Shown here piece by piece: positions 1 to 64,000 of a stretch of 64,000 nucleotides of DNA; positions within the stretch are counted from its first letter, which is position 1; each line of letters starts with the position of its first letter. Below the pieces are notes generated by a model. It ran no database searches and was not told the DNA's origin. It saw only the letters and a list, made by a program, of their open reading frames with translations. A program made the translations under genes and the position numbers. This DNA comes from Thermoleophilaceae bacterium (GTDB lineage Bacteria; Actinomycetota; Thermoleophilia; Solirubrobacterales; Thermoleophilaceae), in contig DASUWY010000060.1 in assembly GCA_036378175.1 (NCBI GenBank), positions 1 through 64,000 on the forward strand, in the 5' to 3' direction.

Positions 1-88
1 CCGTCTCTAGGGTAATCCGGCGGCGCGAGAGAGGGGCCGCGCGGCGGTTCGCGGCCTGACCTGAGCCGGGCTAGACTGGGCCCTCAAC

Positions 89-161
89 GCGGACGTAGCT
101 CAGTTGGTAGAGCGTCGGCTTCCCAAGCCGAAGGTCGCGGGTTCGAGGCCCGTCGTCCGCT
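89..161 (+). tRNA. tRNA-Gly (anticodon CCC)
   Basis: A complete cloverleaf can be drawn. The acceptor stem GCGGACG (89-95) pairs with CGTCCGC (154-160). The D arm GCTC/GAGC is present, the anticodon stem TCGGC/GCCGA encloses the loop TTCCCAA with anticodon CCC at 122-124, and the T stem GCGGG/CCCGT encloses TTCGAGG. The discriminator base is T161, as is usual for bacterial tRNA-Gly, and CCA is not encoded. A possible -10 (TAGACT, 72-77) lies 11 bp upstream. The 3' two thirds of the gene is overlapped on the other strand by the end of the DUF385 reading frame at 100-633. Confidence 0.96.
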
Positions 162-633
162 TCACTCCGGCAGCCTCGCGGTCACCACGCCGCAACACGA
201 AGATGCTTCGGTTACGCGTTTCGGCGAAGAACCGCTCGTATGCGGGCCACATCTCGATCAACTGTGGCCAGTACGTGGCTACCTCTTGCTCTCCGGCTTC
301 TCGGGCGACCCGTCGCTCGGTGGTGCCCCCGATCCGCACCACCACGTGCGGGTTCGCCCGTAGGTTGAGAGGCCAGGGGTTCGGGGGTTCAGACGGGGGA
401 CGAACGTTGCAGACGATCAGATCGTCGCCGTCGCGCAGGTAGAACAGTGGGACAGTCCGTGGGCGTCCCGATCGACGGCCGGTTGCCGTGAGCAACAGAA
501 CCGGCAGCTTCCCGGTGAGCGACACACGCCCGCCGGTGGCCAGCAGCAGGCGCTGTTGCAGCGGCGAGAACACGCGACCGATAATCCAGATCCCGATGCG
601 AGTCGCCCCCATCCTGTGCACGACCGATGTCAC
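100..633 (-). CDS. DUF385-type deazaflavin (F420)-dependent nitroreductase family protein
   Basis: A 177-residue protein with the core of the deazaflavin-dependent nitroreductase (Ddn/DUF385) family: a hydrophobic N-terminus, then TGRRSGRPRTVPLFYLRDGD, a NPWPLNLRANPHVVV segment, and a charged C-terminal part with YERFFAETRNRSIFVLRR. Members bind F420 in a split beta-barrel and reduce diverse substrates; the substrate here is unknown. Its ATG overlaps the stop of the preceding DUF385 gene (ATGA), so translation is probably coupled. The family-like sequence ends around residue 152. The remainder, including GLEPATFGLGS, is simply the antisense of the tRNA-Gly gene, and the stop codon lies inside that tRNA. 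The tail is unlikely to be functional. Confidence 0.85.
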   Translation of the reverse strand: MTSVVHRMGATRIGIWIIGRVFSPLQQRLLLATGGRVSLTGKLPVLLLTATGRRSGRPRTVPLFYLRDGDDLIVCNVRPPSEPPNPWPLNLRANPHVVVRIGGTTERRVAREAGEQEVATYWPQLIEMWPAYERFFAETRNRSIFVLRRGDREAAGVKRTTGLEPATFGLGSRRSTN

Positions 634-1163
634 AGCCGCTCCTCTGTGGTGATGCGGAAGACGGGGTACTGCGGTGCGATGGGTTCGAATTCACTGAGCG
701 GAGCTCGCTGATCGACCGGGAAGTGGGCGCGTGCGCCCGGCGCGACCTGCAGGTAGCGCTGCAGGATCGGCGCACGGTCCGCGGGCGCTACCTCCAGCAA
801 GCGGACTTCCTCACGCCTACCGTGGCGAAGCACGGCGTGCCCATCAGCCGCGCGAACGTTGGCAACCCAGCCCGTCCGGTCCCCGAGCATGGCCACGAGG
901 TAGCGCTCGCCTTCGAACTCGGCGATGACCACGGGCAGCGCGATGCGCCGGCCGCTCCGACGGCCGGCGACCTCCAATGTGGCCAACCGGCTCGGCCAGA
1001 CGCCCGCGGAGTGCAGCACCGCCTGCCCTCGATTGAGGAGTCGCGCCAGGCGACCGGGGCGGCCACCCGTGTAGAGACGGCGCCGCATCGGCTGGGCGTG
1101 ACCGTCTGAGCGCATGGGCGCAGTGTGGTCCAGTCGCCGCGCGCTGCCATCCGCGACATCCAC
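630..1163 (-). CDS. DUF385-type deazaflavin-dependent nitroreductase family protein
   Basis: A 177-residue paralogue of the downstream gene. Landmarks are LATLEVAGRRSGRRIALPVV, GERYLVAMLGD, TGWVANVRAADGHAVLRHGRRE and a C-terminal PVFRITTEE strand, all typical of the F420-dependent split-barrel Ddn/DUF385 family. The reading frame opens with GTG at 1163. Internal ATG codons at 1115 and 1088 are possible, and the family alignment would favour 1088, but none has a convincing ribosome-binding site. It is the middle gene of a minus-strand operon: methyltransferase, this gene, then the second DUF385 gene. It likely carries out an F420H2-linked reduction; the substrate cannot be predicted. Confidence 0.85.
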   Translation of the reverse strand: MDVADGSARRLDHTAPMRSDGHAQPMRRRLYTGGRPGRLARLLNRGQAVLHSAGVWPSRLATLEVAGRRSGRRIALPVVIAEFEGERYLVAMLGDRTGWVANVRAADGHAVLRHGRREEVRLLEVAPADRAPILQRYLQVAPGARAHFPVDQRAPLSEFEPIAPQYPVFRITTEERL

Positions 1164-1177
1164 TCAGCGCGTCCGTG

Positions 1178-1888
1178 CTATGCCGCAGAAACCCAGGTGG
1201 CACTTCGCAGCACGCACAGCGCGAATCCCAGAGTGTCCGTTCCGCCCGGGAGGCCCCGGCGTTGGCGGATGCGGCGGGCGTACGCGAGCGACTCTTCACC
1301 GCCGTGCCGCTCTGCGTTCGCCGCCAGCGTCTCCTCGTAGCGCGTCCAGTCGGCATCGCTTGCGAGCGCCTCGTGGAGGATTTGGAAGCCGGCGGCATGG
1401 ATCGCCGAGCGCAGCCCGGCCAGATCCGGCAGTTCGTCCTCCGTCGCGCCGCCGAGCGCCGCGAGGAACTCGGGAGTGGGTGGCTGCCGCCAGAAGCCCT
1501 CGCCGTAGAGAGCCAGAGGCGCCAGCGAGCGCAACGCCTCGAGCACCGCTGGGAAGCCCCCGTGCACGTGCGACGAGGCGACGTTGATGACGGCTTCGAA
1601 CCTGCCGTCGACGCTCGCGGCGTCGCGCACCTCGAACTCCGCCGGCAGCTCGCCTGCACCTCGGCGCGCCTCCGCGATCGCGTCGGCGTCGAGGTCGACG
1701 CCGAGCCCGCTTGCTCCCGGGTGCAGCCGCAGCGCGCGCAGCAGCATCTCGCCGTTGCCACACCCTGTGTCGAGGAGTCGCGCACCGCGCGGCAGCGGCA
1801 GCGCACGCAGCGCGCCGTCCACGGCGCTCTCCGACATCGGGTTTGCGAACGGCATGCCGCTATGGGCTATCTGCGAGGCGCTCGGCAA
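1178..1888 (-). CDS. class I SAM-dependent methyltransferase
   Basis: A 236-residue protein with a Rossmann-type methyltransferase fold. Motif I, LLDTGCGNGEML, is at about residues 38-49, followed by the acidic strand end GLGVDLDADAIAEAR and a motif IV-like region around FEAVINVASSHVHGG. The acceptor is unknown; the middle part (ALYGEGFWRQPPTPEFLAALGG) is lineage-specific. It is the first gene of a three-gene minus-strand operon with two F420-type DUF385 genes, 14 bp apart, so the three may act on the same small molecule. It is divergent from the acetyltransferase at 1930. Confidence 0.85.
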   Translation of the reverse strand: MPSASQIAHSGMPFANPMSESAVDGALRALPLPRGARLLDTGCGNGEMLLRALRLHPGASGLGVDLDADAIAEARRGAGELPAEFEVRDAASVDGRFEAVINVASSHVHGGFPAVLEALRSLAPLALYGEGFWRQPPTPEFLAALGGATEDELPDLAGLRSAIHAAGFQILHEALASDADWTRYEETLAANAERHGGEESLAYARRIRQRRGLPGGTDTLGFALCVLRSATWVSAA

Positions 1889-1929
1889 GGTGCAGAGGCT
1901 GCCAGACCGCCATCTGGTTCGATAGCGGA

Positions 1930-2442
1930 GTGGAGCTTGTGGAGTTCGGGCCGCTCACAGCGGCGCAGAAACGGGAGCTGGAGGGGGACGAGGAGGACCC
2001 CTTCGATGCCGCCGGCATCACGCTCACTTACCGGGCGAAGGAGCGGCACGTTGCCCTGCGCGACGAGGATGGCAGCTTGGTCGCGTCCACCGGGATGGTC
2101 GAGGTCGAGGTGGAGGCGCAGGGCAACCGCTTCCCGGTGGTGGGCCTGGGTGGCGTGATCGTGCGCGCGCCTTATCGCGGCCGGGGGCTGGCGCGGCAGG
2201 TGGTGGAGGCTGCGCTCACGAGAGCGACCGCACTCGGGCCGCCGTTCGCTCTGCTGTTCTGCCACGAGGACCGGGCCGGCCTCTACAGGAAGCTCGGCTT
2301 CGCCGAGGTGCGTGACAAGGTCACGGTCGAACAGGCGGAGGGCACCGCGGAGCTGCCGCAGCTCGCCATGTGGCGTGCACTGCACCGATCCGCCGCGGCG
2401 TGGCCGCCCGGCCCGCTGACGGTCCACAGCCTCCCGTTCTAG
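1930..2442 (+). CDS. GNAT family N-acetyltransferase
   Basis: A GTG start at 1930 gives 170 residues. The acetyl-CoA binding motif A is clear: VVGLGGVIVRAPYRGRGLAR, with the R/Q-x-x-G-x-G/A loop as YRGRGLA, followed by FALLFCHEDRAGLYRKLGFAEV, the usual beta5 and C-terminal motif B. The protein is soluble with no signal peptide. The substrate is unknown. The open frame runs further upstream, but that part would cover the start region of the divergent methyltransferase and has shadow-like composition, so the GTG is preferred. There is no strong Shine-Dalgarno sequence, so the start is moderately certain. Confidence 0.85.
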   Translation: MELVEFGPLTAAQKRELEGDEEDPFDAAGITLTYRAKERHVALRDEDGSLVASTGMVEVEVEAQGNRFPVVGLGGVIVRAPYRGRGLARQVVEAALTRATALGPPFALLFCHEDRAGLYRKLGFAEVRDKVTVEQAEGTAELPQLAMWRALHRSAAAWPPGPLTVHSLPF

Positions 2443-2516
2443 GTGGTGGCCGCCGATCCGAGTGGGCGACGGAGCCTCTCATCTCCACCTCACCGGCGGC
2501 GTGCATGCTCGCCGGC

Positions 2517-3182
2517 ATGTCACTCCCACGTGCTTCACGTCATCTCGCCGCCGGGCTTGCGCTCTGCGTGACCGCGTCCGGATGCGGCGCCGCCGTTGCA
2601 TCAGGCGTGCCGCGTACTCCGCCTCCAGTGCACCACAAGGTCACCCAGATCGACCGCATGACCACCGCCGCCGAGCAGCTCTACACCGCGGAGGTGGGCG
2701 GCAGCCATGCGATCCACACGCTGCACGCCGTTGGCGCCAACGCCACGCTGAGGAGCCTGCTCCAGTCCGGCAACACGGCGGGCCTGCGCGCGTTCGTCCA
2801 GCGCGAGTACAGGTACGTCTGGTACCACTGGCACGTCTCCTACCTGAGTCTCCGGCGCGGGCCGGCCACGCTGATCAACGTGGGGGTGCCGTTCGTCATG
2901 CCGGGGCCGCAGATGACGTTGCCGGGAGGCACCACTCTGCGGATCTCGATGCAGGACGAGATCGGATTCGTCCGGCTCGAGCACCGGATCCACCCGAACG
3001 TGCAGGTGCTCATCCGCGGCGGCGGGCAGCTCAGGACGTCGCTGCACTCGGCGGCGTTCGCGAAGCTCCCGGCCTCCGGCACCGTGAAGCTCTCGGGCCG
3101 CAACTACGAGGTCCGCTCGTTCCATGAGGTGGACTGGAGTGGCCAGCCGGTGACGATCTGGATTCTCATGAAGGGCCACTAG
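2517..3182 (+). CDS. secreted lipoprotein, possible Cache-like sensor domain
   Basis: From ATG 2517 the protein is 221 residues, with a short basic n-region, a hydrophobic stretch LAAGLALCVTA and a lipobox ending SGC, so it is predicted to be lipid-anchored outside the cell. An in-frame ATG also lies at 2505. The mature part contains RYVWYHWHVSYLSLRRG, LINVGVPFVMPGP and LRISMQDEIGFVRLEHRI. This alternation of strands resembles single-Cache (PDC-like) extracytoplasmic domains, but that assignment is tentative. No signalling domain is attached. The downstream esterase frame begins in the same reading frame directly after this gene's TAG. Confidence 0.7.
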   Translation: MSLPRASRHLAAGLALCVTASGCGAAVASGVPRTPPPVHHKVTQIDRMTTAAEQLYTAEVGGSHAIHTLHAVGANATLRSLLQSGNTAGLRAFVQREYRYVWYHWHVSYLSLRRGPATLINVGVPFVMPGPQMTLPGGTTLRISMQDEIGFVRLEHRIHPNVQVLIRGGGQLRTSLHSAAFAKLPASGTVKLSGRNYEVRSFHEVDWSGQPVTIWILMKGH

Positions 3183-3251
3183 CCTCTCCGCATCGCCAGG
3201 CTGAGGAACGCTCGCACCCTTCCTCTCGGCTTTTCCATCGCGCTGGTATTC

Positions 3252-4133
3252 GTGCTCGTCTTCGTCGTGTCCGGGTCCTCCAGCGATGGAGCGCCGAGCG
3301 CATCGCTGTGTCGTCCGGGCGACCAGATGCTGCACTTCGTGGCCGATGGCGAGCAGCACGAGGCGCTGCTGCACATCCCGCGCGGCACCCGCGGGCGGCT
3401 GCCTCTCGTGCTCGCCTTCCACGGTGCGCATTACGGTGCCCGCTTCGTGTCCAGGTACTACGGGTTGTCGAACCTGAGCAACCGGAAGGGCTTCGCCGTC
3501 CTGTATCCGCAGGCGTCGCACAACGTCTTCTGGCAGCTCCCCCCGAACCAGCATGAGGACGTGGATGCCGTGCGGCTGGTGCTCGACCAGGTGGAGCATG
3601 CCGCGTGCATCGACGCGCGCCGGGTGTACGCCACGGGCGCGTCGAACGGCGGCGGCTTCAGCGCCCGCCTGGGCTGCGAGATGGCCGACAGGCTCGCGGC
3701 AATCGCACCCGTGGCAGGCGGCTACAGCCAGCTCGGGCCGTGCCAGCCACAGCGGCCGCTGCCGGTGCTCGAGATCCACGGCACCCGCGACCAGGTGGTT
3801 CCGTACAACGGCACCGGGCCTGATCACGACGGCAGCGTGGCGGGGTTCCTGCGGCAGTGGACGACGATCGACCACTGCCGCGGCGACGGTGAGCGGCGGC
3901 GGCTCCGCCCGAACGTGATCAGGCTCTCCTGGTACCGCTGCGCGGGAGGAACGATGGTCGAGCACCTTCGCCTGGCGATGACCGACCACGGCTGGCCGGG
4001 CGGCGACACCGGCGCCGCGGGCCTCAGGAACCACCCGATTCCGCGGCAGGACCCGACCGGGGTGAAGGCGGCGACAGCGGTGTGGAGCTTCGTCAGCCGC
4101 TTTCGGCTGCCGTCCGCCGCCGCCCGTGGCTGA
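3252..4133 (+). CDS. secreted PHB-depolymerase/feruloyl-esterase-like alpha/beta hydrolase
   Basis: An extracellular serine hydrolase of the Esterase_PHB/LpqC type. The oxyanion-region strand PLVLAFHGAHYG is followed by GFAVLYPQAS, the nucleophile elbow GASNGGG, the aspartate strand VLEIHGTRDQVVPY and a C-terminal histidine region (DHGWPGG). The first standard start is GTG 3252, which yields 293 residues but cuts the signal peptide in half. The frame is open back to 3183 and a complete signal peptide (MRNARTLPLGFSIALVFVLV if CTG 3201 initiates) would need a non-standard start. It follows the lipoprotein gene with no gap. The likely substrate is a polyester or aryl ester; this is not certain. 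Confidence 0.8.
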   Translation: MLVFVVSGSSSDGAPSASLCRPGDQMLHFVADGEQHEALLHIPRGTRGRLPLVLAFHGAHYGARFVSRYYGLSNLSNRKGFAVLYPQASHNVFWQLPPNQHEDVDAVRLVLDQVEHAACIDARRVYATGASNGGGFSARLGCEMADRLAAIAPVAGGYSQLGPCQPQRPLPVLEIHGTRDQVVPYNGTGPDHDGSVAGFLRQWTTIDHCRGDGERRRLRPNVIRLSWYRCAGGTMVEHLRLAMTDHGWPGGDTGAAGLRNHPIPRQDPTGVKAATAVWSFVSRFRLPSAAARG

Positions 4134-4527
4134 ATGCCCACTGCCGGCTGAGTGCGAACGTGACCACCGACGCCAGCGGGAACGCGAGCAGCTGACCGAG
4201 CAGCCGAGGCGCTCCGGCGCCCCCGACGAACGCGGCGAGCAGAAGCAGGTTCGCCGCGAGGCCGACCGCCTGCACGCAGGCAAAGCGCGCGAGCTCGGGA
4301 GCGCGGCGATTGCGAGAGCGGAACGTCCAGCGGCGGTTGAGGGCGTAGCTGTTGAGCGCTCCGAGGGAGAACGCGAGCGCGGAGGCCGCCAGGTAGGGGA
4401 CGCCGAGCCGCACGAGGACGGCGTAGGTGGCCGTGCTGATCAGCGTGTTCGACACGCCCACGGTGACGAAGCGGAGGTACTGCGCCAGCAGGCGCCGCAG
4501 CACGCTAGATCCGGTAGAGCACGCCAT
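4093..4527 (-). CDS. GtrA-like membrane protein
   Basis: About 144 residues from ATG 4527 (154 if the upstream ATG at 4557 is used), with four hydrophobic segments. The GtrA signature is visible: QYLRFVTVGVSNTLISTATYAVLV near the start, NSYALNRRWTFRS in the middle and FALSRQWAFS at the end. GtrA proteins are thought to help move or present polyprenyl-phosphate-linked sugars. It is the last gene of the GT2-GT39-GtrA operon and overlaps the GT39 gene by about 23 bp, consistent with a polyprenyl-phosphate glycosylation pathway. Its 3' end overlaps the convergent esterase gene by 41 bp. Confidence 0.9.
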   Translation of the reverse strand: MACSTGSSVLRRLLAQYLRFVTVGVSNTLISTATYAVLVRLGVPYLAASALAFSLGALNSYALNRRWTFRSRNRRAPELARFACVQAVGLAANLLLLAAFVGGAGAPRLLGQLLAFPLASVVTFALSRQWAFSHGRRRTAAESG

Positions 4528-6310
4528 AGCCGTTGATTCCCGCCTGTCGCGTGACATCGGTTCCGTGGCTCACCACCCACGCGGGCAGCGCCCCGCGCGG
4601 CGTTCTCGCGCTGAACGGGTGGATTGGGTGATTGGTCGGGGTCGGGCTGACCACCACGTAGCGCACCTCACCCGCGCGCGCCGCCCGCCTCAGCTGCCCC
4701 GGACCCACCAGCTGGTGGTACGGCGTGCCTGCCAGGACGAGCGCGGGCTGGTGGTCGGCCACTATCAGCGGAGCGGCGAGCGCGGCACTCGTGGCGGCGA
4801 ACTCGAAGCGGCTGTGACCTCGATGGCGCATCAGATACGCCGAAAGCGGGTCGATCGTGCTCGACGGCATGCTGCCGAGCGCTCCCCCTCCAGCAACCCG
4901 ATGGCGGACCAGCGTGAGCGACTGGGATAGGGGAGCGGCCAACAGCGCGACGAGCACGGCCGCGGCGAGCGCCGCGGTGAGTGGAACGGCACGGCGAACG
5001 AAGAGACGGGCTGCCGCCAGCAAGCCGAGCGCCGCGAGCGCACCCGCGAAAGCGGCCGGGGGCAGCCCCACCTGCGCCCGCGCGTAGAGCACGCTCGCCA
5101 CCAGGGCCGCGACCAGCGCGAGGCGAGCGGGCAGGCTCGTCCTCGCCCGCCGCGCTACGCACACCACCCCGATTCCGAGCACCGCGGCCGCCGCGGGTGC
5201 CACCGTCTCGAGGTAGCGCGACGGCAGGTGCCGCATGGAGCTCAGCACCGCCGCTCCAACAATGAGCCAAGTTCCCATCGCCACCGCGAGCGCGAACGGG
5301 AGCGGGCCCATCTCGGAGCGGCGGACGAGCCCGAGGGCCAGAGCCGCCGCAGCGAAGGAGATGGCGGCGACGAGGATGAGCCCCACGAGAAGGTTGAAGT
5401 GGAACGCGCTGCTCGAGAACAGGCGCAGCGGGCCGGGCGGACTGAGGAGATCGGAAGCCGTGCGTGTGGACTGGCTGGTGAGCCGGCCGATGCCGTTGTA
5501 AACGAAGATGGTGTTCCAGATGCTCCCGTTGCTCGAGCCGAGGGGATAGGGCTTCCCGCCCCGAGCCAGAAGGGCGAACAGTGCAGGCCATGCGAGCCCC
5601 ACGCCGACCATCACGAGGCCGGCGCTCGCGAGCTCTCCCAGGCGACGTCCCCAGCGTTGACGGCTCCCGACCAGGTAAAGGAGCATGAGCGCGGGCAGCG
5701 GCACGAGCGCCTCGAACAGCTTCGTCTCAAACGCCAGCCCCACCACGGCACCGGCGGCGAGCAGCTCGAGCACGCGCTCCCTCTCGATCGCTCGGACCAC
5801 GAGCCACGCGGCGAGCACGAGCAGGGCGATCATCACGCCATCCATCGAGTCCGAGCGGGCCATCATCACGTCCACAGGCAGCACGGCCAACGCCGCCGCG
5901 GCCGCAAGCCCCGCCGTCCTTCCGAATCCCCGCCGCACGAGGTCGTAGAGCAGCACCACGGCGGCAGTGGACGCCAGCGCCTCGGGAAGCAGCAGGGCGA
6001 AGTGGGTGAAGCCGAACAGCTTGGTGCTCGCCACCTGGAGCCAGAGGTCGAGCGGCGGCTTGTCGGTTGCGATGCTCGCGTTCGGGTTGAACGCTCCCAC
6101 GAGGAGGGCGTGCCACGACGTCCCCATGCTCCGCACGGCGGCGTCGTAATACGGGTTGAGCCGCATGCCGCTCAGGCCCTGGAAGCGCAGGGCGGCGGCC
6201 AGCGCTGTGATCGCGGCGAGTGCGATGGTGGCGGGCGCGACCGCGAGGGTGCGCTCACCCGCCGGTGCGCGGCCTACCGCGAGACCCGGCTCTGCGGACT
6301 GGACCGACAT
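4505..6310 (-). CDS. GT39/ArnT-like membrane glycosyltransferase
   Basis: A 601-residue polytopic membrane protein with roughly 11-13 hydrophobic segments. The N-terminal extracytoplasmic loop has RLNPYYDAAVRSMG, followed by the ATDKPPLDLW motif typical of GT39/PMT_2 proteins that use polyprenyl-phosphate sugars, and SDSMDGVM further on. The family transfers a sugar from a lipid carrier to lipid, glycan or protein on the outer face of the membrane. It starts directly after the GT2 stop with no spacer and overlaps the GtrA gene at its end. GT2 probably makes the lipid-linked sugar, GtrA helps present it and this enzyme uses it. The acceptor is unknown. Confidence 0.88.
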   Translation of the reverse strand: MSVQSAEPGLAVGRAPAGERTLAVAPATIALAAITALAAALRFQGLSGMRLNPYYDAAVRSMGTSWHALLVGAFNPNASIATDKPPLDLWLQVASTKLFGFTHFALLLPEALASTAAVVLLYDLVRRGFGRTAGLAAAAALAVLPVDVMMARSDSMDGVMIALLVLAAWLVVRAIERERVLELLAAGAVVGLAFETKLFEALVPLPALMLLYLVGSRQRWGRRLGELASAGLVMVGVGLAWPALFALLARGGKPYPLGSSNGSIWNTIFVYNGIGRLTSQSTRTASDLLSPPGPLRLFSSSAFHFNLLVGLILVAAISFAAAALALGLVRRSEMGPLPFALAVAMGTWLIVGAAVLSSMRHLPSRYLETVAPAAAAVLGIGVVCVARRARTSLPARLALVAALVASVLYARAQVGLPPAAFAGALAALGLLAAARLFVRRAVPLTAALAAAVLVALLAAPLSQSLTLVRHRVAGGGALGSMPSSTIDPLSAYLMRHRGHSRFEFAATSAALAAPLIVADHQPALVLAGTPYHQLVGPGQLRRAARAGEVRYVVVSPTPTNHPIHPFSARTPRGALPAWVVSHGTDVTRQAGINGYGVLYRI

Positions 6311-7117
6311 TCAGGCTGCTCGCCGCTCGGGAACGGGCCGCAGCTCGGGCGCCGCTTGCGACTCCTGCGTGCTCAACCGCAGCTTGACGATCTCGCGGAA
6401 GGCGCGCGCGATCACGCGGACGTCGGCGCCGCTGGCCTCTCCCGCGGCACGCGGCCGGTGCGCCACCGGCAGCTCGACGATCCGGCCGCCTCGCCGGAGC
6501 GCCACAGCTAGCAGCTCGGTATCGATCGTCGCCCCGGTGGAGACGAGGCGCGCGCCGTCGAGCATGTCCCTGCGGATCAGCTTGAAAGCGCAGTCCACGT
6601 CTCGAACCGGCAGGCGGAAGAGCAGGTGGACGAGAGCGTTCCACCCGTGCGCGTTCAGGCGCCGCATGAACGGATCCTTGCGCTTGGCTCGGTAGCCCAC
6701 CACGAGTTCGGCCTCGCGCGTGTATGGCACGAACTCCGAAAGCTGGCCGAGATCGAATTGCAGGTCGGCATCCGTGAGCAGCACCCACTCCATCTGCGCG
6801 GCCGCGATGCCGCTTCGCACCGCGCTGCCGTAGCCGAGGTTCGCTTCGTGCGTCACCAGGCGGACGCGCGGCTCGAACACGGCAAGGGCCTCCACGAGCT
6901 CGCGCGTGCCGTCGCGCGAGCCGTCATCCACCACGATCACCTCCTGCCCTAGGCTGTGCGGCTCGGTGGCGGCGAGCGCCTGGCGGATCGCCTCGATCAC
7001 ATTCGGCTCCTCGTTGTGCGCGGGGAGCACGACGCTCACCCCGCTGAGGAGCGCCCCAGCGCGAGCGGGCAGGAAAGGCGCGGGGAGAACTTCGCTTGTG
7101 GCCCGGACTGCTGACAC
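6311..7117 (-). CDS. GT2 family glycosyltransferase (polyprenyl-phosphate sugar synthase-like)
   Basis: A 268-residue soluble glycosyltransferase of family 2. It shows SVVLPAHNEEPNVIEAIRQA for nucleotide binding, VIVVDDGSRDGTRELVEAL, the DXD-like LTDADLQFDLGQ and a C-terminal region with DCAFKLIRRD. This is the dolichol-phosphate mannose synthase-like pattern. The start is GTG 7117, supported by GGAAGG just upstream. It heads the GT2-GT39-GtrA operon and is divergent from the response regulator. The predicted reaction is transfer of a sugar from a nucleotide sugar to polyprenyl phosphate on the cytoplasmic side. Confidence 0.9.
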   Translation of the reverse strand: MSAVRATSEVLPAPFLPARAGALLSGVSVVLPAHNEEPNVIEAIRQALAATEPHSLGQEVIVVDDGSRDGTRELVEALAVFEPRVRLVTHEANLGYGSAVRSGIAAAQMEWVLLTDADLQFDLGQLSEFVPYTREAELVVGYRAKRKDPFMRRLNAHGWNALVHLLFRLPVRDVDCAFKLIRRDMLDGARLVSTGATIDTELLAVALRRGGRIVELPVAHRPRAAGEASGADVRVIARAFREIVKLRLSTQESQAAPELRPVPERRAA

Positions 7118-7237
7118 GATCTTCCTTCCACTGGCTGGATGCGTGCAGCGATGCTCGGCCGCCGCGATGAGATGCCGGTGAGACGGCGGCTCCGCTTCTC
7201 ATCTGAGCTTCAGGAACCGCTGCGATCGTGCAGTGCG

Positions 7238-7906
7238 TTGAAGGTCTTGGTCGTTGAAGACGAGGTCAAGCTCGCCTCCGTGGTGCGCAAGGCACTGCGC
7301 GAGCATGGGATGCTGGCCGACGTCGCGATCCGGGGGGAGGACGCCCTGTGGATGGCGGGCGCCACGCCCTACGACGGCATCGTGCTCGACATCAACCTGC
7401 CGGGAATCGACGGCTTCGAGACCTGCCGGCGCCTGCGGGCCGGTGGCATCCGCACGCCGATCCTGATGCTCACGGCGCGCGACTCCCTCGATGACCGCGT
7501 GAACGGCCTCGATACAGGCGCCGACGACTACCTGGTGAAGCCCTTCGACTTCCAGGAGCTGTTCGCGCGCATCCGGGCGCTGGCGCGGCGGAACGGTCTC
7601 GAACATGGACCGCAGCTGCGCGTGAGGGACCTGATGCTCGACGTCGCGTCGCGCACCGTGTCGCGCGGCGACACGCCGATCGAGCTGTCGAACAAGGAGT
7701 TCCAGCTCCTCGAGATGTTCATGCGCCGGCCCGGTCACGTGCTGTCCCGCACCGCGTTGCTCGAAGGCGCTTGGGACATGAACTACGAGAACCGCTCGAA
7801 CGTGGTGGACGTGTACGTGGGCTATCTCCGCCAGAAGATCGACAAGCCCTTCGGCACCGACAGCATCGAGACCGTGCGCGGCGCCGGCTATCGGCTGCGC
7901 AACTAG
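7238..7906 (+). CDS. OmpR/PhoB family response regulator
   Basis: A receiver domain (residues 1-115) is followed by a winged-helix DNA-binding domain. With TTG 7238 as start the protein is 222 residues and begins MKVLVVEDEVKLA, placing the phosphoacceptor Asp at residue 51 in IVLDINLPG, as in the family. The Thr (MLTARD) and Lys (YLVKPFD) switch residues are present. The effector domain has IELSNKEFQLLEMFMRRPGHVLSR and a C-terminal ETVRGAGYRLR hairpin. An ATG at 7139 would add 33 poorly conserved residues. The likely partner histidine kinase is convergent, sharing the last 4 bp. Confidence 0.92.
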   Translation: MKVLVVEDEVKLASVVRKALREHGMLADVAIRGEDALWMAGATPYDGIVLDINLPGIDGFETCRRLRAGGIRTPILMLTARDSLDDRVNGLDTGADDYLVKPFDFQELFARIRALARRNGLEHGPQLRVRDLMLDVASRTVSRGDTPIELSNKEFQLLEMFMRRPGHVLSRTALLEGAWDMNYENRSNVVDVYVGYLRQKIDKPFGTDSIETVRGAGYRLRN

Positions 7907-9294
7907 GCGCGGGGCAGCGAGATCCACACGTCGGCGCCGCCCTCCTCGCGGTTGCGCGCCCGCGCGCTGCCGCCCTGCGCCAGAGCGATCGCCTCCACGA
8001 GCGCGAGCCCCAGGCCGCTGCCGGGTGCGCCCGCGCGTGCCTCATCACCGCGGCCGAAGCGTTCGAACGCGCGCGCGAGGAGGCCGTCCGAGAACCCCGG
8101 CCCCTCGTCGGCCACGTGCAGCTCGACGCTGTGGTCATCGCCGCGCGCGCTCAGCGTGATGGTGCCCTCGCCATACAGCAGCGCGTTCTTCACGAGGTTG
8201 TCGAGCGCCTGCGCGGTGCGGTCAGGGTCGGCCTGCATCACGTGCATCGGCGGCATGTCCTCGTCCACCACGATCGAGCGTCCGCGCATCTCGGCCGCTG
8301 TGCGCGCGCGAGCAGCGGCCGCGCCCAGCACGTCGGCGGCGTCGAGCGGCTCGGGGTGGAGCGGGAGCCGGCCCTGATCGGCCCGCGCCAGCACCAGCAG
8401 GTCGTCGGCCAGGCGCGACATGCGCTTCGCCTCCTCCGAAGCCGACTGCAGGGCAGCCCTCAGCTCAGCCGGCTCGCGCTCCGCCATCAGCGCGTAGTCC
8501 ACCTCGGCGCGCAATGTCGTGAGGGGAGTTCGAAGCTCGTGGCTTGCGTCGCTCACCAGCCGCCGCTCGCGTTTCACGGCGCCCTCCACGCGGTCGAGCA
8601 TCGCGTTGAGGGTCAGGCCGAGAGCGGCAATCTCGTCGTTCGACTCGGGCACGGGCAGCCGCTCGGACAGCTGCCGCTCGGTGATGCGCTCGGCGCGCGC
8701 CCTCATCCTGTCCACGGGCCGCAGCGCAGCGCGCGCCAGCTCATGCCCGGCCACGGCGGCGAGGAGGAGCGAAAGCGGCCCGGCGATCAGAAGGAGCAGC
8801 CGCAGATGGGCGCGCTCGTGGTCGCTCAGGGCGAGCGGGCTGGCCACGGCCACCGCGTAGCGGACGCCGGCCTGCTCGTCGCGACCGCTCACCGGCAGCG
8901 CGCGCACCCCCGCCGCGCCGAACGGATAGTCGCGACGCTCGATCCGCTGCGGCGACCTCGCCGCCGCCCTCGCCTCCGGAATGGTGAGAAGCCGTACGCC
9001 GGCGGCTCTGCGTGACGACGTCAGCAGCCGCCCGTCCGCCGCGTACACCTGGGCAAAGCGCTCGCCGCTGTACGGGACCGAGCCTGGTCCGGCCCGGTGG
9101 ACGAGCGCCGCCACGTCGGCGGCCTGGGCCTGCGACGCGATGTCATCCTGCGCGTCGAAGTCGTTGCGGTAGAGCGTGTACAGGAACACGCCCGCGGCGG
9201 CGAGCACGATCGCCATCACCCCGATGAACGCGATCGTGAGCCGTGTTCGGATCGGCAGGCTCCGAAACGGCGTCAGCCAGCGCGCGCGGGCCAT
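7903..9294 (-). CDS. HAMP-domain sensor histidine kinase
   Basis: 463 residues: transmembrane segment at about 18-40, an extracytoplasmic sensor region (41-160), a second transmembrane segment (165-185), HAMP, then a HisKA dimerisation domain with H252 in SDASHELRTPL and a HATPase_c domain with the N box (DNLVKNALLYGEG), G1 (DEGPGF) and G2 (GSGLGLAL). It is a full EnvZ/PhoR-like class I kinase. The gene is convergent to the OmpR regulator rather than in one operon with it, which is atypical for a cognate pair. A small membrane protein gene lies immediately upstream. Confidence 0.92.
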   Translation of the reverse strand: MARARWLTPFRSLPIRTRLTIAFIGVMAIVLAAAGVFLYTLYRNDFDAQDDIASQAQAADVAALVHRAGPGSVPYSGERFAQVYAADGRLLTSSRRAAGVRLLTIPEARAAARSPQRIERRDYPFGAAGVRALPVSGRDEQAGVRYAVAVASPLALSDHERAHLRLLLLIAGPLSLLLAAVAGHELARAALRPVDRMRARAERITERQLSERLPVPESNDEIAALGLTLNAMLDRVEGAVKRERRLVSDASHELRTPLTTLRAEVDYALMAEREPAELRAALQSASEEAKRMSRLADDLLVLARADQGRLPLHPEPLDAADVLGAAAARARTAAEMRGRSIVVDEDMPPMHVMQADPDRTAQALDNLVKNALLYGEGTITLSARGDDHSVELHVADEGPGFSDGLLARAFERFGRGDEARAGAPGSGLGLALVEAIALAQGGSARARNREEGGADVWISLPRA

Positions 9295-9303
9295 GACGCA
9301 ACG

Positions 9304-9501
9304 CTAGCGCCGGTCGGCGCTGGAGCGGCTGCGGTCCCCCTCTGATGCGAGGCGGATGGCGGCCCGCGCGAACACGCCGAGCGCCACCACGAGCAGCACG
9401 CCGACTGGCACGGCGAGGGACTCCGTACGAGCGCTCGCGAGAATCACCGCCGCTCCCACGGCCACGGCCAGCGACGCCAGCAACTGTCGCGGCATGCCCA
9501 T
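9304..9501 (-). CDS. small two-helix membrane protein upstream of the histidine kinase
   Basis: About 65 residues from ATG 9501 (or 63 from ATG 9495). Two hydrophobic segments, LLASLAVAVGAAVILAS and LAVPVGVLLVVALGVFA, are separated by a short ARTES turn, and the tail is charged (EGDRSRSSADRR). No family is recognised. Its stop is 9 bp before the kinase start, so the two are probably co-transcribed; it might be an accessory of the kinase, which is only inferred from position. The frame extends upstream, but the extension overlaps the divergent gene at 9610. Confidence 0.5.
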   Translation of the reverse strand: MGMPRQLLASLAVAVGAAVILASARTESLAVPVGVLLVVALGVFARAAIRLASEGDRSRSSADRR

Positions 9502-9609
9502 GGCGGTGCAGCATCTACGCCCCAGGTGAGGTGCTGATGAGAAGACGCTCATGGCGCACACCTGGCGTTTCACGTTCCCCCAGACTGGGGAAACCCGCAG
9601 GGCAGGGGT

Positions 9610-10194
9610 ATGACCGCGCGGGAAGTCGACACGGCAGCAGCTCGAGTGAAGCTGATCCAGAGCCAGCGCCGCTGGCGGCTCTCCACGAGCGCGGTGGCGG
9701 CGGGCCTCGCCGCGGCATGCTTCTCGGCATCGCACCCGCTGGGTTTCGCCCTCGCCGCCGGCGCCGTGGCGCTACTGGCGCTCGCGCTGTTCGACACCGC
9801 GCGGAGGCGCGAGCTGATCGCGGAGCTGGCGCTCAACGAGCAGGCGTACAGCGTGCCTGCGGTGAGGCGCTATGGCGAATCGCTCGTGGCGCCGCGCGGC
9901 AGGCGGCGCATCGCCGCCGCGCTCGACCGCGTTGTGAGAAATGCGGGCGCTCCCGGCACCGTCTACCTCGCGAGCCGAGTGCATGCGTGCCGCGGCGAGA
10001 TCAAGGCGCTGGCGGCCACGCTCAGGGCACCGGGCGCCCGTCCCGACCCCACCAGCATCGCGCTCTGCTGGCGGCTCCTCACACGCGGCGCAGAGAGCCC
10101 GCTCTACAACCAGCGTGTGCCGGCCGAGGAGCTTCGCGCGGCGGTGCGCCGCATCCACGCCGGCGTGCGCCGCGTGCCCGCCGCGCATTCGTAG
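9610..10194 (+). CDS. uncharacterised membrane protein with two transmembrane helices
   Basis: 194 residues. A short amphipathic N-terminus is followed by two adjacent hydrophobic segments (about residues 27-45 and 46-62) and a basic, mostly helical cytoplasmic part with many Arg and Ala residues. No catalytic motif is seen and the family is not recognised. Just upstream is a GGGGAAACCCGCA motif (9587-9599) that recurs in other intergenic regions of the window. The start ATG 9610 has GGGGT close upstream. It may be co-transcribed with the beta-propeller-like gene at 10231, 36 bp downstream. Confidence 0.65.
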   Translation: MTAREVDTAAARVKLIQSQRRWRLSTSAVAAGLAAACFSASHPLGFALAAGAVALLALALFDTARRRELIAELALNEQAYSVPAVRRYGESLVAPRGRRRIAAALDRVVRNAGAPGTVYLASRVHACRGEIKALAATLRAPGARPDPTSIALCWRLLTRGAESPLYNQRVPAEELRAAVRRIHAGVRRVPAAHS

Positions 10195-10230
10195 GGACCT
10201 CGCGCGCACACGCGCGCGTAATAAGGGGGC

Positions 10231-11169
10231 ATGAAGCGTGCCGTTCTCGCCGCCCTCGTTCTCCTGATCTTCCCCGCCACGGCCAGAGCTGATGGCCCGC
10301 CAGTGGGCCAGTGGGCGATCGGCGGTGTGCGCTCGGCCGGCGAGCGCTACGTGGCGCTGCCGAGCCGCCACGGAACCATGCTCGAGCGCCTCACGCTGAA
10401 AGGGGCGGCACCTGTGCGCTTCCACTTCCTCCCCCGCCTGGTGGGCGTGCCGATGGTGGCGATCGACGGAACGCCCGGCGGTCTCTCGCGCGACGGGCGC
10501 ACGCTGGTGCTGAGCCAGCCCCGGACGCGCTATCCGGAGAGCACGTCGCGGCTGTACCTCGTGAACGCGCGGACGCTCAGGCTCCGGCGGGTGATCACCC
10601 TCCGAGGCGACTTCAGCTTCGACGCGATCTCGCCCGACGGCCGCACCCTCTACCTCATCCAGCTCAGCCGCCGCAGCTTCACGAGGTACGCGGTGCGCGC
10701 GCTCGACACCTCCACGGGACGGCTCTTCCCCAGGCCGGTGGTGGACGCCACTGAGCCGGACGAGGTGATGCGGGGCATGCCATATGCCCGCGTCACGAGC
10801 CCGGACGGCCGCTACTCCTACACGCTCTACGCCGGTGGCGAGAAGCCCTTCATCCACGCGCTCGACACCGTTCGGAGGAAGGCGGCGTGCATCGACCTGC
10901 CGCCGCTCTCCCTGAACGCACAGCTGAGCCTGCGGCTCCGCGGTCGCACGCTTGCGGTGCTCGCCGATGAGGCTCCCGCGGCGTTCGTGAACGTCCCCAC
11001 GCGCCACGTGTGGAGGCCGGCGGCGCCTCGGCCCGCGGCGCGCCAGCCCGCCGGCGACGGCGGAGGCAGCGGTCCGTGGCCGCTGCTCGGCGCGCTCGGC
11101 GCGCTGGCGCTCGCCGCCGGCCTCACCGCCGCCGGCCGCAAACGGCGGGCCGGCGCGGCAAGGTCGTAA
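10231..11169 (+). CDS. secreted, C-terminally anchored beta-propeller-like protein
   Basis: 312 residues. A Sec signal peptide (MKRAVLAALVLLIFPATARA) is followed by a series of strand-rich repeats with SRDGRTLVLSQ, SPDGRTLYLIQL and SPDGRYSYTLYAGG, the SPDGR pattern seen in YVTN/WD40-like propellers. A proline/glycine linker and a C-terminal hydrophobic helix (LLGALGALALAAGLTAAG) with a basic end suggest membrane anchoring outside the cell. The start is supported by AAGGGGG before ATG 10231. The function is not known; binding or scaffolding at the envelope is plausible. Confidence 0.75.
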   Translation: MKRAVLAALVLLIFPATARADGPPVGQWAIGGVRSAGERYVALPSRHGTMLERLTLKGAAPVRFHFLPRLVGVPMVAIDGTPGGLSRDGRTLVLSQPRTRYPESTSRLYLVNARTLRLRRVITLRGDFSFDAISPDGRTLYLIQLSRRSFTRYAVRALDTSTGRLFPRPVVDATEPDEVMRGMPYARVTSPDGRYSYTLYAGGEKPFIHALDTVRRKAACIDLPPLSLNAQLSLRLRGRTLAVLADEAPAAFVNVPTRHVWRPAAPRPAARQPAGDGGGSGPWPLLGALGALALAAGLTAAGRKRRAGAARS

Positions 11170-11211
11170 GCGCGTCCAGGCCTGTCCCACCGCGCGCACG
11201 CTTGGGGCAGA

Positions 11212-13626
11212 ATGCATCCCATGGGACGGGCTCGCGCGCTGCGCATTGGGCTGACCGCGCGGGTGCGGCTGGCGACGCTGTTCTTCGGGCTCGCGCTGGG
11301 AGCGGTATTCGGGCTCCTGCTCCACACAGTCGATGTGTCCCGCGCGCGCGACGCGCAGGCGCGGCACTCCGCCGACGTGCTCGAGTCCGCGGCCGGTGTG
11401 GAGGGGTCCGTGATCGACCTCGAGACCGGTCTCCGCGGCTACATCATCAGCCGCGACACTCGCTTCCTCCAGCCGTACACGCGAGCGCGCACCACGCAGC
11501 CCGACCGGCTCAGGAAGCTCGAGTCACTCGTGCAGGACACTCCTTCGCAGGCGGCGCTGGCACGTCAACTGATGACTCAGCTCGACTCGTACGTGAGCGA
11601 CTACGCGGTACCGCTCATAGCGGCGGTGGGCGCCGATCGCCGGATCGGCCTGCGGCGCCTCTCCGAGGGCAGGAATCGGGTGGACCAGATCCGCGGAACC
11701 CTCAGCCGCTTCACGGCCGTGGAGGACGCGCTGCAGGCGAAGCGCCGGGCAGCCGCGAACTCGGCGGCCCACCGCGCGCGGCTGCTCACCATCGCCGCCC
11801 TGGCCCTGCTCGTGCTGATGGTGATTCTGAGCGGCGCGTACGCCAGCCGCTTCGTCGCGGAGCCGCTGCGGCGGCTCGCCCGCAGTGCGCGGCGCCTTGC
11901 GGCGGGGCGGCTCGAGGAGCGCGTGGAGCCCCAGGGAGCTGCCGAGCTGCGGGACATGGCCGCGGCGTTCAACCAGATGGCCTCCTCGCTCGAGCAGCAC
12001 ACGCATGAGCTGGAGCGACTCTCCGAGAGCAGCACCGCGCAGTTCTCGGCCATCTTCGAGCAGACGCCGCTTGGGCTCACCCTCTTCGACCAGGACCTCC
12101 GCTGCCTGCGCAGCAACCGCGCGCTCGTGGAATTGACGGGCGGTGACGCCGCCGATCAGGCCGGCCGGACGGTGGCGGAGGTGTTCGGGCGCTTCCAGCC
12201 GGACATCACCGCCGACTTCGGCCGCGTGCTGCGCGACGGGCGGCCGGTGGCGGGCATCCGCCTCACCGGCGGCGGGCGGACGTGCACCGTCGGCCTGTTC
12301 CCGGTGCGCAAGGCGGGTGGCGAGCTGGTGGGAGTGGCGGCGATCGTCACCGACGTGACCGAGCGCGAGGAGCGCCTCGAGCGCGAGCGCGTGGCGGGCC
12401 GCCGCACGCGCCAGCTGGAGCGCCTCGCGTCCGCGATCTCGCAGGCCGCGACGCCGAGCGAGGTGACTCGTGCGGTGGTGGCGGAAGCCGTGCTCGCGCT
12501 CGAGGGCGACGGCGGGGTGGTGGCGCTGCTCGACGAGGCACGGCAGACCATCACGATGTCCGCCGGAATCGGCTGGCCCCTCATGGAGCGGAGCCGCCTC
12601 ACGAACCTGTCCCTGGGGGTGAGGAGCCCGCTCACCGATGCCGTGAGGACGCGGCGCGTGGTTCACGTGGGCGATGGCGGCGCGCAGCGGGACCGCTATC
12701 CGGATCTGGCGGACGAGCGGCAACGCCACGGGGTGGCCGCGTCCCTCGCGCTGCCGCTCCTGTCCGGTCCGCGCTGCCTGGGAGGGCTGCTGATCACGTT
12801 CGCGAGGGCGCGTGCCTTCCAGCCCGACGAGCTGGAGTTCGCCGAGGCCGTGGCGGAGCGCTGTGCGGGTGGGGTGGCCCGGGCGCTCCTCTACGAGCGC
12901 GAGCACGAGACCGCCGCCGCTCTCCAGCGCAGCCTCATGCCCGCCGCGCTGCCGGATTTCGACGGCGTGGTGTTCGGCGCCCGCTTCCGCCCCGCCGGCC
13001 GCGGCGACGTGGTGGGCGGCGACTTCTACGACGTGCTCGACCTTGGGGGCGGTCGCTTCGTCGCCTGGATCGGCGACGTTCAGGGCAAGGGCCCGGAGGC
13101 GGCCGCGATCGGCGCGCTCGCGCGCTACACGCTCCGTGCGGAGACCTCGCACGAAGCGCGCCCGGCGCACCTGCTGAGGGCTCTCAACGACGCGGTGCTC
13201 GCCCAGAACGACCCGGGCGAGCGGCTCCTCACCGCCGCCTGCCTGGCCGGAGCGGTGGAGGGCGGCCAGCTCGAGCTCGAGCTTGCGATTGCGGGCCACC
13301 CGCCGCCGCTGTTGCTGCGCGCCGATCAGCCCTGCAGCGAATGGGGAGCGTCAAGCCAGCTGATCGGCTTCGAGAACGCGAGCTTCCGCGCCGAGCGGCT
13401 CACGCTCGAGCCGGGCGAGCTCGTCGTGCTCTACACGGACGGCCTGACCGACGCCCACGCGCCGCGCCGCTTCCTCGTGCCCGACGAGCTGTGCAGGCTG
13501 ATGGACGACGTCGATCGCTCGAGCGTGGGCGACGTGCTGGACTGGCTGCTCGAGAGCGCCGCCGGCGAGGAGAAGGACCTGCCGCGGGACGACATTGCGC
13601 TCCTCGGTCTTCAGTTCGAGGCGTGA
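11212..13626 (+). CDS. CHASE3-HAMP-PAS-GAF-SpoIIE sensor protein phosphatase
   Basis: 804 residues. Domain order: transmembrane helix (about 20-40), CHASE3-like extracytoplasmic helices with DLETGLRGYIISRD (60-190), second transmembrane helix (185-207), HAMP (208-260), PAS (FSAIFEQTPLGLTLFDQ, 275-390), GAF (400-560) and a PP2C-type SpoIIE domain (570-804) with GDVVGGDFYDVLDLG, WIGDVQGKGPEAA and YTDGLTDAH, the metal-binding aspartates of the family. Such proteins dephosphorylate anti-sigma-factor antagonists in partner-switching cascades. A second, simpler SpoIIE phosphatase lies at 22164 and a sigma-B-like factor at 49236. ATG 11221 is an alternative start. Confidence 0.92.
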   Translation: MHPMGRARALRIGLTARVRLATLFFGLALGAVFGLLLHTVDVSRARDAQARHSADVLESAAGVEGSVIDLETGLRGYIISRDTRFLQPYTRARTTQPDRLRKLESLVQDTPSQAALARQLMTQLDSYVSDYAVPLIAAVGADRRIGLRRLSEGRNRVDQIRGTLSRFTAVEDALQAKRRAAANSAAHRARLLTIAALALLVLMVILSGAYASRFVAEPLRRLARSARRLAAGRLEERVEPQGAAELRDMAAAFNQMASSLEQHTHELERLSESSTAQFSAIFEQTPLGLTLFDQDLRCLRSNRALVELTGGDAADQAGRTVAEVFGRFQPDITADFGRVLRDGRPVAGIRLTGGGRTCTVGLFPVRKAGGELVGVAAIVTDVTEREERLERERVAGRRTRQLERLASAISQAATPSEVTRAVVAEAVLALEGDGGVVALLDEARQTITMSAGIGWPLMERSRLTNLSLGVRSPLTDAVRTRRVVHVGDGGAQRDRYPDLADERQRHGVAASLALPLLSGPRCLGGLLITFARARAFQPDELEFAEAVAERCAGGVARALLYEREHETAAALQRSLMPAALPDFDGVVFGARFRPAGRGDVVGGDFYDVLDLGGGRFVAWIGDVQGKGPEAAAIGALARYTLRAETSHEARPAHLLRALNDAVLAQNDPGERLLTAACLAGAVEGGQLELELAIAGHPPPLLLRADQPCSEWGASSQLIGFENASFRAERLTLEPGELVVLYTDGLTDAHAPRRFLVPDELCRLMDDVDRSSVGDVLDWLLESAAGEEKDLPRDDIALLGLQFEA

Positions 13627-13699
13627 GCCGGCGGGGCGGTGACGCCGCGGGATCGCGCCACCGCCCTCGCCACAGGGCTCCCGCTACCCGTCTTCGGGC

Positions 13700-14536
13700 T
13701 TAGCTGCCGCCGCCGGAGCCGTCGCCCGAGCCGGTGTTGCCCGACCCGTCGCCCGAGCCGTCACCGCCCAGGTCGCCCTGCCCGGAGTTCGTGTCGCCGC
13801 CGTCCTCGCCGGACTGGCTCTCCTGCTCGTCCACCTTCACGAGCGTGAAGGACCCGTCGCTGGCCGGCCCGGTCACGATCAGCTCGACCTTGTCGCCCAC
13901 CGTGAACGCGGTGGCATCGGGAACGTGCACCACGATCTGCGGGCTCAGGCCCTGATCGCCGCCGTCGTCGCTCGACTGCGCCTCGGCGCTGTCGTCGTCA
14001 CCCGAGATCGTGATCGTCTCCGCGCTGGGATCCGTGCTCAGCACCACGCCCTCGAGCTTCATCTGGGCGGGCACGTCGCCCGTCTGCTGGGTGTTGTCGT
14101 CCTCGAGATCGCCCTGGTCGTCGATCGTCACGTTGGTCTGCACCGGCGTGCCCACCGGAGCGCCGTCATCCGAGCCGGACTTGCGCACGAGCAGCGAGGC
14201 CCCGTTCGAGGCGACGGTGAAGCCGCTCTTGCTGGCCCACGTCACGAGCCCGCGCAGCCGCGCGTGCTTCGCGTGCCCGCGCACGTGCATCTTGCGGACC
14301 CTCAGCCCGTTCTTCGTCTTGCGCGCGGACACCCGCACCACGCTCCCGGTGCGCGCCACGTGACGCGCGGAGAGCACGGTGAGGCGGCCCTTGCGGCCGG
14401 CGACCACAAAGGTGTGGGCGCTCTTGTTGCTGTGGACCACGGTGCCCTTGACGGTGGATGCCGAGGCCTGGGCCGTCAGGCCCAGAACGGCCACGAGCGC
14501 GAGCGCTGCTGTCCAGAGAAAGGGTTTCCGAAGCAT
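13700..14536 (-). CDS. secreted protein with DUF5666-like strands and a Gly/Ser/Asp-rich tail
   Basis: The start ATG 14536 is fixed by a strong AAAGGAG site (about 14545-14551); the longer frame to 14623 has none. The 278-residue product has a signal peptide (FLWTAALALVAVLGLTAQASA), then repeated short beta-rich units (TVKGTVVHSNKSAHTFVVAG, AQMKLEGVVLSTDPSAETIT) resembling DUF5666/OB-type modules, then an acidic region and a C-terminus made almost only of Gly, Ser, Asp and Asn. The tail is low-complexity and probably disordered. The function is unknown; a cell-surface or matrix role is a guess. It is divergent from the receiver gene at 14636. Confidence 0.75.
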   Translation of the reverse strand: MLRKPFLWTAALALVAVLGLTAQASASTVKGTVVHSNKSAHTFVVAGRKGRLTVLSARHVARTGSVVRVSARKTKNGLRVRKMHVRGHAKHARLRGLVTWASKSGFTVASNGASLLVRKSGSDDGAPVGTPVQTNVTIDDQGDLEDDNTQQTGDVPAQMKLEGVVLSTDPSAETITISGDDDSAEAQSSDDGGDQGLSPQIVVHVPDATAFTVGDKVELIVTGPASDGSFTLVKVDEQESQSGEDGGDTNSGQGDLGGDGSGDGSGNTGSGDGSGGGS

Positions 14537-14635
14537 TTGTATCGGCTCCTTTGGTTCGGGTTTCACACCCACAACCCACCGATCGGCCAAAACCTCACGC
14601 GACTGGACATCTGTATGGCTCATTAGGCTGTCGCC

Positions 14636-15031
14636 ATGAGCGCAGGTGAGGTGCGCACGAGGCCGCTCGTGCTCGTGGCGGACGACGACGAGGACATCCT
14701 CTCGCTCGTCTCGCTGCAGCTCTCGCGCGGCGACATGGACGTGATCCAGGCACGCGACGGGGACGAGGCCCTGGCGCTGGCGGAGGAGCGCCTGCCCGAC
14801 CTGGCGGTGCTCGACGTGATGATGCCGGGCCTGAACGGCTACGAGGTGGTGAAGCGGCTCCGCGGCAACGAGCGCGCCGCCACCATGCCGCTCATCCTGC
14901 TCACGGCCCGAGCCGGCGGCGGCGACGCCAGCTACGGCTACCAGGTGGGAGCCGACGACTACATCAAGAAGCCCTTCAGCCCGGCCGAGCTGCGCGAGCG
15001 GGTGGAGTCGCTTCTATCCCGCTCGCAGTAG
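14636..15031 (+). CDS. stand-alone response regulator receiver
   Basis: 131 residues containing only a CheY-like receiver: acidic pocket VADDDED at residues 14-20, phosphoacceptor D60 in LAVLDVMMPG, switch Thr in LLTARAGGG and Lys in YIKKPFSP. There is no output domain. It probably acts through protein contacts or phosphotransfer, with no kinase adjacent. The 3' end overlaps the convergent amidase gene by 18 bp. Confidence 0.92.
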   Translation: MSAGEVRTRPLVLVADDDEDILSLVSLQLSRGDMDVIQARDGDEALALAEERLPDLAVLDVMMPGLNGYEVVKRLRGNERAATMPLILLTARAGGGDASYGYQVGADDYIKKPFSPAELRERVESLLSRSQ

Positions 15032-15631
15032 CCGGCGATAGCGCACCATCGTCGGGTGCCGCATGTCGCCGTGCGTCTGCCTGCGCAGCGCCCGGACGCG
15101 CTCATGGTGGTACGGGCTCGACAGGCTCTCGGCGTGCCCGATCACGTTGCGCGTGAGGATGCCGTAGCGGCTCTGGAGCCAGCGGGTGAGGGCGAGCGAA
15201 GCGCGCAGCTCGCGGCGGTCGCCCATCACCTGGGCGTCGCTCATCCCCACGTGCTCGATGCCGATCGCGGTCCAGTTGAGGCCGACGGTGTGCCTGCACA
15301 TGATGCTGGGCGGCACAAGCTCGTAGATCGTGCCGTCGCGATCGATCACGAAGTGGGCGCACACCTGGGGCAGCTCGTGCAGCTCCACGTCCGGCACGTC
15401 CTGGGCGAACGTGTTCCACACCGAACCGAAGTTCGTCGTCTCCGTGTAGTGCTCGACGATCACCTTCGGATTGCGGAGCAGGAACGTGTGGATGCCGTAG
15501 TGGCGAATCGCGTAGCTGCGCATCTCGCGCTCCCGCTTGGGCGGAAACGGGATGCGCTTCTGCACGATGTGCGGGCGCGGCGCGGGGACGAGCAGCGCGA
15601 GGGTCGTTAGGAGGGCAGCGAAGGCGGGCAT
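15014..15631 (-). CDS. secreted N-acetylmuramoyl-L-alanine amidase (Amidase_2/PGRP-like)
   Basis: 205 residues with a short hydrophobic N-terminus (MPAFAALLTTLALLVPAP) that may be a signal peptide. The Amidase_2 fold is indicated by VIVEHYTET (first Zn histidine), CAHFVIDRDGTIYELVPP, CRHTVGLNWTAIGIEHVGM and VIGHAESLSSPYHHE (distal Zn ligands). The family cleaves the lactyl-amide bond between MurNAc and L-Ala in peptidoglycan. One variation is that the last ligand motif carries Ser and Tyr where many homologues have a KxDPG-like segment. It is convergent with the receiver gene, overlapping by 18 bp. Confidence 0.88.
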   Translation of the reverse strand: MPAFAALLTTLALLVPAPRPHIVQKRIPFPPKREREMRSYAIRHYGIHTFLLRNPKVIVEHYTETTNFGSVWNTFAQDVPDVELHELPQVCAHFVIDRDGTIYELVPPSIMCRHTVGLNWTAIGIEHVGMSDAQVMGDRRELRASLALTRWLQSRYGILTRNVIGHAESLSSPYHHERVRALRRQTHGDMRHPTMVRYRRLLRAG

Positions 15632-15673
15632 TGCGTCATCATCACCCCGTCAGACGGCTAACAGGAGGCTCAA

Positions 15674-16000
15674 TTGGATAGCTGGGACATCCGCTCGCTC
15701 GACATCGAACCGCATCACCCGCAGATCCTGCGTTCCGATGATGAGACACGCGTGATCGCGATCAACCTACCCGGAGGCGAGCAGCTCCAAGACCATCAGG
15801 TGCACGAGCGCGCGTATGTCGTGGTGGTTGCCGGGGAGGTGGAGATCCAGCAGAACGGCCGGACCGAGAACGGCGGCGCGGGCCTACTTGTGCACTTCGA
15901 GCCGAACGAGCGGCACGAGGTGCGCGCGCACTCCGACGCCCGGCTGCTCCTGATCCTGTCTCCGTGGCCCGGCGAGGGGCATCCATCCCGCCGCGGCTAG
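15674..16000 (+). CDS. cupin-domain protein
   Basis: 108 residues. TTG 15674 is set by an excellent AGGAGG (15663-15668) five bases upstream. The two cupin motifs are seen: GEQLQDHQVHERAYVVVVAGEVEI (an H-x-x-H-E-R variant of motif 1) and HFEPNERHEVRAHSDARLLLI (motif 2, PxxxxH). It is likely a small metal-binding beta-barrel; an enzymatic or ligand-sensing role is unknown. It lies between the amidase and ccmE and may be transcribed from its own promoter. Confidence 0.85.
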   Translation: MDSWDIRSLDIEPHHPQILRSDDETRVIAINLPGGEQLQDHQVHERAYVVVVAGEVEIQQNGRTENGGAGLLVHFEPNERHEVRAHSDARLLLILSPWPGEGHPSRRG

Positions 16001-16052
16001 TCCGCGTGGTAACAACTGCCTCTTAATCCACTGCCGTCATAATCAGCGGCAG

Positions 16053-16466
16053 ATGGACCCCAGTCGCAAGCGCCGCCTTCGGCTGGTCATCGCGCTCACA
16101 GCCGCGATGCTCCTCGCCGGGGCCCTCATCTACACGAGCTTCAGCGCCGCAACGGACGCCAAGCAGCCGTCCCAGCTGCTGCGCTCCGCAAGCCCGGGCC
16201 AGTCCTACCAGCTCACCGGAAAGGTGGTGCCGGGATCGATCGTGCGCAACGGTGACTCGATGCGCTTCGCGGTCCGCGATCGCAACGGCACGGGGGCCGC
16301 GCTGCCCGTGACGTACACGGGCGAGGTGCCCGACCCGTTCCGCGCCGGCCGCGAGATCATCGTGAAGGGCACGGTGCGCGGCGGCACCTTCGTGGGCGAG
16401 CGCGATTCGCTTGTGACCAAGTGCCCGTCGAAGTTCCAGGCCGCGCCTAACGGCAGCAAAACGTAG
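16053..16466 (+). CDS. ccmE: cytochrome c maturation haem chaperone CcmE (Cys-type variant)
   Basis: 137 residues with an N-terminal signal anchor (LVIALTAAMLLAGALIYTSF) and an OB-fold domain outside the membrane. YQLTGKVVPGSIVRNGDSMRF and DPFRAGREIIVKGTVRGGTF are CcmE hallmarks. In the classical protein a His in an HxxxY motif binds haem covalently. Here the equivalent position reads TKCPSKFQ, with Cys124 and Phe128, so it belongs to the Cys-type group but lacks the usual Tyr. It passes haem to the CcmF complex for attachment to apocytochromes. The stop overlaps the ccmF GTG by one base. Confidence 0.88.
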   Translation: MDPSRKRRLRLVIALTAAMLLAGALIYTSFSAATDAKQPSQLLRSASPGQSYQLTGKVVPGSIVRNGDSMRFAVRDRNGTGAALPVTYTGEVPDPFRAGREIIVKGTVRGGTFVGERDSLVTKCPSKFQAAPNGSKT

Positions 16467-18619
16467 TGGCAGACGTCGGTTACGCGTGCCTCGTCGTGGG
16501 GCTGCTCACGATGGTCTACGCGGCCGTCGCGTCGGTCTACGGCGCACGCACGGGCCAGAGGCAGTTCGTCGTGTCCGGGCGGCACGCCTTCTACTGCCTG
16601 GCCGGGATGACGATCCTCGCGGTGGTGATCCTGGAGAGCGCCTACCTGCGCAACGACTTCTCGTACTCGCTCGTGGCGCAGAACTCGTCCACGGACACGC
16701 CCACCTTCTACAAGCTCACGGCCATGTGGTCGAGCCAGGCCGGCTCGCTGCTCCTGTGGGCGCTGGTGCTCTCGATCTTCTCGAGCGTGGTGCTGCGGCT
16801 CACACGCCACCGCCACCACGACATCGCGCCGTACGCGCAGGCCACCCTCGCCGTGGTGGCGGGCTTCTTCCTCAGCCTGATGGTGTTCTACTCGAGCCCG
16901 TTCGACACGCTCTCGCCGGCCCCGGTGGAGGGCAACGGCCTCGAGCCGCTGCTCCGCCATCCGGCGATGATGTTCCACCCGCCGATGCTCTACTCGGGCT
17001 ACGTGGGATTCACGATCCCGTTCGCGTTCTGCATTGGGGCGCTCATCACCCGCCGAACGGACGCGGAGTGGATCCGCTCCACCCGCCGCTTCGCGCTCAT
17101 CGCGTGGACCTTCCTCGGGGTGGGCATCATGCTCGGCGCGCTCTGGTCCTACTCCGAGCTCGGCTGGGGCGGCTACTGGGCGTGGGATCCGGTGGAGAAC
17201 GCGTCCCTCATGCCGTGGCTCGCCGGCACCGCGTTCCTGCACTCGATCATGGTGCAGGAGAAACGCGGGATGCTGAAGGTGTGGAACGTCTCGCTGATCA
17301 TCTCCACCTTCGTGCTCGCGCTGCTCGGCACGTTCATCGTCAGATCGGGCGTGCTCGACTCGATCCATGCCTTCGGCGCCTCCACGCTGGGCGTGCCGTT
17401 TCTCGTGTTCATAGGCGTGGTGCTCGCCGGTTCCGCGGCGCTGGTGATCAGCCGGCTCGACGACCTCAAGTCGGAGGCGAAGATCGACTCCTTCTTCTCG
17501 CGCGAGGCGTTCTTCCTCATGAACAACCTCGTGCTCGTCGGGCTCTGCTTCGTGATCTTCTGGGGCACCTTCTTCCCCCTCATCTCCGAGGCGGTGACCG
17601 GCACGAAGGCGAGCGTGGGACCGCCGTGGTTCGACCGCTACACGGTGCCGCTGGCGCTCGTGCTTGTGCTGCTGTCAGGCATCGGCCCGGTGATCGCGTG
17701 GCGGAGGGTCACGCTCGCGGGCATGCGGCGCGTGCTCATGCTGCCGCTCGTGGCGGCCGGGGTTGCGCTTGTACTCCTGCTCGCCCTCTCCAACGCGTCG
17801 GGCGACGTGCCGTCGCTGATCATGTTCGTGCTCGCCTCGTTCGTGGTGGCGGTGGTGGCGCAGGAGTTCTGGCGCGGGGCGAAGGCGCGCTCGTCGGTGT
17901 CCGGCGAGGCATTCGGCACCGCGCTGTTCAAGCTCGTAGGCCGTAATCGCAGGCGCTACGGCGGCTACGTGGTGCATGGGGGGATCGCGCTGCTGTTCAT
18001 CGGTGTGGCCGCCTCGTCCTCGTTCGCGCACCACCAGGACGTGCGGCTGAAGGTCGGGCAATCGACCAAGATCGGCGGGTACACGGTCACCTACCGCCGC
18101 GCCACGTCCGGTCTCGTGAGCGACCGCGCCGGCACCGGCGCGCCGATCACCGCCGGCGCGGTGCTCGACATCCGCAAGGGCAGCAAGCACTTCACCCTCG
18201 CGCCCTCGCGCAACTACTTCCCCGCGCAGAGCGGCCCGAGCATCGCCCGCTACTTCGCGGGCGAGGAGAACAGCGTGATCTCGATGCGCTGGGGCCTGAC
18301 GCGCACCGTGTGGACGGCGATCCAGCCCGACCTCAGCAAGCTCAACCCCGCGATCATCGTCGCGGACAAGAAGTTCGGTAGCTCGAACCCCAACGTCCAG
18401 GCGCTCGTGATCGACGCGATCATCGGCTCCTACACGAAGAACCCGCCGCCGGCGCTCTTCCGGATGATCGTCTCGCCGTTCGTGGCATGGATCTGGATCG
18501 GCGGCGCGATCGGCATCGCCGGCGCACTCGTGGCGCTGTGGCCGTCGCCCGAGGCGAGGCGCAGGAGGGTCACCAGCCTGTACGCGGCCCGCCTCGGACG
18601 CGAGCTGTCGCGCGCCTAA
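16466..18619 (+). CDS. ccmF: cytochrome c haem lyase subunit CcmF
   Basis: 717 residues, with about 15 transmembrane helices. The tryptophan-rich haem-handling WWD motif WGGYWAWDPVEN is at residues 234-245, and conserved His residues lie nearby (HPAMMFHPPM at 165-174, H259). A large extracytoplasmic domain precedes the last helix (about 540-660). CcmF receives haem from CcmE and ligates it to the CXXCH of apocytochrome c. It starts with GTG at 16466, overlapping the ccmE stop. No ccmABCD or ccmGH genes lie in the window, so the remainder of the system must be elsewhere. Confidence 0.95.
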   Translation: MADVGYACLVVGLLTMVYAAVASVYGARTGQRQFVVSGRHAFYCLAGMTILAVVILESAYLRNDFSYSLVAQNSSTDTPTFYKLTAMWSSQAGSLLLWALVLSIFSSVVLRLTRHRHHDIAPYAQATLAVVAGFFLSLMVFYSSPFDTLSPAPVEGNGLEPLLRHPAMMFHPPMLYSGYVGFTIPFAFCIGALITRRTDAEWIRSTRRFALIAWTFLGVGIMLGALWSYSELGWGGYWAWDPVENASLMPWLAGTAFLHSIMVQEKRGMLKVWNVSLIISTFVLALLGTFIVRSGVLDSIHAFGASTLGVPFLVFIGVVLAGSAALVISRLDDLKSEAKIDSFFSREAFFLMNNLVLVGLCFVIFWGTFFPLISEAVTGTKASVGPPWFDRYTVPLALVLVLLSGIGPVIAWRRVTLAGMRRVLMLPLVAAGVALVLLLALSNASGDVPSLIMFVLASFVVAVVAQEFWRGAKARSSVSGEAFGTALFKLVGRNRRRYGGYVVHGGIALLFIGVAASSSFAHHQDVRLKVGQSTKIGGYTVTYRRATSGLVSDRAGTGAPITAGAVLDIRKGSKHFTLAPSRNYFPAQSGPSIARYFAGEENSVISMRWGLTRTVWTAIQPDLSKLNPAIIVADKKFGSSNPNVQALVIDAIIGSYTKNPPPALFRMIVSPFVAWIWIGGAIGIAGALVALWPSPEARRRRVTSLYAARLGRELSRA

Positions 18620-18628
18620 TCTCCGTAC

Positions 18629-18910
18629 GTGGAACTCGTGCTGGCAATCGCCACGCTGGCGCTGATCGTGGCCTTCATCGTGCTCGGCCCACTGCGGCGC
18701 GGCGCCGACGTGGATCGCCGCTCGGACGACCGGCTGGTCGCGCTCGAGGCGGCCAAGGAGGCGAAGTACCGCGAGATAAAGGACGCCGAGCTCGACCACG
18801 AGATGGGGAAGCTGTCGGATGAGGATTACCAGGCGGTCGATCAGGAGCTTCGCGGCCAGGCGATCGAAATCCTCAAACAGATCGACAAGGCCGGTGGGGG
18901 TAAGGAGTAG
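18629..18910 (+). CDS. CcmI-like small membrane protein
   Basis: 93 residues from GTG 18629. One N-terminal transmembrane helix (LVLAIATLALIVAFIVLGPL) is followed by a charged helical segment with RLVALEAAKEAKYREIKDAE and LDHEMGKLSDEDYQAVDQEL, the pattern of the CcmI N-terminal region that assists haem lyase. The TPR part of proteobacterial CcmI is absent. It follows ccmF by 9 bp. Its final codons and stop lie within a GGAGTAG microrepeat that forms one arm of the inverted-repeat element at 18904-19066. Confidence 0.75.
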   Translation: MELVLAIATLALIVAFIVLGPLRRGADVDRRSDDRLVALEAAKEAKYREIKDAELDHEMGKLSDEDYQAVDQELRGQAIEILKQIDKAGGGKE

Positions 18911-19066
18911 GGAGTAGGGAGCGGCCCGTCTCCGTCATACGCTGCCCGTGGTCGAAGCGCTTACAGCAGCAATAGGGGATGAGCGCATAGCTGCTGTTCC
19001 TCATTGCTGCCGTTTCGAGGCGCGCCCCCGCGGCGCCCGAGGACAACACTCCCTACTCCGTACTCC
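18904..19066. repeat. nested inverted-repeat element between ccmI-like gene and secG
   Basis: The outer arms are 18904-18921 (2.6 copies of GGAGTAG) and 19049-19066, its reverse complement with one mismatch. Inside, GCAGCAAT (18966-18973) pairs with ATTGCTGC (19003-19010), and the stem can be extended with G-U pairs. The left outer arm includes the stop codon of the ccmI-like gene. No reading frame inside looks real. It could be a small non-autonomous repeat, a transcript-end structure or an untranslated leader of secG. Confidence 0.6.
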
Positions 19067-19092
19067 CCACCCAGGGCGCTACCCTTCGAGCC

Positions 19093-19320
19093 GTGTATTC
19101 GGTCCTTGCCGGCCTCCAGGTCATCATCTCGGTCGTCCTCATCATGCTCATCCTCATGCACTCGGGGAAGGACTCGGGCTTGTCTGGCGCCTTCGGCGCC
19201 GGCTCGGGAGGCGGGCCGTTTGGCGGAGGCTCGCTCGTGGAGCGCAACCTCAATCGCTGGACCGTCTTCTTCGCGATCCTGTTCGTGGTGAACGTGATCG
19301 TGCTGCTGAAGATCGGCTGA
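19093..19320 (+). CDS. secG: preprotein translocase subunit SecG
   Basis: 75 residues from GTG 19093. Two transmembrane helices (YSVLAGLQVIISVVLIMLIL and WTVFFAILFVVNVIVLLKIG) flank the conserved cytoplasmic loop LMHSGKDSGLSGAFGAGSGG, diagnostic of SecG. It is an auxiliary component of the SecYEG channel. It ends 3 bp from the convergent TldD/PmbA-family gene. Confidence 0.95.
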   Translation: MYSVLAGLQVIISVVLIMLILMHSGKDSGLSGAFGAGSGGGPFGGGSLVERNLNRWTVFFAILFVVNVIVLLKIG

Positions 19321-19323
19321 CGC

Positions 19324-20682
19324 TCAGCCCGTGAACCGCATGGAGCCCACGCGCACCGCTGGGCACACCACGCCGGTTGCGAAGCGGCGGCCGTAGAACT
19401 CGCCGTCGCTCGTGAGGACGGGCGTTGCGCTCAAGGCCTGGGTGCGCTCGAGCAGTCCCAGCGCGGAGTCGGTGAAGCGCATGTCCACCACCGGCCGCGT
19501 GATCTCGCCGTTCTCGATCAGGAACGTGCCATCTCGCGTCACTCCAGTGAGGAGCGTCTCCTTCGGGCGCACGGGGTTCACGTACCAGAGCCGCGTGACG
19601 TAGATGCCGCGCTCGATCGGCCGGCACAGCTCCTCCGCGTTCTGCGCGCCGCCGCCCACGAGCACGAGGTTGCAGGGAATCGGGCCATACGTCGAGCCGC
19701 CAGGCGCGGTGGCGTGGCCGGTGGAGCTGGTCCCGGCGCGCGCGGCGGTGGCGGTGTCGTGCACCACGTTCACCGCCACGCCGTCCTGGATCAGCGGAAG
19801 CGGCGCCTTCGGCACCCCCTCCGCGTCGAAGCAGCGCTGGAGCGTGCGCGGAAAGCGCGGCGAATCGGAGAGGTTGATCGCAGGCGCCGTGAGCTTCTGC
19901 CCGAGCCGCCCGCTGAGGGCGCTGCGGTCCTCGAGATACGCGAGCCCGTTGAACGCCTGCCAGCCGAGCATCGAAAGCAGGTCGGCCACGGCCGCGGGCT
20001 CGAGCACCACCGGGTACTCGCCCGGGGCGAGCGCCACCGGGTCACCGTTCACGGCCGCCTTCGCGGCGCTCCGCTCCGCAAGCTCGCGCGGCCGCAGCGC
20101 CGACGCCGCGTTACTCGCCTGGGTCGCGTAACCGCTCCGGCCACTCGGCGCGATGCACACCACCTTCATGAAGGCGTCGGTCATGCGCTCGGACACCGCC
20201 ACGCCGGTGGACGACGCGACGGCCACCTCCACGTCGCCCACCGTCCAGGTGCCGTGCGCCTCCACTCCATGCCGCTCGGCCACCTCGAACGCCTCCGCCA
20301 GCGCGCCGCCCCCGAGCGTCGCGTCGAGTGAGGCTGTGGCGAGGTCGAAGGTGTCGCAAGCGCGGACCGCGCTCGGCTCCGGGAAGCCGGGATAGCCGGC
20401 GTCGCCGGCGGACTGCGCCATCGCCTGCGCCGCCGCTTCCGCCTCGCCCGCGCAGCGCGCCAGCGAATCGTCGTCGGTGGCGTTGGTGGATGCCTTGCCC
20501 ACCCGCCCGCCTCGGAGCACCGCGATCTCCACGGTCACGTCGTCGATCGCGGTGGACTGGGTGGGACGGTTCCGCGCGTAGCGCAGCATCAGCGAACGCT
20601 CGCGCGTGACCTCCACGAGCGCGCCTCCGTCTCCCGCGCGGGCGGCGCCCAGCGCCCGCTGCGCCAGCTCGAGCGGGCTCAA
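19324..20682 (-). CDS. TldD/PmbA family protein (PmbA/TldE-like partner)
   Basis: 452 residues from TTG 20682, which overlaps the stop of the preceding tldD-like gene as TTGA, giving tight coupling. The longer frame to 20952 is only read-through into tldD. The C-terminal part has the family glycine-rich region (GTSSTGHATAPGGSTYGPIP, NLVLVGGGAQNAEEL) and the final strand block (VTRDGTFLIENGEITRPV). It lacks the HExxxH metal motif, as expected for the non-catalytic PmbA/TldE subunit that forms a heterodimeric barrel with TldD. It is a metalloprotease partner; known targets include unfolded peptides and modified-peptide precursors. Confidence 0.92.
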   Translation of the reverse strand: MSPLELAQRALGAARAGDGGALVEVTRERSLMLRYARNRPTQSTAIDDVTVEIAVLRGGRVGKASTNATDDDSLARCAGEAEAAAQAMAQSAGDAGYPGFPEPSAVRACDTFDLATASLDATLGGGALAEAFEVAERHGVEAHGTWTVGDVEVAVASSTGVAVSERMTDAFMKVVCIAPSGRSGYATQASNAASALRPRELAERSAAKAAVNGDPVALAPGEYPVVLEPAAVADLLSMLGWQAFNGLAYLEDRSALSGRLGQKLTAPAINLSDSPRFPRTLQRCFDAEGVPKAPLPLIQDGVAVNVVHDTATAARAGTSSTGHATAPGGSTYGPIPCNLVLVGGGAQNAEELCRPIERGIYVTRLWYVNPVRPKETLLTGVTRDGTFLIENGEITRPVVDMRFTDSALGLLERTQALSATPVLTSDGEFYGRRFATGVVCPAVRVGSMRFTG

Positions 20683-22118
20683 GCCACTCCCACCTGCACG
20701 TTGCGGAAGCGCGCGGGCGCCGCGCCGTGCGACACGTGCATCGACTGGCCGGGCTCGCCCTTGCCGCAGTTGAGGAGCCCCCACAGCCGCCACTCCGACT
20801 CGGAGCACACGGCGTCGAGGCTGCCCCAGAACTCGGGCGTGATGCCGGCGTAGCTGGGATTGCGGAGCATCCGGCCGCGTTTGCCGTCCCGGATCTCCCA
20901 TGCGATCTCGGTGGCGAACTGGAACTGCAGGCGGCGATTGTCGATCGACCATGAACGGTTCGTCTCGAGCAGCACGCCCTCGTCGGTGTCAGCGATCAGG
21001 TCCTCCAGCGTGCCGGAGTCGCCCGGCGCGAGGTTGATGTTCGTCATGCGGATGATCGGCTGGCGCGCGAAGCTCTCCGCGCGCATGCATCCGCCGGAGC
21101 GCTCGAGCCCGATCTCGGCGGCCGACTCGCGCGAGGAGAGAAACCCGCGCAGCACGCCCTCGCTGATGAGCGGGAACGAATGCGCGGCCACCCCCTCGTC
21201 ATCCCAGCCGAAGCTGCCGAGGCCGGTGGCCGAGGTGGCGTCGGCACTCACGTTCATCTTGTCCGAGCCGTAGCGGAGCGATCCGAGGTCCGGCACCTGC
21301 ACCCAGCTCGTGCCGGCGTATGACGCCTCACGGCCGAGCACGCGATCGAGCTCGAGCGCGTGCCCCACCGACTCGTGCACCTGCAGCGCCACCTGCTCGC
21401 CGTCGAGCACGAGCGTCATGCGGCCGGCCGGACACTGCGGGGCCGACAGCAGCGCCACCGCCTCCTCGGCGATGCGCGGCGCGTTCTCCACGAGACCGAG
21501 CCCGGTGAAATGCTCCCAACCGGCCTGCGCGACGTGCTCGCGGTGCGAGCCGGGGAATGAGCGTACCTGGGCGTCGTCCTCACTTGTGGCGGTGGCCGCG
21601 ATGCCGCCGCCGCACTCCACGATCCGCTGCTCGCACAGGGCACCCTCGCTCGAGGCGAACACCTTGTCCTGCCGGTAGGCGCTGAACTGCGCCTGCGTGA
21701 GCGTCACCCGGGGGTCGCCGCGCATTCCCTCGTCGGCCGCGAGCATCAGGCCGAGCTTCTCCTCGAGCGGGACGTCGAACGGATCGATCTCGAAAGTCGT
21801 CGAATAGGCGCCCTGGGCGGGGGTCTCCGGGGCGAGCGGCAGCGCGCCGTTGGCCTGCGGCTGCGCCCGTGCGACGGCGATCGCGCGCTCTAGCGCCGAC
21901 TCCGCGGCCTCGCGCTCGCTGCCGCGAGCCGCGGCGAATCCCCACGCTCCGCCGATCCGTACCCGCACGCCGAAGCCTTCCTCCGCGTCGCGCCGCACGA
22001 GATCCACGTTGCCGTTGCGGGTGGAGATCGATTCCGCCACGGAGCTAACGTGGCGGGCGTCCGCGTAGTCGGCCCTGCCGGCCGCCACGTCCATGAGGTC
22101 GGCCAGGAGGTGGCGCAT
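20679..22118 (-). CDS. tldD: TldD-like metalloprotease subunit
   Basis: 479 residues. The Zn-binding HExxxH motif is HESVGH at residues 248-253 within LQVHESVGHALELDRVLG, and a further ligand candidate is the Cys in LLNCGKGEPG near the C-terminus, as in E. coli TldD. The N-terminal domain begins with a small helix-rich region and a strand VDLVRRDAEEGFGVRV. It forms the catalytic half of the TldD/PmbA heterodimer with the gene at 19324-20682. No peptide-modifying cluster lies nearby, so a general proteolytic role is most likely. Confidence 0.94.
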   Translation of the reverse strand: MRHLLADLMDVAAGRADYADARHVSSVAESISTRNGNVDLVRRDAEEGFGVRVRIGGAWGFAAARGSEREAAESALERAIAVARAQPQANGALPLAPETPAQGAYSTTFEIDPFDVPLEEKLGLMLAADEGMRGDPRVTLTQAQFSAYRQDKVFASSEGALCEQRIVECGGGIAATATSEDDAQVRSFPGSHREHVAQAGWEHFTGLGLVENAPRIAEEAVALLSAPQCPAGRMTLVLDGEQVALQVHESVGHALELDRVLGREASYAGTSWVQVPDLGSLRYGSDKMNVSADATSATGLGSFGWDDEGVAAHSFPLISEGVLRGFLSSRESAAEIGLERSGGCMRAESFARQPIIRMTNINLAPGDSGTLEDLIADTDEGVLLETNRSWSIDNRRLQFQFATEIAWEIRDGKRGRMLRNPSYAGITPEFWGSLDAVCSESEWRLWGLLNCGKGEPGQSMHVSHGAAPARFRNVQVGVA

Positions 22119-22163
22119 CGGCGAGTGAGCCTAGCGAGCGGCGGAATTCCCTGGCTATCTGCC

Positions 22164-23282
22164 GTGAGCCGGGTTACGATCGAAGCACCTCCACGGAAAG
22201 GACTCGCACTGCCTGGCCGTTTGGACCGGTGGCGCCTCGGGACGAGCGTTTGGCGCGGGCTGGTCACAGCACTTCTACTCGCCGTAGCGTTCGTGCTGCG
22301 CGCGACGATCACGTCGGACCCCGGGCCGCTGTTCGCCGTTCCCACCGTCGTTGCCGCCCTCTGGTTCGGGCGCCGCGGCGGTGTGATCACGGCCGTGGCG
22401 TCGGCATTCCTCTACACGGGTGCGCGGGCGATCAACCCTGGGGACGCGCTCACCCTCGCGGGCGCCGGTGCGTTCCGCCTCGGGGCCTACCTGCTGCTCG
22501 GGTATCTGGTGGGCCGGCAGGCGGAGCAGCGGCAGGAGCTGTCGCGGGTGGTGGACGCGCAGAGGCTCGAGCTGGGCGAGCTGCGCGGGATCCAGCAGGC
22601 GATAGCGCCGCGGCACACGCCTTCGAGGCCCTCGCTCGAGCTCGCGAGCTGTTACGTGCCGGCGCAGCAGGGCGCCGCCGGTGACTTCTACCTCGTCACA
22701 GCGGGCCCCGGTGACTGCACGATCGTCGTCGTGGGCGACGTGGCCGGCAAGGGCGTGGACGCCGCGCGGCGGGCCGCATTCGTGAGAACCGCCTTCGCGA
22801 ACGCCGCGCCGTTCACGAACGATCCCTGCCGCCTGCTCGAGCTGGCGAACACGGCGCTGCTCGAAGAGCCGGGCGATCAGGTGATGCTCGTCACCTGCGC
22901 CTGCATCGTGTTCGTGCCGAGCGAGCACCGGATGACGTGGGCGCTGGCCGGGCATCCGGCGCCGATGTGGCTCGACGACGGCACGCAGCTCAACCAGCTC
23001 ACGCCCGCCTATCCGCTGGGCGTGGAGCCGCTGCTCGAATGCACTTCGGCCAGCACCTACTTCGAGCCGGGTGCCGGTCTCATGGCGTTCACAGACGGTC
23101 TGTCCGAGGCGCGGCGGGGCGGGGGAGAGCTCTTCGGCACAGATCGGATCGCGAACAAGCTGGCCACGCTCCGGGGCGCCTCGCCCGCGCGCGTGGTGCG
23201 GGAGCTTCGCCGCGAGGCCGAGCGCTTCGCCGGCGGTGCGCTGCCGGACGACCTGTGCATCGTCGCGCTGCGCGCGAGCTGA
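22164..23282 (+). CDS. membrane-anchored SpoIIE-type protein phosphatase
   Basis: 372 residues from GTG 22164 (GTG 22125 also possible). The N-terminal hydrophobic region has about four helices resembling the KdpD/DUF4118 sensor (LVTALLLAVAFVLRATI, LFAVPTVVAALWFGRRGG, FRLGAYLLLGYLVG), a short coiled coil follows (QAEQRQELSRVVDAQRLELG), and the C-terminal PP2C SpoIIE domain has GAAGDFYLVTAG, VVVGDVAGKGVDAARRAA and AFTDGLSEARRG. It likely dephosphorylates an anti-sigma antagonist. It is divergent from tldD. Confidence 0.9.
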   Translation: MSRVTIEAPPRKGLALPGRLDRWRLGTSVWRGLVTALLLAVAFVLRATITSDPGPLFAVPTVVAALWFGRRGGVITAVASAFLYTGARAINPGDALTLAGAGAFRLGAYLLLGYLVGRQAEQRQELSRVVDAQRLELGELRGIQQAIAPRHTPSRPSLELASCYVPAQQGAAGDFYLVTAGPGDCTIVVVGDVAGKGVDAARRAAFVRTAFANAAPFTNDPCRLLELANTALLEEPGDQVMLVTCACIVFVPSEHRMTWALAGHPAPMWLDDGTQLNQLTPAYPLGVEPLLECTSASTYFEPGAGLMAFTDGLSEARRGGGELFGTDRIANKLATLRGASPARVVRELRREAERFAGGALPDDLCIVALRAS

Positions 23283-23319
23283 GGGGGGCGAAATCCGCGC
23301 GTCGAACCCTTAGAGGGTC

Positions 23320-23865
23320 GTGAAGCCACGCATGCTCATCGCCGCGTTGCTGGCCGCGATCGCGGCTGTGGGCGTGCTCGCCTGGCCTTCTGGCACTCGG
23401 CACTCCACACCCGGCGCTGGGCGGGGCATCTCCGCGACCGTCATCCGCCCGGTGGACGGCGACACGCTCGTGGCCCGCGCCGGCGGGCGGACTTTCTACG
23501 TTCGCCTGCTTGGGATAGACACGCCTGAGACACACCGGCCGGGAACGCCGGTGGAATGCGGCGGCCCTCAGGCCTCGACCAACATGGCCCGCCTGGCCCC
23601 GCCGGGCGCGCACGTGCGGCTCGAGACCGATCCCGGCCAGGATCGCGTGGACCGTTACGGGCGGCTGCTCGCGTACGTGTGGCTCGTGGACGGCCGGCTG
23701 CTCGAGACCGCGCAGCTCGAGTCCGGCTGGGCGAACACCTACGTGTACGCGGGCCGGCCCGTGGAGCTCTTCCCGCGCCTTCTGAGCGCGTGGCACGACG
23801 CCCGCGCAGGGCATCGCGGCGTGTGGTCAGCCTGCGGCGGCGACTTCCACAGCGCCTCGAACTAG
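23320..23865 (+). CDS. secreted thermonuclease-family (SNase-like) nuclease
   Basis: 181 residues from GTG 23320, with a signal peptide (MLIAALLAAIAAVGVLAW) and one SNase OB-fold domain. Active-site features are VDGDTLVAR (calcium-binding Asp), YVRLLGIDTPETHRP (Arg and Asp), and DRYGRLLAYVWLVDGRL (catalytic Arg region). The family hydrolyses DNA and RNA to 3' phosphates in a Ca2+-dependent way. Two cysteines, CGGP and SACGGDF, may form a disulfide, consistent with export. Confidence 0.92.
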   Translation: MKPRMLIAALLAAIAAVGVLAWPSGTRHSTPGAGRGISATVIRPVDGDTLVARAGGRTFYVRLLGIDTPETHRPGTPVECGGPQASTNMARLAPPGAHVRLETDPGQDRVDRYGRLLAYVWLVDGRLLETAQLESGWANTYVYAGRPVELFPRLLSAWHDARAGHRGVWSACGGDFHSASN

Positions 23866-23869
23866 GGCC

Positions 23870-24697
23870 CTAGGCGTCGAGGAAGATGTCTGTCTGCAGC
23901 TCGCCGGCGTTGCCGTACGTGTAATCCGAGAGATCCGTGGTCCCCTCCTCGGCGAGCACTTCGTCGTCGATGAAGAAGTTGCCGGTGCACTCGCGCGAGT
24001 CGCGCACGAGGATGGCGTGGGCGGCGTCCGCGAGTATCTCGGGCTTGCGCGAGCGGGCCATCGCCTCGTCCCCGCCGAGCAGGTTCTGCACCGCGGCGGT
24101 GGCGATGATCGTCCGCGGCCACAGTGAGTTGAACGCGATGCCGTCATCCGCGTACTCGGCGGCCATGCCGAGCGTGCACATGCTCATGCCGTACTTCGCG
24201 AGCGTGTAGCCGAGGTGGTTCTTGAACCAGTGCGGCTTCATGTTCAGCGGCGGGCTGAGCGTGAGCACGTGCGGATTCGTGCCCTTCTTCAGGTGAGGCA
24301 CGCAGGTCCGCGACACGAGGAAGGTGCCGCGCGTGTTGATGTTCTGCATGAGGTCGTAGCGCTTCATCGGCAGCGTCTCCGACCCCTCGATCTGGATCGC
24401 GCTCGCGTTGTTCACCACGATGTCGATCCCGCCGAACTCGTCCACCGTCTTCTGCACCGCGTCGAGAACCTGGTCCTCGTTGCGGATGTCGCCCGGCAGC
24501 GGCAGCGCCTTGCCGCCGGCCTCTTCGATCTGCTCCGCGGCCGTGTAGATCGTGCCCTCGAGCTTGGGATGCGGCTCGGTGGTCTTCGCGATCAGGGCCA
24601 CGTTCGCGCCGTCGCGCGCGGCGCGCAGGGCGATGGCCAGCCCGATCCCGCGGCTGCCCCCGGACATGAACATCGTGCGGCCGCTCAGGTCGCTCAC
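23870..24697 (-). CDS. short-chain dehydrogenase/reductase (HSDL2-like)
   Basis: 275 residues. SDR cofactor motif GGSRGIGLAIALRAARDG is at residues 14-31, NNAS at about 96-99, and catalytic Tyr and Lys appear as GYTLAKYGM. The position that normally carries the catalytic Ser reads LTLSPPLNMKP, and WPRTIIATAA is the typical PG-motif variant of the HSDL2-like group. It is a cytosolic oxidoreductase, possibly acting on fatty-acyl or sterol-like alcohols; the substrate is not determined. It is divergent from the FGD gene. Confidence 0.9.
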   Translation of the reverse strand: MSDLSGRTMFMSGGSRGIGLAIALRAARDGANVALIAKTTEPHPKLEGTIYTAAEQIEEAGGKALPLPGDIRNEDQVLDAVQKTVDEFGGIDIVVNNASAIQIEGSETLPMKRYDLMQNINTRGTFLVSRTCVPHLKKGTNPHVLTLSPPLNMKPHWFKNHLGYTLAKYGMSMCTLGMAAEYADDGIAFNSLWPRTIIATAAVQNLLGGDEAMARSRKPEILADAAHAILVRDSRECTGNFFIDDEVLAEEGTTDLSDYTYGNAGELQTDIFLDA

Positions 24698-24730
24698 GGC
24701 GGGCAGCTTATGCCATCCTCAGTGGCCGGG

Positions 24731-25744
24731 ATGCTCAAGCTTGGATACAAGGCCTCGGCCGAGCAGTTCGGTCCGCGCGAGCTGCTCGAGTACGGGGTGC
24801 TCGCGGAGGAGCTCGGCTACGACAGCGTGGTGGTGTCGGACCACTTCCAGCCGTGGCGCCACGACGGCGGCCATGCGCCCTTCTCGTTCGCGTGGCTCGG
24901 CGCACTGGGAGAGCGCACCTCCCGTATCGAGCTCGGCACGAGCGTGGTGGCGCCGAGCTACCGCTACCACCCGGGGATCGTGGCGCAGGCGATGGCCACG
25001 CTCGGCGTGCTCTACCCGGGCCGTGTGTTTCTCGGCGTGGGCACCGGCGAGGCCATGAACGAGACGCCGCTCGGCGTGCACTGGCCGGAGCAGAAGGAGC
25101 GTTTCCAGCGGCTCAAGGAGGCGTCCCTCCTCATGAAGCAGCTGTGGGCGGACGAGCGCGTGACCTTCGAGGGCAACTACTTCCATACGGACAACGCCAC
25201 GGTCTACGATCGCCCGGAGGGCGGCGTGCCGCTCTACATAGCGGCCTCTGGCCCTGCCGCCGCGCGGCTCGCCGGCCGCATCGCGGACGGCTTCATCACC
25301 ACGAGCGGCAAGGCGCCCGAGCTCTATGCGGAGAAGCTGATCCCGGCCGTGCAGGAGGGCGCGGACAAGGAGGGCCGCTCGATGTCAGAGATCGAGCTGA
25401 CGATCGAGATGAAGGTGTCCTACGACACCGACCGCGACCGCGCGATGGAGGACACGCGGCACTGGGGCGCGCTCGCCCTCACCCCTGAGGAGAAGGTGGG
25501 CGTGGAGGACCCGCTCGAGATGCAGCGCCTGGCCGACGCGCTGCCGGCGGAACGCGCCGCGAGCCGGTGGATCGTGTCGGACGATCCCGACGAGCAGGTC
25601 GCGCGCATCCGGCCCTACCTCGACCTCGGCTTCACGCACCTCACGTTCCACTTCCCGGGCGAGGACCAGGAGCGCGCGCTGCGGCTCTATGCAGAGCAAG
25701 TGCTGCCGCGGCTGCGCGAGGGCGCCAAGGCGGCGGCCGCCTGA
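24731..25744 (+). CDS. fgd: F420-dependent glucose-6-phosphate dehydrogenase
   Basis: From ATG 24731 the protein is 337 residues, close to the 336 of M. tuberculosis FGD, and begins MLKLGYKASAEQFGPRELLE, nearly the same opening as that enzyme; ATG 24710 would add seven residues. Other landmarks are VVSDHFQPWRHDGGHAPFSF, GTSVVAPSYRYHPGIVAQA and GVGTGEAMNETPLG. It is a luciferase-like TIM barrel that oxidises glucose-6-phosphate and makes F420H2, supplying the F420-type reductases found in this window (DUF385 pair, PPOX protein, luciferase-like protein). Confidence 0.92.
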   Translation: MLKLGYKASAEQFGPRELLEYGVLAEELGYDSVVVSDHFQPWRHDGGHAPFSFAWLGALGERTSRIELGTSVVAPSYRYHPGIVAQAMATLGVLYPGRVFLGVGTGEAMNETPLGVHWPEQKERFQRLKEASLLMKQLWADERVTFEGNYFHTDNATVYDRPEGGVPLYIAASGPAAARLAGRIADGFITTSGKAPELYAEKLIPAVQEGADKEGRSMSEIELTIEMKVSYDTDRDRAMEDTRHWGALALTPEEKVGVEDPLEMQRLADALPAERAASRWIVSDDPDEQVARIRPYLDLGFTHLTFHFPGEDQERALRLYAEQVLPRLREGAKAAAA

Positions 25745-25813
25745 GCCGTGCACCGGCGGGGGCGTGCGCCGACGAATGACGCTTCCCGGCCGCTGCCGCT
25801 AACGTAGGCGCCC

Positions 25814-26065
25814 ATGGCCGAGCAACATGACTGGCTGTCGGTGACCCTTGACGCGCGCGTGCGCGACGAACTCGCCACCGCCGTGGCCTCGGTTTCGAAC
25901 GGCAACGAAGAGGTCCGCAACCACCTGATGCGGGTTCTCCGATCGAGCCGCTCGGATCTGCTGCTCGACCGCGAGCAGGGAGCCCTGGTGCTGCGCGCCA
26001 TCACCGCGCAGCGGCAGCTGCCGGCGCTCAAGGCGCGTCTCGAAGCGTTCCTGGAAGACCGCTAG
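25814..26065 (+). CDS. small hypothetical protein
   Basis: 83 residues, mostly helical and charged: an N-terminal DWLSVTLDARVRDELATAVAS, then HLMRVLRSSRSDLLLDREQG and a C-terminal LPALKARLEAFLED. No recognised family, no signal peptide, no metal motif. Coding character and an ATG in a plausible spot between fgd and the PPOX gene support it. The function is unknown. Confidence 0.55.
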   Translation: MAEQHDWLSVTLDARVRDELATAVASVSNGNEEVRNHLMRVLRSSRSDLLLDREQGALVLRAITAQRQLPALKARLEAFLEDR

Positions 26066-26168
26066 AACCGGGGCAACAGAGCCGTACTTAACGCGTCTTC
26101 CGTCGCGGAAATACCTGATGTAGGCGCCGCCGGCGGGATGCACACTGACCGTGGGAAGGAGGAATTCC

Positions 26169-26606
26169 ATGGCCACTCAGACGATCGAGCGCCCGGCCGA
26201 GCGGTATGCCGCTGACCTGGAGGCGCTCTTCCCCGGCCGCTTCCTCAGCGTGACGAGCTTCAAGCGCGACGGCACGGGTGTCGCCACGCCGCTCTGGTTC
26301 GTCTCCGACGGAAGCCGCCTGTTCGCATTCACCGACCTTCACTCGCCGAAGGTGTGGCGCATCCGCCGCAACCCCGAGGTGCTGATCGCCTCCTGCCGCC
26401 CGGACGGCAAGCTCCGCATGGCGCCGGTACCGGCGCACGCGGAGGTGCTCACGGCAACTCCGGAGCTGGAGCGCGTGCGGGAGCTCCTGACCGACCGCTA
26501 CAGGATCTCGTACCGGCTCGTGATGCTCGCGTACCGGATCGGCCGCCGCATCCGTGGGCAGAGCAGCGTGGCTGACGGGGCGGCCCTGGCGATCAGCGTC
26601 GACTAG
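26169..26606 (+). CDS. PPOX-class F420-dependent oxidoreductase
   Basis: 145 residues from ATG 26169, which has a strong GGAAGGAGGAATTCC leader. The split-barrel pyridoxamine-oxidase fold is indicated by FLSVTSFKRDGTGVATPLWFVSDG, LFAFTDLHSPKVWRIRRNPEVLIA and KLRMAPVPAHAEVL. Actinobacterial proteins of this group bind F420 and reduce small conjugated substrates such as biliverdin-like or quinone compounds. The substrate is unknown here. It is followed by a GGGAAAACCCGCAC motif (26607-26620). Confidence 0.85.
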   Translation: MATQTIERPAERYAADLEALFPGRFLSVTSFKRDGTGVATPLWFVSDGSRLFAFTDLHSPKVWRIRRNPEVLIASCRPDGKLRMAPVPAHAEVLTATPELERVRELLTDRYRISYRLVMLAYRIGRRIRGQSSVADGAALAISVD

Positions 26607-26674
26607 GGAAAACCCGCACTCAAGTCGGTGAGGCCCCGGATGGCGCCGGCGGCCCTACCGGCCATGCTCGGCGT

Positions 26675-28564
26675 GTGGAATCGATCCCGCGAACAGTGCC
26701 TGCACGAGTACGCACAGCGCTCGTGGAGGACCGGGCGCGAATTCTCGCCGCGGTGGCGGCGTTCGCAATCGCGGTCGGCGGCATCCTGCATCTCGCGGGC
26801 GAGCCGAACGCGGGGGACCAGGTATGGCGCGCCGCTGTGGCGCTGCTCGCGGCGGAGCTGGCGTATGAGGTCGCCAGGACGGTCGTGGTCGAGCACCACC
26901 TCGGGGTCGACACGATCGCCCTCGTGGCGATGCTCGGCGCGCTGGCGCTCGACGAGCTGCTCGCCGGTGCGGTGATCGGGCTCATGTTCTCCGGCGGGGA
27001 GGCCCTCGAGGCAGCAGCGTCGAAGCGCGCGCGGCGTGAGCTCACAGCGCTCGTTCAGCGCGCGCCGAAGACGGCTCGGAAGCATGTGGACTCACAGCTC
27101 GTCGAGGTGGACGTGGACGAGGTCCAGGTCGGCGACGTGGTGCTCGTGCGCACCGGTGAGGTGATCCCGGTGGACGGCACGGTGGTGAGCCACGAGGCGG
27201 TGGTGGACACGAGCACGCTCACCGGCGAGCCGCTTCCGGTCACGCTCGCGGCGGGGATGGACGTGCTCGGCGGCACGGCCAACGCGGGGGCGCCCTTCGA
27301 CGTTCGCGCGGGCCGTCCGGCCGCCGAGAGCGCCTATGCCGCGCTCGTCCGGCTTGTGGAGCAGGCTCAGGCGCAGCGCGCGCCGTTCGTTCGGATGGCG
27401 GACCGCTACGCGGGCTTCTTCCTGCCCGTCACCCTGATCATGGCGGGCGCCGCGTGGGCAGTCAGCGGCGACCCGGTGCGCGCGCTCGCCGTGGTGGTGG
27501 TGGCCACGCCGTGCCCGCTGATCCTCGCCGCGCCGATCGCGCTCGTGTCCGGTGTTTCGCGCGCGGCCCGGGCTGGTGTGCTGGTGAAGGGCGCCGGGGC
27601 CATCGAGACGCTGGGCGAGGCGCGGACGGTGCTCTTCGACAAGACGGGCACGCTCACGGTCGGCACCCCCGACGTACGCGAGATCCTCACCACCAATGGC
27701 ATTCCCGCCGGCGAGGTGCTGAGGCTCGCCGCGTCCGTCGACCGAATGTCCGCCCACGTGCTCGGCGAGGCGCTCGTGCGTGCCGCAGGCGAGGCGGAGC
27801 TGCCTCTGAGCCTTCCGAGCGAGGTGCGTGAGGATCCGGGTCAGGGCATCGCCGGCACCGTGGACTCGCGGCGCGTGGTGGTGGGCAGCAGGGACTTCCT
27901 TCGGGACGCCGGGTACTCCGCCGAGGAGGTGGCGGCCGCCGGCATTCTCGGCACCCGCGGTTCGGGCGAGGCCCGCGTGATGGTGGGCGTCGACGGGCGG
28001 GTGGCGGGCGTGATCGTGATGGCGGACGAGCCGCGCCCGGATGCCGACCGGATCGTGGATCGCCTGCGTGCCGAGGGCGTGCGGCACGTGGCGATGGTGT
28101 CGGGCGACCGCCGCTCAGTTGCCGAGCGAATCGGACGCGAGCTGCATGTGGACCGCGTGTACGCGGAGCAGTCGCCGGAGGACAAGCTGGAGGTGGTGCG
28201 CCGCCTGCGCGAGGACCACGAGCTGGGTCCGGTGGTGATGGTGGGGGACGGGGTGAACGACGCGCCCGCGCTCGCGATCGCCGACCTCGGCATCGCGATG
28301 GGAGTGGCGGGCGCCACCGTCTCCTCGGAAACCGCCGATGCGGTGATCACCGTGGACAGGATTGATCGCGTGGCCGACGCGATCCACACGGGACGCCGTT
28401 CGCTGCACATCGCCCGCCAGAGCGTGCTCGCCGGGATGACGATCAGCATCGCGGCGATGTTCGTCGCGGCCGCCGGTTACCTGGCGCCTGTGGCGGGCGC
28501 CCTATTCCAAGAGGTCGTCGACCTCGCCGTGATCCTCAACGCGCTGCGGGCCCTCCGCGGCTAG
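26675..28564 (+). CDS. P1B-type heavy-metal-transporting ATPase with a TPC motif
   Basis: 629 residues from GTG 26675. The phosphorylation motif FDKTGTLTVG has Asp322, the actuator TGE is in LTGEPLPV, and the hinge is VVMVGDGVNDAPAL. The metal-selecting helix reads ATPCPLILA (Thr278-Pro-Cys280) instead of the CPC of Cu/Zn/Cd pumps. There is no N-terminal metal-binding CXXC domain, and the nucleotide-domain His motif reads SAHV rather than SEHP. The substrate metal cannot be assigned with confidence; TPC-type pumps have been linked to Ni/Fe. A small conserved-looking membrane protein follows. Confidence 0.92.
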   Translation: MESIPRTVPARVRTALVEDRARILAAVAAFAIAVGGILHLAGEPNAGDQVWRAAVALLAAELAYEVARTVVVEHHLGVDTIALVAMLGALALDELLAGAVIGLMFSGGEALEAAASKRARRELTALVQRAPKTARKHVDSQLVEVDVDEVQVGDVVLVRTGEVIPVDGTVVSHEAVVDTSTLTGEPLPVTLAAGMDVLGGTANAGAPFDVRAGRPAAESAYAALVRLVEQAQAQRAPFVRMADRYAGFFLPVTLIMAGAAWAVSGDPVRALAVVVVATPCPLILAAPIALVSGVSRAARAGVLVKGAGAIETLGEARTVLFDKTGTLTVGTPDVREILTTNGIPAGEVLRLAASVDRMSAHVLGEALVRAAGEAELPLSLPSEVREDPGQGIAGTVDSRRVVVGSRDFLRDAGYSAEEVAAAGILGTRGSGEARVMVGVDGRVAGVIVMADEPRPDADRIVDRLRAEGVRHVAMVSGDRRSVAERIGRELHVDRVYAEQSPEDKLEVVRRLREDHELGPVVMVGDGVNDAPALAIADLGIAMGVAGATVSSETADAVITVDRIDRVADAIHTGRRSLHIARQSVLAGMTISIAAMFVAAAGYLAPVAGALFQEVVDLAVILNALRALRG

Positions 28565-28617
28565 GGCATTGACGCGGGCGGATCCGGGTAGTCCCTCCGC
28601 CGAGGGAAAGGAGTCTC

Positions 28618-28935
28618 ATGTACACGCTTGCAAGAGTCGTACGGCTCGCCACCACTGTGGCGGTCGTGATCATCGTCGCCGGGATCCTGATCCACGTACT
28701 CGGCGCCAACACCTCAAACGGGATCGTCTCGGCCGTGAATGACGCGGCGAAGTGGCTCGTTCAGCCGTTCAACAGCGTCTTCCACATCCACAACCACAAG
28801 ACGAACATCGCCGTGAACTGGGGTCTGGCCGCCGTGATCTATGCGGTGGTGGGTGGCTTCATCGCCCGGGCGCTTGCGCGCGCGAGCGTCGCACGCGGGC
28901 CGCGCCGCGGTTATCGCCGCAGCCCAGCCGTCTAG
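28618..28935 (+). CDS. small actinobacterial-type membrane protein
   Basis: 105 residues; GGAAAGGAG lies just before ATG 28618. Two transmembrane helices (TTVAVVIIVAGILIHVLGA and WGLAAVIYAVVGGFIARAL) enclose a loop with DAAKWLVQPFNSVF and a histidine-rich HIHNHKTN. Similar two-helix proteins occur widely in Actinobacteria without known role. Position 53 bp behind the P1B ATPase and the His cluster make a metal-related role conceivable but unproven. Its stop overlaps the convergent DUF779 stop (4 bp). Confidence 0.7.
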   Translation: MYTLARVVRLATTVAVVIIVAGILIHVLGANTSNGIVSAVNDAAKWLVQPFNSVFHIHNHKTNIAVNWGLAAVIYAVVGGFIARALARASVARGPRRGYRRSPAV

Positions 28936-29252
28936 CCGTCGCGCGCCACAAAGTGGACGCCTCCGGGGCCCTCCAGCGAGAGGGTGTCGGAGGCGCCCTG
29001 CGCGACATCCACCACGATCGTGGGATGGTGCCAGCGGTCGTCCTGCTCGGCGTCGATGTAGAAGGGCACGCCCTCGATCTCCCCAAGCAGCACGTCGTTC
29101 GGGCCCGGCGGCATCTCGTCCTGTCGGAGGCACATCGGGGAGCTGCCGTCACAGCAGCCCCCCGACTGGAAGAACGCCACCGGTCCGTGCTCGGCCTCGA
29201 GGCGGCGAATCGTTTCGATCGCCGCCTCGGTGGCCGTTACACGTCCGCTCAT
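28932..29252 (-). CDS. DUF779 protein, aldehyde dehydrogenase partner
   Basis: 106 residues. The conserved cysteine block FFQSGGCCDGSSPMC and the C-terminal DTLSLEGPGGVHFVAR identify DUF779. Genes of this family almost always sit beside acetaldehyde-type aldehyde dehydrogenases. Here the start is only 4 bp behind the aldehyde dehydrogenase stop, so they form one operon. The cluster of Cys residues suggests metal or redox chemistry, possibly protecting or regulating the dehydrogenase; the exact job is not known. Confidence 0.9.
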   Translation of the reverse strand: MSGRVTATEAAIETIRRLEAEHGPVAFFQSGGCCDGSSPMCLRQDEMPPGPNDVLLGEIEGVPFYIDAEQDDRWHHPTIVVDVAQGASDTLSLEGPGGVHFVARDG

Positions 29253-29256
29253 CGGC

Positions 29257-30801
29257 CTAGAAGAAGCCGAGCGGCTTCGGGTCGTAGCTCACGAGCAGGC
29301 ACTTGGTCTGCGTGTAGTGGTCGAGCATCATCTTGTGCGTCTCCCGACCGACGCCGGACTGCTTGTACCCGCCGAACGCCGCGTGCGCCGGATAGAGGTG
29401 GTAGCAGTTGGTCCACACCCGACCTGCCTTGATGCCGCGGCCCATCCGGTAGGCACGGCTGCCGTCCCGCGACCACACGCCGGCCCCGAGGCCGTACGTC
29501 GTGTCGTTCGCGATCTCGAGCGCCTCCGCCTCGTCCTTGAAGGTGGTGAGCGCAAGCACGGGTCCGAAGATCTCCTCCTGGAACACCCGCATGTCGTTCG
29601 TGCCCTTCAGCACGGTGGGCTTGTAGTAGTAGCCGCCCTCGAGCTCGCCGTCGTGATGCCAGCGCTCGCCGCCGATGAGCACCTCGGCGCCCTCGTCGCG
29701 GCCGATCTGCACGTAGCTCTCGATCTTCTCGAGCTGCGCGGCCGACACCTGCGGCCCGATCTGCGTGGAGATGTCGAGCGGGTGACCGCCCTTGATCGCC
29801 TCGATCCGCGGGAGCACTCTCTCGATGAACTCCTCGTAGATCGACTCCTGCACCAGGGCGCGGGACGGACACGTGCACACCTCGCCCTTGTTGAAGGCGT
29901 AGAGCACGAGCCCCTCGATCGTCTTGTCGAGGAAGTCGTCGTCGGCGGCCATCACGTCCTCGAAGAAGATGTTCGGCGACTTGCCGCCGAGCTCCGTCGT
30001 CGAGGGGATGATGTTCTGCGCCGCGTACTGCATGATCAGGCGGCCGGTGACGGTCTCGCCTGTGAACGCGACCTTCGCGATCCGCTTGTTCGACGCAAGC
30101 GCGCGGCCGATCTCGGCACCCGGGCCGTTCACGACGTTGATCACGCCGGCGGGCACGACGTCCTGGATCAGCTCGCAGAGCTTGAGAATCGACCACGGGG
30201 TCGGGCTCGCGGGCTTCACCACCGTGCAGTTGCCGCCGGCGAGCGCCGGAGCGATCTTCCACGCGGCCATCAGCAGCGGGAAGTTGAACGGGATGATCTG
30301 ACCCACCACGCCCAGCGGTTCGCGGAAGTGGTAGGCCACGGTGTCCTTGTCGATCTCCGCGATCGACCCCTCCTCGGCGCGGATCGCGCCCGCGAAGTAG
30401 CGGAAGTGATCGGCGGCCAGCGGGATGTCGGCGGCGAGCGTCTCACGGACGGGCTTGCCGTTCTCCCAGGTCTCTGCGACGGCGAGCATCTCCTTGTGCT
30501 CGTCGATCGCGTCGGCGATTGCGTTCAGCACGGCTGCGCGCTCGGCTAGCGATGCCTCGCCCCATGCCTCCTTGGCCGCGTGTGCGGCGTCGAGCGCCAA
30601 CTCGATGTCGTCCGCCGTCGAGCGAGGAACCTCGCAGAACGGCTGACCGGTTACCGGGCTCAGGTTCTCGTGGTACTGGCTGGTGCTCGGTGGCATCCAG
30701 CGCCCCGCGATGAAGTTCTCATAGCGCGGCTTGAGGTCCACGGGGCTGCCGGCGCGGCCCGGCGCCGCGTAAGTGGTGGCAGTCTCAGCCATGGTTGCCA
30801 T
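29257..30801 (-). CDS. NAD-dependent aldehyde dehydrogenase (ExaC/AcoD-like)
   Basis: 514 residues. The start ATG 30801 is set by AAGGAGG (30806-30812). NAD-binding and catalytic elements: [31 protein letters not shown], catalytic Glu270 in TELGGKSPN and nucleophile Cys309 in [11 protein letters not shown], then EEIFGPVL and [28 protein letters not shown] is characteristic of the acetaldehyde/ExaC-type dehydrogenases linked to alcohol use. It is followed by the DUF779 partner gene. It oxidises aldehydes to acids in the cytosol. Confidence 0.95.
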
Positions 30802-30929
30802 ATCACCCTCCTTGGGGTTTTCGTCTACCTGCAAGCGCAGCACGTGCGCGCCGCCGGCACATCCGCCCGCGCCACTGCACGGCCCTCGGGGAAACCCGCA
30901 CTCGCGGCAGCTCAGCGCTTCAAGAACTC

Positions 30930-30954
30930 GATTTGGGGGCGGCAACTGGGGTAA
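30930..30954 (+). promoter_or_regulatory. possible sigma-B/sigma-F type promoter before the GT4 gene
   Basis: GATTT (30930-30934) is separated by 14 bp from GGGTAA (30949-30954), close to the GTTT-N14-16-GGGWAW pattern of sigma-B-like factors. The GT4 GTG start is only 10 bp further on, so transcripts would be nearly leaderless. A sigma-B-like factor is encoded at 49236. This is a motif match only. Confidence 0.3.
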
Positions 30955-30964
30955 CCGGCGGCCT

Positions 30965-32181
30965 GTGACCGCTGTCATCGGTGGGCGCGCTCGACGCGGG
31001 CGGCCCAAGATCCTGTTCCTGGCGTGCCATCTGCCTTTTCCACCTCTGAGCGGCGGCCGGCTGCGCGAGCTCGAGTTGATCAAGCGCATCGCGCGCGAAT
31101 GCAGCGTCACGCTGATGGTCGTGTCGAAGACCTTCGAGGAGGACGCGGCCAACCGGCACGAGCTGGAGCGCTACTGCGAGCGAGTGGAAGTCTTCCCTGC
31201 GGAGCCTCTTCCCTCGCGGCCGCTCGAGTCCGGCGAGCCGTTTCACGTCCAGCGCCACCGCTGTGCGGCTCTCGGAGAGGCGGTGGCGAGGGCTCTCCAG
31301 AGCGACCGCTTCGACCTCGTGCACGTGGAGGGCTTCTACCTGATGCAGCACGTTCCGGAGGAGGTGGATGTGCCGGTGCTGCTCGTCGAGCAGAACGTCG
31401 AGTACGACCTCGACCGGCAGCGCGCCCGCCGCGGCATCCGCGACATGCGGACGCAGCGTGCGGAGGTCGAGGCCTGGCGGCGCGCGTCGCTCCTCAGCGT
31501 CCTCACACACGAGGACCACGACATCGTTCTCTCGGCATTCCCGGACGCCGTCGTGAGGCTCGTGCCCGATGGCGCCGACCACCTGCCGCTGCGTTCGGCC
31601 GGGGAACCGAAAGCGCCGCGCCCGGAGAACCCTCTGCTCACGTTCATCGCGAACTTCGGCTACGCGCCGAACGCGGATGCCGCGAGTTACCTCTGCGGGG
31701 AGATCCTGCCGCGCGTGCGGGCGCGTGTACCGGAGGTGAAGCTGTGGCTCGTGGGCACCGACCCGCCGGCCGAGGTGCGGGCACTCGCGGGCGCCGGCGT
31801 GCGGGTGACCGGTCGTGTGCCGGAGATCGCGCCGTACATCGACGTCGCGGACGTGGTGGTGTGCCCGCTGGCGCGTCGGTGGCGGCGTGAAGGTGAAGGC
31901 GATCGAGGCGCTGCGGCGGGGCAAATGCATCGTCACTTCGAGCATCGGCGCGCAGGGCCTGGGTGGGGCGGCGCGCGGCATTGACGATCGCGGATGGGGG
32001 GTCGGATTTCGCGGCCGCAAGCGCGCGGCTCCTCCTCGATGGCGAGCGGCGGGCGGAGGCCGAGGTGCGGGCTGAGCGAGCCGCGCGCACGCTTCCCACC
32101 TGGGACGCCGCGGCAGCGGCCCTCTCGCGCGCGTACGGCGAGCTGCTGAGGCGCCGCGCGGACGTAGCGGTCGGCGCGTAA
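30965..32181 (+). pseudogene. GT4-family glycosyltransferase with two frameshifts
   Basis: From GTG 30965 the first frame encodes a GT-B fold protein: [52 protein letters not shown] and FIANFGYAPNADAASYL, up to DVADVVVCPL. Homology then continues in the next frame (GGGVKVKAIEALRRGKCIVT, SSIGAQGLGGAAR) and after that in the third frame (LTIADGGSDFAAASARLLLD). Each switch is explained by one extra G: near 31870-31871 and near 31977-31978. The donor-binding C-terminal domain is therefore broken. Either the gene has decayed recently or both indels are sequencing/assembly errors. Intact, it would be a sugar transferase of about 400 residues. Confidence 0.8.
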
Positions 32182-32379
32182 ACCGAGCACTAACGCGCCA
32201 GCATCGGCCGTTGCGATATCGGCGGCTCGGTTACTTAGGTTGAAGAAGAAGCTGGAGGGGAACCTGCAGCCTGACTTATCGCTGCTGTCCCCTGTGCGGG
32301 CGGCCAGCGCCGACCCCTTTGAACTGATCAGCCGCCGACCGCCCGCTAGGGCGAGTCTGCCATACCAGGAGCTGCAGCG
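32182..32379 (+). other. intergenic leader region of the glycoside hydrolase gene
   Basis: 198 bp without a convincing reading frame. GCGGGCGG (32296-32303) can pair with CCGCCCGC (32339-32346), enclosing a palindromic CTGATCAG. No U-rich tail follows, so it is not a standard terminator. AGGAG a few bases before ATG 32380 serves the next gene. I recognise no riboswitch family here. Confidence 0.4.
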
Positions 32380-33741
32380 ATGTGGATGATTCGCCCGGCC
32401 GTTATCGCTATGACCATCACGGGTGCGCTGATGCTTGCCGCCACCGCCCGTGCTGACTGGATCGTCACCTATCAGGGCCAGTCGCTCGGACCGTTCCAGA
32501 GCCAGCAGGACGCGAGCACCTACGCACAGCCGGTCGGTGGCACGGTGCAGCAGATCGTCGCGCCCTCCGCCTTGGCGAAACTGGATCCCAACGACAACTC
32601 GAAGGCGGACGTGATCTCGCTGCCGCCGGGCACCGCGACGGTCAACTTTGCTCGAATGGCTTCGACGTCGGGCTGCCCGTGCACCTATCAGAGCGTGCCG
32701 GCAGGCTCACTGCCCATGCAGTACACGCCTCCTGCGGATCAGCCGGTGGTCGACGTTGAGGCGTTGAACAGCAGCGGCCAGCAGCTCGGCACCTGGTTCT
32801 CTGCCACAGCGGGCGGGAAGTTGATCGCCACGACACCGCCCGCACCCGCTCCCGCTCCTGCGACCGATCCTCCACCGCCCACGCCAAGCATGGCGGTGGG
32901 CGTGAATGCCGGCTGCTACGGCACCACCGGTGCCACTGAGCAGCGACAGCTCGGGAGCGTGGTCCGATTCAACACGGGACTCAGCGATACGTGTTTCACC
33001 ACCCTGAAGAACGCCGGGCTGAAGTTCGATGTGAACGTGACCGGCCCTTACACCAGCTCTGGCGTCTCCGGGCTGAACCGCTCGAGCTGGGTGAGCTCGG
33101 CAACGTCGTGGTATCAGGCACACTGCGGCCCCGCCCTCTGCCCCTATTTCGAGGTGTTGAACGAGCCGTACGGGACGTGGTTCTGGGGATCGAGCGCGGA
33201 CAGCCAAGCGAACGCGGACGCCTACGCGGACCTCGTCAAGCGCACCTACAGCGCGTTCCACACCATCTATGGATCTTCGGCGCCGCTGATCCTGGCGGAT
33301 TGCTCCAACCAGTCGTGGACGAACAACTGGTGCTCCGAGTGGACCGGCTCGAGCGCCTATCCGAACGCCCTCGGCTCGACCGACGCGGTGGTCGTGCATG
33401 CGTACGACGGCGAGGCGCACAAGACGGCCGCCACTGCCGGCAATCGAAATCTGGTGTCGGGCGTCCACGCCCAAACCGGCAAGCCCGTGGCTGTGACGGA
33501 GGTGGGCTGGGAGACGGGCAGTGACTGCGACTCGGGGAGCACGCTGTACACCGAGCAAGAGCAGGCCGACAACGTCACCTCGTTTTCGGACTGGGCGAGG
33601 GGCACGGGTTACGTCTCCATGGCGACCTTCTTCACCTATCACGACTTCGGCAGCAGCCCGGTTTGCGGCTATGGGGTGGTGCGCTCGAATGGGACGCACA
33701 AGCTGGCCTACGCGGCGTTGCAGGCGGAGGCGTCCCACTAG
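32380..33741 (+). CDS. secreted clan GH-A glycoside hydrolase-like protein
   Basis: 453 residues. Signal peptide to about residue 25 (TGALMLAATARA), a strand-rich N-terminal module of unknown family (26-150), a Pro/Ala/Thr linker (153-169) and a TIM-barrel-like catalytic region (170-453). The predicted acid/base is Glu262 in FEVLNEPYG and the nucleophile Glu374 in VAVTEVGWET, both at strand ends as in GH5/GH39-like clan-A enzymes; LGSTDAVVVHAYDG lies between. Several cysteines fit an exported protein. The substrate, perhaps a plant or microbial polysaccharide, is not clear. A weak hairpin (33741-33757) follows the stop. Confidence 0.8.
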   Translation: MWMIRPAVIAMTITGALMLAATARADWIVTYQGQSLGPFQSQQDASTYAQPVGGTVQQIVAPSALAKLDPNDNSKADVISLPPGTATVNFARMASTSGCPCTYQSVPAGSLPMQYTPPADQPVVDVEALNSSGQQLGTWFSATAGGKLIATTPPAPAPAPATDPPPPTPSMAVGVNAGCYGTTGATEQRQLGSVVRFNTGLSDTCFTTLKNAGLKFDVNVTGPYTSSGVSGLNRSSWVSSATSWYQAHCGPALCPYFEVLNEPYGTWFWGSSADSQANADAYADLVKRTYSAFHTIYGSSAPLILADCSNQSWTNNWCSEWTGSSAYPNALGSTDAVVVHAYDGEAHKTAATAGNRNLVSGVHAQTGKPVAVTEVGWETGSDCDSGSTLYTEQEQADNVTSFSDWARGTGYVSMATFFTYHDFGSSPVCGYGVVRSNGTHKLAYAALQAEASH

Positions 33742-33921
33742 CGCCGAAGATTGGCGCGCAGGGGGCTCCCCGCGCGGCTACCACGCGGCGGCTCAGCCAA
33801 GGTCATCTCCTTCGCAGATGGGTGGATCGTGCGTCGGCTTCTACCCCGGTGGCGGGCGGTGCACTCAACAACCGCCCCGTCCCGCGCTCCCGCGCCCGGA
33901 CGGCGGCTCTTTGTGAGCCAT

Positions 33922-33948
33922 TGTCAGGTTCCGCTGGCCGCGCGTGTC
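33922..33948 (+). promoter_or_regulatory. ECF41-type promoter before the DoxX-like gene
   Basis: TGTCAGG (33922-33928), a 16-bp spacer and TGTC (33945-33948) match the ECF41 promoter consensus TGTCACA-N16-CGTC with few changes. It lies 8 bp before the DoxX-like ATG and upstream of the ECF41 sigma gene, as expected for the self-contained ECF41 arrangement. The rest of 33742-33956 has no gene. Confidence 0.5.
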
Positions 33949-33956
33949 TACCTGGC

Positions 33957-34313
33957 ATGCACATCGTTTACCTCGCAGTCACCATCCTGGCGGCGGCTGC
34001 CTACAGCTACGCCGCATGCCTGAACTTCGTCGGTGCCGAGTCGGTCAAGGTCGTCGCGGACGCAGTGGAGGTGTCTGAGAAGTGGATGGTGCCGTTCGGA
34101 ACGCTGTTGGCCTCGGGCGCGATCGGGCTCCTCGTGGGCCTCGCTGTGCCCGGGCTCGGCACCGCGGCCGCGATCGGCCTGGTCGTCTACTTCATCTGTG
34201 CCCTCGGTGCGCATCTCCGGGTACGCGACCCTCAGGTTGGCGGAGCGGTCAGCTTCCTGGTTCTGGCGGTCGCCGCCCTGATCGCGGGTCTCGGATACCA
34301 CCATCACTTGTGA
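33957..34313 (+). CDS. DoxX-like membrane protein
   Basis: 118 residues from ATG 33957 with four hydrophobic helices: IVYLAVTILAAAAYSYAAC, MVPFGTLLASGAIGLLVGLA, LGTAAAIGLVVYFICALGAH and FLVLAVAALIAGLGYHHH. The pattern (VSEKWMVPFGTL, AHLRVRD) is that of DoxX_2 proteins, which are frequent neighbours of ECF sigma factors. Gene order DoxX, ECF41 sigma, NTF2-like suggests it is a target of that sigma factor. The long frame from 33663 is not supported upstream of this ATG. Confidence 0.85.
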   Translation: MHIVYLAVTILAAAAYSYAACLNFVGAESVKVVADAVEVSEKWMVPFGTLLASGAIGLLVGLAVPGLGTAAAIGLVVYFICALGAHLRVRDPQVGGAVSFLVLAVAALIAGLGYHHHL

Positions 34314-34343
34314 TGTCGCTCGATTCCACAGGGGTGCGCTCGG

Positions 34344-35261
34344 ATGGATGAGCGCGAATGGCTCACAGACCGCTTCGAAGACCACCGATCGCACCTGCGC
34401 GCGGTCGCCTACCGCATGCTCGGGTCGGTGAGCGAAGCCGACGATGCCCTTCAGGAGGCCTGGCTTCGCATCCGTGATCAAGATCCCGCCGGCGTCAACA
34501 ACATGCAGGCCTGGCTGACGACGATCGTGGGCCGGATCTGCCTGAACATGCTGCGCTCGCGTGGCTCGCGACGCGAGGAGCTCACCGCCCACGTGCCGGA
34601 CCCGGTCGTGGAGTTTGGGGAGAGGGGCGACCCGGAACGCGAGGCGCTGCTCGCCGACTCCGTCGGCCTGGCGATGCTCGTGGTGCTCGACGCCCTGACG
34701 CCTGCCGAGCGGCTCGCGTTCGTGATGCATGACGTGTTTGCCGTGCCGTTCGCGCAAATCGCAACGATGCTGGATCGCTCAGAACCAGCCACCCAGCAGC
34801 TCGCCAGCCGTGCCAGGCGGCGCATTCAAGGATCACCCCAGCCGGATGCGGATCTGGCGCGACAGCGGGAGGTGGTCGGCGCGTTCTTCGCCGCGGCGCG
34901 CGATGGGAACTTCGACGCTCTCGTAGCGGTGCTCGACCCAGATGTGGAGCTGCGCATCGACGGCGGCGTGCTGCGCGAGGAAGCCACGGTCGTTCTTCGC
35001 GGCGCCGCAGCCGTGGCGGGCCACACCGCCACCTACTCCAAGCTCTATCCGTTCGTCAGGCCGGCGCTCGTCAACGGTGCCGCCGGCGCCGTGGTGGCCC
35101 CGCACGGACAGCCCTTCTCGGTTATGGCGTTCACCGTTACGAACGGAAGGATCACTCGGATCGACGCTCTTCTCGACCCCGAGCGTCTCGCCCGCCTCGG
35201 AATCAGGATCCCGCCCGGCGGGCGCCTCGGAGAGACAGCCGAGACACAGAACGGAGGATGA
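34344..35261 (+). CDS. ECF41-family RNA polymerase sigma factor (SigJ-like) with SnoaL domain
   Basis: 305 residues. Region 2 (YRMLGSVSEADDALQEAWLR), region 4 (LTPAERLAFVMHDVFAVPFAQIATML) and a C-terminal NTF2/SnoaL-like domain (EVVGAFFAAARDGNFDALVAVLDPDVEL) are in the ECF41 order; the fused domain both stimulates and restrains activity in this family, so no separate anti-sigma is needed. It recognises TGTCACA-N16-CGTC-like promoters; such a sequence precedes the DoxX gene just upstream. The NTF2-like gene follows, starting 4 bp after the stop. Confidence 0.94.
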   Translation: MDEREWLTDRFEDHRSHLRAVAYRMLGSVSEADDALQEAWLRIRDQDPAGVNNMQAWLTTIVGRICLNMLRSRGSRREELTAHVPDPVVEFGERGDPEREALLADSVGLAMLVVLDALTPAERLAFVMHDVFAVPFAQIATMLDRSEPATQQLASRARRRIQGSPQPDADLARQREVVGAFFAAARDGNFDALVAVLDPDVELRIDGGVLREEATVVLRGAAAVAGHTATYSKLYPFVRPALVNGAAGAVVAPHGQPFSVMAFTVTNGRITRIDALLDPERLARLGIRIPPGGRLGETAETQNGG

Positions 35262-35265
35262 CGCG

Positions 35266-35667
35266 ATGCACGAATTCCGGACGGCAATCGAGCAGGCACG
35301 CGCGAGCGGAGAGGTCGACGGACTGATGGCCCTACTGGCCGAAGACGTCGTCTTCCGCAGCCCAGTCGTGTACGCCCCATACAAAGGGCGCGCTGCCGTG
35401 GAGCCGCTCCTGCGCGCTGTGGTCCGCGTATTCGACGATTTCGAGTTCACGCGCATGATCGGGGAGCCAGGTGCCGCCGACCACGCATGCGTTTTCCACG
35501 GCTGGATCGGCGACCGAGAGGTGGAGGGGTGCGATTTCCTGCACACCGGCCACAACGGGCTGATCGATGAGTTCTACGTAATGGTGCGGCCCATCTCGGC
35601 AGCGATGGCGCTCGCGCAGGCCATCACGAACCAGCTGGTGCTCGAGCAGAGCGAAAAAGCCGCCTGA
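35266..35667 (+). CDS. NTF2/SnoaL-like protein
   Basis: 133 residues from ATG 35266, preceded by ACGGAGG (35251-35257). FRTAIEQARASGEVDGLMAL, LAEDVVFRSPVVYAPYKG and FTRMIGEPGAADHACVFHGW show the cone-shaped NTF2-like fold seen in isomerases, hydratases and small ligand-binding proteins. It starts 4 bp behind the ECF41 sigma stop and is probably in its operon. The ligand is unknown. Confidence 0.85.
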   Translation: MHEFRTAIEQARASGEVDGLMALLAEDVVFRSPVVYAPYKGRAAVEPLLRAVVRVFDDFEFTRMIGEPGAADHACVFHGWIGDREVEGCDFLHTGHNGLIDEFYVMVRPISAAMALAQAITNQLVLEQSEKAA

Positions 35668-35732
35668 CCGTCGGCGCCCTGGCCGCGGGCGTATCCGTCC
35701 CTGCTCCCCGCACTCTGCCCTCGCTGAGAGAG

Positions 35733-35757
35733 AAAAACCCCGCCTGAGCGGGGCTTT
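35733..35757. terminator. bidirectional intrinsic terminator
   Basis: CCCCGC (35738-35743), loop CTGA and GCGGGG (35748-35753) form a hairpin with A5 on its left and CTTT on its right. Read on the minus strand it ends with TTTTT and would terminate the tRNA-Leu transcript; on the plus strand it would terminate the NTF2-like gene. Confidence 0.8.
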
Positions 35758-35763
35758 CATCAG

Positions 35764-35849
<86 letters not shown>

Positions 35850-35928
35850 GTTGCGGGTGCGAACTATAGCGTTGGTAATCGGTCCGGCGGCCGTGGTTTT
35901 GAAGTCGTCCGACCCCCTATGTACTCTA

Positions 35929-35942
35929 CGAACACATGTTCG
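35929..35942. promoter_or_regulatory. SOS box (LexA operator) of lexA
   Basis: CGAACACATGTTCG matches the actinobacterial/Gram-positive LexA box CGAACNNNNGTTCG exactly. It lies immediately downstream of a candidate -35 TTGAAG (35899-35904) and, 17 bp later, a -10 TACTCT (35922-35927), so bound LexA would block its own promoter. Confidence 0.92.
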
Positions 35943-35979
35943 GATCAGCGTACAGAAAGCGGCCTCCGAGGGGGAGCAA

Positions 35980-36591
35980 ATGGTCGAGTTGAGCCTCACG
36001 AAGCGTCAGCAGGAGATCTTCGACTTCATCAAGCGCTACTCCGCCGATCACGGCTATCCGCCCACCGTGCGGGACATTGGCAAGGCGATCGGACTCACGT
36101 CTTCTTCGACCGTTCACGCGCACCTGGCGAACCTGGAGAAGCTGGGTGCGCTGCGGCGCGATCCCACCAAGCCGCGCGCGATGGAGATCCTCGACAGGGC
36201 GAAGAACGCCGTCATTCCGGCGGGGCTGCCACTGGTCGGCCGCGTGGCCGCGGGCCAACCGCTTCTCGCCGAGGAGAACATCGAGGACTACGTCGAGGTG
36301 CCGCAGATCGCCGGTGGCGACGAGGGCGAGTACGTCCTCAAGGTGCAGGGCGACTCCATGAAGGACGCAGGCATCCTCGAGGGCGACTACGTCGTCGTCC
36401 ACACCACGGAGACCGCGCGCAATGGCGAGATCGTCGTCGCGCTGCTGGGTGAGGAGGCGACGGTCAAGCGCTTCTTCAAGGAAAGGGACCACGTCCGGCT
36501 GCAGCCGGAGAACGATGCCCTCGAGCCGATAAGGACGCGCGACGTCCAGGTGCTCGGGCGCGTGGTCGGAGTCTTCAGGAGGGTCACATGA
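35980..36591 (+). CDS. lexA: LexA SOS repressor
   Basis: 203 residues from ATG 35980, preceded by GGGGGAG. The winged helix-turn-helix (LTKRQQEIFDFIKRYSADHG, VRDIGKAIGLTSSSTVHAHL) is followed by the self-cleavage domain: Ala91-Gly92 in GRVAAGQPLL, nucleophile Ser126 in GDSMKDAG and general-base Lys163 in EEATVKRFF. RecA-stimulated autocleavage inactivates the repressor after DNA damage. A perfect SOS box lies 37 bp upstream, giving autoregulation. The stop overlaps the ATG of a Zn-ribbon gene (ATGA). Confidence 0.97.
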   Translation: MVELSLTKRQQEIFDFIKRYSADHGYPPTVRDIGKAIGLTSSSTVHAHLANLEKLGALRRDPTKPRAMEILDRAKNAVIPAGLPLVGRVAAGQPLLAEENIEDYVEVPQIAGGDEGEYVLKVQGDSMKDAGILEGDYVVVHTTETARNGEIVVALLGEEATVKRFFKERDHVRLQPENDALEPIRTRDVQVLGRVVGVFRRVT

Positions 36592-36806
36592 CCACAGCCA
36601 CAAAGCCACTTTTCGAATTCTTCGCGGACACACAGCCGGGCAGATCCCCGTTCGGTAACGGCAACCTCACGTTGGGCGAGCGGATGTCCAACGTATGGGA
36701 GGGGTTGCTGCGCACCGGGACGGCGGACTGTCCGGTCTGCCGCGGAACCATGGGGCGAGTCGGCCAAACGGGCCGCTGCGCCCGCTGCGGCAGCGTCCTC
36801 TCTTAG
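36588..36806 (+). CDS. small zinc-ribbon protein coupled to lexA
   Basis: 72 residues; ATG 36588 overlaps the lexA stop by 4 bp. An N-terminal region with LFEFFADTQPGRSPFG and LTLGERMSNVWEGLLRTG is followed by a C-terminal rubredoxin-like Zn ribbon CPVCRGTMGRVGQTGRCARC. The knuckle spacing CXXC-X12-CXXC fits one Zn ion. No known function. Translation coupling to lexA makes it SOS-controlled by inference. Confidence 0.8.
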   Translation: MTTATKPLFEFFADTQPGRSPFGNGNLTLGERMSNVWEGLLRTGTADCPVCRGTMGRVGQTGRCARCGSVLS

Positions 36807-37107
36807 TTACAAAGGCGCGCGCCTGAAGCGCAGCGCGCCGCCGCCATCGATCACACGCTTCGCCCTTTCCCTTGTGATGCAAGGGGAATCCGAAGCGCGT
36901 GACACGGCCCGGGCCGCCGACCCGCTCCAACCCCTTTGGCCGGAGCGCGAAGCCACGCGACGCCGGGGCCTGAGCAGGGTCGATGGTGCCGGGCTGGGAA
37001 CTCCCGCCGGCGTAAGCCGGCGGCCCAGAACGGCACCATCGACCCTGCCGGCCGCGCCACACAGCAGAAGGTGGTCAAGCGCGCCCAACCACGCCTACCC
37101 TTAACCC
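36807..37107. other. gap between Zn-ribbon gene and rnpB
   Basis: About 300 bp without a convincing gene. GCGCGC-rich sequence follows the Zn-ribbon stop, and the main structure is the long palindrome at 36974-37048. The rnpB promoter should lie between 37049 and 37107, but I see no clear -35/-10 pair. Confidence 0.5.
36974..37048 (+). repeat. long palindromic element, copy 1
   Basis: A 75-bp near-perfect hairpin. The outer stem 36974-36990 pairs with 37032-37048 without mismatch. The inner part is CTGGG / CCCAG, then an asymmetric internal loop (AACTCCC on the 5' side, GG on the 3' side), then GCCGGC-GTAA-GCCGGC with a GNRA-type tetraloop. The same inner architecture recurs at 37503-37581 and 37755-37837 with different outer stems. 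There is no poly-T tail, so it is not a standard terminator. Confidence 0.85.
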
Positions 37108-37442
37108 GCTGGCTATGCAGCCGCGGCCCCCGGAGAGAAAACCGGCGGTCGAGGAAAGTCCGGACACCGCAGGGCAGGGTGGTCGGGAAATCTGACCCGG
37201 GGAAACCCGCGGGAAAGTGCCACAGAAATGACACCGCCTAAGCGGCGGACCCTCACGTGAGGTCCGTCGCCGGTAAGGGTGAAATGGTGCGGTAAGAGCG
37301 CACCGGCGGCGTGGTGACACGTCGGCCAGGCAAACCCCACCCGGTGCAAGGCCAAGCAGGGACGTTGACGCTGCCCGCCGAGTCCCAGGTAGGCCGCAAA
37401 GATGGATGGCTGCACTCGACAGGATCCGGCTTATCGGCCAGC
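37108..37442 (+). ncRNA. rnpB: RNase P RNA (type A)
   Basis: Catalytic RNA of RNase P, which trims tRNA 5' ends. Universally conserved blocks are present: GAGGAAAGTCCGGACACC from 37152, GGGGAAACCCGCGGGAAAG near 37200, AAGGGTGAAATGGTGCGGTA with GAGCGCACCGG around 37276-37305, and CACTCGACAGGATCCGGCTT near 37413. The ends GCTGGC (37108-37113) and GCCAGC (37437-37442) pair as helix P1. The exact ends are inferred from this pairing. A strong terminator follows at once. Confidence 0.95.
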
Positions 37443-37446
37443 TAAG

Positions 37447-37480
37447 GAAGAGCCCCGCCTGGTGCGGGGCTCTTCTATTT
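37447..37480 (+). terminator. intrinsic terminator of rnpB
   Basis: GAAGAGCCCCGC (37447-37458) pairs perfectly with GCGGGGCTCTTC (37464-37475) around loop CTGGT, followed by TATTT. It lies 4 bp behind the end of RNase P RNA. Confidence 0.9.
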
Positions 37481-37502
37481 GCCTTGTTTCGGCTATGGCT
37501 GT

Positions 37503-37581
37503 GGGTTGAGCGGGTTCCCCGCCCCGCTCTGGGCCGCCGGCTTGCGCCGAGGGGAGTTCCCAGAGCGGGAACGTCGAACCC
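37503..37581 (-). repeat. long palindromic element, copy 2 (inverted)
   Basis: In opposite orientation to copies 1 and 3. CCCGCTCTGGG (37523-37533) pairs with CCCAGAGCGGG (37559-37569), and the outer arms GGGTT/AACCC close the structure with an insertion on one side. Read on the minus strand it has the same AACTCCC versus GG internal loop and a GCAA (GNRA) tetraloop. It shares TTCGACGTTCCC with copy 3. The stretch 37443-37858 holds the rnpB terminator and copies 2 and 3; no gene is evident in it. Confidence 0.8.
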
Positions 37582-37754
37582 GGCCGGCGCGCGACGTGAG
37601 CCATTGACGATTCACCGCCGATCGTCACGAGCGGCTCGCCCGCAGCATGCGCACATCTACCGGACGCGGACGGGAAGATCCGCAACCACTGGCCGCGCTG
37701 AAGTAGGAAGTGGCGCTGAAGCCAGACAGCCTTAGTCCCTCGGCGACGCCTGTG

Positions 37755-37837
37755 CCGGGTGAGTTCGACGTTCCCACTCTGGGAACTCCCGGCGGCCCCA
37801 GCCGCCGGCCCAGAGTGGGAAAGTTGAACTCACCCGG
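37755..37837 (+). repeat. long palindromic element, copy 3
   Basis: An 83-bp hairpin with 29-nt outer arms (37755-37783 and 37809-37837) that pair with only a couple of mismatches. The inner part is again AACTCCC on the 5' side versus GG on the 3' side, then GGCGGC/GCCGCC with loop CCCA. It ends 21 bp before the stop codon of the convergent SRPBCC gene at 37859, so it may also act as a transcript end for that gene. Confidence 0.85.
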
Positions 37838-37858
37838 CCCAGAGCGCGCCAAACACGG

Positions 37859-38344
37859 TCAGCTTGAAGCCTCCGCCTCCTCCTTGAACATCTTCAAGAG
37901 CCCACCCCAGCCGCCGTCGCTGCCCACCGACTCGGCGATCGTGGCCGCCCCTGCGCCGTGGCGCTCGAGGTTGCGGTGCTCGAACTCCACGAGCGTGCGG
38001 TTGTCGCCCTGAGGGATGAAGCGGGCTTCGTACTCGCTCGCCTTCGCCGGGTCGGGGTCGTACTTCCAGTCCCCCTGGAGGTGCCAGGAGACGACAACGC
38101 GGTCGGGACGATCGAACACGAGCACGCGGCCCCACTCGCACTCGCTTCCGTCCACGCCGCGCTCGTAGGCGCGGCCGCCCTCGCGGCACTCCAAGATGGC
38201 CTCCGCCATCTCCGCCTCGCCGATGCGATGGCTGCGCGGCCACCACTTGTCGAAGCCCGCGGTGAACACATCGAATGCGCGCTCCTGCGGCACTTCGACG
38301 CTGATGCTCTTGCGGACGGTCAGGTCCGTGGTCTGCATGGTCAT
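37859..38344 (-). CDS. SRPBCC/AHSA1-domain protein
   Basis: 161 residues from ATG 38344, with GAGGAGG five to six bases upstream. The START-like fold is shown by VRKSISVEVPQERAFDVFTA, FDKWWPRSHRIGEAEMAEAI, VLVFDRPDRVVVSWHLQGDW and LVEFEHRNLERHG. The ATG overlaps the stop of the preceding ArsR gene (ATGA), forming the common ArsR-SRPBCC pair. It is likely a hydrophobic-ligand-binding protein; the ligand is unknown. Confidence 0.9.
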   Translation of the reverse strand: MTMQTTDLTVRKSISVEVPQERAFDVFTAGFDKWWPRSHRIGEAEMAEAILECREGGRAYERGVDGSECEWGRVLVFDRPDRVVVSWHLQGDWKYDPDPAKASEYEARFIPQGDNRTLVEFEHRNLERHGAGAATIAESVGSDGGWGGLLKMFKEEAEASS

Positions 38345-38637
38345 GAGACCTCCTCGTCGGTCTGCTCGGCGACCTCCTTGAAGGCGGCCAGAGCCTGATT
38401 CCAGAACTGGTCGAGATACGCGCGTAGGGCGCCGATGCCGCGCGGGTCGAGCTGGTACAGGCGGCGGTTGCCCACCTGCCGATCCGTCACGAGACCCGCC
38501 TCCTTCAGCACCTTCAGGTGCTGGGACACGGCCGGCCGCGACACCGGCAGGTCCTTCGCCAGCTCGCCCACCGGGCGCGGCCCCTCGGCGAGGCGCTCGA
38601 AGATCGCCCGCCGCGTGGGGTCGCCCAACGCGTTCAT
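38341..38637 (-). CDS. ArsR-family HTH repressor
   Basis: 98 residues from ATG 38637 (MNALGDPTRRAIFERLAEG). Winged helix: RPVGELAKDLPVSRPAVSQH with recognition helix SRPAVSQHLKVLKEAGLV and wing RQVGNRRLYQLD. No metal-binding Cys pair, as in the SRPBCC-linked subgroup. A longer frame to 38697 is rejected because it would run through the promoter and the operator palindrome at 38667-38682. It probably represses its own operon with the SRPBCC gene. Confidence 0.88.
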   Translation of the reverse strand: MNALGDPTRRAIFERLAEGPRPVGELAKDLPVSRPAVSQHLKVLKEAGLVTDRQVGNRRLYQLDPRGIGALRAYLDQFWNQALAAFKEVAEQTDEEVS

Positions 38638-38666
38638 CCCGTTCGCTTGGTAAGTCAACACTAACC

Positions 38667-38697
38667 GTAAGTCTAGACTTACCATCGCGAAAGTCAA
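38667..38697 (-). promoter_or_regulatory. promoter and ArsR operator of the ArsR-SRPBCC operon
   Basis: On the minus strand TTGACT (38697-38692) and TAGACT (38675-38670) are spaced 16 bp. The -10 lies inside a perfect 16-bp palindrome GTAAGTCTAGACTTAC (38667-38682). A further half-site GTAAGTC is at 38650-38656. Binding of ArsR to the palindrome would cover the -10. Confidence 0.75.
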
Positions 38698-38854
38698 GAG
38701 TAGTCCTGCAAAAACTCGGTAGTAGCGCCAATTCCTGGAAAACCAGCGCTCCCTCTGTTAAGGGAGTGTGAGGTTTCCGAGACTTATCTCGCTACCATTT
38801 CGCGCTCCGCCGGCCGGAAAACACGGCCGAAGGCCGCCTCCCGAAGGGGTTGTA

Positions 38855-41800
38855 TTGAACGAGAAGCGACCTGAGGCCGTGGGCCTCTACGACCCAGCTT
38901 TTGAACATGACGCATGTGGCGTAGGCGCCGTCGCCGATTTGTCCGGTGCGGCTAGTCACGCCACCGTCCAGCGCGCGCTCCAGGTTCTGGACGCGCTCGA
39001 ACACCGCGGCGCGAGCGGCGCCGAGATCGACACTGGTGACGGCGCGGGCATCCTGCTTCAGGTTCCGGACGCCTTCCTGCGCGAGGCGGCCCCCTTCGAG
39101 CTTCCGGCACCCGGCAGCTACGCGGTGGGAATGTGCTTCCTGCCCAAGGAGCCGGTCCGGCGGCGAGAGCTCGAGAAGCTGATCGAGCGCACCGTGCACG
39201 CCGAGGACCTCGAGCTCCTCGGCTGGCGGGACGTGCCGGTGGACTCGAGCGTGCCTGGACCGAGCGCCGCGGCGGTGGAGCCCGTGATCCGGCAGGTGTT
39301 CGTCGGCGCGGGGGAGATCGCGGACCAGGACGCCTTCGAGCGCAAGGTGTACGTCACGCGGCGGATCGTGGAGAAGGCGGCGGGCGCGGACATCGCGATC
39401 CCGTCGTTCTCCTCGCGCACGCTCGTGTACAAGGGGATGCTCACCTCCCCGCAGCTCCCGCGCTACTTCCCGGACCTGCGCGACGAGCGGATCGCGAGCG
39501 CACTCGCGCTCGTGCACTCGCGCTTCTCCACCAACACCTTCCCGAGCTGGGAGCTCGCCCATCCCTACCGCTACATCGCGCACAACGGGGAGATCAACAC
39601 GCTGCGCGGCAACGTGAACTGGATGGCCGCGCGCGAGTCGCAGCTCCAGAGCGAGCTGTTCGGCGAGGACCTGCGCAAGGTCACGCCCGTGGTCGTGCCG
39701 TTCGGCAGCGACTCGGCGACCTTCGACAACGTGCTCGAGCTGCTCGTGCTCAGCGGCCGCTCGCTGCCGCACGCGCTGATGATGATGATCCCGGAGGCGT
39801 GGGAGGGGCGCGAGGACATGCCCGAGGAGGTGCGCGACTTCTACGCGTATCACTCGTGCCTCATGGAACCGTGGGACGGTCCTGCGGCGGTGGCGTTCAC
39901 CGACGGCCGGCTGATCGGCGCCACGCTCGACCGCAACGGCCTGCGCCCGGGCCGCTGGCAGGTCACGCGCGATGGCTTCGTGGTGCTGGCGTCGGAGACG
40001 GGCGTGCTGCCCGCAGACGCCGAGGACGTGGTGGCGAAGGGCCGCCTCCAGCCGGGCAAGATCTTCCTCGTCGACGTCGAGCAGGGCCGCATCGTGGACG
40101 ACGGCGAGGTGAAGCACCTGGTGTCCACGCGCAAGCCCTACGGCCGCTGGTACGCCGAGCGCACCGTGCACCTCGACGACATGCCGGACGTGGCGCCCGC
40201 GGAGCTGCCCGCCGATCCGCTGCGCACGCGTCAGCAGCTCTTCGGCTACACCCAGGAGGACCTGAAGATCACGCTCGCGCAGATGGGCGGGGCGAAGGGC
40301 GAGGAGCCCACGGGCTCGATGGGCAACGACTTCGCGCTCGCCGTGCTGAGCGACCACCAGCCGCTTCTCTATTCGTACTTCAAGCAGCTCTTCGCGCAGG
40401 TCACCAACCCGCCGATCGATCCGATCCGGGAGAAGATCGTGATGAGCGTGTCAACGTCGGTCGGGCCGGAAGGCAACCTTCTGGACGAGACGGCCGAGCA
40501 CGCGCACCAGCTGATCATCGGCCAGCCGCTGCTCACCACGGGCGAGCTCGAGAAGCTGCGCCAGGTTGACCACCACGTGTTCTGCGCGGACACGCTCGAC
40601 GCCACCTTCCCGGTGAGCGAGGGCCCGGCAGGACTGGCGCGCGCGATCGAGCGCCTGTGCCGCGAGGCGTCGGCGGCGATCGACTCGGGCGACAACATCC
40701 TGATCCTGTCCGACCGCGCGGTCGGCGCCGAGCGCGCGCCGATTCCCGCCCTGCTCGCAGTGGCCGGCGTTCACCATCACCTCGTACGCGAGGGCACGCG
40801 CCTGCAGGCCGGGCTGGTGGTGGAGTCGGGCGAGCCGCGCGAGGTGCACCACATCGCGTGTCTACTCGGCTACGGCGCGAGCGCGGTGTGCCCGTATCTC
40901 GCGTTCGAGACGCTCTTCGAGATGCACGACCTCGGCCTGCTGCCGGGCGTCGACCGCGCGGACCAAGCCGGGGCGAACATGATCAAGGCAGTCGGCAAGG
41001 GGCTGCTGAAGACGATCTCGAAGATGGGCATCTCCACGGTGCGCAGCTACTCGGGGGCGCAGATCTTCGAGGCGGTGGGCCTGGAGCCGCAGCTCGTGGA
41101 GCGCTACTTCACCGGCACCACGTCGCGCATCGGCGGCATCGGCCTCGAGGTCCTGGCGAAGGAGGCGCTCACCCGTCACGCGCGCGCGTATCCGAGCGCT
41201 GCCCGGCCGGAGTCCGAGGAGCGGTTGCCAAACGGCGGCGTGCACGCGTGGCGCAGGGGCGGCGAGCACCACCAGTGGAACCCCGAGACGATCGCCGAGG
41301 TGCAGCACGCGGTGCGCCACGGCGGGCAGGAGTCGTACGAGCGCTTCACGAAGCGTGTGAACGAGGAATCCACGCGCAGGGCGGCGCTGCGCGGCCTCCT
41401 CAAGCTGCGCACGAGCGAGCGAACTCCGATCCCGCTCGACGAGGTGGAGCCGGCGAAGGAGATCGTCAAGCGCTTCGCCACCGGCGCGATGTCCCTCGGC
41501 TCGATCTCAACCGAGGCGCACGAGACGCTCGCGATCGCGATGAATCGCCTGGGCGGCAAGTCGAACACCGGCGAGGGCGGCGAGGACCCGCGCCGCTTCA
41601 CGCCCGACCCCAACGGCGACAACCGCCGCTCGGCGATCAAGCAGGTGGCCTCCGGCCGCTTCGGCGTGACGGCGCACTACCTCGTGAACGCGGACGAGCT
41701 TCAGATCAAGATGGCGCAGGGCGCCAAGCCCGGCGAGGGCGGCCAGCTTCCCGGCCACAAGGTGGACGAGTACATCGGGAAGATCCGCCACTCCACGCCC

Positions 41801-43477
41801 GGCGTGGGCCTGATCTCGCCGCCGCCGCACCACGACATCTACTCGATCGAGGACCTCAAGCAGCTGATCTTCGACCTGCGCTGCGCGAACCCGGACGCGC
41901 GCATCAGCGTGAAGCTCGTGTCCGAGGTGGGGGTGGGCACTGTGGCCGCGGGCGTGGCGAAGGCCAACTCGGACCACGTGGTGATCGCGGGCCACGACGG
42001 CGGCACGGGCGCCTCGCCGGTGAGCTCGGTACACAACGCGGGCGTGCCGTGGGAGATCGGCCTGGCGGAGACGCAGCAGACCCTCGTGAAGAACAAGCTG
42101 CGCGACCGCATCGTCGTGCAGACGGACGGCCAGCTGAAGACCGGCCGCGACGTGGTTATTGCCGCGCTGCTCGGCGCGGAGGAGTTCGGCTTCGCCACCG
42201 CGCCGCTGATCGCGATGGGCTGCATCATGATGCGCGCCTGCCACCTCAACACGTGCCCCGTGGGCATCGCCACGCAGGACCCCGAGCTGCGCAAGCGGTT
42301 CGCGGGCCGCCCCGAGCACGTGGTCAACTACTTCTTCTTCATCGCCGAGGAGGTGCGTCAGCTGATGGCGCAGCTCGGCATCGCGAAGTTCGACGACCTC
42401 GTGGGGCGCACCGACCTCCTCGAGGCGGACGCGGCGATCGAGCACTGGAAGGCGCGCGGAGTCGACCTCACGAACATCCTCGCGCCCGCGGACGCGCCGC
42501 CGGAGGTGCCGCGCCGGCGCGTGCGCGACCAGGACCCCGTGCTCTGCGACCACCTCGACCACGCGCTGATCGAGCTTGCGGAGCCGGCCCTCGCGCACGG
42601 CGAGAACGTGGAGCTCGGGATCGAGGTTGAGAACAAGCACCGCACGGTGGGTGGCCTGCTGTCCGGCGAGGTGGCTCGACGCCACGGCGCGGAGGGATTG
42701 CCGGACGACACCATCATCGTGCACGCCAAGGGGTCGGGCGGGCAGAGCTTCGGCGCCTGGCTGGCGCGTGGAGTGACGCTCGACCTCGAGGGAGACGCCA
42801 ACGACTTCGCGGGCAAGGGCATGTCCGGCGGCGTGCTCGCGGTGCGGCCGCCGGACACATCCACCTTCAGGGCCGAGGAGAACGTGGTGGTGGGCAACAC
42901 CGTTCTCTACGGCGCCACGAGCGGCCGGGCCTTCTTCCGCGGCCTCGCGGGCGAGCGATTCGCCGTCCGCAACTCGGGCGTGAGCGCCGTGGTTGAGGGC
43001 GTGGGCGACCACGGCTGCGAGTACATGACCGGTGGCCGCGTGGTGGTGCTCGGCCTCACCGGCCGCAACTTCGCGGCCGGGATGAGCGGCGGCATCGCGT
43101 ACGTGCTCGACAAGGTCGGCGACTTCGACGAGCGGTGCAACACGGAGCTCGTCGAGCTCGAGACACCGAGCGCCGAGGACTTCGAGGAGATCCGCGCACT
43201 CGTGGAGGAGCACCGCGACCGCACCGGGAGTACCGTGGCCACGCGCACTCTCGCGGACTGGGAGCAGCTCGTGGGTTACTGGGTGAAGGTCATGCCCACC
43301 GACTACGCCCGTGCTCTTGCGGAGCGGGCGGCGCGCGCCGCCGACGACGTCGCGGGCCTGGGCGGGGGGCGGCCCGCGCACGAGATTCACGAGGAACGGC
43401 ACGTGCACGAGACGAGCGTGGCGGGAGTGGCTCCCTCGGCGGACGCGGACGGCCGGATGGGGGGCAACGATGGGTGA
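38855..43477 (+). CDS. gltB: glutamate synthase large subunit
   Basis: 1540 residues from TTG 38855, with GAAGGGG five bases upstream; the frame runs back to 38768. After a short propeptide the catalytic Cys21 (HDACGVGAV) starts the class II glutamine amidotransferase domain (about 21-430). The FMN synthase domain follows, with [33 protein letters not shown] and the 3Fe-4S cysteines in [17 protein letters not shown]. The C-terminal GXGXG helix domain shows [17 protein letters not shown] and [11 protein letters not shown]. It makes two glutamates from glutamine and 2-oxoglutarate. It overlaps gltD by 8 bp. A CTCCCT/AGGGAG hairpin lies upstream (38749-38766). Confidence 0.97.
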
Positions 43478-44918
43478 GCTCGGCGGCTTCCTGAAGATCG
43501 AGCGCGTGAACGGGCCCAAGCGCCCGGTGGCCGAACGCGTGCACGATTTCCACGAGTACCAGCAGACGCTCGACACCGAGGGCCTGCGCGAGCAGGGCGC
43601 GCGCTGCATGGACTGCGGCGTTCCGTTCTGTCACAACGGCTGCCCGCTCGGCAACCTCATCCCGGACTGGAACGACCTCGTGTACCGCGACCGCTGGAAG
43701 GACGCGATCGCGGCCCTCCACGCCACGAACAACTTCCCGGAGTTCACCGGGCGCATCTGTCCCGCGCCGTGCGAGGCGGCCTGTGTGCTCGACATCAACG
43801 ACGACGCCGTCACGATCAAGCAGATCGAGGTGGCGATCATCGATCGCGCCTACGAGGAGGGCTGGGTGAAGCCGCGCCCGCCCGCGCTGCGAAGCGGGCG
43901 CCGGGCCGCGGTGATCGGCTCAGGCCCGGCGGGCCTCGCCGCAGCCGCCGAGCTCAACCAGTTCGGTCACGAGGTCACGGTGTTCGAGCGAAGCGACCGC
44001 GTGGGCGGCCTGCTGCGCTACGGCGTGCCGGACTTCAAGCTCGACAAGAACGTGGTCCAGCGCCGCGTGGACATTCTCGAGGCCGAGGGCATCGAGTTCC
44101 GCACAGGCGTGGAGGTGGGCAGGCACATCGACGCCCGCGAGCTGCGCGAGCAGTTCGACGCGATCGTCATCGCCACGGGCTCCACGATCCCGCGCGACCT
44201 GCCGGTGCCGGGACGCGAGCTCGACGGCGTGCACTTCGCCATGGAGTACCTCGAGCAGCGAAATCGCTTCGTGGCCGGCGACGCCGCGCCGCCGAAGCCC
44301 ATCAGCGCCGCCGGCAAGCACGTGGTGATCATCGGCGGCGGCGACACTGGCGCCGACTGCCTCGGCAACTCGCACCGCGAGGGCCCGGCCAGCGTGACGC
44401 AGTTCGAGCTGCTGCCGGAGCCGCCGGCCGCGCGGCCGGATGACATCACCCCGTGGCCGCAATGGCCGCTCATCCTGCGCACCTCGCCCGCACACGACGA
44501 GGGTGGTGAGCGCCGCTTCAGCGTGAACACGACAGAGCTCGTGGGGGAGGCCGGACGCGTGGTCGCGCTGCGCGGCAAGGAGGTGGGCCCGCCGCCGAGC
44601 TTCGAGCCCATCGACGGCAGCGAGTTCGAGATCAAGGCGGATCTCGTCCTGCTCGCGATGGGCTTTCTCCACACACAGCACGAGGGGCTGATCGAGCAGC
44701 TCGCCGTGGACCTCGACCAGCGCGGGAACGTGGATGCCGGCGACTTCGCCGCGAGCGTGCCCGGCGTGTTCGCCGCGGGCGACGCCCGCCGCGGCCAGTC
44801 GCTCGTGGTCTGGGCGATCAGCGAGGGGCGGAAGGCGGCCCGGGCGGCCGACGCCTACCTCGCCGAGCTCGACGACGAGCCCGGCGAGGATCCGGTCAGC
44901 GCTCTGCTGAGCGCTTAG
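43470..44918 (+). CDS. gltD: glutamate synthase small subunit
   Basis: 482 residues from ATG 43470, overlapping the gltB stop. The N-terminal region holds the Fe-S cysteines ([20 protein letters not shown] and [14 protein letters not shown]), then an FAD site ([20 protein letters not shown]) and an NADPH site ([17 protein letters not shown]). The C-terminus [20 protein letters not shown] matches the FAD-binding end. It passes electrons from NAD(P)H to the large subunit. Together with glnA at 53238 it provides the GS-GOGAT pathway. Confidence 0.97.
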
Positions 44919-44945
44919 TCAGCGCACGGTGTGAGCCGGCAAGGC

Positions 44946-45296
44946 TCACGGCTCGATGTCCATCCCGCCAACCAGCCCGTCGCGGAACCGGTACACGTGG
45001 GTCACGTGGCCGTCCGAGACCACGGCGCCGTCGAGGGAGCGCACGACCTGGTGCACTCGCACGGCCACGCGCCCGTCGTCGAGGAGCTCGAAGCGTTCCG
45101 GCTCCACGTGCGAGTCGATCATGCCGAACTGGCGCGTCCAATACTCCCGGACGCCATCGAGCCCGCGCACGCGCCCGCCCTCCATCCCGTTGGGCCAGTC
45201 CACGTCCGCGTGCATCAGCGTGAGCGCGCGCTCGATGTCGCGCGCGTTGAACGCCGCGTAGGCGGCCTTCAGCAGCTCCTCGCGCTCATCGCCCAT
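44946..45296 (-). CDS. NTF2/SnoaL-like protein downstream of clpP
   Basis: 116 residues. [50 protein letters not shown] and [20 protein letters not shown] show the SnoaL-like fold. Its start overlaps the end of clpP by 11 bp on the same strand, so both are in one transcript. No active-site pattern known to me; role unclear. Confidence 0.82.
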
Positions 45297-45903
45297 TGAA
45301 GCCGGTGGGCGTGCGGGCGATCTCGTGCGTCTCGATCACCCGGTCCGCGAGGCCGTACTCCACGGCCTGCTCGGCGGTGAAGAAGCGGTCGCGTTCCATG
45401 TCCTCGTGCACGCGCTCGATCGGCTGGCCGGTGTGGTGGGCGTAGATCTCGTCCACTCGCCGGCGCAGGTTGAGCACCTCCTGGGCGTGGATCTGGATGT
45501 CCGAGGACTGCCCCTCGAAGCCGCCGGAGGGCTGGTGGATCAGCACGCGCGCGTTCGGCAGCACCATGCGCTTGCCCGGCGCGCCGCCCGCCAGGAGCAG
45601 CGAGCCCATCGACATCGCCATGCCGAAGCAGATCGTCTGCACGTCGGGCTTGACGTACTGCATCGTGTCGTAGATCGCGAGGCCCGAATAGATCACGCCG
45701 CCCGGCGAGTTGATGTACATCGAGATGTCCTTGTCCGGGTCCTCCGCCTGGAGGTGCAGGAGCTGGGCCACTGCCAGGTTCGCGATCTGGTCGTCCACGG
45801 GCGAACCGATGAACACGATCCGCTCATTGAGAAGGCGGGAGTAGATGTCGAACGAGCGCTCGCCGCGCGCCGTCTGCTCGATGACCATTGGGACGAGTGG
45901 CAT
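45286..45903 (-). CDS. clpP: ATP-dependent Clp protease proteolytic subunit
   Basis: 205 residues. Catalytic triad: Ser98 in [10 protein letters not shown], His123 in [10 protein letters not shown] and Asp172 in DMERDRFF. The axial-loop and handle regions ([20 protein letters not shown]) are intact. ATG 45903 has AGGAG a few bases upstream. ClpP forms the tetradecameric chamber that degrades unfolded or tagged proteins with ClpX/ClpC. No clpX or second clpP lies next to it; instead an NTF2-like gene follows. It shares an intergenic region with two ArsR-type dyads with the SRPBCC gene at 46000. Confidence 0.96.
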
Positions 45904-45930
45904 GGCGAAATCTCCTAGTCGGGTGCGGAT

Positions 45931-45983
45931 GCAACCTGCGGGTTGCGCTTCATGCTGGTACCATAGCGCAACCGATCAGTTGC
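45931..45983. promoter_or_regulatory. two ArsR-type operator dyads between clpP and the SRPBCC gene
   Basis: GCAACCTGCGGGTTGC (45931-45946) and GCAACCGATCAGTTGC (45968-45983) are near-perfect 16-bp dyads with the same half-site, 37 bp apart. They lie in the 96-bp divergent region. The ArsR encoded at 46434 is the obvious candidate to bind them. A larger repeat, GGTTGCGCT/AGCGCAACC, spans the space between the two. Confidence 0.65.
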
Positions 45984-45999
45984 ACATCGAAAGGAAGAC

Positions 46000-46437
46000 A
46001 TGGACCTCGGAAAGGCTGGGAAAGAGACCGTAGTGATCCACTCCGTGGAACGTGACCTCCTCCTACCCGGCGTGGAGCCTGAGGACGCGTGGGAGTCGGT
46101 GGCCGACCCTGAGCGCCTCGGCGACTGGCTCGGCGGCGACGTGGAGATGGATCCCGTGCCGGGCGGCGAGTTCCACATCCGGTTCGACGGCGACGCCGGC
46201 GAGCGAGTGGGGTTCGTGGAGGAGCTGGACGGCGAGGCGCAGCGATTCGCCTTCTGGTGGCGCCGCCCCGAGGACGCCGTGTCCACGCGTGTTGAGATCT
46301 CGCTCGAGGACACCGACGAGGGCACCGTGGTGCGCGTGCTTGAGACGAGCCCGCTGGCCACGCTCGACTGCATCGGGATCCCGCTCCCTGGCTTCGGCGC
46401 CGAGGGTCCGACGGCGCTCGCCCTCGCGCTCGCGTGA
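46000..46437 (+). CDS. SRPBCC/AHSA1-domain protein
   Basis: 145 residues; AAAGGAAG lies just before ATG 46000. VIHSVERDLLLPGVEPEDAW, ADPERLGDWLGGDVEMDPVP, GGEFHIRFDGDAGERVGFVE and RFAFWWRRPED show a START-like ligand-binding fold. The stop overlaps the GTG of the next gene (ArsR regulator) as GTGA. The gene order SRPBCC-ArsR is opposite to the pair at 38.3 kb. Confidence 0.88.
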   Translation: MDLGKAGKETVVIHSVERDLLLPGVEPEDAWESVADPERLGDWLGGDVEMDPVPGGEFHIRFDGDAGERVGFVEELDGEAQRFAFWWRRPEDAVSTRVEISLEDTDEGTVVRVLETSPLATLDCIGIPLPGFGAEGPTALALALA

Positions 46438-46754
46438 GCGGCGAGCCGGTATTCGCGGCGCTGTCGGACGCCACGCGCCGCGCGCTCCTCACGCGCCTGT
46501 CCGACCGCGGGCCCGCCACCGCCACGCAGCTCGCGGCAGAGTTGCCGATCACACGCCAGGCCGTGGTGAAGCACCTCGAGGCGCTGCGCGAGGCGCGGCT
46601 CGTCACGAGCGCGCGCGCGGGGCGCGAGGTGCGGTACACGGTCACCCCGGAGCCGCTGGCGGACGCCGTGGGCTGGATCGCGGACGTGGGCGGTCAGTGG
46701 GACTCGCGCCTCGCGGCCCTCCAGGCGCAGTTCTCGCAGCCGCGGACGAAGTGA
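46434..46754 (+). CDS. ArsR-family HTH regulator
   Basis: 106 residues from GTG 46434. FAALSDATRRALLTRLSDRG is followed by the helix-turn-helix TATQLAAELPITRQAVVKHL and wing ARAGREVRYTVTPE. No metal ligands. Its stop overlaps the fdhD ATG by one base, so SRPBCC, ArsR and fdhD form one operon. It probably binds the GCAAC dyads upstream of the operon. Confidence 0.9.
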   Translation: MSGEPVFAALSDATRRALLTRLSDRGPATATQLAAELPITRQAVVKHLEALREARLVTSARAGREVRYTVTPEPLADAVGWIADVGGQWDSRLAALQAQFSQPRTK

Positions 46755-47566
46755 TGGCCACGGAGTTCGACCCGCACGTGGCCGCCGTCTCGATCGAGAG
46801 GCTGCGCGACGGGCTGCGGGAGGCGGTGCGCGACGAGCTTGCCGTGGAAGAGCCGCTCGAGATCCGCGTGGACGGCGAGCCGCTCGCGGTGACGATGCGA
46901 ACGCCGGGTGAGGACGAGGAGCTGGCGGCCGGCTTCCTCGCGGGCGAGGGGCTTATCGGCGGTCCGGAGGACATCACGCAGGTCGGCCTGACCGAAGACT
47001 TCGCGGCGAACACCGTGGAGGTGCGCACGAAGAACGGCCTGCGCCGCGACCCCAAGCAAGAGCGCAGCTTCTACCTCACCTCGTCCTGCGGCGTATGCGG
47101 AAAGGGCGCCCTCGAGTTCGTGAGCGTCCAAGCCCCAGCCCTGCGACCTGCCACCTGCGACCTGCGACCTCAAACCGTCCTCCGCGCCCCCGACGCAGTA
47201 CGGGCAAACCAGCCCGCCTTCGATCGCACCGGCGGCCTGCACGCCACCGGCCTGTTCGAGGCAAACGGCGAGCTCCTCGTGGTCCGCGAGGACGTGGGGC
47301 GGCACAACGCGATGGACAAGGCGATCGGGTCGCTCTTGCTCAGCGGGCGCTTTCCGCTCGAGGGAGTGTTCGCGGCGGTGAGCGGCCGCGCCTCCTTCGA
47401 GCTCGTTCAGAAGGCGAGCCTGGCCAGCCTGATCGGGGTCGTGGCCGTGGGCCCGCCGTCCACGCTGGCGGTCGACCTGGCGCGCGAGCGGGGCATGCTG
47501 CTGTGCGGCTTCGTGCGCGGCGGATCGCTGAACGTATACGCAGGTTCCGACCTTCTCAGGGCGTGA
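46754..47566 (+). CDS. fdhD: formate dehydrogenase accessory sulfurtransferase FdhD
   Basis: 270 residues from ATG 46754. Core features: [33 protein letters not shown], the catalytic cysteines 112 and 115 in [32 protein letters not shown] and [17 protein letters not shown]. FdhD carries sulfur from a cysteine desulfurase to the molybdenum cofactor of formate dehydrogenase. Residues about 124-141, just behind the cysteines, are encoded largely by a 7-bp tandem repeat and look like an insertion. No formate dehydrogenase gene lies in the window. Confidence 0.94.
47141..47168 (+). repeat. 7-bp tandem microrepeat inside fdhD
   Basis: Four copies of CTGCGAC (the second is CTGCCAC) in frame in fdhD, encoding a Cys/Arg/Pro/Leu-rich stretch behind the catalytic cysteine loop. 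The reading frame stays open. Confidence 0.8.
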
Positions 47567-47606
47567 CCGCGTAGTCCCGTTGCGGCTCGTCGTATGCTGG
47601 AGCGCG

Positions 47607-48650
47607 ATGAGCGACATGTCGCCAAACGACGCGATCGACGCCCTCTACCGCCGCGGCGAGGAGACCGGCCGCCTCGAGCTGTCCGAGATCGCCTCCGCGG
47701 TCGAGGACCTCGAGCTCGAGCCCGGAGCCCTCGAGTCGATCTACGCCGAAGCCGAGCGGCGCGGGATCGAGGTGGAGGACGACGTTTCGAACGCGGAGAC
47801 GAAGTCGAGCTACACGCTCGACGAGGTGGCCGACGCCACGAGCGACTCGCTCCAGCTCTTCCTGCGCGACATCGCGCAGCGGCCGCTGCTCACCGCCACC
47901 GAGGAGGTGGAGCTCGCGAAGCGCATCGAGCGCGGTGACCAGGATGCGAAGAACAAGATGATCGAGTCGAACCTGCGGCTCGTGGTCGCCAACGCGAAGC
48001 GCTACCGCGGTCTCGGCCTGCCGTTCCTCGACCTGATCCAGGAGGGCATCCTCGGGCTGATCCGCGCGGTGGAGAAGTTCGACTACAGGCGCGGCTTCAA
48101 GTTCTCGACGTATGCCACCTGGTGGATCCGCCAGGCGATGCAGCGCGGCCTCCAGCATCACTCGAGGACGATCCGCATCCCCGTGCACATCGGGCAGGAA
48201 CTGACGAAGGTCCGCGCCGTCGAGCGCAAGCTCAGCGGCGAGCTCGGCCGCGAGCCCACCTCCGAGGAGGTGGCCAAGCAGCTCGGCATGGACGTGCACC
48301 AGCTCGAGGAGCTGCGTTCGGCCGAGCGCGTTCCGGTCAGCCTCGAGACGCCGGTGGGCTCGGAGGGCGACGCGGAGCTCGGCTCGCTGATCCCCTTTGA
48401 GGGCCCGACCCCGCTCGAGGAAGTGGCGGTCGAGCTCGAGGAGGAGTCGATCCGCCGGGCGCTCAAGCGCCTCGATCCGAACGCCCGCCGCGTGATCGAG
48501 CTGCGCTTCGGGATCGGCGGTGGCGAGCCGCTCGCCCTGCGCGAGGTGGCGAAGCTGATCGGCCTCTCGCCGGAGGGCGTTCGCAAGCTCGAGCGCCGCG
48601 CGCTCCGCCGGCTCGCCGAGGAGCGCGAGCTCCAGGCACTCGCGGCCTGA
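47607..48650 (+). CDS. sigma-70 family RNA polymerase sigma factor (group 1/2, RpoD/SigA-like)
   Basis: 347 residues from ATG 47607. A short acidic N-terminus ([20 protein letters not shown]) resembles region 1.1. Region 1.2 ([20 protein letters not shown]), region 2 ([56 protein letters not shown]), region 3 ([20 protein letters not shown]) and region 4 ([33 protein letters not shown]) are complete. It could be the primary sigma factor or a close relative; which cannot be decided from the window. Confidence 0.93.
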
Positions 48651-48807
48651 AGAAAAGCACTCTTAAGCGGCCATACCCCAAAGTGGCCCCCCCAAAAGCC
48701 GCGATTGGGCTCCGTACCACGTTTAGGAGCCGCGCTTGGTGGCGAGACTTACTGGTGAGAAGCTCGGATCCGTCAGCCGGGTTTGGAGAGGTACGCCGGG
48801 AGGTTTC

Positions 48808-49239
48808 ATGGCACAGGTCGCACGGAAGGGTGCGGGGGAGACAACCGACGCTTATTGTCCCCACTGCTTCCTGCTCGTGGAAGAGAAAGTGCAGGGCGAG
48901 TGGCCGGCGGCACCGACGCGCTGCCCGCACTGCAGACTGATGATCGGAGTAGGCCGCGCACGGCCCACGCCGGCGGCAAACCCCGGCGCGCGCGGCACTG
49001 CCGCGGGTGTGTTCGCGCACCAGGCCAAGCGCCAGGACGAGTCGGATGTGTCGCCGGACGAGGTCCGGGCGGCGATCCGCACCGTTGCCGAGCAGCTCGG
49101 CTCCCGCCCCGAGCGCCTGCTCATGGTCGATTACCAGCAGAAGGCTTCGCTCGACAAGAGCCTGCCCGAGCTGAGTGACGTCTTCGCCGCATTCGGTAGC
49201 TGGAAGCGCGCCCGGCGCGAGGCGGCGACCGCCGCATGA
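48808..49239 (+). CDS. zinc-ribbon protein translationally coupled to a sigma-B-like gene
   Basis: 143 residues; GGGAGG lies five bases before ATG 48808. The first 50 residues form a two-knuckle Zn ribbon (AYCPHCFLLVEEKVQGE, TRCPHCRLMIG). The C-terminal part is helical (SPDEVRAAIRTVAEQLGSRP, ERLLMVDYQQ, LSDVFAAFGSWKRARREAA). No family is recognised. The stop overlaps the sigma-factor ATG (ATGA). A role as regulator of that sigma factor is possible from position only. Upstream, 48651-48807 holds no gene. Confidence 0.75.
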   Translation: MAQVARKGAGETTDAYCPHCFLLVEEKVQGEWPAAPTRCPHCRLMIGVGRARPTPAANPGARGTAAGVFAHQAKRQDESDVSPDEVRAAIRTVAEQLGSRPERLLMVDYQQKASLDKSLPELSDVFAAFGSWKRARREAATAA

Positions 49240-50135
49240 CAGTCACAGCAATGGCGCGGGAGGACCTGAGGTACGGGTCCGCCCCGGATGGCGACCTCCT
49301 GCGCAGCTACCACGAGGACGGAGATGTTCGGGCGCGCCAGGCGCTGATCGAACGGCACATCGGTTTCGTGCGCCGGCTAGCGCAGCGCTATGCGCACCGC
49401 GGCGAGACGATCGACGACCTCACGCAGGTGGGGTGCGTCGGGCTGATCAAGGCGATCGACCGCTTCGACGGCCAGTACAAGGTCGCCCTCGCCACCTACG
49501 CGGCGCCGAACGTGCTCGGCGAGATCAAGCGCCACTTTCGCGACAAGGGCTGGTCGGTGCGCGTGCCGCGCGACGTTCAGGAGCTGAACGTGAAGCTTGG
49601 CCGCGTGGTGGACGAGCTCACGGGCAAGCTGGGCCGCTCGCCAAGCGTCGACGAGCTCGCGAGGGCAACGCAGTCGTCGCCCGAGCAGGTGGTGGAGGCG
49701 CTCGACTCCTCGCGCGCGTACAACACGGTGTCGCTGTCGGCGCCAACGAGCGACGAGAGCGATGACGACGGCGCGGATCCCCTCGATCACCTCGGCGACG
49801 AGGACCAGGGCTATGAGCTGGCCGAGGAGCGGCAGCTTCTGCGCGAGGGCTTCAAGGAGCTCGGCGACCGCGAACGGAAGATCCTGCACATGCGCTTCTT
49901 CCTCGGCATGACGCAGTCGGAGATCGCCGACCAGGTCGGTATCTCTCAGATGCACGTGTCGCGTCTCATCCGGCAGTCCATCGACGAGGTGCGTGAGCGC
50001 CTGGACTCGGATGAGGAACAAGCGCCCGCCGCAAGTGGCGCCGACTGCCGACCTGCTCGGCGCCCGCACGCCCGTGCGAGGCGCGGCCGCGGTGGCCGCG
50101 GCGCCCGTGCGGCGTCGGCTCCCAGGGCCGTCTGA
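49236..50135 (+). CDS. sigma-B/F/G-like (group 3) RNA polymerase sigma factor
   Basis: 299 residues. Region 2: ALIERHIGFVRRLAQRYAHR, DDLTQVGCVGLIKAIDRFD, LATYAAPNVLGEIKRHFRDK; region 3: WSVRVPRDVQELNVKLGRVV; region 4: LGDRERKILHMRFFLGMTQS, EIADQVGISQMHVSRLIRQS. The GWSVRVPRDVQE motif is typical of SigB/SigF stress factors. The last 45 residues are a basic low-complexity tail. Expected promoters look like GTTT-N14-16-GGGWAW. Control is usually by an anti-sigma kinase and SpoIIE phosphatases; two such phosphatases are in this window but no kinase. Confidence 0.93.
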   Translation: MTVTAMAREDLRYGSAPDGDLLRSYHEDGDVRARQALIERHIGFVRRLAQRYAHRGETIDDLTQVGCVGLIKAIDRFDGQYKVALATYAAPNVLGEIKRHFRDKGWSVRVPRDVQELNVKLGRVVDELTGKLGRSPSVDELARATQSSPEQVVEALDSSRAYNTVSLSAPTSDESDDDGADPLDHLGDEDQGYELAEERQLLREGFKELGDRERKILHMRFFLGMTQSEIADQVGISQMHVSRLIRQSIDEVRERLDSDEEQAPAASGADCRPARRPHARARRGRGGRGARAASAPRAV

Positions 50136-50173
50136 CGGCGACCATCACCGGGCTCCATTAGGATCCCGCGCCG

Positions 50174-50671
50174 ATGAACGTCTGGTTCTTTCTAGTTCCC
50201 TGGATCCTGGTCGGGATCGGTGTGCTGTTCGTCGCCTTCTCGGGCGGCCCCGGCGGCGCCCGCCAGGCCTACCTCACGCGCGGCAGCCGCCTGTTTCAGA
50301 TCACCATTGTGGTGATCTACCTGGGCGTCGGGGTAGCGGTGCCGGCGATCATCCTCAGCGCCCGCAGCGATGCCCAGGGCGCCACCTCGCAGCTCCAGAC
50401 GAAGTCGGCATCAGACCAGGTCCAGAAGGGCAAGACGCTCTTCCGCCAGACGTGCGCGAGCTGCCACACGCTCGCGGCCGTGAACGCCCGCGGCGTCACC
50501 GGCCCGGACCTCGACCGCATCGGCCTGAGCAACACGGCCGCCTCGGTCAAGCGGATCGAGAACGCGATCCGGATCGGGGGGACGGGCCAGAACCGCATGC
50601 CCTCCGGGTTGTTGCAGGGCGCGAATGCGCAGGCGGTCGCTCAGTTTGTGGCTGCTGTCGCGGGCCGGTAG
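50174..50671 (+). CDS. membrane-anchored class I cytochrome c
   Basis: 165 residues. Two transmembrane helices (VWFFLVPWILVGIGVLFVAF and LFQITIVVIYLGVGVAVPAI) precede an external domain with the haem site TCASCHTL (Cys94, Cys97, His98) and axial Met142 in NRMPSGLL. It resembles small cytochromes that shuttle electrons to terminal oxidases in actinobacteria. Haem attachment would need the CcmE/CcmF system encoded at 16 kb. Confidence 0.9.
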   Translation: MNVWFFLVPWILVGIGVLFVAFSGGPGGARQAYLTRGSRLFQITIVVIYLGVGVAVPAIILSARSDAQGATSQLQTKSASDQVQKGKTLFRQTCASCHTLAAVNARGVTGPDLDRIGLSNTAASVKRIENAIRIGGTGQNRMPSGLLQGANAQAVAQFVAAVAGR

Positions 50672-50696
50672 GGCGTCTTTCTCCGCCGGCCGCTCG

Positions 50697-50743
50697 CTCT
50701 GCGACACACGCTCCGCGACACACGCTCTGCGACGCACGCTCTG
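50697..50743 (+). repeat. 14-bp tandem repeat
   Basis: 3.4 copies of CTCTGCGACACACG (one or two substitutions per unit) just behind the cytochrome c gene and directly before the palindromic terminator. There is no reading frame in it that looks real. Confidence 0.85.
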
Positions 50744-50746
50744 ATT

Positions 50747-50769
50747 TTTTGGGGCCAGTGGCCCCAAAA
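50747..50769. terminator. symmetric hairpin, bidirectional terminator
   Basis: TTTTGGGGCCA and TGGCCCCAAAA are perfect inverted repeats around one central G, so the structure ends in A4/T4 on both strands. It is 75 bp behind the cytochrome c stop. Confidence 0.75.
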
Positions 50770-50901
50770 CTTCAGGCGGTAGCGGACGCTGGCGGCGATC
50801 CTCGAGTCATCCCGCACTTTGCAGGGATTTCCGCCCCGCCGCACGTTTACATCCATCCGCCAAGATTGCTACCGTGCGGCTCGTTGGCTCGTGAGGCTCC
50901 A

Positions 50902-51183
50902 TTGCGGGACGAGTACGCGCCTCCTCGCGAAGAGCGGGTTGCGGACGTCTACCCATTTCCGCGGTACAGCGAGAGGCGGACGATCCAGATCAAGGGGCAG
51001 ACCGTTCCTCCGCCGCGCCGGAGGCGGTCACCGGCTTCCACAAGGATGTCCTCGCGGCCCGACCGGCTCGCGCTCTGGGCCCTCGTGCTCGGGCTCGTGA
51101 TGATCGCCATCGCCGCCGCCAGCGCCCACGGCCAGACGCCGCAGCACGCCGCATCGGCCGCACATGTGGCACACGTCCGCTGA
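50902..51183 (+). CDS. small membrane protein with basic, proline-rich N-terminus
   Basis: 93 residues if TTG 50902 is used (GTGAGG nearby); TTG 50884 is another option. An N-terminal DEYAPPREERVADVYPFPRY, then ERRTIQIKGQTVPPPRRRR, then RPDRLALWALVLGLVMIAIA as a single transmembrane helix and a His/Ala-rich tail. The TIQI-G-Q-x-P and RPDRLALWA pattern seems conserved in small proteins of Thermoleophilia-like genomes from memory. The function is unknown. The region 50672-50901 holds the tandem repeat and the terminator only. Confidence 0.55.
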   Translation: MRDEYAPPREERVADVYPFPRYSERRTIQIKGQTVPPPRRRRSPASTRMSSRPDRLALWALVLGLVMIAIAAASAHGQTPQHAASAAHVAHVR

Positions 51184-51201
51184 GCGTGATCGAATGACAA
51201 G

Positions 51202-51945
51202 GTGCGCGCGCCCGTCGCACTGCTGACGCTTGCGGGGTGCCTCGCCGCGACGGTCCCAACCGCGGCTCACGCCGCCGCGCCCAGGTACGAGCTCGCGGGC
51301 GACTGGAGCTTCCACGGCGACAAGTACCGCTTCAGCGCGCGGCACGGCCGGGTTTCTGGGCGCTCGCTGAAGAGCGTGAGGATCGGCCATTGCCTGGTCC
51401 GCAAAGGCGCGGTTGTTTTCAGCTCGTACCGCTTCGTCGCGACACATGGAGGCTCGGATTACTGGAAGGGACGGGTGGTGCTGGTCGCGCCCAAGGGCTG
51501 CCGGCGCCGGCTCGTCGCCTCGACCATCATTGTCGAGAGCGACCTGCGCTTCACCGAGTCGTCGAAGCTGCCGGGAGGCCGGCGGCCGCCGCCCAGCACC
51601 TTCAGCCGCATCCGGCCACCGGTCACGAGCACCGACCCGGTGATCGGCACCTGGCTGCGCAACGGCGCGGGCGTGGTGGTCAAGCGCGAGGGCAGCCTGT
51701 ATGTGGGGCGGGCCCGCGAAGCGTTCGCGATCGCGAATGGCTGCACTGTCCCCGCCAGCGCGGTGGTGTGGCGCCTGCGCCCGCTCGCGCCGGGCCGCTA
51801 CAGCGGCACGATCCAGACCTTCTTCGGCCCGCCGGGCTGTGCGCCGGCGGCTCTCGACGCCACGAGCTGGCGGTTCGGGAGCACGCGCGACGTGCTCGTC
51901 CGCGAGTCCACCCAGGGCCAGGCTTTCCCCTATACGAGGGGCTAG
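51202..51945 (+). CDS. secreted hypothetical protein
   Basis: 247 residues from GTG 51202. The signal peptide is APVALLTLAGCLAATVPTAA with AHA-A cleavage. The mature part has two similar strand-rich halves, each with two cysteines (IGHCLVRKG and APKGCRRRL; ANGCTVPAS and GPPGCAPAA), suggesting a duplicated disulfide-stabilised domain. No catalytic motif is visible. Likely extracellular; function unknown. Confidence 0.7.
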   Translation: MRAPVALLTLAGCLAATVPTAAHAAAPRYELAGDWSFHGDKYRFSARHGRVSGRSLKSVRIGHCLVRKGAVVFSSYRFVATHGGSDYWKGRVVLVAPKGCRRRLVASTIIVESDLRFTESSKLPGGRRPPPSTFSRIRPPVTSTDPVIGTWLRNGAGVVVKREGSLYVGRAREAFAIANGCTVPASAVVWRLRPLAPGRYSGTIQTFFGPPGCAPAALDATSWRFGSTRDVLVRESTQGQAFPYTRG

Positions 51946-52040
51946 CCAAGTACCCCAAGCCGTACCGCCACAGGGGTAATTGCCGTCAACTTGGCGTAGC
52001 AACGCTAAGGAACGGTTAGAAAAACCCGCACATAGAGCCA

Positions 52041-52110
52041 GGTTCCCGTTTGAGGAACCGGGGCCGAGGTACGACATCCCCCGACAGGGGGCCACCGGGT
52101 GACGACGGTG
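52041..52110 (+). other. three consecutive small hairpins upstream of the AhpD-like gene
   Basis: GGTTCC-7-GGAACC (52041-52059), CCCCC-GACA-GGGGG (52078-52091) and CACCG-8-CGGTG (52093-52110) follow each other. An AAAAACCCGCAC motif (52019-52030) precedes them. They lie upstream of the candidate -10 at 52133, so they are not part of that transcript's leader. They could be an end structure of another transcript or a small RNA. The rest of 51946-52176 has no gene. Confidence 0.35.
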
Positions 52111-52132
52111 CAAGGCGCGAGGCAGGGGGGCC

Positions 52133-52151
52133 TATACTTACCGCACGTAAG
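52133..52151 (+). promoter_or_regulatory. -10 and HxlR-type operator of the AhpD-like/HxlR operon
   Basis: TATACT (52133-52138) is a near-consensus -10. It overlaps CTTAC-CGCAC-GTAAG (52137-52151), a dyad of the kind bound by HxlR-family repressors. No clear -35 is seen. The HxlR gene is second in the operon. Confidence 0.6.
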
Positions 52152-52176
52152 CGGCGTGCAGAAAGTGAAGTAGCGG

Positions 52177-52740
52177 ATGAAGACCAAGGAGAGCAGGTTC
52201 CACGTCCACGACGAGCTCACCGCTCCCGAACGAAGTCTTCCAGTGCTCACCGGCGCGCTCGCGAGCGGCGGCCAACTCTCAAATTTCCTCGGCGTTCTGG
52301 CCGGTTCGCCGGCAGCTCTCCGCGGGTACGCGCGCTTTCGCTCGGAGCTGCGCCACGGCGCACTCGAGTGGCCCACGCAGCAGCGCATCGCGCTTGCTGT
52401 CGCCGAGCACCAGGGGAGCGAATATTCGCTGCCGGCCCTTCATCGCACCGCGCGGGAAGCCGGCCTCGGACTTGACGAGATCGCGCTCGCGCGCGAGTTC
52501 GACTCCCGCGACGAGCGCGAGGCCACGCTGCTGCGCTTCCTGAAGGCCCTGCTCGAGTCCGAGGGCGCCCCGCCCGCCTACCTCCTCGAGGAGGCGCGCG
52601 AGGCGGGCTGGAGCGACGAGCAGGTGCTCGAGGCGGTCGCGCATGTGGCGCTCGCCACCTTCACGAACCTGGTAACGAGGGCCGGAGATCTTCCGCGTGA
52701 TGGCTCCGTGGAGGGCGCCCGACTCTCTCAAGCCGCCTGA
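52177..52740 (+). CDS. AhpD-like/carboxymuconolactone decarboxylase family protein lacking the CXXC
   Basis: 187 residues. GYARFRSELRHGALEWPTQQ and RIALAVAEHQGSEYSLPALH match the AhpD-fold core, but where alkylhydroperoxidases have a CEYC motif followed by a His, this protein has SEYS. Both redox cysteines are Ser, so peroxidase chemistry by the usual route is unlikely. The C-terminal helix (VLEAVAHVALATFTNLVTRA) is intact. It forms an operon with an HxlR regulator 17 bp downstream. Confidence 0.85.
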   Translation: MKTKESRFHVHDELTAPERSLPVLTGALASGGQLSNFLGVLAGSPAALRGYARFRSELRHGALEWPTQQRIALAVAEHQGSEYSLPALHRTAREAGLGLDEIALAREFDSRDEREATLLRFLKALLESEGAPPAYLLEEAREAGWSDEQVLEAVAHVALATFTNLVTRAGDLPRDGSVEGARLSQAA

Positions 52741-52757
52741 CCTTCTAGGATTTGGGC

Positions 52758-53126
52758 ATGGCCGCCAGCGCGGCAACTGAGGCCCATCAGGTTCCGGGGG
52801 CCGAAGAACAGGGGATAGCTGGACGCAACGAGTGCTGCCGGCTCTATCACCGTGCGATAGAGCTCGTCGGTAAACGCTGGACCGGCGCGATCCTGCTCGT
52901 GCTCCTCGACGGGCCCCTCCGCTTCTCCGAGATCAGGCAGCTCGTGCCCGACCTCTCGGATCGTCTGCTGTCCGAGCGCCTCAAGGAGCTCGAGGCGGAG
53001 GACATCGTCGAGCGCAGGGTGCTCGAGGGCTCGCCCGTGCGCGTGGAGTATGCGCTCACGAAGAAGGGCATGGCACTCGAGCCGGCGGTGCGGGCGCTGA
53101 AGTCCTGGGCCAACGCCTGGCTCTGA
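52758..53126 (+). CDS. HxlR-family transcriptional regulator
   Basis: 122 residues from ATG 52758. A Cys pair (ECCRLYHRAIELVGKRWTGA) is followed by the HxlR winged helix: LLDGPLRFSEIRQLVPDLSD, RLLSERLKELEAEDIVERRV and a wing VRVEYALTKKGMAL. In several relatives one Cys near this position senses electrophiles or oxidants. It likely binds the CTTAC/GTAAG dyad at the operon promoter. Confidence 0.92.
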   Translation: MAASAATEAHQVPGAEEQGIAGRNECCRLYHRAIELVGKRWTGAILLVLLDGPLRFSEIRQLVPDLSDRLLSERLKELEAEDIVERRVLEGSPVRVEYALTKKGMALEPAVRALKSWANAWL

Positions 53127-53130
53127 TCAG

Positions 53131-53162
53131 AGTTGCAGAGTTGCGGAATTGCGGAGTTGCAG
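53131..53162 (+). repeat. 8-bp tandem microrepeat
   Basis: Four copies of AGTTGCRG (AGTTGCAG, AGTTGCGG, AATTGCGG, AGTTGCAG) directly behind the HxlR stop and ahead of glnA. A GCGCTG/CAGCGC hairpin follows (53171-53188). Confidence 0.8.
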
Positions 53163-53237
53163 GCTTGAAAGCGCTGCGCGCTCAGCGCGGTTAGCCTACG
53201 CGCTTCGAATCTTCCCGCCGACCCGCGAAGGAGCCCG

Positions 53238-54587
53238 ATGGCAGACCAGCCGCAGACCGCCGATGACGTCAAGGCGATCGTTCAGGAGCGCGACATCCGC
53301 TTCGTCCGCTTCTGGTTCACGGACATCCTCGGACAGCTGAAGAGCTTCTCCATCAACGCCGCGGAGCTCGACGACGCTTTCGAGGGCGGCATGGGCTTCG
53401 ACGGCTCGTCGATCACGGGCTTCAACGCGATCGAGGAGTCGGACATGATCGCGATGCCCGACCCGCAGACCTTCGCGGTGCTGCCTTGGCGCCCGGAGGA
53501 CAAGGGGGTGGGGCGCATCTTCTGCGACGTCGTCACGCCGAGCCGGGAGCCGTACGAGGGCGACCCTCGCTACGTCCTGCGGCGCGCGCTTCAGCGCGCG
53601 GAGTCGATGGGCTTCGACACCTTCAACGTGGGACCCGAGCTCGAATACTTCTACTTCCGCAGCGCGCGCCCGGTGGACGGCCATCCGGAGATCCTCGACG
53701 AGGGCGGCTACTTCGACCTCACCACGCTCGACGCCGGCTCGGACGTGCGGCGCGAGACCGTGCTCGCCCTCGAGGAGCTGGGCATCCACGTGGAGTACAC
53801 CCACCACGAGGTGGGGCCGTCGCAGCACGAGATCGACATGCGCTACGCCCCGGCGCTGAAGATGGCGGACGACTGCATGACCTACCGCATCACGGTCAAG
53901 GAGTACGCCATGAAGTACGGCTGGCATGCGACCTTCATGCCCAAGCCGCTGTTCGGCGAGAACGGCTCCGGCATGCACACGCACCAGTCGCTCTTCACCG
54001 AGGGCCGCAACGCCTTCTACGACGCCGACGACCAGTACTTCCTGTCGCCGGTCGGCAAGGCGTTCATCGCCGGCCAGCTCAAGCACGCGCGCGAGATCTC
54101 CTCGATCTTCGCCCAGTGGGTGAACTCGTACAAGCGGCTCGTGCCGGGCTACGAGGCGCCGGTGTACTGCGCCTGGTCGCGCCGCAACCGGTCCGCGCTC
54201 GTCCGGGTGCCGCTGTACCACCCCGGCAAGGAGCAGGCCACGCGCATGGAGCTCCGCTGCCCGGACCCGGCGTGCAACCCGTACCTCACCTTCGCCACCC
54301 TGCTGATGGCCGGGCTCGAGGGAATCGAGAAGGGCTACGAGCTGCCGGAGCCGATGGAGAAGAACCTCTACCACCTGTCTCCCGACGAGCGGAAGCGGCT
54401 CGGCATCGAGCAGCTGCCTGAGACGCTCGGGGAGGCGATCGAGCTCACATCCGAGTCCGAGCTCGTGCTGCGGACGCTTGGCGAGCACATGTTCAACCGC
54501 TACGTCGAGATCAAGCGGCAGGAGTGGGAGGACTACCGGATCCAGGTCTCGCGGTGGGAGCTGGACCGGTACATGGCGATCCTGTAG
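53238..54587 (+). CDS. glnA: glutamine synthetase, type I
   Basis: 449 residues; GAAGGAG lies before ATG 53238. N-terminal domain with [20 protein letters not shown] and [18 protein letters not shown], catalytic metal ligands in GPELEYFYF and [18 protein letters not shown]/ammonium region [20 protein letters not shown], and [11 protein letters not shown]. The length is that of the GSI-alpha group. The adenylylation-site region reads [12 protein letters not shown], so a regulatory Tyr exists at about the right place, but whether it is adenylylated is unclear. It works with gltBD in the GS-GOGAT cycle. Confidence 0.97.
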
Positions 54588-54596
54588 CTCCGCGCG

Positions 54597-55217
54597 CTAG
54601 GCGGGCCGTGTGAACTCGGCCCGCCAGCGGTGGGCCCCGGGCTCGTCCGGAACCGGAATCGCGTCGATGCGCTGAGGCTCGAGCCCGCCGGCGGCGAAGG
54701 CCTCGACGTCCGCGCGCGTGAGCGGCCACGGCGGGCCTGCCACCGGATCCTCGTCCTCCCCGAGCGCCCGCGCGATCACGAGCAACATGCCGCCAGCCGC
54801 CACGAAGTCACCCACGGCGGCGATCGCCGTGGCCCGCGCGGTGCGCGGCAGCGACTGCACCGTGATGCTCTCCACCACGAGGTCGAAGGCGCGGCTCCAG
54901 TGCCGGGGCGGTTCGAGCAGGTTCGCCACGATGTATTCCACCCGGGAGTCTGGGAAGCGCTCGCTCGCCATACGCAGGGCAGTGGAGGAGACGTCGAACG
55001 CAACGGTCTGGAAGCCGAGGCCGGCGACCAGCTCGGCGTCCGCGCCCAACCCGGCACCCACCACGAGCGCGCGGCGCCCGCGTCCATCGGGTGCTCGCCT
55101 CTCAACCCAGTCCGCGAGCAGCGGATGCGGACCGCCGCGATCCCACGGCACCACCGCCTCGCCGCTCGCCGCGGCGGAATAGAGGCGTTCGAACCAGGCG
55201 GTGGGATCTTCGGTCAT
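54597..55217 (-). CDS. class I SAM-dependent methyltransferase (thiopurine methyltransferase-like)
   Basis: 206 residues from ATG 55217. WFERLYSAAASGEAVVPWDR and GGPHPLLADWVERR precede motif I RALVVGAGLGADAELVAGLG, then TVAFDVSSTALRMASERFPD and FDLVVESITVQSLPRTARAT. The N-terminal PWDRGGPHPLL pattern is that of the TPMT-like group, which methylates small thiols or similar compounds. Divergent from the luciferase-like gene. Confidence 0.88.
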   Translation of the reverse strand: MTEDPTAWFERLYSAAASGEAVVPWDRGGPHPLLADWVERRAPDGRGRRALVVGAGLGADAELVAGLGFQTVAFDVSSTALRMASERFPDSRVEYIVANLLEPPRHWSRAFDLVVESITVQSLPRTARATAIAAVGDFVAAGGMLLVIARALGEDEDPVAGPPWPLTRADVEAFAAGGLEPQRIDAIPVPDEPGAHRWRAEFTRPA

Positions 55218-55239
55218 CCGCCTACGATGTGCTCCGCTC

Positions 55240-56160
55240 GTGCATCCAGCTCCGTCGAACTCTGGCAGCCCGAGACCGCTGCGCGTCGGGATCCAGCTTC
55301 CGGAGGTGGAGCGGGAGGTGCGCTGGCCGGAGTACGTGGCCATGGCGCGGGCCGCGGAGGACGTGGGATTCGACTCGATCTGGGTGGGCGACCACCTGCT
55401 GTACACCGACGCCGACCGCGGCGAGCGCGGGCCCTGGGAAGCCTGGACGCTGCTGGCGGGCCTGGCCGCTGTGACCGAGCGTGTGGAGCTCGGGCCCCTG
55501 GTGGCGTGTGCCAGCTTTCACCCGCCCGGGCTCATCGCGAAGATGGCGGCCACGCTCGCTGAGGTGAGCGGCGGCCGCTTCATGCTCGGCCTCGGCGCCG
55601 GCTGGAACGAGCGCGAGTACCGCGCCTTCGGGCTCCCGTACGACCACCGAGTGTCGCGCTTCGAGGAGGCGTTCGAGATCGTGCGGCGGATGCTCGCCGG
55701 CGAGCGCGTCACGCTCAGCGGCCGCTACTGGCAGGCAGACGACGCGGTGCTGCTGCCACGGCCCGCGCGCCCGCCGCGGTTGATGGTCGGGAGCAACGGC
55801 CGGCGCATGCTCTCGATCACGCTCCCTCACGTTCAGGCGTGGAACACGTGGTACGAGCACTTCGGCAACAGCGTGGAGGGCTTCGCGGAGCTGAACGAAC
55901 GGATCAGCGAGGCTGCCCGTGCAGCGGGGCGCGAGCCGAGCGAGATCGAGCGCAGCGCCTGTGTGCTTGTGGTGCTGGACCCGTCCGCGGGCGAGCGCGT
56001 TCCGAGGGGAGATCTGACCCCCGTCGAGGGCGCGCCGGAGTGCGTTGCGGAGCACCTCCGCGGCCTGGCGGGTGCCGGGGCCGACGAGGCGATCCTCGTG
56101 CTGAGCCCGATCAACGAGCGATCGATCCGCGAGCTCGGGAAGGCCCTTGCCCTGCTCTGA
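55240..56160 (+). CDS. luciferase-like (LLM class) F420-dependent oxidoreductase
   Basis: 306 residues from GTG 55240. RVGIQLPEVEREVRWPEYVA, FDSIWVGDHLLYTDADRGER, RVELGPLVACASFHPPGLIA and FMLGLGAGWNEREYRAFGLP follow the LLM TIM-barrel pattern, with the F420 (rather than FMN) subgroup suggested by the genome context. The substrate is unknown. Its stop is next to the stop of the convergent GyrI-like gene. Confidence 0.88.
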   Translation: MHPAPSNSGSPRPLRVGIQLPEVEREVRWPEYVAMARAAEDVGFDSIWVGDHLLYTDADRGERGPWEAWTLLAGLAAVTERVELGPLVACASFHPPGLIAKMAATLAEVSGGRFMLGLGAGWNEREYRAFGLPYDHRVSRFEEAFEIVRRMLAGERVTLSGRYWQADDAVLLPRPARPPRLMVGSNGRRMLSITLPHVQAWNTWYEHFGNSVEGFAELNERISEAARAAGREPSEIERSACVLVVLDPSAGERVPRGDLTPVEGAPECVAEHLRGLAGAGADEAILVLSPINERSIRELGKALALL

Positions 56161-56616
56161 TCAGCGCAGGGGCAGGTAGATCTCGGTGAGGCGCTTGGAG
56201 GCGTCCGGCTCCGTGGCCGGATTGGTCACGTAGCTCTCCCAGAACGGCCCCGAGGCCTCCTCACCAAGGTCCCTCACCGACTCGCCGAGCTGCTCGCACG
56301 CTGCCCGCAGTTGCGAGTAGGGGCCATAGTGGCTCCACACCGCCACCCGGCCGCCGGGCAGGCTCCCGTGCTCGGCGCCGTCCAGCGCCCCAGCCTCGGC
56401 GGGCACCGGCACGCCCAGCTCAACCTCGAATGGATCGTCCGTGCTGAGGTAGCGCACGAACGGCGGTCCCGCGGGCGTGACGCCCAGTTGCCGGAGGCTC
56501 GCGAACAGCGCGGGAAACGTCCGGTCGACCACCTTGGCGAGCTGGTCCGGCGGCGTGACTTCGTGCCGCACGGCCGTGGGCTGCGCCGCGAGGTCGCGTA
56601 TCTCGATCGCGCGCAT
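56161..56616 (-). CDS. GyrI-like small-molecule-binding protein
   Basis: 151 residues. IEIRDLAAQPTAVRHEVTPP, FPALFASLRQLGVTPAGPPF, FEVELGVPVPAEAGA and GRVAVWSHYGPYSQLRAACE show the GyrI/SOUL-like effector-binding fold used by BmrR-type regulators, here without a DNA-binding domain. It starts 3 bp behind the MFS exporter stop, so it may bind compounds handled by that exporter. Confidence 0.87.
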   Translation of the reverse strand: MRAIEIRDLAAQPTAVRHEVTPPDQLAKVVDRTFPALFASLRQLGVTPAGPPFVRYLSTDDPFEVELGVPVPAEAGALDGAEHGSLPGGRVAVWSHYGPYSQLRAACEQLGESVRDLGEEASGPFWESYVTNPATEPDASKRLTEIYLPLR

Positions 56617-56619
56617 TGA

Positions 56620-58065
56620 TCACGCCTCCGAGTACGCGGGATCGCCCGCGGCCGCCTGGGCGGCCGCGCGCTTCTCGGACTGCATGACCGTGAGCACGAC
56701 CACGAGCGCCGCGAGGCACAGCGCCGCCCCGATCAGGAATGCCACGTGGTAACCGCCGGTGAGCGCCGCGGCCGTGCTCTTGCCCGCCTGCTCGAGATGG
56801 CTGGTGCGGGTGGCGGAGACGGTGGCCAGCACCGCGAGCCCGAGCGCGCCGCCCACCTGGGCGGACGTGTTCACGAGGCCGGACGCGAGACCCGCGTCCT
56901 GCGGCGTCGCGCCCGACATCGCCAGCGTCATGAGGGATGGGAAGGACACTCCGATGCCGAGCGCAATGACGATCATCGTGGGCAGGACGTCGCGCCAGTA
57001 GTCGCCATCGACGGGGACGCGCGCGAAGAGCGCGAGGCCGGCGCCGATCAGGAGCAGGCCCGGGATCAGCGCATTGCGCGCGCCGAAGCGCGTGATGATC
57101 GGCTCCGAGAATCGCAGCGACAGCGTGCCCATCACGAGCGTGGCCGGGAGGAACGCGAGGCCGATCTGCAGAGCGTCGTAGCCGAGCACGCGCTGCATGT
57201 AGAGCGCGCCGAGGAAGAACATGCCGAACATCCCCGCCACGAGCAGCGCCTGCACCGCGTTGGCTCCGGAGACGTTGCGGGACCGGAAGATGCGCAGCGG
57301 GATCAGCGGGTTGCGGGCGGTTGCCTCCCGGGCGATGAACGCCACGAGCAGCGCGAGCGACAGCGCCGCGAAGAGCAGCGTGGTGGTGGCGCCCCAACCG
57401 TCCTCGGCCGCGGGCTTGACGATCGTGTAGACGCCGACCATCAGCGAACTTGTGATGAGCACCGCACCGGGGATGTCGGCGCCCTGCCCGAGGCCGATGC
57501 CCTTGTCGTTGTCGATCAGCCGCGACGCGAGCAGCCCGGTGGCGATCCCGATCGGCACGTTGATGAAGAAGATCCAGTGCCAGTTGATGGCCTGAGTGAG
57601 CACGCCGCCCGCGAGCAGCCCGACGGACCCGCCGGCCGAGGCCACGAAGCCGTACACGCCGATCGCCTTCGCCTGCTCCCGCGGGTTCGGGAACATCGTC
57701 ACGATCATGCCGAGCACCACCGCGGACGTGAGCGCACCCGCCACGCCCTGCACGAAGCGCGCGGCCACGATCATGGCCTGGCTGTCGGCGAAGCCGCAGA
57801 ACGCGGACGACACCGTAAACAGCGTGAGGCCATACATGAAGATGCGCTTGCGCCCGAGGATGTCGCCGAAGCGGCCGGCGAGGAGCAACAGGCCGCCGAA
57901 CGCGATCAGGTACGCGTTCACCACCCAGGCCAGGCCCGACTGCGAGAAGCCGAGATCGTTCTGGATCGACGGCAGCGCGACGTTCACGACCGTCACGTCG
58001 AGCACGATCATCAGCACGCCGGCGCACAGCACGTACAGCGCGAGCCAGCGGGTCCGGTCAGGCAT
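56620..58065 (-). CDS. MFS drug exporter, DHA2 (14-TM) family
   Basis: 481 residues from ATG 58065, supported by AGCAAGGAGC seven bases upstream; ATG 58134 and 58089 are further upstream. About 14 transmembrane helices. LDVTVVNVALPSIQNDLGFS is motif D1, GRFGDILGRKRIFM is motif A, and GFVASAGGSVGLLAGGVLTQ is motif C of proton-antiport exporters such as EmrB/QacA. It likely exports drugs or other hydrophobic compounds. It forms an operon with the GyrI-like gene. Confidence 0.94.
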   Translation of the reverse strand: MPDRTRWLALYVLCAGVLMIVLDVTVVNVALPSIQNDLGFSQSGLAWVVNAYLIAFGGLLLLAGRFGDILGRKRIFMYGLTLFTVSSAFCGFADSQAMIVAARFVQGVAGALTSAVVLGMIVTMFPNPREQAKAIGVYGFVASAGGSVGLLAGGVLTQAINWHWIFFINVPIGIATGLLASRLIDNDKGIGLGQGADIPGAVLITSSLMVGVYTIVKPAAEDGWGATTTLLFAALSLALLVAFIAREATARNPLIPLRIFRSRNVSGANAVQALLVAGMFGMFFLGALYMQRVLGYDALQIGLAFLPATLVMGTLSLRFSEPIITRFGARNALIPGLLLIGAGLALFARVPVDGDYWRDVLPTMIVIALGIGVSFPSLMTLAMSGATPQDAGLASGLVNTSAQVGGALGLAVLATVSATRTSHLEQAGKSTAAALTGGYHVAFLIGAALCLAALVVVLTVMQSEKRAAAQAAAGDPAYSEA

Positions 58066-58221
58066 GTTCAGCTCCTTGCTTTCGCTCATCGGAGATTGAG
58101 ACCGGGCATGGGTCGGGGATTCATCGGTGGGCATGAACGAGCGAGGCTAGGAGCGGTGGCGGCGGGCGCCCGTACGGGTAACTCCCGAACGGACGACCTG
58201 AGCCGAACGTACACTGCGCGT

Positions 58222-58482
58222 GTGTGCGTCGTGAGATTGCGCGGTCCGCTGAAGCAGCTCGCAGGGGGCGAGGCCGACCACCCGATCGATGGCGCCACGG
58301 TGGTGGAGGTCCTGCGCGAGCTCGAGCGCTCCCGGCCCGCGCTCGACGGCTGGATCCTGGACGAGCGCGGACTGATCCGCCGCCACATCAACGTCTTCGT
58401 GAACGGTGAGCAGGAGAGGGAGGACTCGCAGGTCGAGCCGAGTGACCGGATCGACATCCTCCCCGCGATCTCAGGAGGTTGA
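58222..58482 (+). CDS. MoaD/ThiS-like ubiquitin-fold sulfur carrier
   Basis: 86 residues from GTG 58222. VRLRGPLKQLAGGEADHPID, GATVVEVLRELERSRPALDG, HINVFVNGEQ and the end SDRIDILPAISGG give the beta-grasp fold with the C-terminal Gly-Gly that is thiocarboxylated in MoaD/ThiS. It lies 7 bp before a BNR-repeat gene and away from moa or thi genes, so it may serve another pathway. Confidence 0.88.
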   Translation: MCVVRLRGPLKQLAGGEADHPIDGATVVEVLRELERSRPALDGWILDERGLIRRHINVFVNGEQEREDSQVEPSDRIDILPAISGG

Positions 58483-58489
58483 CCGCCGG

Positions 58490-59560
58490 ATGACAGAAGT
58501 TCTCGTGGGTACCAAGAAGGGCCTGTTCGTGCTCGAGGGCGAGCCCGGGTCGGAGTTCGAGGTGAAGGCGCGCGCGTTCGCCGGGCTGCCGGTGGAATAC
58601 GCGATGCGCGACCCCCGCAGCGGCCGCCTGCTGGCATCGGTGACGAACGCCTTCTACGGGCCGAAGATCTTCTACACGGACGCGGACCCGAACGGGGAGT
58701 GGGAGCAGGCGCAGGGCGTCGCGCTACCGGAGGGCGGCGACGAGGCGCTCGAGCGCATCTGGACGATCGTGGCGGGCGAGGACGACCAGACCGTGTACGC
58801 GGGCGGCGATCCTGGTGTGCTGTTCGAGAGTCGCGACGGCGGTCTGAATTGGGAGCTCAACCGTTCCCTGTGGGAGCACCCCACGCGCCCCGACTGGACG
58901 CCAGGTGGCGGTGGCCTCTGCCTGCACTCGATCGTTCCCTGGCCAGGCGACCCGGACAAGCTCACGCTGGGCCTCTCGGCGGTGGGCATCTGGCTCACCG
59001 ACGACGGCGGCAAGACCTGGCGCCACGGCAACCGCGGCATCCGGCCGCGCTACCTCCCGGACGACGCTCCCGAGGACACGATCCAGCTCTGCATTCACAA
59101 CGTGCACCGTGCGCCCAAGCGGCCGGAGCGCCTGTTCATGCAGTTCCACGGTGGCGTGTTCCGCTCCGACGACGCGGGCGAGAACTGGACGAGCATCGCC
59201 GACGGGCTGCCGTCGGACTTCGGCTTCCCGCTCGTGGTGGACCCGGACGATCCGGACAGCGCGTACGTGATCCCGCTCGTGGCCGACATGGATCGCGTGA
59301 CCCCGGAGGGCCGCGTGCGCGTGTACGAGACGCGGGACGCCGGCGCGAGCTGGACGCCGCGCGGCGACGGCCTGCCGAGCGAGCACGCTTACCTCACCGT
59401 GCTGCGCCAGGCCTTCGGCCGTGCCGGCGGCGGCGACCAGCTCGAGCTCTACTTCGGCGCCACCTCCGGGGAGGTGTTCGGCTCAGGCGACGCTGGCGCG
59501 ACCTGGTTCACCGCGGCGAGCCACCTGCCGCCGGTCTTCTCGGTACGCACCTCGGGCTGA
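58490..59560 (+). CDS. BNR/VPS10-type beta-propeller protein, partner of MoaD-like gene
   Basis: 356 residues from ATG 58490 (AGGAGG is 12 bp upstream). No signal peptide, so cytosolic. Asp-box-like repeats include ESRDGGLNWELNRSLWEHP, LTDDGGKTWRHGNRG, RSDDAGENWTSIADGLP, ETRDAGASWTPRGDGLP and GSGDAGATWFTAASHLPP, as in sialidase-type propellers. The first strand TEVLVGTKKGLFVLEG is typical of the intracellular MoaD-linked group. Enzymatic activity is not evident. Its 3' end overlaps the convergent membrane-protein gene by 78 bp. Confidence 0.88.
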   Translation: MTEVLVGTKKGLFVLEGEPGSEFEVKARAFAGLPVEYAMRDPRSGRLLASVTNAFYGPKIFYTDADPNGEWEQAQGVALPEGGDEALERIWTIVAGEDDQTVYAGGDPGVLFESRDGGLNWELNRSLWEHPTRPDWTPGGGGLCLHSIVPWPGDPDKLTLGLSAVGIWLTDDGGKTWRHGNRGIRPRYLPDDAPEDTIQLCIHNVHRAPKRPERLFMQFHGGVFRSDDAGENWTSIADGLPSDFGFPLVVDPDDPDSAYVIPLVADMDRVTPEGRVRVYETRDAGASWTPRGDGLPSEHAYLTVLRQAFGRAGGGDQLELYFGATSGEVFGSGDAGATWFTAASHLPPVFSVRTSG

Positions 59561-60136
59561 GGCAATTCCGGCCACCAGCACCCAGATGTAGAACAGCGAC
59601 GGCGGGAACTGGGCCACGCCTGCCTTTGGCACCGCCATCACCACGAGAATCAGCGCGGCGAGCACGAGGGCGGTTCGCCTGAGCCAGCCGCTCACAGGCG
59701 CGGTGGCGAGCACCGCGGCCGCAAGGCCCCAGCTCGCGATGTAGAGGAACTCCTGGAGGTAGAACAGCGTGAGCGTCTGCTGAGCGTCCATGCCGTGCCC
59801 GGCGCGGTAGTCGAGCACGCACGTTGTGGCCACGTTCACCAGGATCACGCCGACGTACGCGGCCACGGCGGCCATGCCGGCCCCTCGGAATTCACCGTTG
59901 CGCGAGCGGTAGAGCCAGGTGGCGAAGACCACGAACGCCGCCATCGACAGGAACGTCATGTAGCTGCCCACCCACGCGCCGGTTCCGATGGGGTCGGCAT
60001 AGCCCTTCACAATCTTCGCAGCCGAGTCCGAGAGCGTGAGCGTCGGGCCGCTGCCGATCGCAAAGCCGCCAAAGCTGAGGAGCGTGAACAGCACGCCGCA
60101 GAGCGGGCCGATTCGAGACAGGCGGTCTTCGTTCAT
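59483..60136 (-). CDS. six-helix membrane protein (DUF4386-like)
   Basis: 217 residues with about six transmembrane helices (IGPLCGVLFTLLSFGGFAIG, SYMTFLSMAAFVVFATWLYR, MAAVAAYVGVILVNVATTCV, YLQEFLYIASWGLAAAVLAT and two more). The layout is like DUF4386-type proteins of unknown role. The last 26 codons overlap the BNR gene on the other strand. It is divergent from the NarL regulator; 60137-60301 contains no gene. Confidence 0.75.
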   Translation of the reverse strand: MNEDRLSRIGPLCGVLFTLLSFGGFAIGSGPTLTLSDSAAKIVKGYADPIGTGAWVGSYMTFLSMAAFVVFATWLYRSRNGEFRGAGMAAVAAYVGVILVNVATTCVLDYRAGHGMDAQQTLTLFYLQEFLYIASWGLAAAVLATAPVSGWLRRTALVLAALILVVMAVPKAGVAQFPPSLFYIWVLVAGIASARGAYREDRRQVARRGEPGRASVA

Positions 60137-60301
60137 GCGAGTCCTCCTTGGGGGTTGACACGGGTGAAACTAAGCGCGAGCGGCGTCCATTTCGTCTGGA
60201 AACCAGGGGATTTTGCCCTCTGCCGGAAGGGCGATCTTCGGCGGCCGGATATCGGCCACGCGGCAGATGAAAATGCCGCGGCGCGCGGTTAGGTTTGAGT
60301 C

Positions 60302-60964
60302 GTGAGCACGCGCATCCTGATCGCGGACGACCAGTCGCTCGTCCGGGCCGGCTTCCGCAAGCTGCTCGAGTCCGCGCCGGACATCGAGGTGGTGGGGGAG
60401 GCGGCCGATGGCGAGGAGGCGGTGGAGCAGGCGCGGCGGCTGCTCCCCAACCTCGTGCTGATGGACATCCGGATGCCCCGCGTCGATGGCATCGAGGCCA
60501 CGCGCCGGCTCACGAGCGACGGCGACGGCACGCGCGTGCTCATCCTCACCACCTTCGGACTCGACGACTACGTGTACGACGCCCTGCGCGCGGGTGCGAG
60601 CGGCTTCATGCTGAAGGACGCGCCGCCGGAGGAGCTGCTCGCGGCGATCGAGGTGATCGCCCGCGGCGATGCCCTGATCGCACCGGCGGTCACGCGTGCC
60701 GTGATCGAGGAGTTCACCCGCCGCTCACCGGCGCCCAAGCCACCGGCTCCCGTCCTCGACGAGCTCACGGCGCGCGAGCGCGAGGTGCTGGAGCTGCTGG
60801 CGCAGGGCCTGTCGAACGGCGAGATAGCCGAGCGCCTGGTCGTGTCCGGCGGAACCGTGAAGACGCACGTGGCGCACGTGCTGGCAAAGCTCGGCCTGAG
60901 GGACCGCGTGCAGGCTGTGATCCTGGCCTACGAGTCCGGCCTGGTAACCCCCGGCGGCGGCTAG
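60302..60964 (+). CDS. NarL/LuxR-family response regulator
   Basis: 220 residues from GTG 60302. Receiver with DD at 9-10, phosphoacceptor Asp55 in LVLMDIRMPR, Thr in ILTTFG and Lys in MLKDAPP; then the LuxR-type helix-turn-helix LTAREREVLELLAQGLSNGE, IAERLVVSGGTVKTHVAHVL. No histidine kinase is next to it, so the partner is elsewhere. Targets are unknown. Confidence 0.94.
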   Translation: MSTRILIADDQSLVRAGFRKLLESAPDIEVVGEAADGEEAVEQARRLLPNLVLMDIRMPRVDGIEATRRLTSDGDGTRVLILTTFGLDDYVYDALRAGASGFMLKDAPPEELLAAIEVIARGDALIAPAVTRAVIEEFTRRSPAPKPPAPVLDELTAREREVLELLAQGLSNGEIAERLVVSGGTVKTHVAHVLAKLGLRDRVQAVILAYESGLVTPGGG

Positions 60965-61078
60965 AGCCGCTCTTTTGCAGAGCTTTCGAGCGCCCCTGCT
61001 GGGCAAGTTCGCCGCGCTCGCAGCGGCCCCTGCGGGCGGTGAGAGGCTAGGCAGCGGACTCGATCGATAGGAGGACCT

Positions 61079-62674
61079 ATGGAAACCACGCACGGCTCCG
61101 AGAGCTACTTCGTGCTCGGAGAGGGACTCCTTGCAGAGAGCGTCGGCGGGCGAAACGGCCAGGTGCCCAGGGCGCTCGCGGTCGCGGCCCTGGCGGGGAC
61201 CGTTCCGCCCTTCCGCTTCTCCCGGATGGGGCCGAAGGGCACCGGCCATCAGCTCGGCGATCCACTTCGGAAGAAGCTCGCCGGCGCCATGGCGGTGGGC
61301 GGCGGAGGCCATGGGTCGATTCCAGCCGGCTTCACCTACCTCGGGCAGTTCATCGACCACGACCTGACGTTCGACAAGACCACGGTGATGTTCGGGGCGA
61401 ACATCTCTGCCACGCAGCTGCTGCAGGGCCGCTCGCCGGCCCTCGACCTCGACTCGCTGTACGGCGCGGGACCCACCGACCCCGTATCCGCCAAGTTCTA
61501 CGAGGCCGACGGAGTGCACCTCAAGACTGGCAAGGCCGAGCCGGGGAGCATCGCCGTGAGCGTCAACGGCTTCGACCTCCCGCGTGGCGCGGGCACGAGC
61601 GCGGCGGCCAAGCGCCGGGCGATCATCCCGGACAAGCGCAACGACGAGAACCTGGCCGTGGCGCAGATCCACTGCGCGATGATCCGCTTCCACAACCGCG
61701 TGGTGGACACGCTTCCGTCCGCGCTCCCGCCGGCCGTGAAGTTCGCGCAGGCGAAGGAGCTCGTGACCAAGCACTACCAGTGGATGATCAAGACCGACTT
61801 CCTGCCCCGCATCTGCGCGCAGGGGGTGGTGAACGACGTCTTCAACAATGGACGCAAGATCTTCGAGGTGGGCGCCGTGCCCACGGACGTGCCCACGATG
61901 CCGATCGAGTTCTCGGTGGCGTCGTACCGGCTCGGCCACTCGATGGTGCGGCCCGCGTACAACTGGAACAAGAACTTCGACTTCGGTGGCGGCACGCTCG
62001 ACCTCCTGTTCACGTTCACCGGGCTGAGTGGCGACCTCGGCCTTGGCCCACGGTTGCCAGACATCTGGATCGCTGACTTCCGGCGGCTCTACGACTTCAG
62101 CGAGGCAGGGCGCGCCGACCTCACGGTGCCGGCCAACAAGTTCAACCGAGCCATGCGGATCGACACGCTGATCGCGAACCCGCTGAAGCACCTGCCGTCC
62201 GGCTCGTTCGGCGACCCGTCGGTGGGACCGAACGATCCTCGGGCCAACCTCGCCTTCCGCAACCTCACGCGGGCGAAGATGGTCAGGCTCGCCACCGGCC
62301 AGCAGATGGCCACCTTCGTGAAGAGCAAGGGCGTGAACGTGACCAAGCTCACCAAGGCGCAGCTCCGCGACGGCAAGAACGGAGCGAAGCTCGACTCCCT
62401 CACCGGGCAGCAGCGCGACGCGCTCCTGAAGGACACGCCGCTGTGGTTCTACATCCTCCGTGAGGCTGAGTTGAACGGCGGCCGGCTGAAGGGCGTAGGC
62501 GCGCGCATTGTGGCCGAGACCTTCCAGCGGGCGATGGAGGGAAGCGAGTTCTCGATCGTCCGCGACACGGCGTTCAAGCCGAGCCTCGGGCCGAACAACT
62601 CGACCTTCCGCATGGTCGACCTGCTCCTCTTCGCGTTCGAGGGGAAGAAGAAGCTGCTCGCTCCCACCGGTTAG
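61079..62674 (+). CDS. animal-type haem peroxidase (peroxidase-cyclooxygenase superfamily)
   Basis: 531 residues; AGGAGGACCT is just before ATG 61079. Distal His94 in LGQFIDHDLTFDK (with the adjacent Asp that can bind haem covalently), catalytic Arg region in EFSVASYRLGHSMVRP with proximal His287, and NLAVAQIHCAMIRFHNRVVD as in the family. No signal peptide, so it is cytosolic or exported by another route. Bacterial members oxidise halides or small organics using peroxide. The physiological substrate is unknown. Confidence 0.94.
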   Translation: METTHGSESYFVLGEGLLAESVGGRNGQVPRALAVAALAGTVPPFRFSRMGPKGTGHQLGDPLRKKLAGAMAVGGGGHGSIPAGFTYLGQFIDHDLTFDKTTVMFGANISATQLLQGRSPALDLDSLYGAGPTDPVSAKFYEADGVHLKTGKAEPGSIAVSVNGFDLPRGAGTSAAAKRRAIIPDKRNDENLAVAQIHCAMIRFHNRVVDTLPSALPPAVKFAQAKELVTKHYQWMIKTDFLPRICAQGVVNDVFNNGRKIFEVGAVPTDVPTMPIEFSVASYRLGHSMVRPAYNWNKNFDFGGGTLDLLFTFTGLSGDLGLGPRLPDIWIADFRRLYDFSEAGRADLTVPANKFNRAMRIDTLIANPLKHLPSGSFGDPSVGPNDPRANLAFRNLTRAKMVRLATGQQMATFVKSKGVNVTKLTKAQLRDGKNGAKLDSLTGQQRDALLKDTPLWFYILREAELNGGRLKGVGARIVAETFQRAMEGSEFSIVRDTAFKPSLGPNNSTFRMVDLLLFAFEGKKKLLAPTG

Positions 62675-62688
62675 GAGGAGCGAGCAGC
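62653..62688. terminator. hairpin between peroxidase and BNR/PKD genes
   Basis: GCTGCTCGCTCC (62653-62664) pairs perfectly with GGAGCGAGCAGC (62677-62688); the peroxidase stop TAG is in the loop. No clear T run follows, so it is a likely but not standard transcript end shared by the two convergent genes. Confidence 0.55.
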
Positions 62689-62704
62689 CGACTTCTCACT
62701 CCCG

Positions 62705-64000
62705 CTACTTCTTCGGCATCACACGCACAGTGACGTGCTTGGTGATGTGGTTGCCGGCCTTGTCCACCGCCACCACCGTGATCCGGAACGTCCGGCCGTG
62801 GCGGTGCTTGCGGTCCAGCTTGTAGCGGTGCCGCACCACCCACGCGCCCTTCGCGCCCGGCTTCACACGCGCGCTGTGGCCGTCGCCGAACTTGACCGTG
62901 ACGAGCGCGATGCCGCTCTCGTCGGTGGCGACGCCGCGGATCACCGCCTTATGCGGCTCGCGGACCCGGCTCACGTGCTTCAGCCGCAGGTGCGGCTTCT
63001 TGTGGTCCTTCACCGCCGCGGGCGCGACCGTCACGTTCTTCGTGAGCGTGTTGGTCACCCCGCCGCCGTCCGTGAGCGTGACGCTCACCGTGGCCGGGCC
63101 GGGCGTGGTGGGCACGAACGTGGCGCTCGGTCCGCTCGCGGTGGACGGCGAGCCCGGCAGCGTCCAGCTGAACGTCACCGCGCTGCCGTCCCACGATGTG
63201 CCGGTGGCGGTGTAGCTCGCCGGCTGTCCGACCGTGAGCTGGTCCGGCCCGCTCAGCGAGCCGGTGGGCCGCGCCGGCAGCTCGAGCCGGTACGCACCGC
63301 GGCCGTGAGTGGCCGCGTACAGCACGTGGCCGGACTGCGACAGGGCGAGCCCGTACACCGCCACGTGCGGCATTCCGCTCGCGGCGTCGGTCCACGCGGT
63401 TCCGCCGTGCGGCAGGCGCAGCACGCCGAAGTCGGTGGCCGCGTACAGATCACCGGTGGCCTCGTTCTCCACGATGCCGGTGATCGGCTGATCGGGGAGG
63501 TTGAAGGACAGGTTCGTCCACGTGGCCTGGTGGGTCGTCGGGTTGTAGATGACCTCGAACACGTGCCCGGGCGTGGCCGGCGTGTACGCGCTGTAGCCGG
63601 AGTACGAGATCCAGGCGTGGTCGGGGTTGTCCGGATCGATCGCGATGCCGCTCACGAAGCGGTTCGGGGACGCGCTCACGTCGATGCGCCGGAACGCCAC
63701 CGAGCCCGGGTCGTCGTCGACGTTCTTCGACACGAACACGCGGCCCGGCTTCGTGGCAGCCCACATCGTGGAGTTGTCGCCCGGCGCCCGCTCGTCGGCC
63801 ACCACGTAGCCGCCCTCGCGCGAGTGCCTGAACGCCGGCCCGGTCAGGTCCGCGCCCAGCGGCTGCCAGTCACCGCACGGCTCGCGGTCCGGGTTTAGCG
63901 TCAGCGCGTTGCAGTCGCTGCCGAGTGACGCCTCGGTGCCGCCGTTGTCGTCCGAGCGCCAGATGTGCTGGAGGCCCGTGAACACGCGGCCCGCCACGTT
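62705..64000 (-). CDS. BNR-repeat and PKD-like secreted protein, 5' end outside window
   Basis: The gene is open to the window edge, so at least 430 residues are the C-terminal part of a longer protein. BNR/sortilin-like propeller blades come first (VFTGLQHIWRSDDNGGTEAS, TMWAATKPGRVFVSKNVDDD, AIDPDNPDHAWISYSGY, YGLALSQSGHVLYAATHGRG), then a PKD/Ig-like domain (PDQLTVGQPASYTATGTSWD, VSVTLTDGGGVTNTLTKNVT) and a basic C-terminal Ig-like domain (VTVKFGDGHSARVKPG). Probably an exported, surface-binding protein. No catalytic site can be judged from this part. Confidence 0.85.
   Translation of the reverse strand, partial: NVAGRVFTGLQHIWRSDDNGGTEASLGSDCNALTLNPDREPCGDWQPLGADLTGPAFRHSREGGYVVADERAPGDNSTMWAATKPGRVFVSKNVDDDPGSVAFRRIDVSASPNRFVSGIAIDPDNPDHAWISYSGYSAYTPATPGHVFEVIYNPTTHQATWTNLSFNLPDQPITGIVENEATGDLYAATDFGVLRLPHGGTAWTDAASGMPHVAVYGLALSQSGHVLYAATHGRGAYRLELPARPTGSLSGPDQLTVGQPASYTATGTSWDGSAVTFSWTLPGSPSTASGPSATFVPTTPGPATVSVTLTDGGGVTNTLTKNVTVAPAAVKDHKKPHLRLKHVSRVREPHKAVIRGVATDESGIALVTVKFGDGHSARVKPGAKGAWVVRHRYKLDRKHRHGRTFRITVVAVDKAGNHITKHVTVRVMPKK

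What the first reader, a model, noticed from the sequence alone, without database searches (positions are those of the whole stretch)
36974..37837. Family of long palindromes with a fixed internal loop and variable outer stems around rnpB
Seen: three hairpins of 75-83 bp (36974-37048, 37503-37581, 37755-37837) within 865 bp on both sides of RNase P RNA. All keep CTGGG, then AACTCCC on one side against GG on the other, then a GC-rich six-bp stem with a four-base loop (GTAA, GCAA, CCCA). The outer stems differ between copies yet remain paired, so substitutions look compensatory. Copy 2 is inverted; copies 2 and 3 share TTCGACGTTCCC. Known: REP/MITE-type palindromes exist, but I do not recognise this one. 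Inferred: a structured element maintained at RNA level or a mobile palindrome spread without a transposase in this window.
Basis: partly seen in the sequence, partly recalled or inferred. Interest (0 to 1): 0.78.

Follow-up and report, generated by a model that had tools for sequence, protein, structure and literature searches.

The report
Mobile-looking hairpin family, three copies by rnpB
Three long DNA hairpins beside the RNase P RNA gene belong to a dispersed family of about 85-base palindromes found in a few related bacteria, where relatives carry copies inside core enzyme genes without breaking the reading frame, much like the 'selfish' palindromes of Rickettsia.

Summary
The three hairpins are real, far beyond chance, and homologous, although the outer stem of copy 2 has decayed. 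They are not an rnpB-specific RNA. A covariance model built only from other genomes finds all three window copies. It also finds the same architecture in other Solirubrobacterales: a ~26-bp outer stem free to vary, a fixed 5-nt bulge AACTC on the 5' side, a short inner stem and a small loop. It is common in one family ('67-14'), nearly absent elsewhere in the class and phylum. The window genome has only these three copies. In the 67-14 family, most copies lie inside conserved genes (nuoG, nuoF, nuoC, dnaX, E2 dehydrogenase, recJ, murC), in either orientation but always in one reading frame per orientation. Empty sites exist. Two copies in different genes of one genome are 98% identical in their arms while their flanks match only at chance level. 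Best explanation: a non-autonomous mobile palindrome working like Rickettsia palindromic elements, apparently kept as a structure and probably read through its unpaired AACTC by an unidentified enzyme. No Y1/RAYT, IS110 or reverse transcriptase gene tracks it. It is a new variant of a known kind; the spreading mechanism is inferred, not shown.

The parts
36974..37048 (+). Hairpin copy 1, between the short ORF after lexA and rnpB; ~26-bp outer stem, AACTC bulge, 8-bp inner stem, GTAA loop
   Evidence: R3 (built without window copies) E=1.7e-9
36999..37003 (+). Conserved 5-nt bulge AACTC of copy 1
37503..37581 (-). Hairpin copy 2, inverted, downstream of the rnpB terminator; outer stem partly decayed
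   Evidence: R3 E=6e-4
37554..37558 (-). Conserved bulge AACTC of copy 2
37755..37837 (+). Hairpin copy 3, intergenic; near-perfect stem, CCCA loop
   Evidence: R3 E=2.4e-9
37784..37788 (+). Conserved bulge AACTC of copy 3
37105..37449 (+). rnpB (RNase P RNA, bacterial class A): neighbour, not part of the element
   Evidence: Rfam RF00010, 218.6 bits, E=1.3e-69
37446..37476 (+). rnpB's own terminator-like hairpin (context); the three palindromes have no T-run

Best explanation
The three hairpins are copies of a short (~70-90 bp) non-autonomous dispersed palindromic element of Solirubrobacterales. Shown: one architecture in many copies, empty and filled sites, near-identical copies in unrelated genes of one genome, and insertion into coding genes in one reading frame per orientation. 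Inferred: the element is moved by a trans-acting enzyme that recognises the folded single strand through its unpaired AACTC bulge and the G-C pairs round it, not through the sequence of the stems, so stems may drift as long as they pair. Selection for foldability, perhaps helped by arm-to-arm templated repair, keeps the arms complementary. In coding genes only one frame is seen, giving a G/P/S/T-rich linker peptide (..PGVP.. or ..GTPGEVRP..), presumably because it is tolerated. In the window genome three copies entered the intergenic space round rnpB and probably do nothing essential there.
For: A model from 43 non-window copies finds all three window copies. Covariation in those 43 is 0.736 against 0.186 in shuffles and at most 0.18 in slid controls; 94.7% of cells pair. 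The A[AG]CTC bulge and a CG pair ~17 bp outside it are nearly invariant. Filter not biased by pairing: of 141 database matches to the core pattern, every match with at least 23/26 outer pairs whose record I could name is a Solirubrobacterales MAG, and nearly all others have 17 or fewer. In copies assigned to identified genes, 30 of 30 are in one frame per orientation, 13 same and 17 opposite to the gene. In G011 the nuoG and nuoC copies have 98% identical arms, flanks 33-35%. Empty sites: G009 nuoG linker; nuoF in G008 and G014 against G011. Close copies show 24 compensated double changes where 4.8 double changes are expected if arms change independently.
Against: No transposase was found: Y1_Tnp, RVT_1 and IS110 families are absent from most carrier genomes. 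Copy numbers are low (about 1-10 per genome, 3 here), and no target-site duplication could be delineated. The same linkers are filled in several species, which could be one old insertion with turnover rather than repeated transposition. Recognition through AACTC is inferred from conservation alone. Window copies are intergenic, so the in-frame behaviour is shown only in relatives.
Confidence: 0.74

Rival explanations
1. A cis-acting structured RNA (RNase III site, mRNA stabiliser or terminator) conserved for a host function near rnpB and in operons.
For: Strong covariation with constant unpaired bases, as in functional RNAs. G012 copies add an apical stem whose internal loop is also constant while its stem varies. 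Two copies lie just after rnpB.
Against: Copies lie in both orientations relative to the host gene (13 same, 17 opposite) and mostly inside coding genes. No T-run after the hairpins. Patchy presence; none near rnpB in other f1 genomes; none in the same-genus genome. No Rfam match to the hairpins.
Confidence: 0.12
2. A REP-type palindrome moved by a RAYT (Y1 HUH) transposase.
For: Small palindromes, often paired head to head 20-45 nt apart as in REP dimers; a bulge in the stem; some REPs also lie inside genes (PMC3733652).
Against: No GTAG or CGTC tag is conserved at either end. Stem ~26 bp against 5-13 bp in REPs. Y1_Tnp found in only one carrier among the 67-14 family genomes.
Confidence: 0.06
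3. Palindromes kept perfect mainly by mutation (intra-strand template switching or gene conversion between arms), with no recognition of the hairpin.
For: Excess of concerted changes in the two arms of close copies. G008 keeps a well-paired palindrome after losing the bulge.
Against: Does not explain why the unpaired AACTC is nearly invariant, nor the near-identical copies in different genes. Decayed copies exist (window copy 2).
Confidence: 0.08

Closest known systems
Rickettsia palindromic elements (RPE) and the Wolbachia equivalents
   Same: Short palindromes with long stem-loops, both intergenic and fused in frame inside conserved protein genes, no known transposase; orthologous sites may hold different or no elements (PMC2229807, PMC3767692). 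RPEs are also reported in rnpB and tmRNA genes.
   Different: Here stems vary freely with compensation round a fixed AACTC bulge, both orientations occur in genes, size ~70-90 against 100-150 bp, host is a high-GC actinobacterium, and no sequence relation to RPE was shown. Window copies flank rnpB and are not inside it.
GTAG/CGTC REPs and REPtrons (RAYT)
   Same: Small dispersed palindromes, head-to-head dimers, occasional intragenic copies (PMC3733652).
   Different: No end tag, far longer stem, no RAYT in most carriers.
MITEs such as NEMIS, ERIC, RUP
   Same: Non-autonomous, folding end to end, may be fused to reading frames.
   Different: No TA ends, target duplication or parent insertion sequence found; nearly the whole element is stem.
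PARCEL repeats and nematomorph mitochondrial coding palindromes
   Same: Palindromic DNA read as protein (PMC2996958, PMC6649704).
   Different: PARCELs are tandem 25-residue repeats; the mitochondrial palindromes lie in conserved protein regions and are not described in the abstract as a dispersed element family.

Membership tests
RPE-like in-frame palindromic element | Palindrome dispersed at unrelated sites in a genome | tested here: met
   Relatives: about 7-10 copies in G001 and G012. In the window genome only three copies, all at one place.
RPE-like in-frame palindromic element | Inserted inside conserved protein genes without breaking the frame | tested here: met
   NuoG, NuoF, NuoC, DnaX, E2, RecJ, MurC-B by Pfam; 30 of 30 in one frame per orientation. 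Only in relatives; window copies are intergenic.
RPE-like in-frame palindromic element | Sequence kinship with Rickettsia RPE families | not tested
   No RPE sequences were compared. Model search found nothing outside Solirubrobacterales in 396 genomes of the phylum.
GTAG REP / RAYT | GTAG tetranucleotide at one end | tested here: not met
   No such tag in flanks of 25 copies.
GTAG REP / RAYT | Y1 transposase in carrier genomes | tested here: not met
   3 of 50 genomes of the carrier family, only one a carrier.
MITE | Target-site duplication and a parent insertion sequence sharing the ends | tested here: inconclusive
   nuoF and nuoG empty sites show insertion but no clear duplication; parent element not found.
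Intrinsic terminator | T-run directly after the hairpin | tested here: not met
   On the + strand only rnpB's own terminator scores; the two minus-strand hits lie inside rnpB and no palindrome scores.
Known Rfam RNA | Reaches a family's gathering score | tested here: not met
   Only rnpB and two tRNAs in the window.

The most novel reading that the evidence does not exclude
A transposition system in Actinomycetota that recognises a DNA or RNA hairpin purely by structure (a fixed AACTC bulge in an otherwise free stem) and has seeded core genes with tolerated linker peptides, using an enzyme outside the Y1, IS110 and reverse-transcriptase families.
Probability: 0.27. Interest if true: 0.8.

Novelty: new variant of a known kind. 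Interest (0 to 1): 0.62.

Why it matters
In-frame palindromes are best known from Rickettsia, an intracellular, reduced-genome lineage; their movement has stayed unexplained. A second, unrelated-looking case in high-GC actinobacteria, with stems free to vary and one fixed unpaired motif, points to what the moving machinery reads and gives clear empty/filled sites in essential genes (complex I, clamp loader) to test it. It also warns that G/P-rich linkers in such proteins can be insertion scars.

Tried and rejected
Rfam: no match to the hairpins. Plasmid and phage records by DNA similarity: none. IMG/VR pattern scan gave 20 contigs, none with a paired outer stem. RAYT, reverse transcriptase and IS110 families: no consistent presence in carriers. 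Short pattern GGGAACTCCC..CCC alone is too noisy in GC-rich genomes; pairing or the model is needed. First count of reading frames included spurious long ORFs of GC-rich DNA; only copies in identified genes or their homologue groups are used for the 30/30 figure. attC sites considered and set aside, from my own knowledge: attC keeps its outer boxes and varies the loop end, the reverse of this element. Literature searches found no report of palindromic elements in this order, though the library holds only open-licence papers.

Full report
What is there. Three palindromes lie at 36974-37048 (+), 37503-37581 (-) and 37755-37837 (+), on both sides of rnpB (37105-37449, RF00010) and outside the genes identified nearby: lexA upstream, gltB downstream. 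Copies 1 and 3 are near-perfect hairpins with z-scores near -10; copy 2 has a decayed outer stem. Each has, from outside inwards, a ~26-bp stem, GGG, a 5-nt bulge AACTC, CC plus a few more pairs, a 4-nt loop, and GGCCC on the return strand. Similarity between copies ends at the hairpin edge. The core occurs nowhere else in the 4.29-Mb genome.

It is a family. A loose pattern search over the order showed that some relatives carry the same core in long hairpins. A model from 13 copies found hits in 24 of 232 genomes of the order, nearly all in family f2 and, within it, in three genera. Forty-three non-window copies align without trouble: 28 of 30 pairs show changes on both sides, 94.7% of cells pair, covariation score 0.736 against 0.186 for shuffles and 0.08-0.18 for slid controls. 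The model from those 43 (R3) then finds the window copies at E = 1.7e-9, 2.4e-9 and 6e-4, which ties them to the family without circularity. In 399 genomes of the class and 396 of the phylum, only f2, the window genome and one f4 genome (G072) respond; long hairpins of other kinds do not score. G001 is 'Solirubrobacterales bacterium 67-14' by contig identity. In a database-wide pattern scan the outer pairing is bimodal: 23-26 of 26 pairs in Solirubrobacterales MAGs, 17 or fewer in nearly all other records.

Where copies sit in relatives. Many lie inside conserved genes: nuoG, nuoF, nuoC, dnaX, the E2 acyltransferase, recJ and a murC-murB fusion. The nuoC and recJ inserts fall inside conserved domains. 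In 30 copies assigned to identified genes, every one is read in the same frame for its orientation, giving ..PGVP.. when opposite and ..GTPG.. when same; 13 are in the gene's own orientation and 17 opposite. None of the three core frames has a stop, so the bias reflects the peptide, not stop avoidance (inference). The nuoG linker holds no copy in G009 (protein 88% identical to G006), one in several species in either orientation, and two in G006. nuoF of G011 has a clean insert relative to G008 and G014. In f1, the rnpB flanks of relatives have no copy; by eye, G222 has about 75 bp between the small gene and rnpB where the window has about 300.

Spread and structure. In G011 the copies in nuoG and nuoC have 98% identical arms while their flanks match only at chance level (33-35%), which marks recent spread and gives an element of roughly 85 nt. 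Pairs of copies in head-to-head orientation 20-45 nt apart are common. Among copies with at most 15% arm divergence there are 24 compensated double changes against 4.8 double changes expected by independence (pairs are not independent). In G012 most copies carry an added apical stem whose internal loop is constant while its stem varies. Constant unpaired bases with free but paired stems suggest recognition of a folded strand. This last step is inference.

What it is not. No GTAG tag and no consistent Y1 transposase, so not a RAYT REP. IS110 and reverse transcriptase genes do not track it. No T-run, so not a terminator. Not in Rfam. No related plasmid, phage or viral record was found with the queries used. 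The nearest known kind is the Rickettsia palindromic element, which it resembles in behaviour. Kinship to RPE was not tested and is not claimed.

Judgement. The rnpB setting is incidental; the wider finding is an RPE-like element in Solirubrobacterales with structure-level conservation. Movement and neutrality in the window are likely but unproven, and the enzyme is unknown.

Noticed in passing
L106 4-83, L107 2456-2535, L108 2275-2354, L109 2271-2350, L110 13-92 (G040): Near-identical variant hairpins (bulge CACTC) sit at the very ends of five contigs of one MAG, so assemblies probably break at these repeats and copy numbers are underestimated.
   Followed up: no
L344, L125, L142, L351, L353, L355 (G012): Subfamily with an extra apical stem: constant internal loop (GTGAG / GATAGC) but freely varying, paired stem; copies in several places of one genome.
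   Followed up: partly
L286 near 1505-1563 (G008 nuoG linker): A well-paired palindrome at the usual nuoG site that has lost the AACTC bulge.
   Followed up: no
L129 1501-1567 and L346 ~1501-1566 (G072): Two copies in a different family of the order; one has AAATC in place of AACTC.
   Followed up: partly
window 38648-38684: Separate palindrome (TGGTAAGTCAACACTAAC / GTAAGTCTAGACTTACCA) at the start of an ArsR-type regulator gene and upstream of gltB; may be its operator.
   Followed up: no
L296 (G036:C89:5445-7898): The nuoG match of G036 holds one in-frame TAA stop, so the gene may be broken or misassembled there.
   Followed up: no
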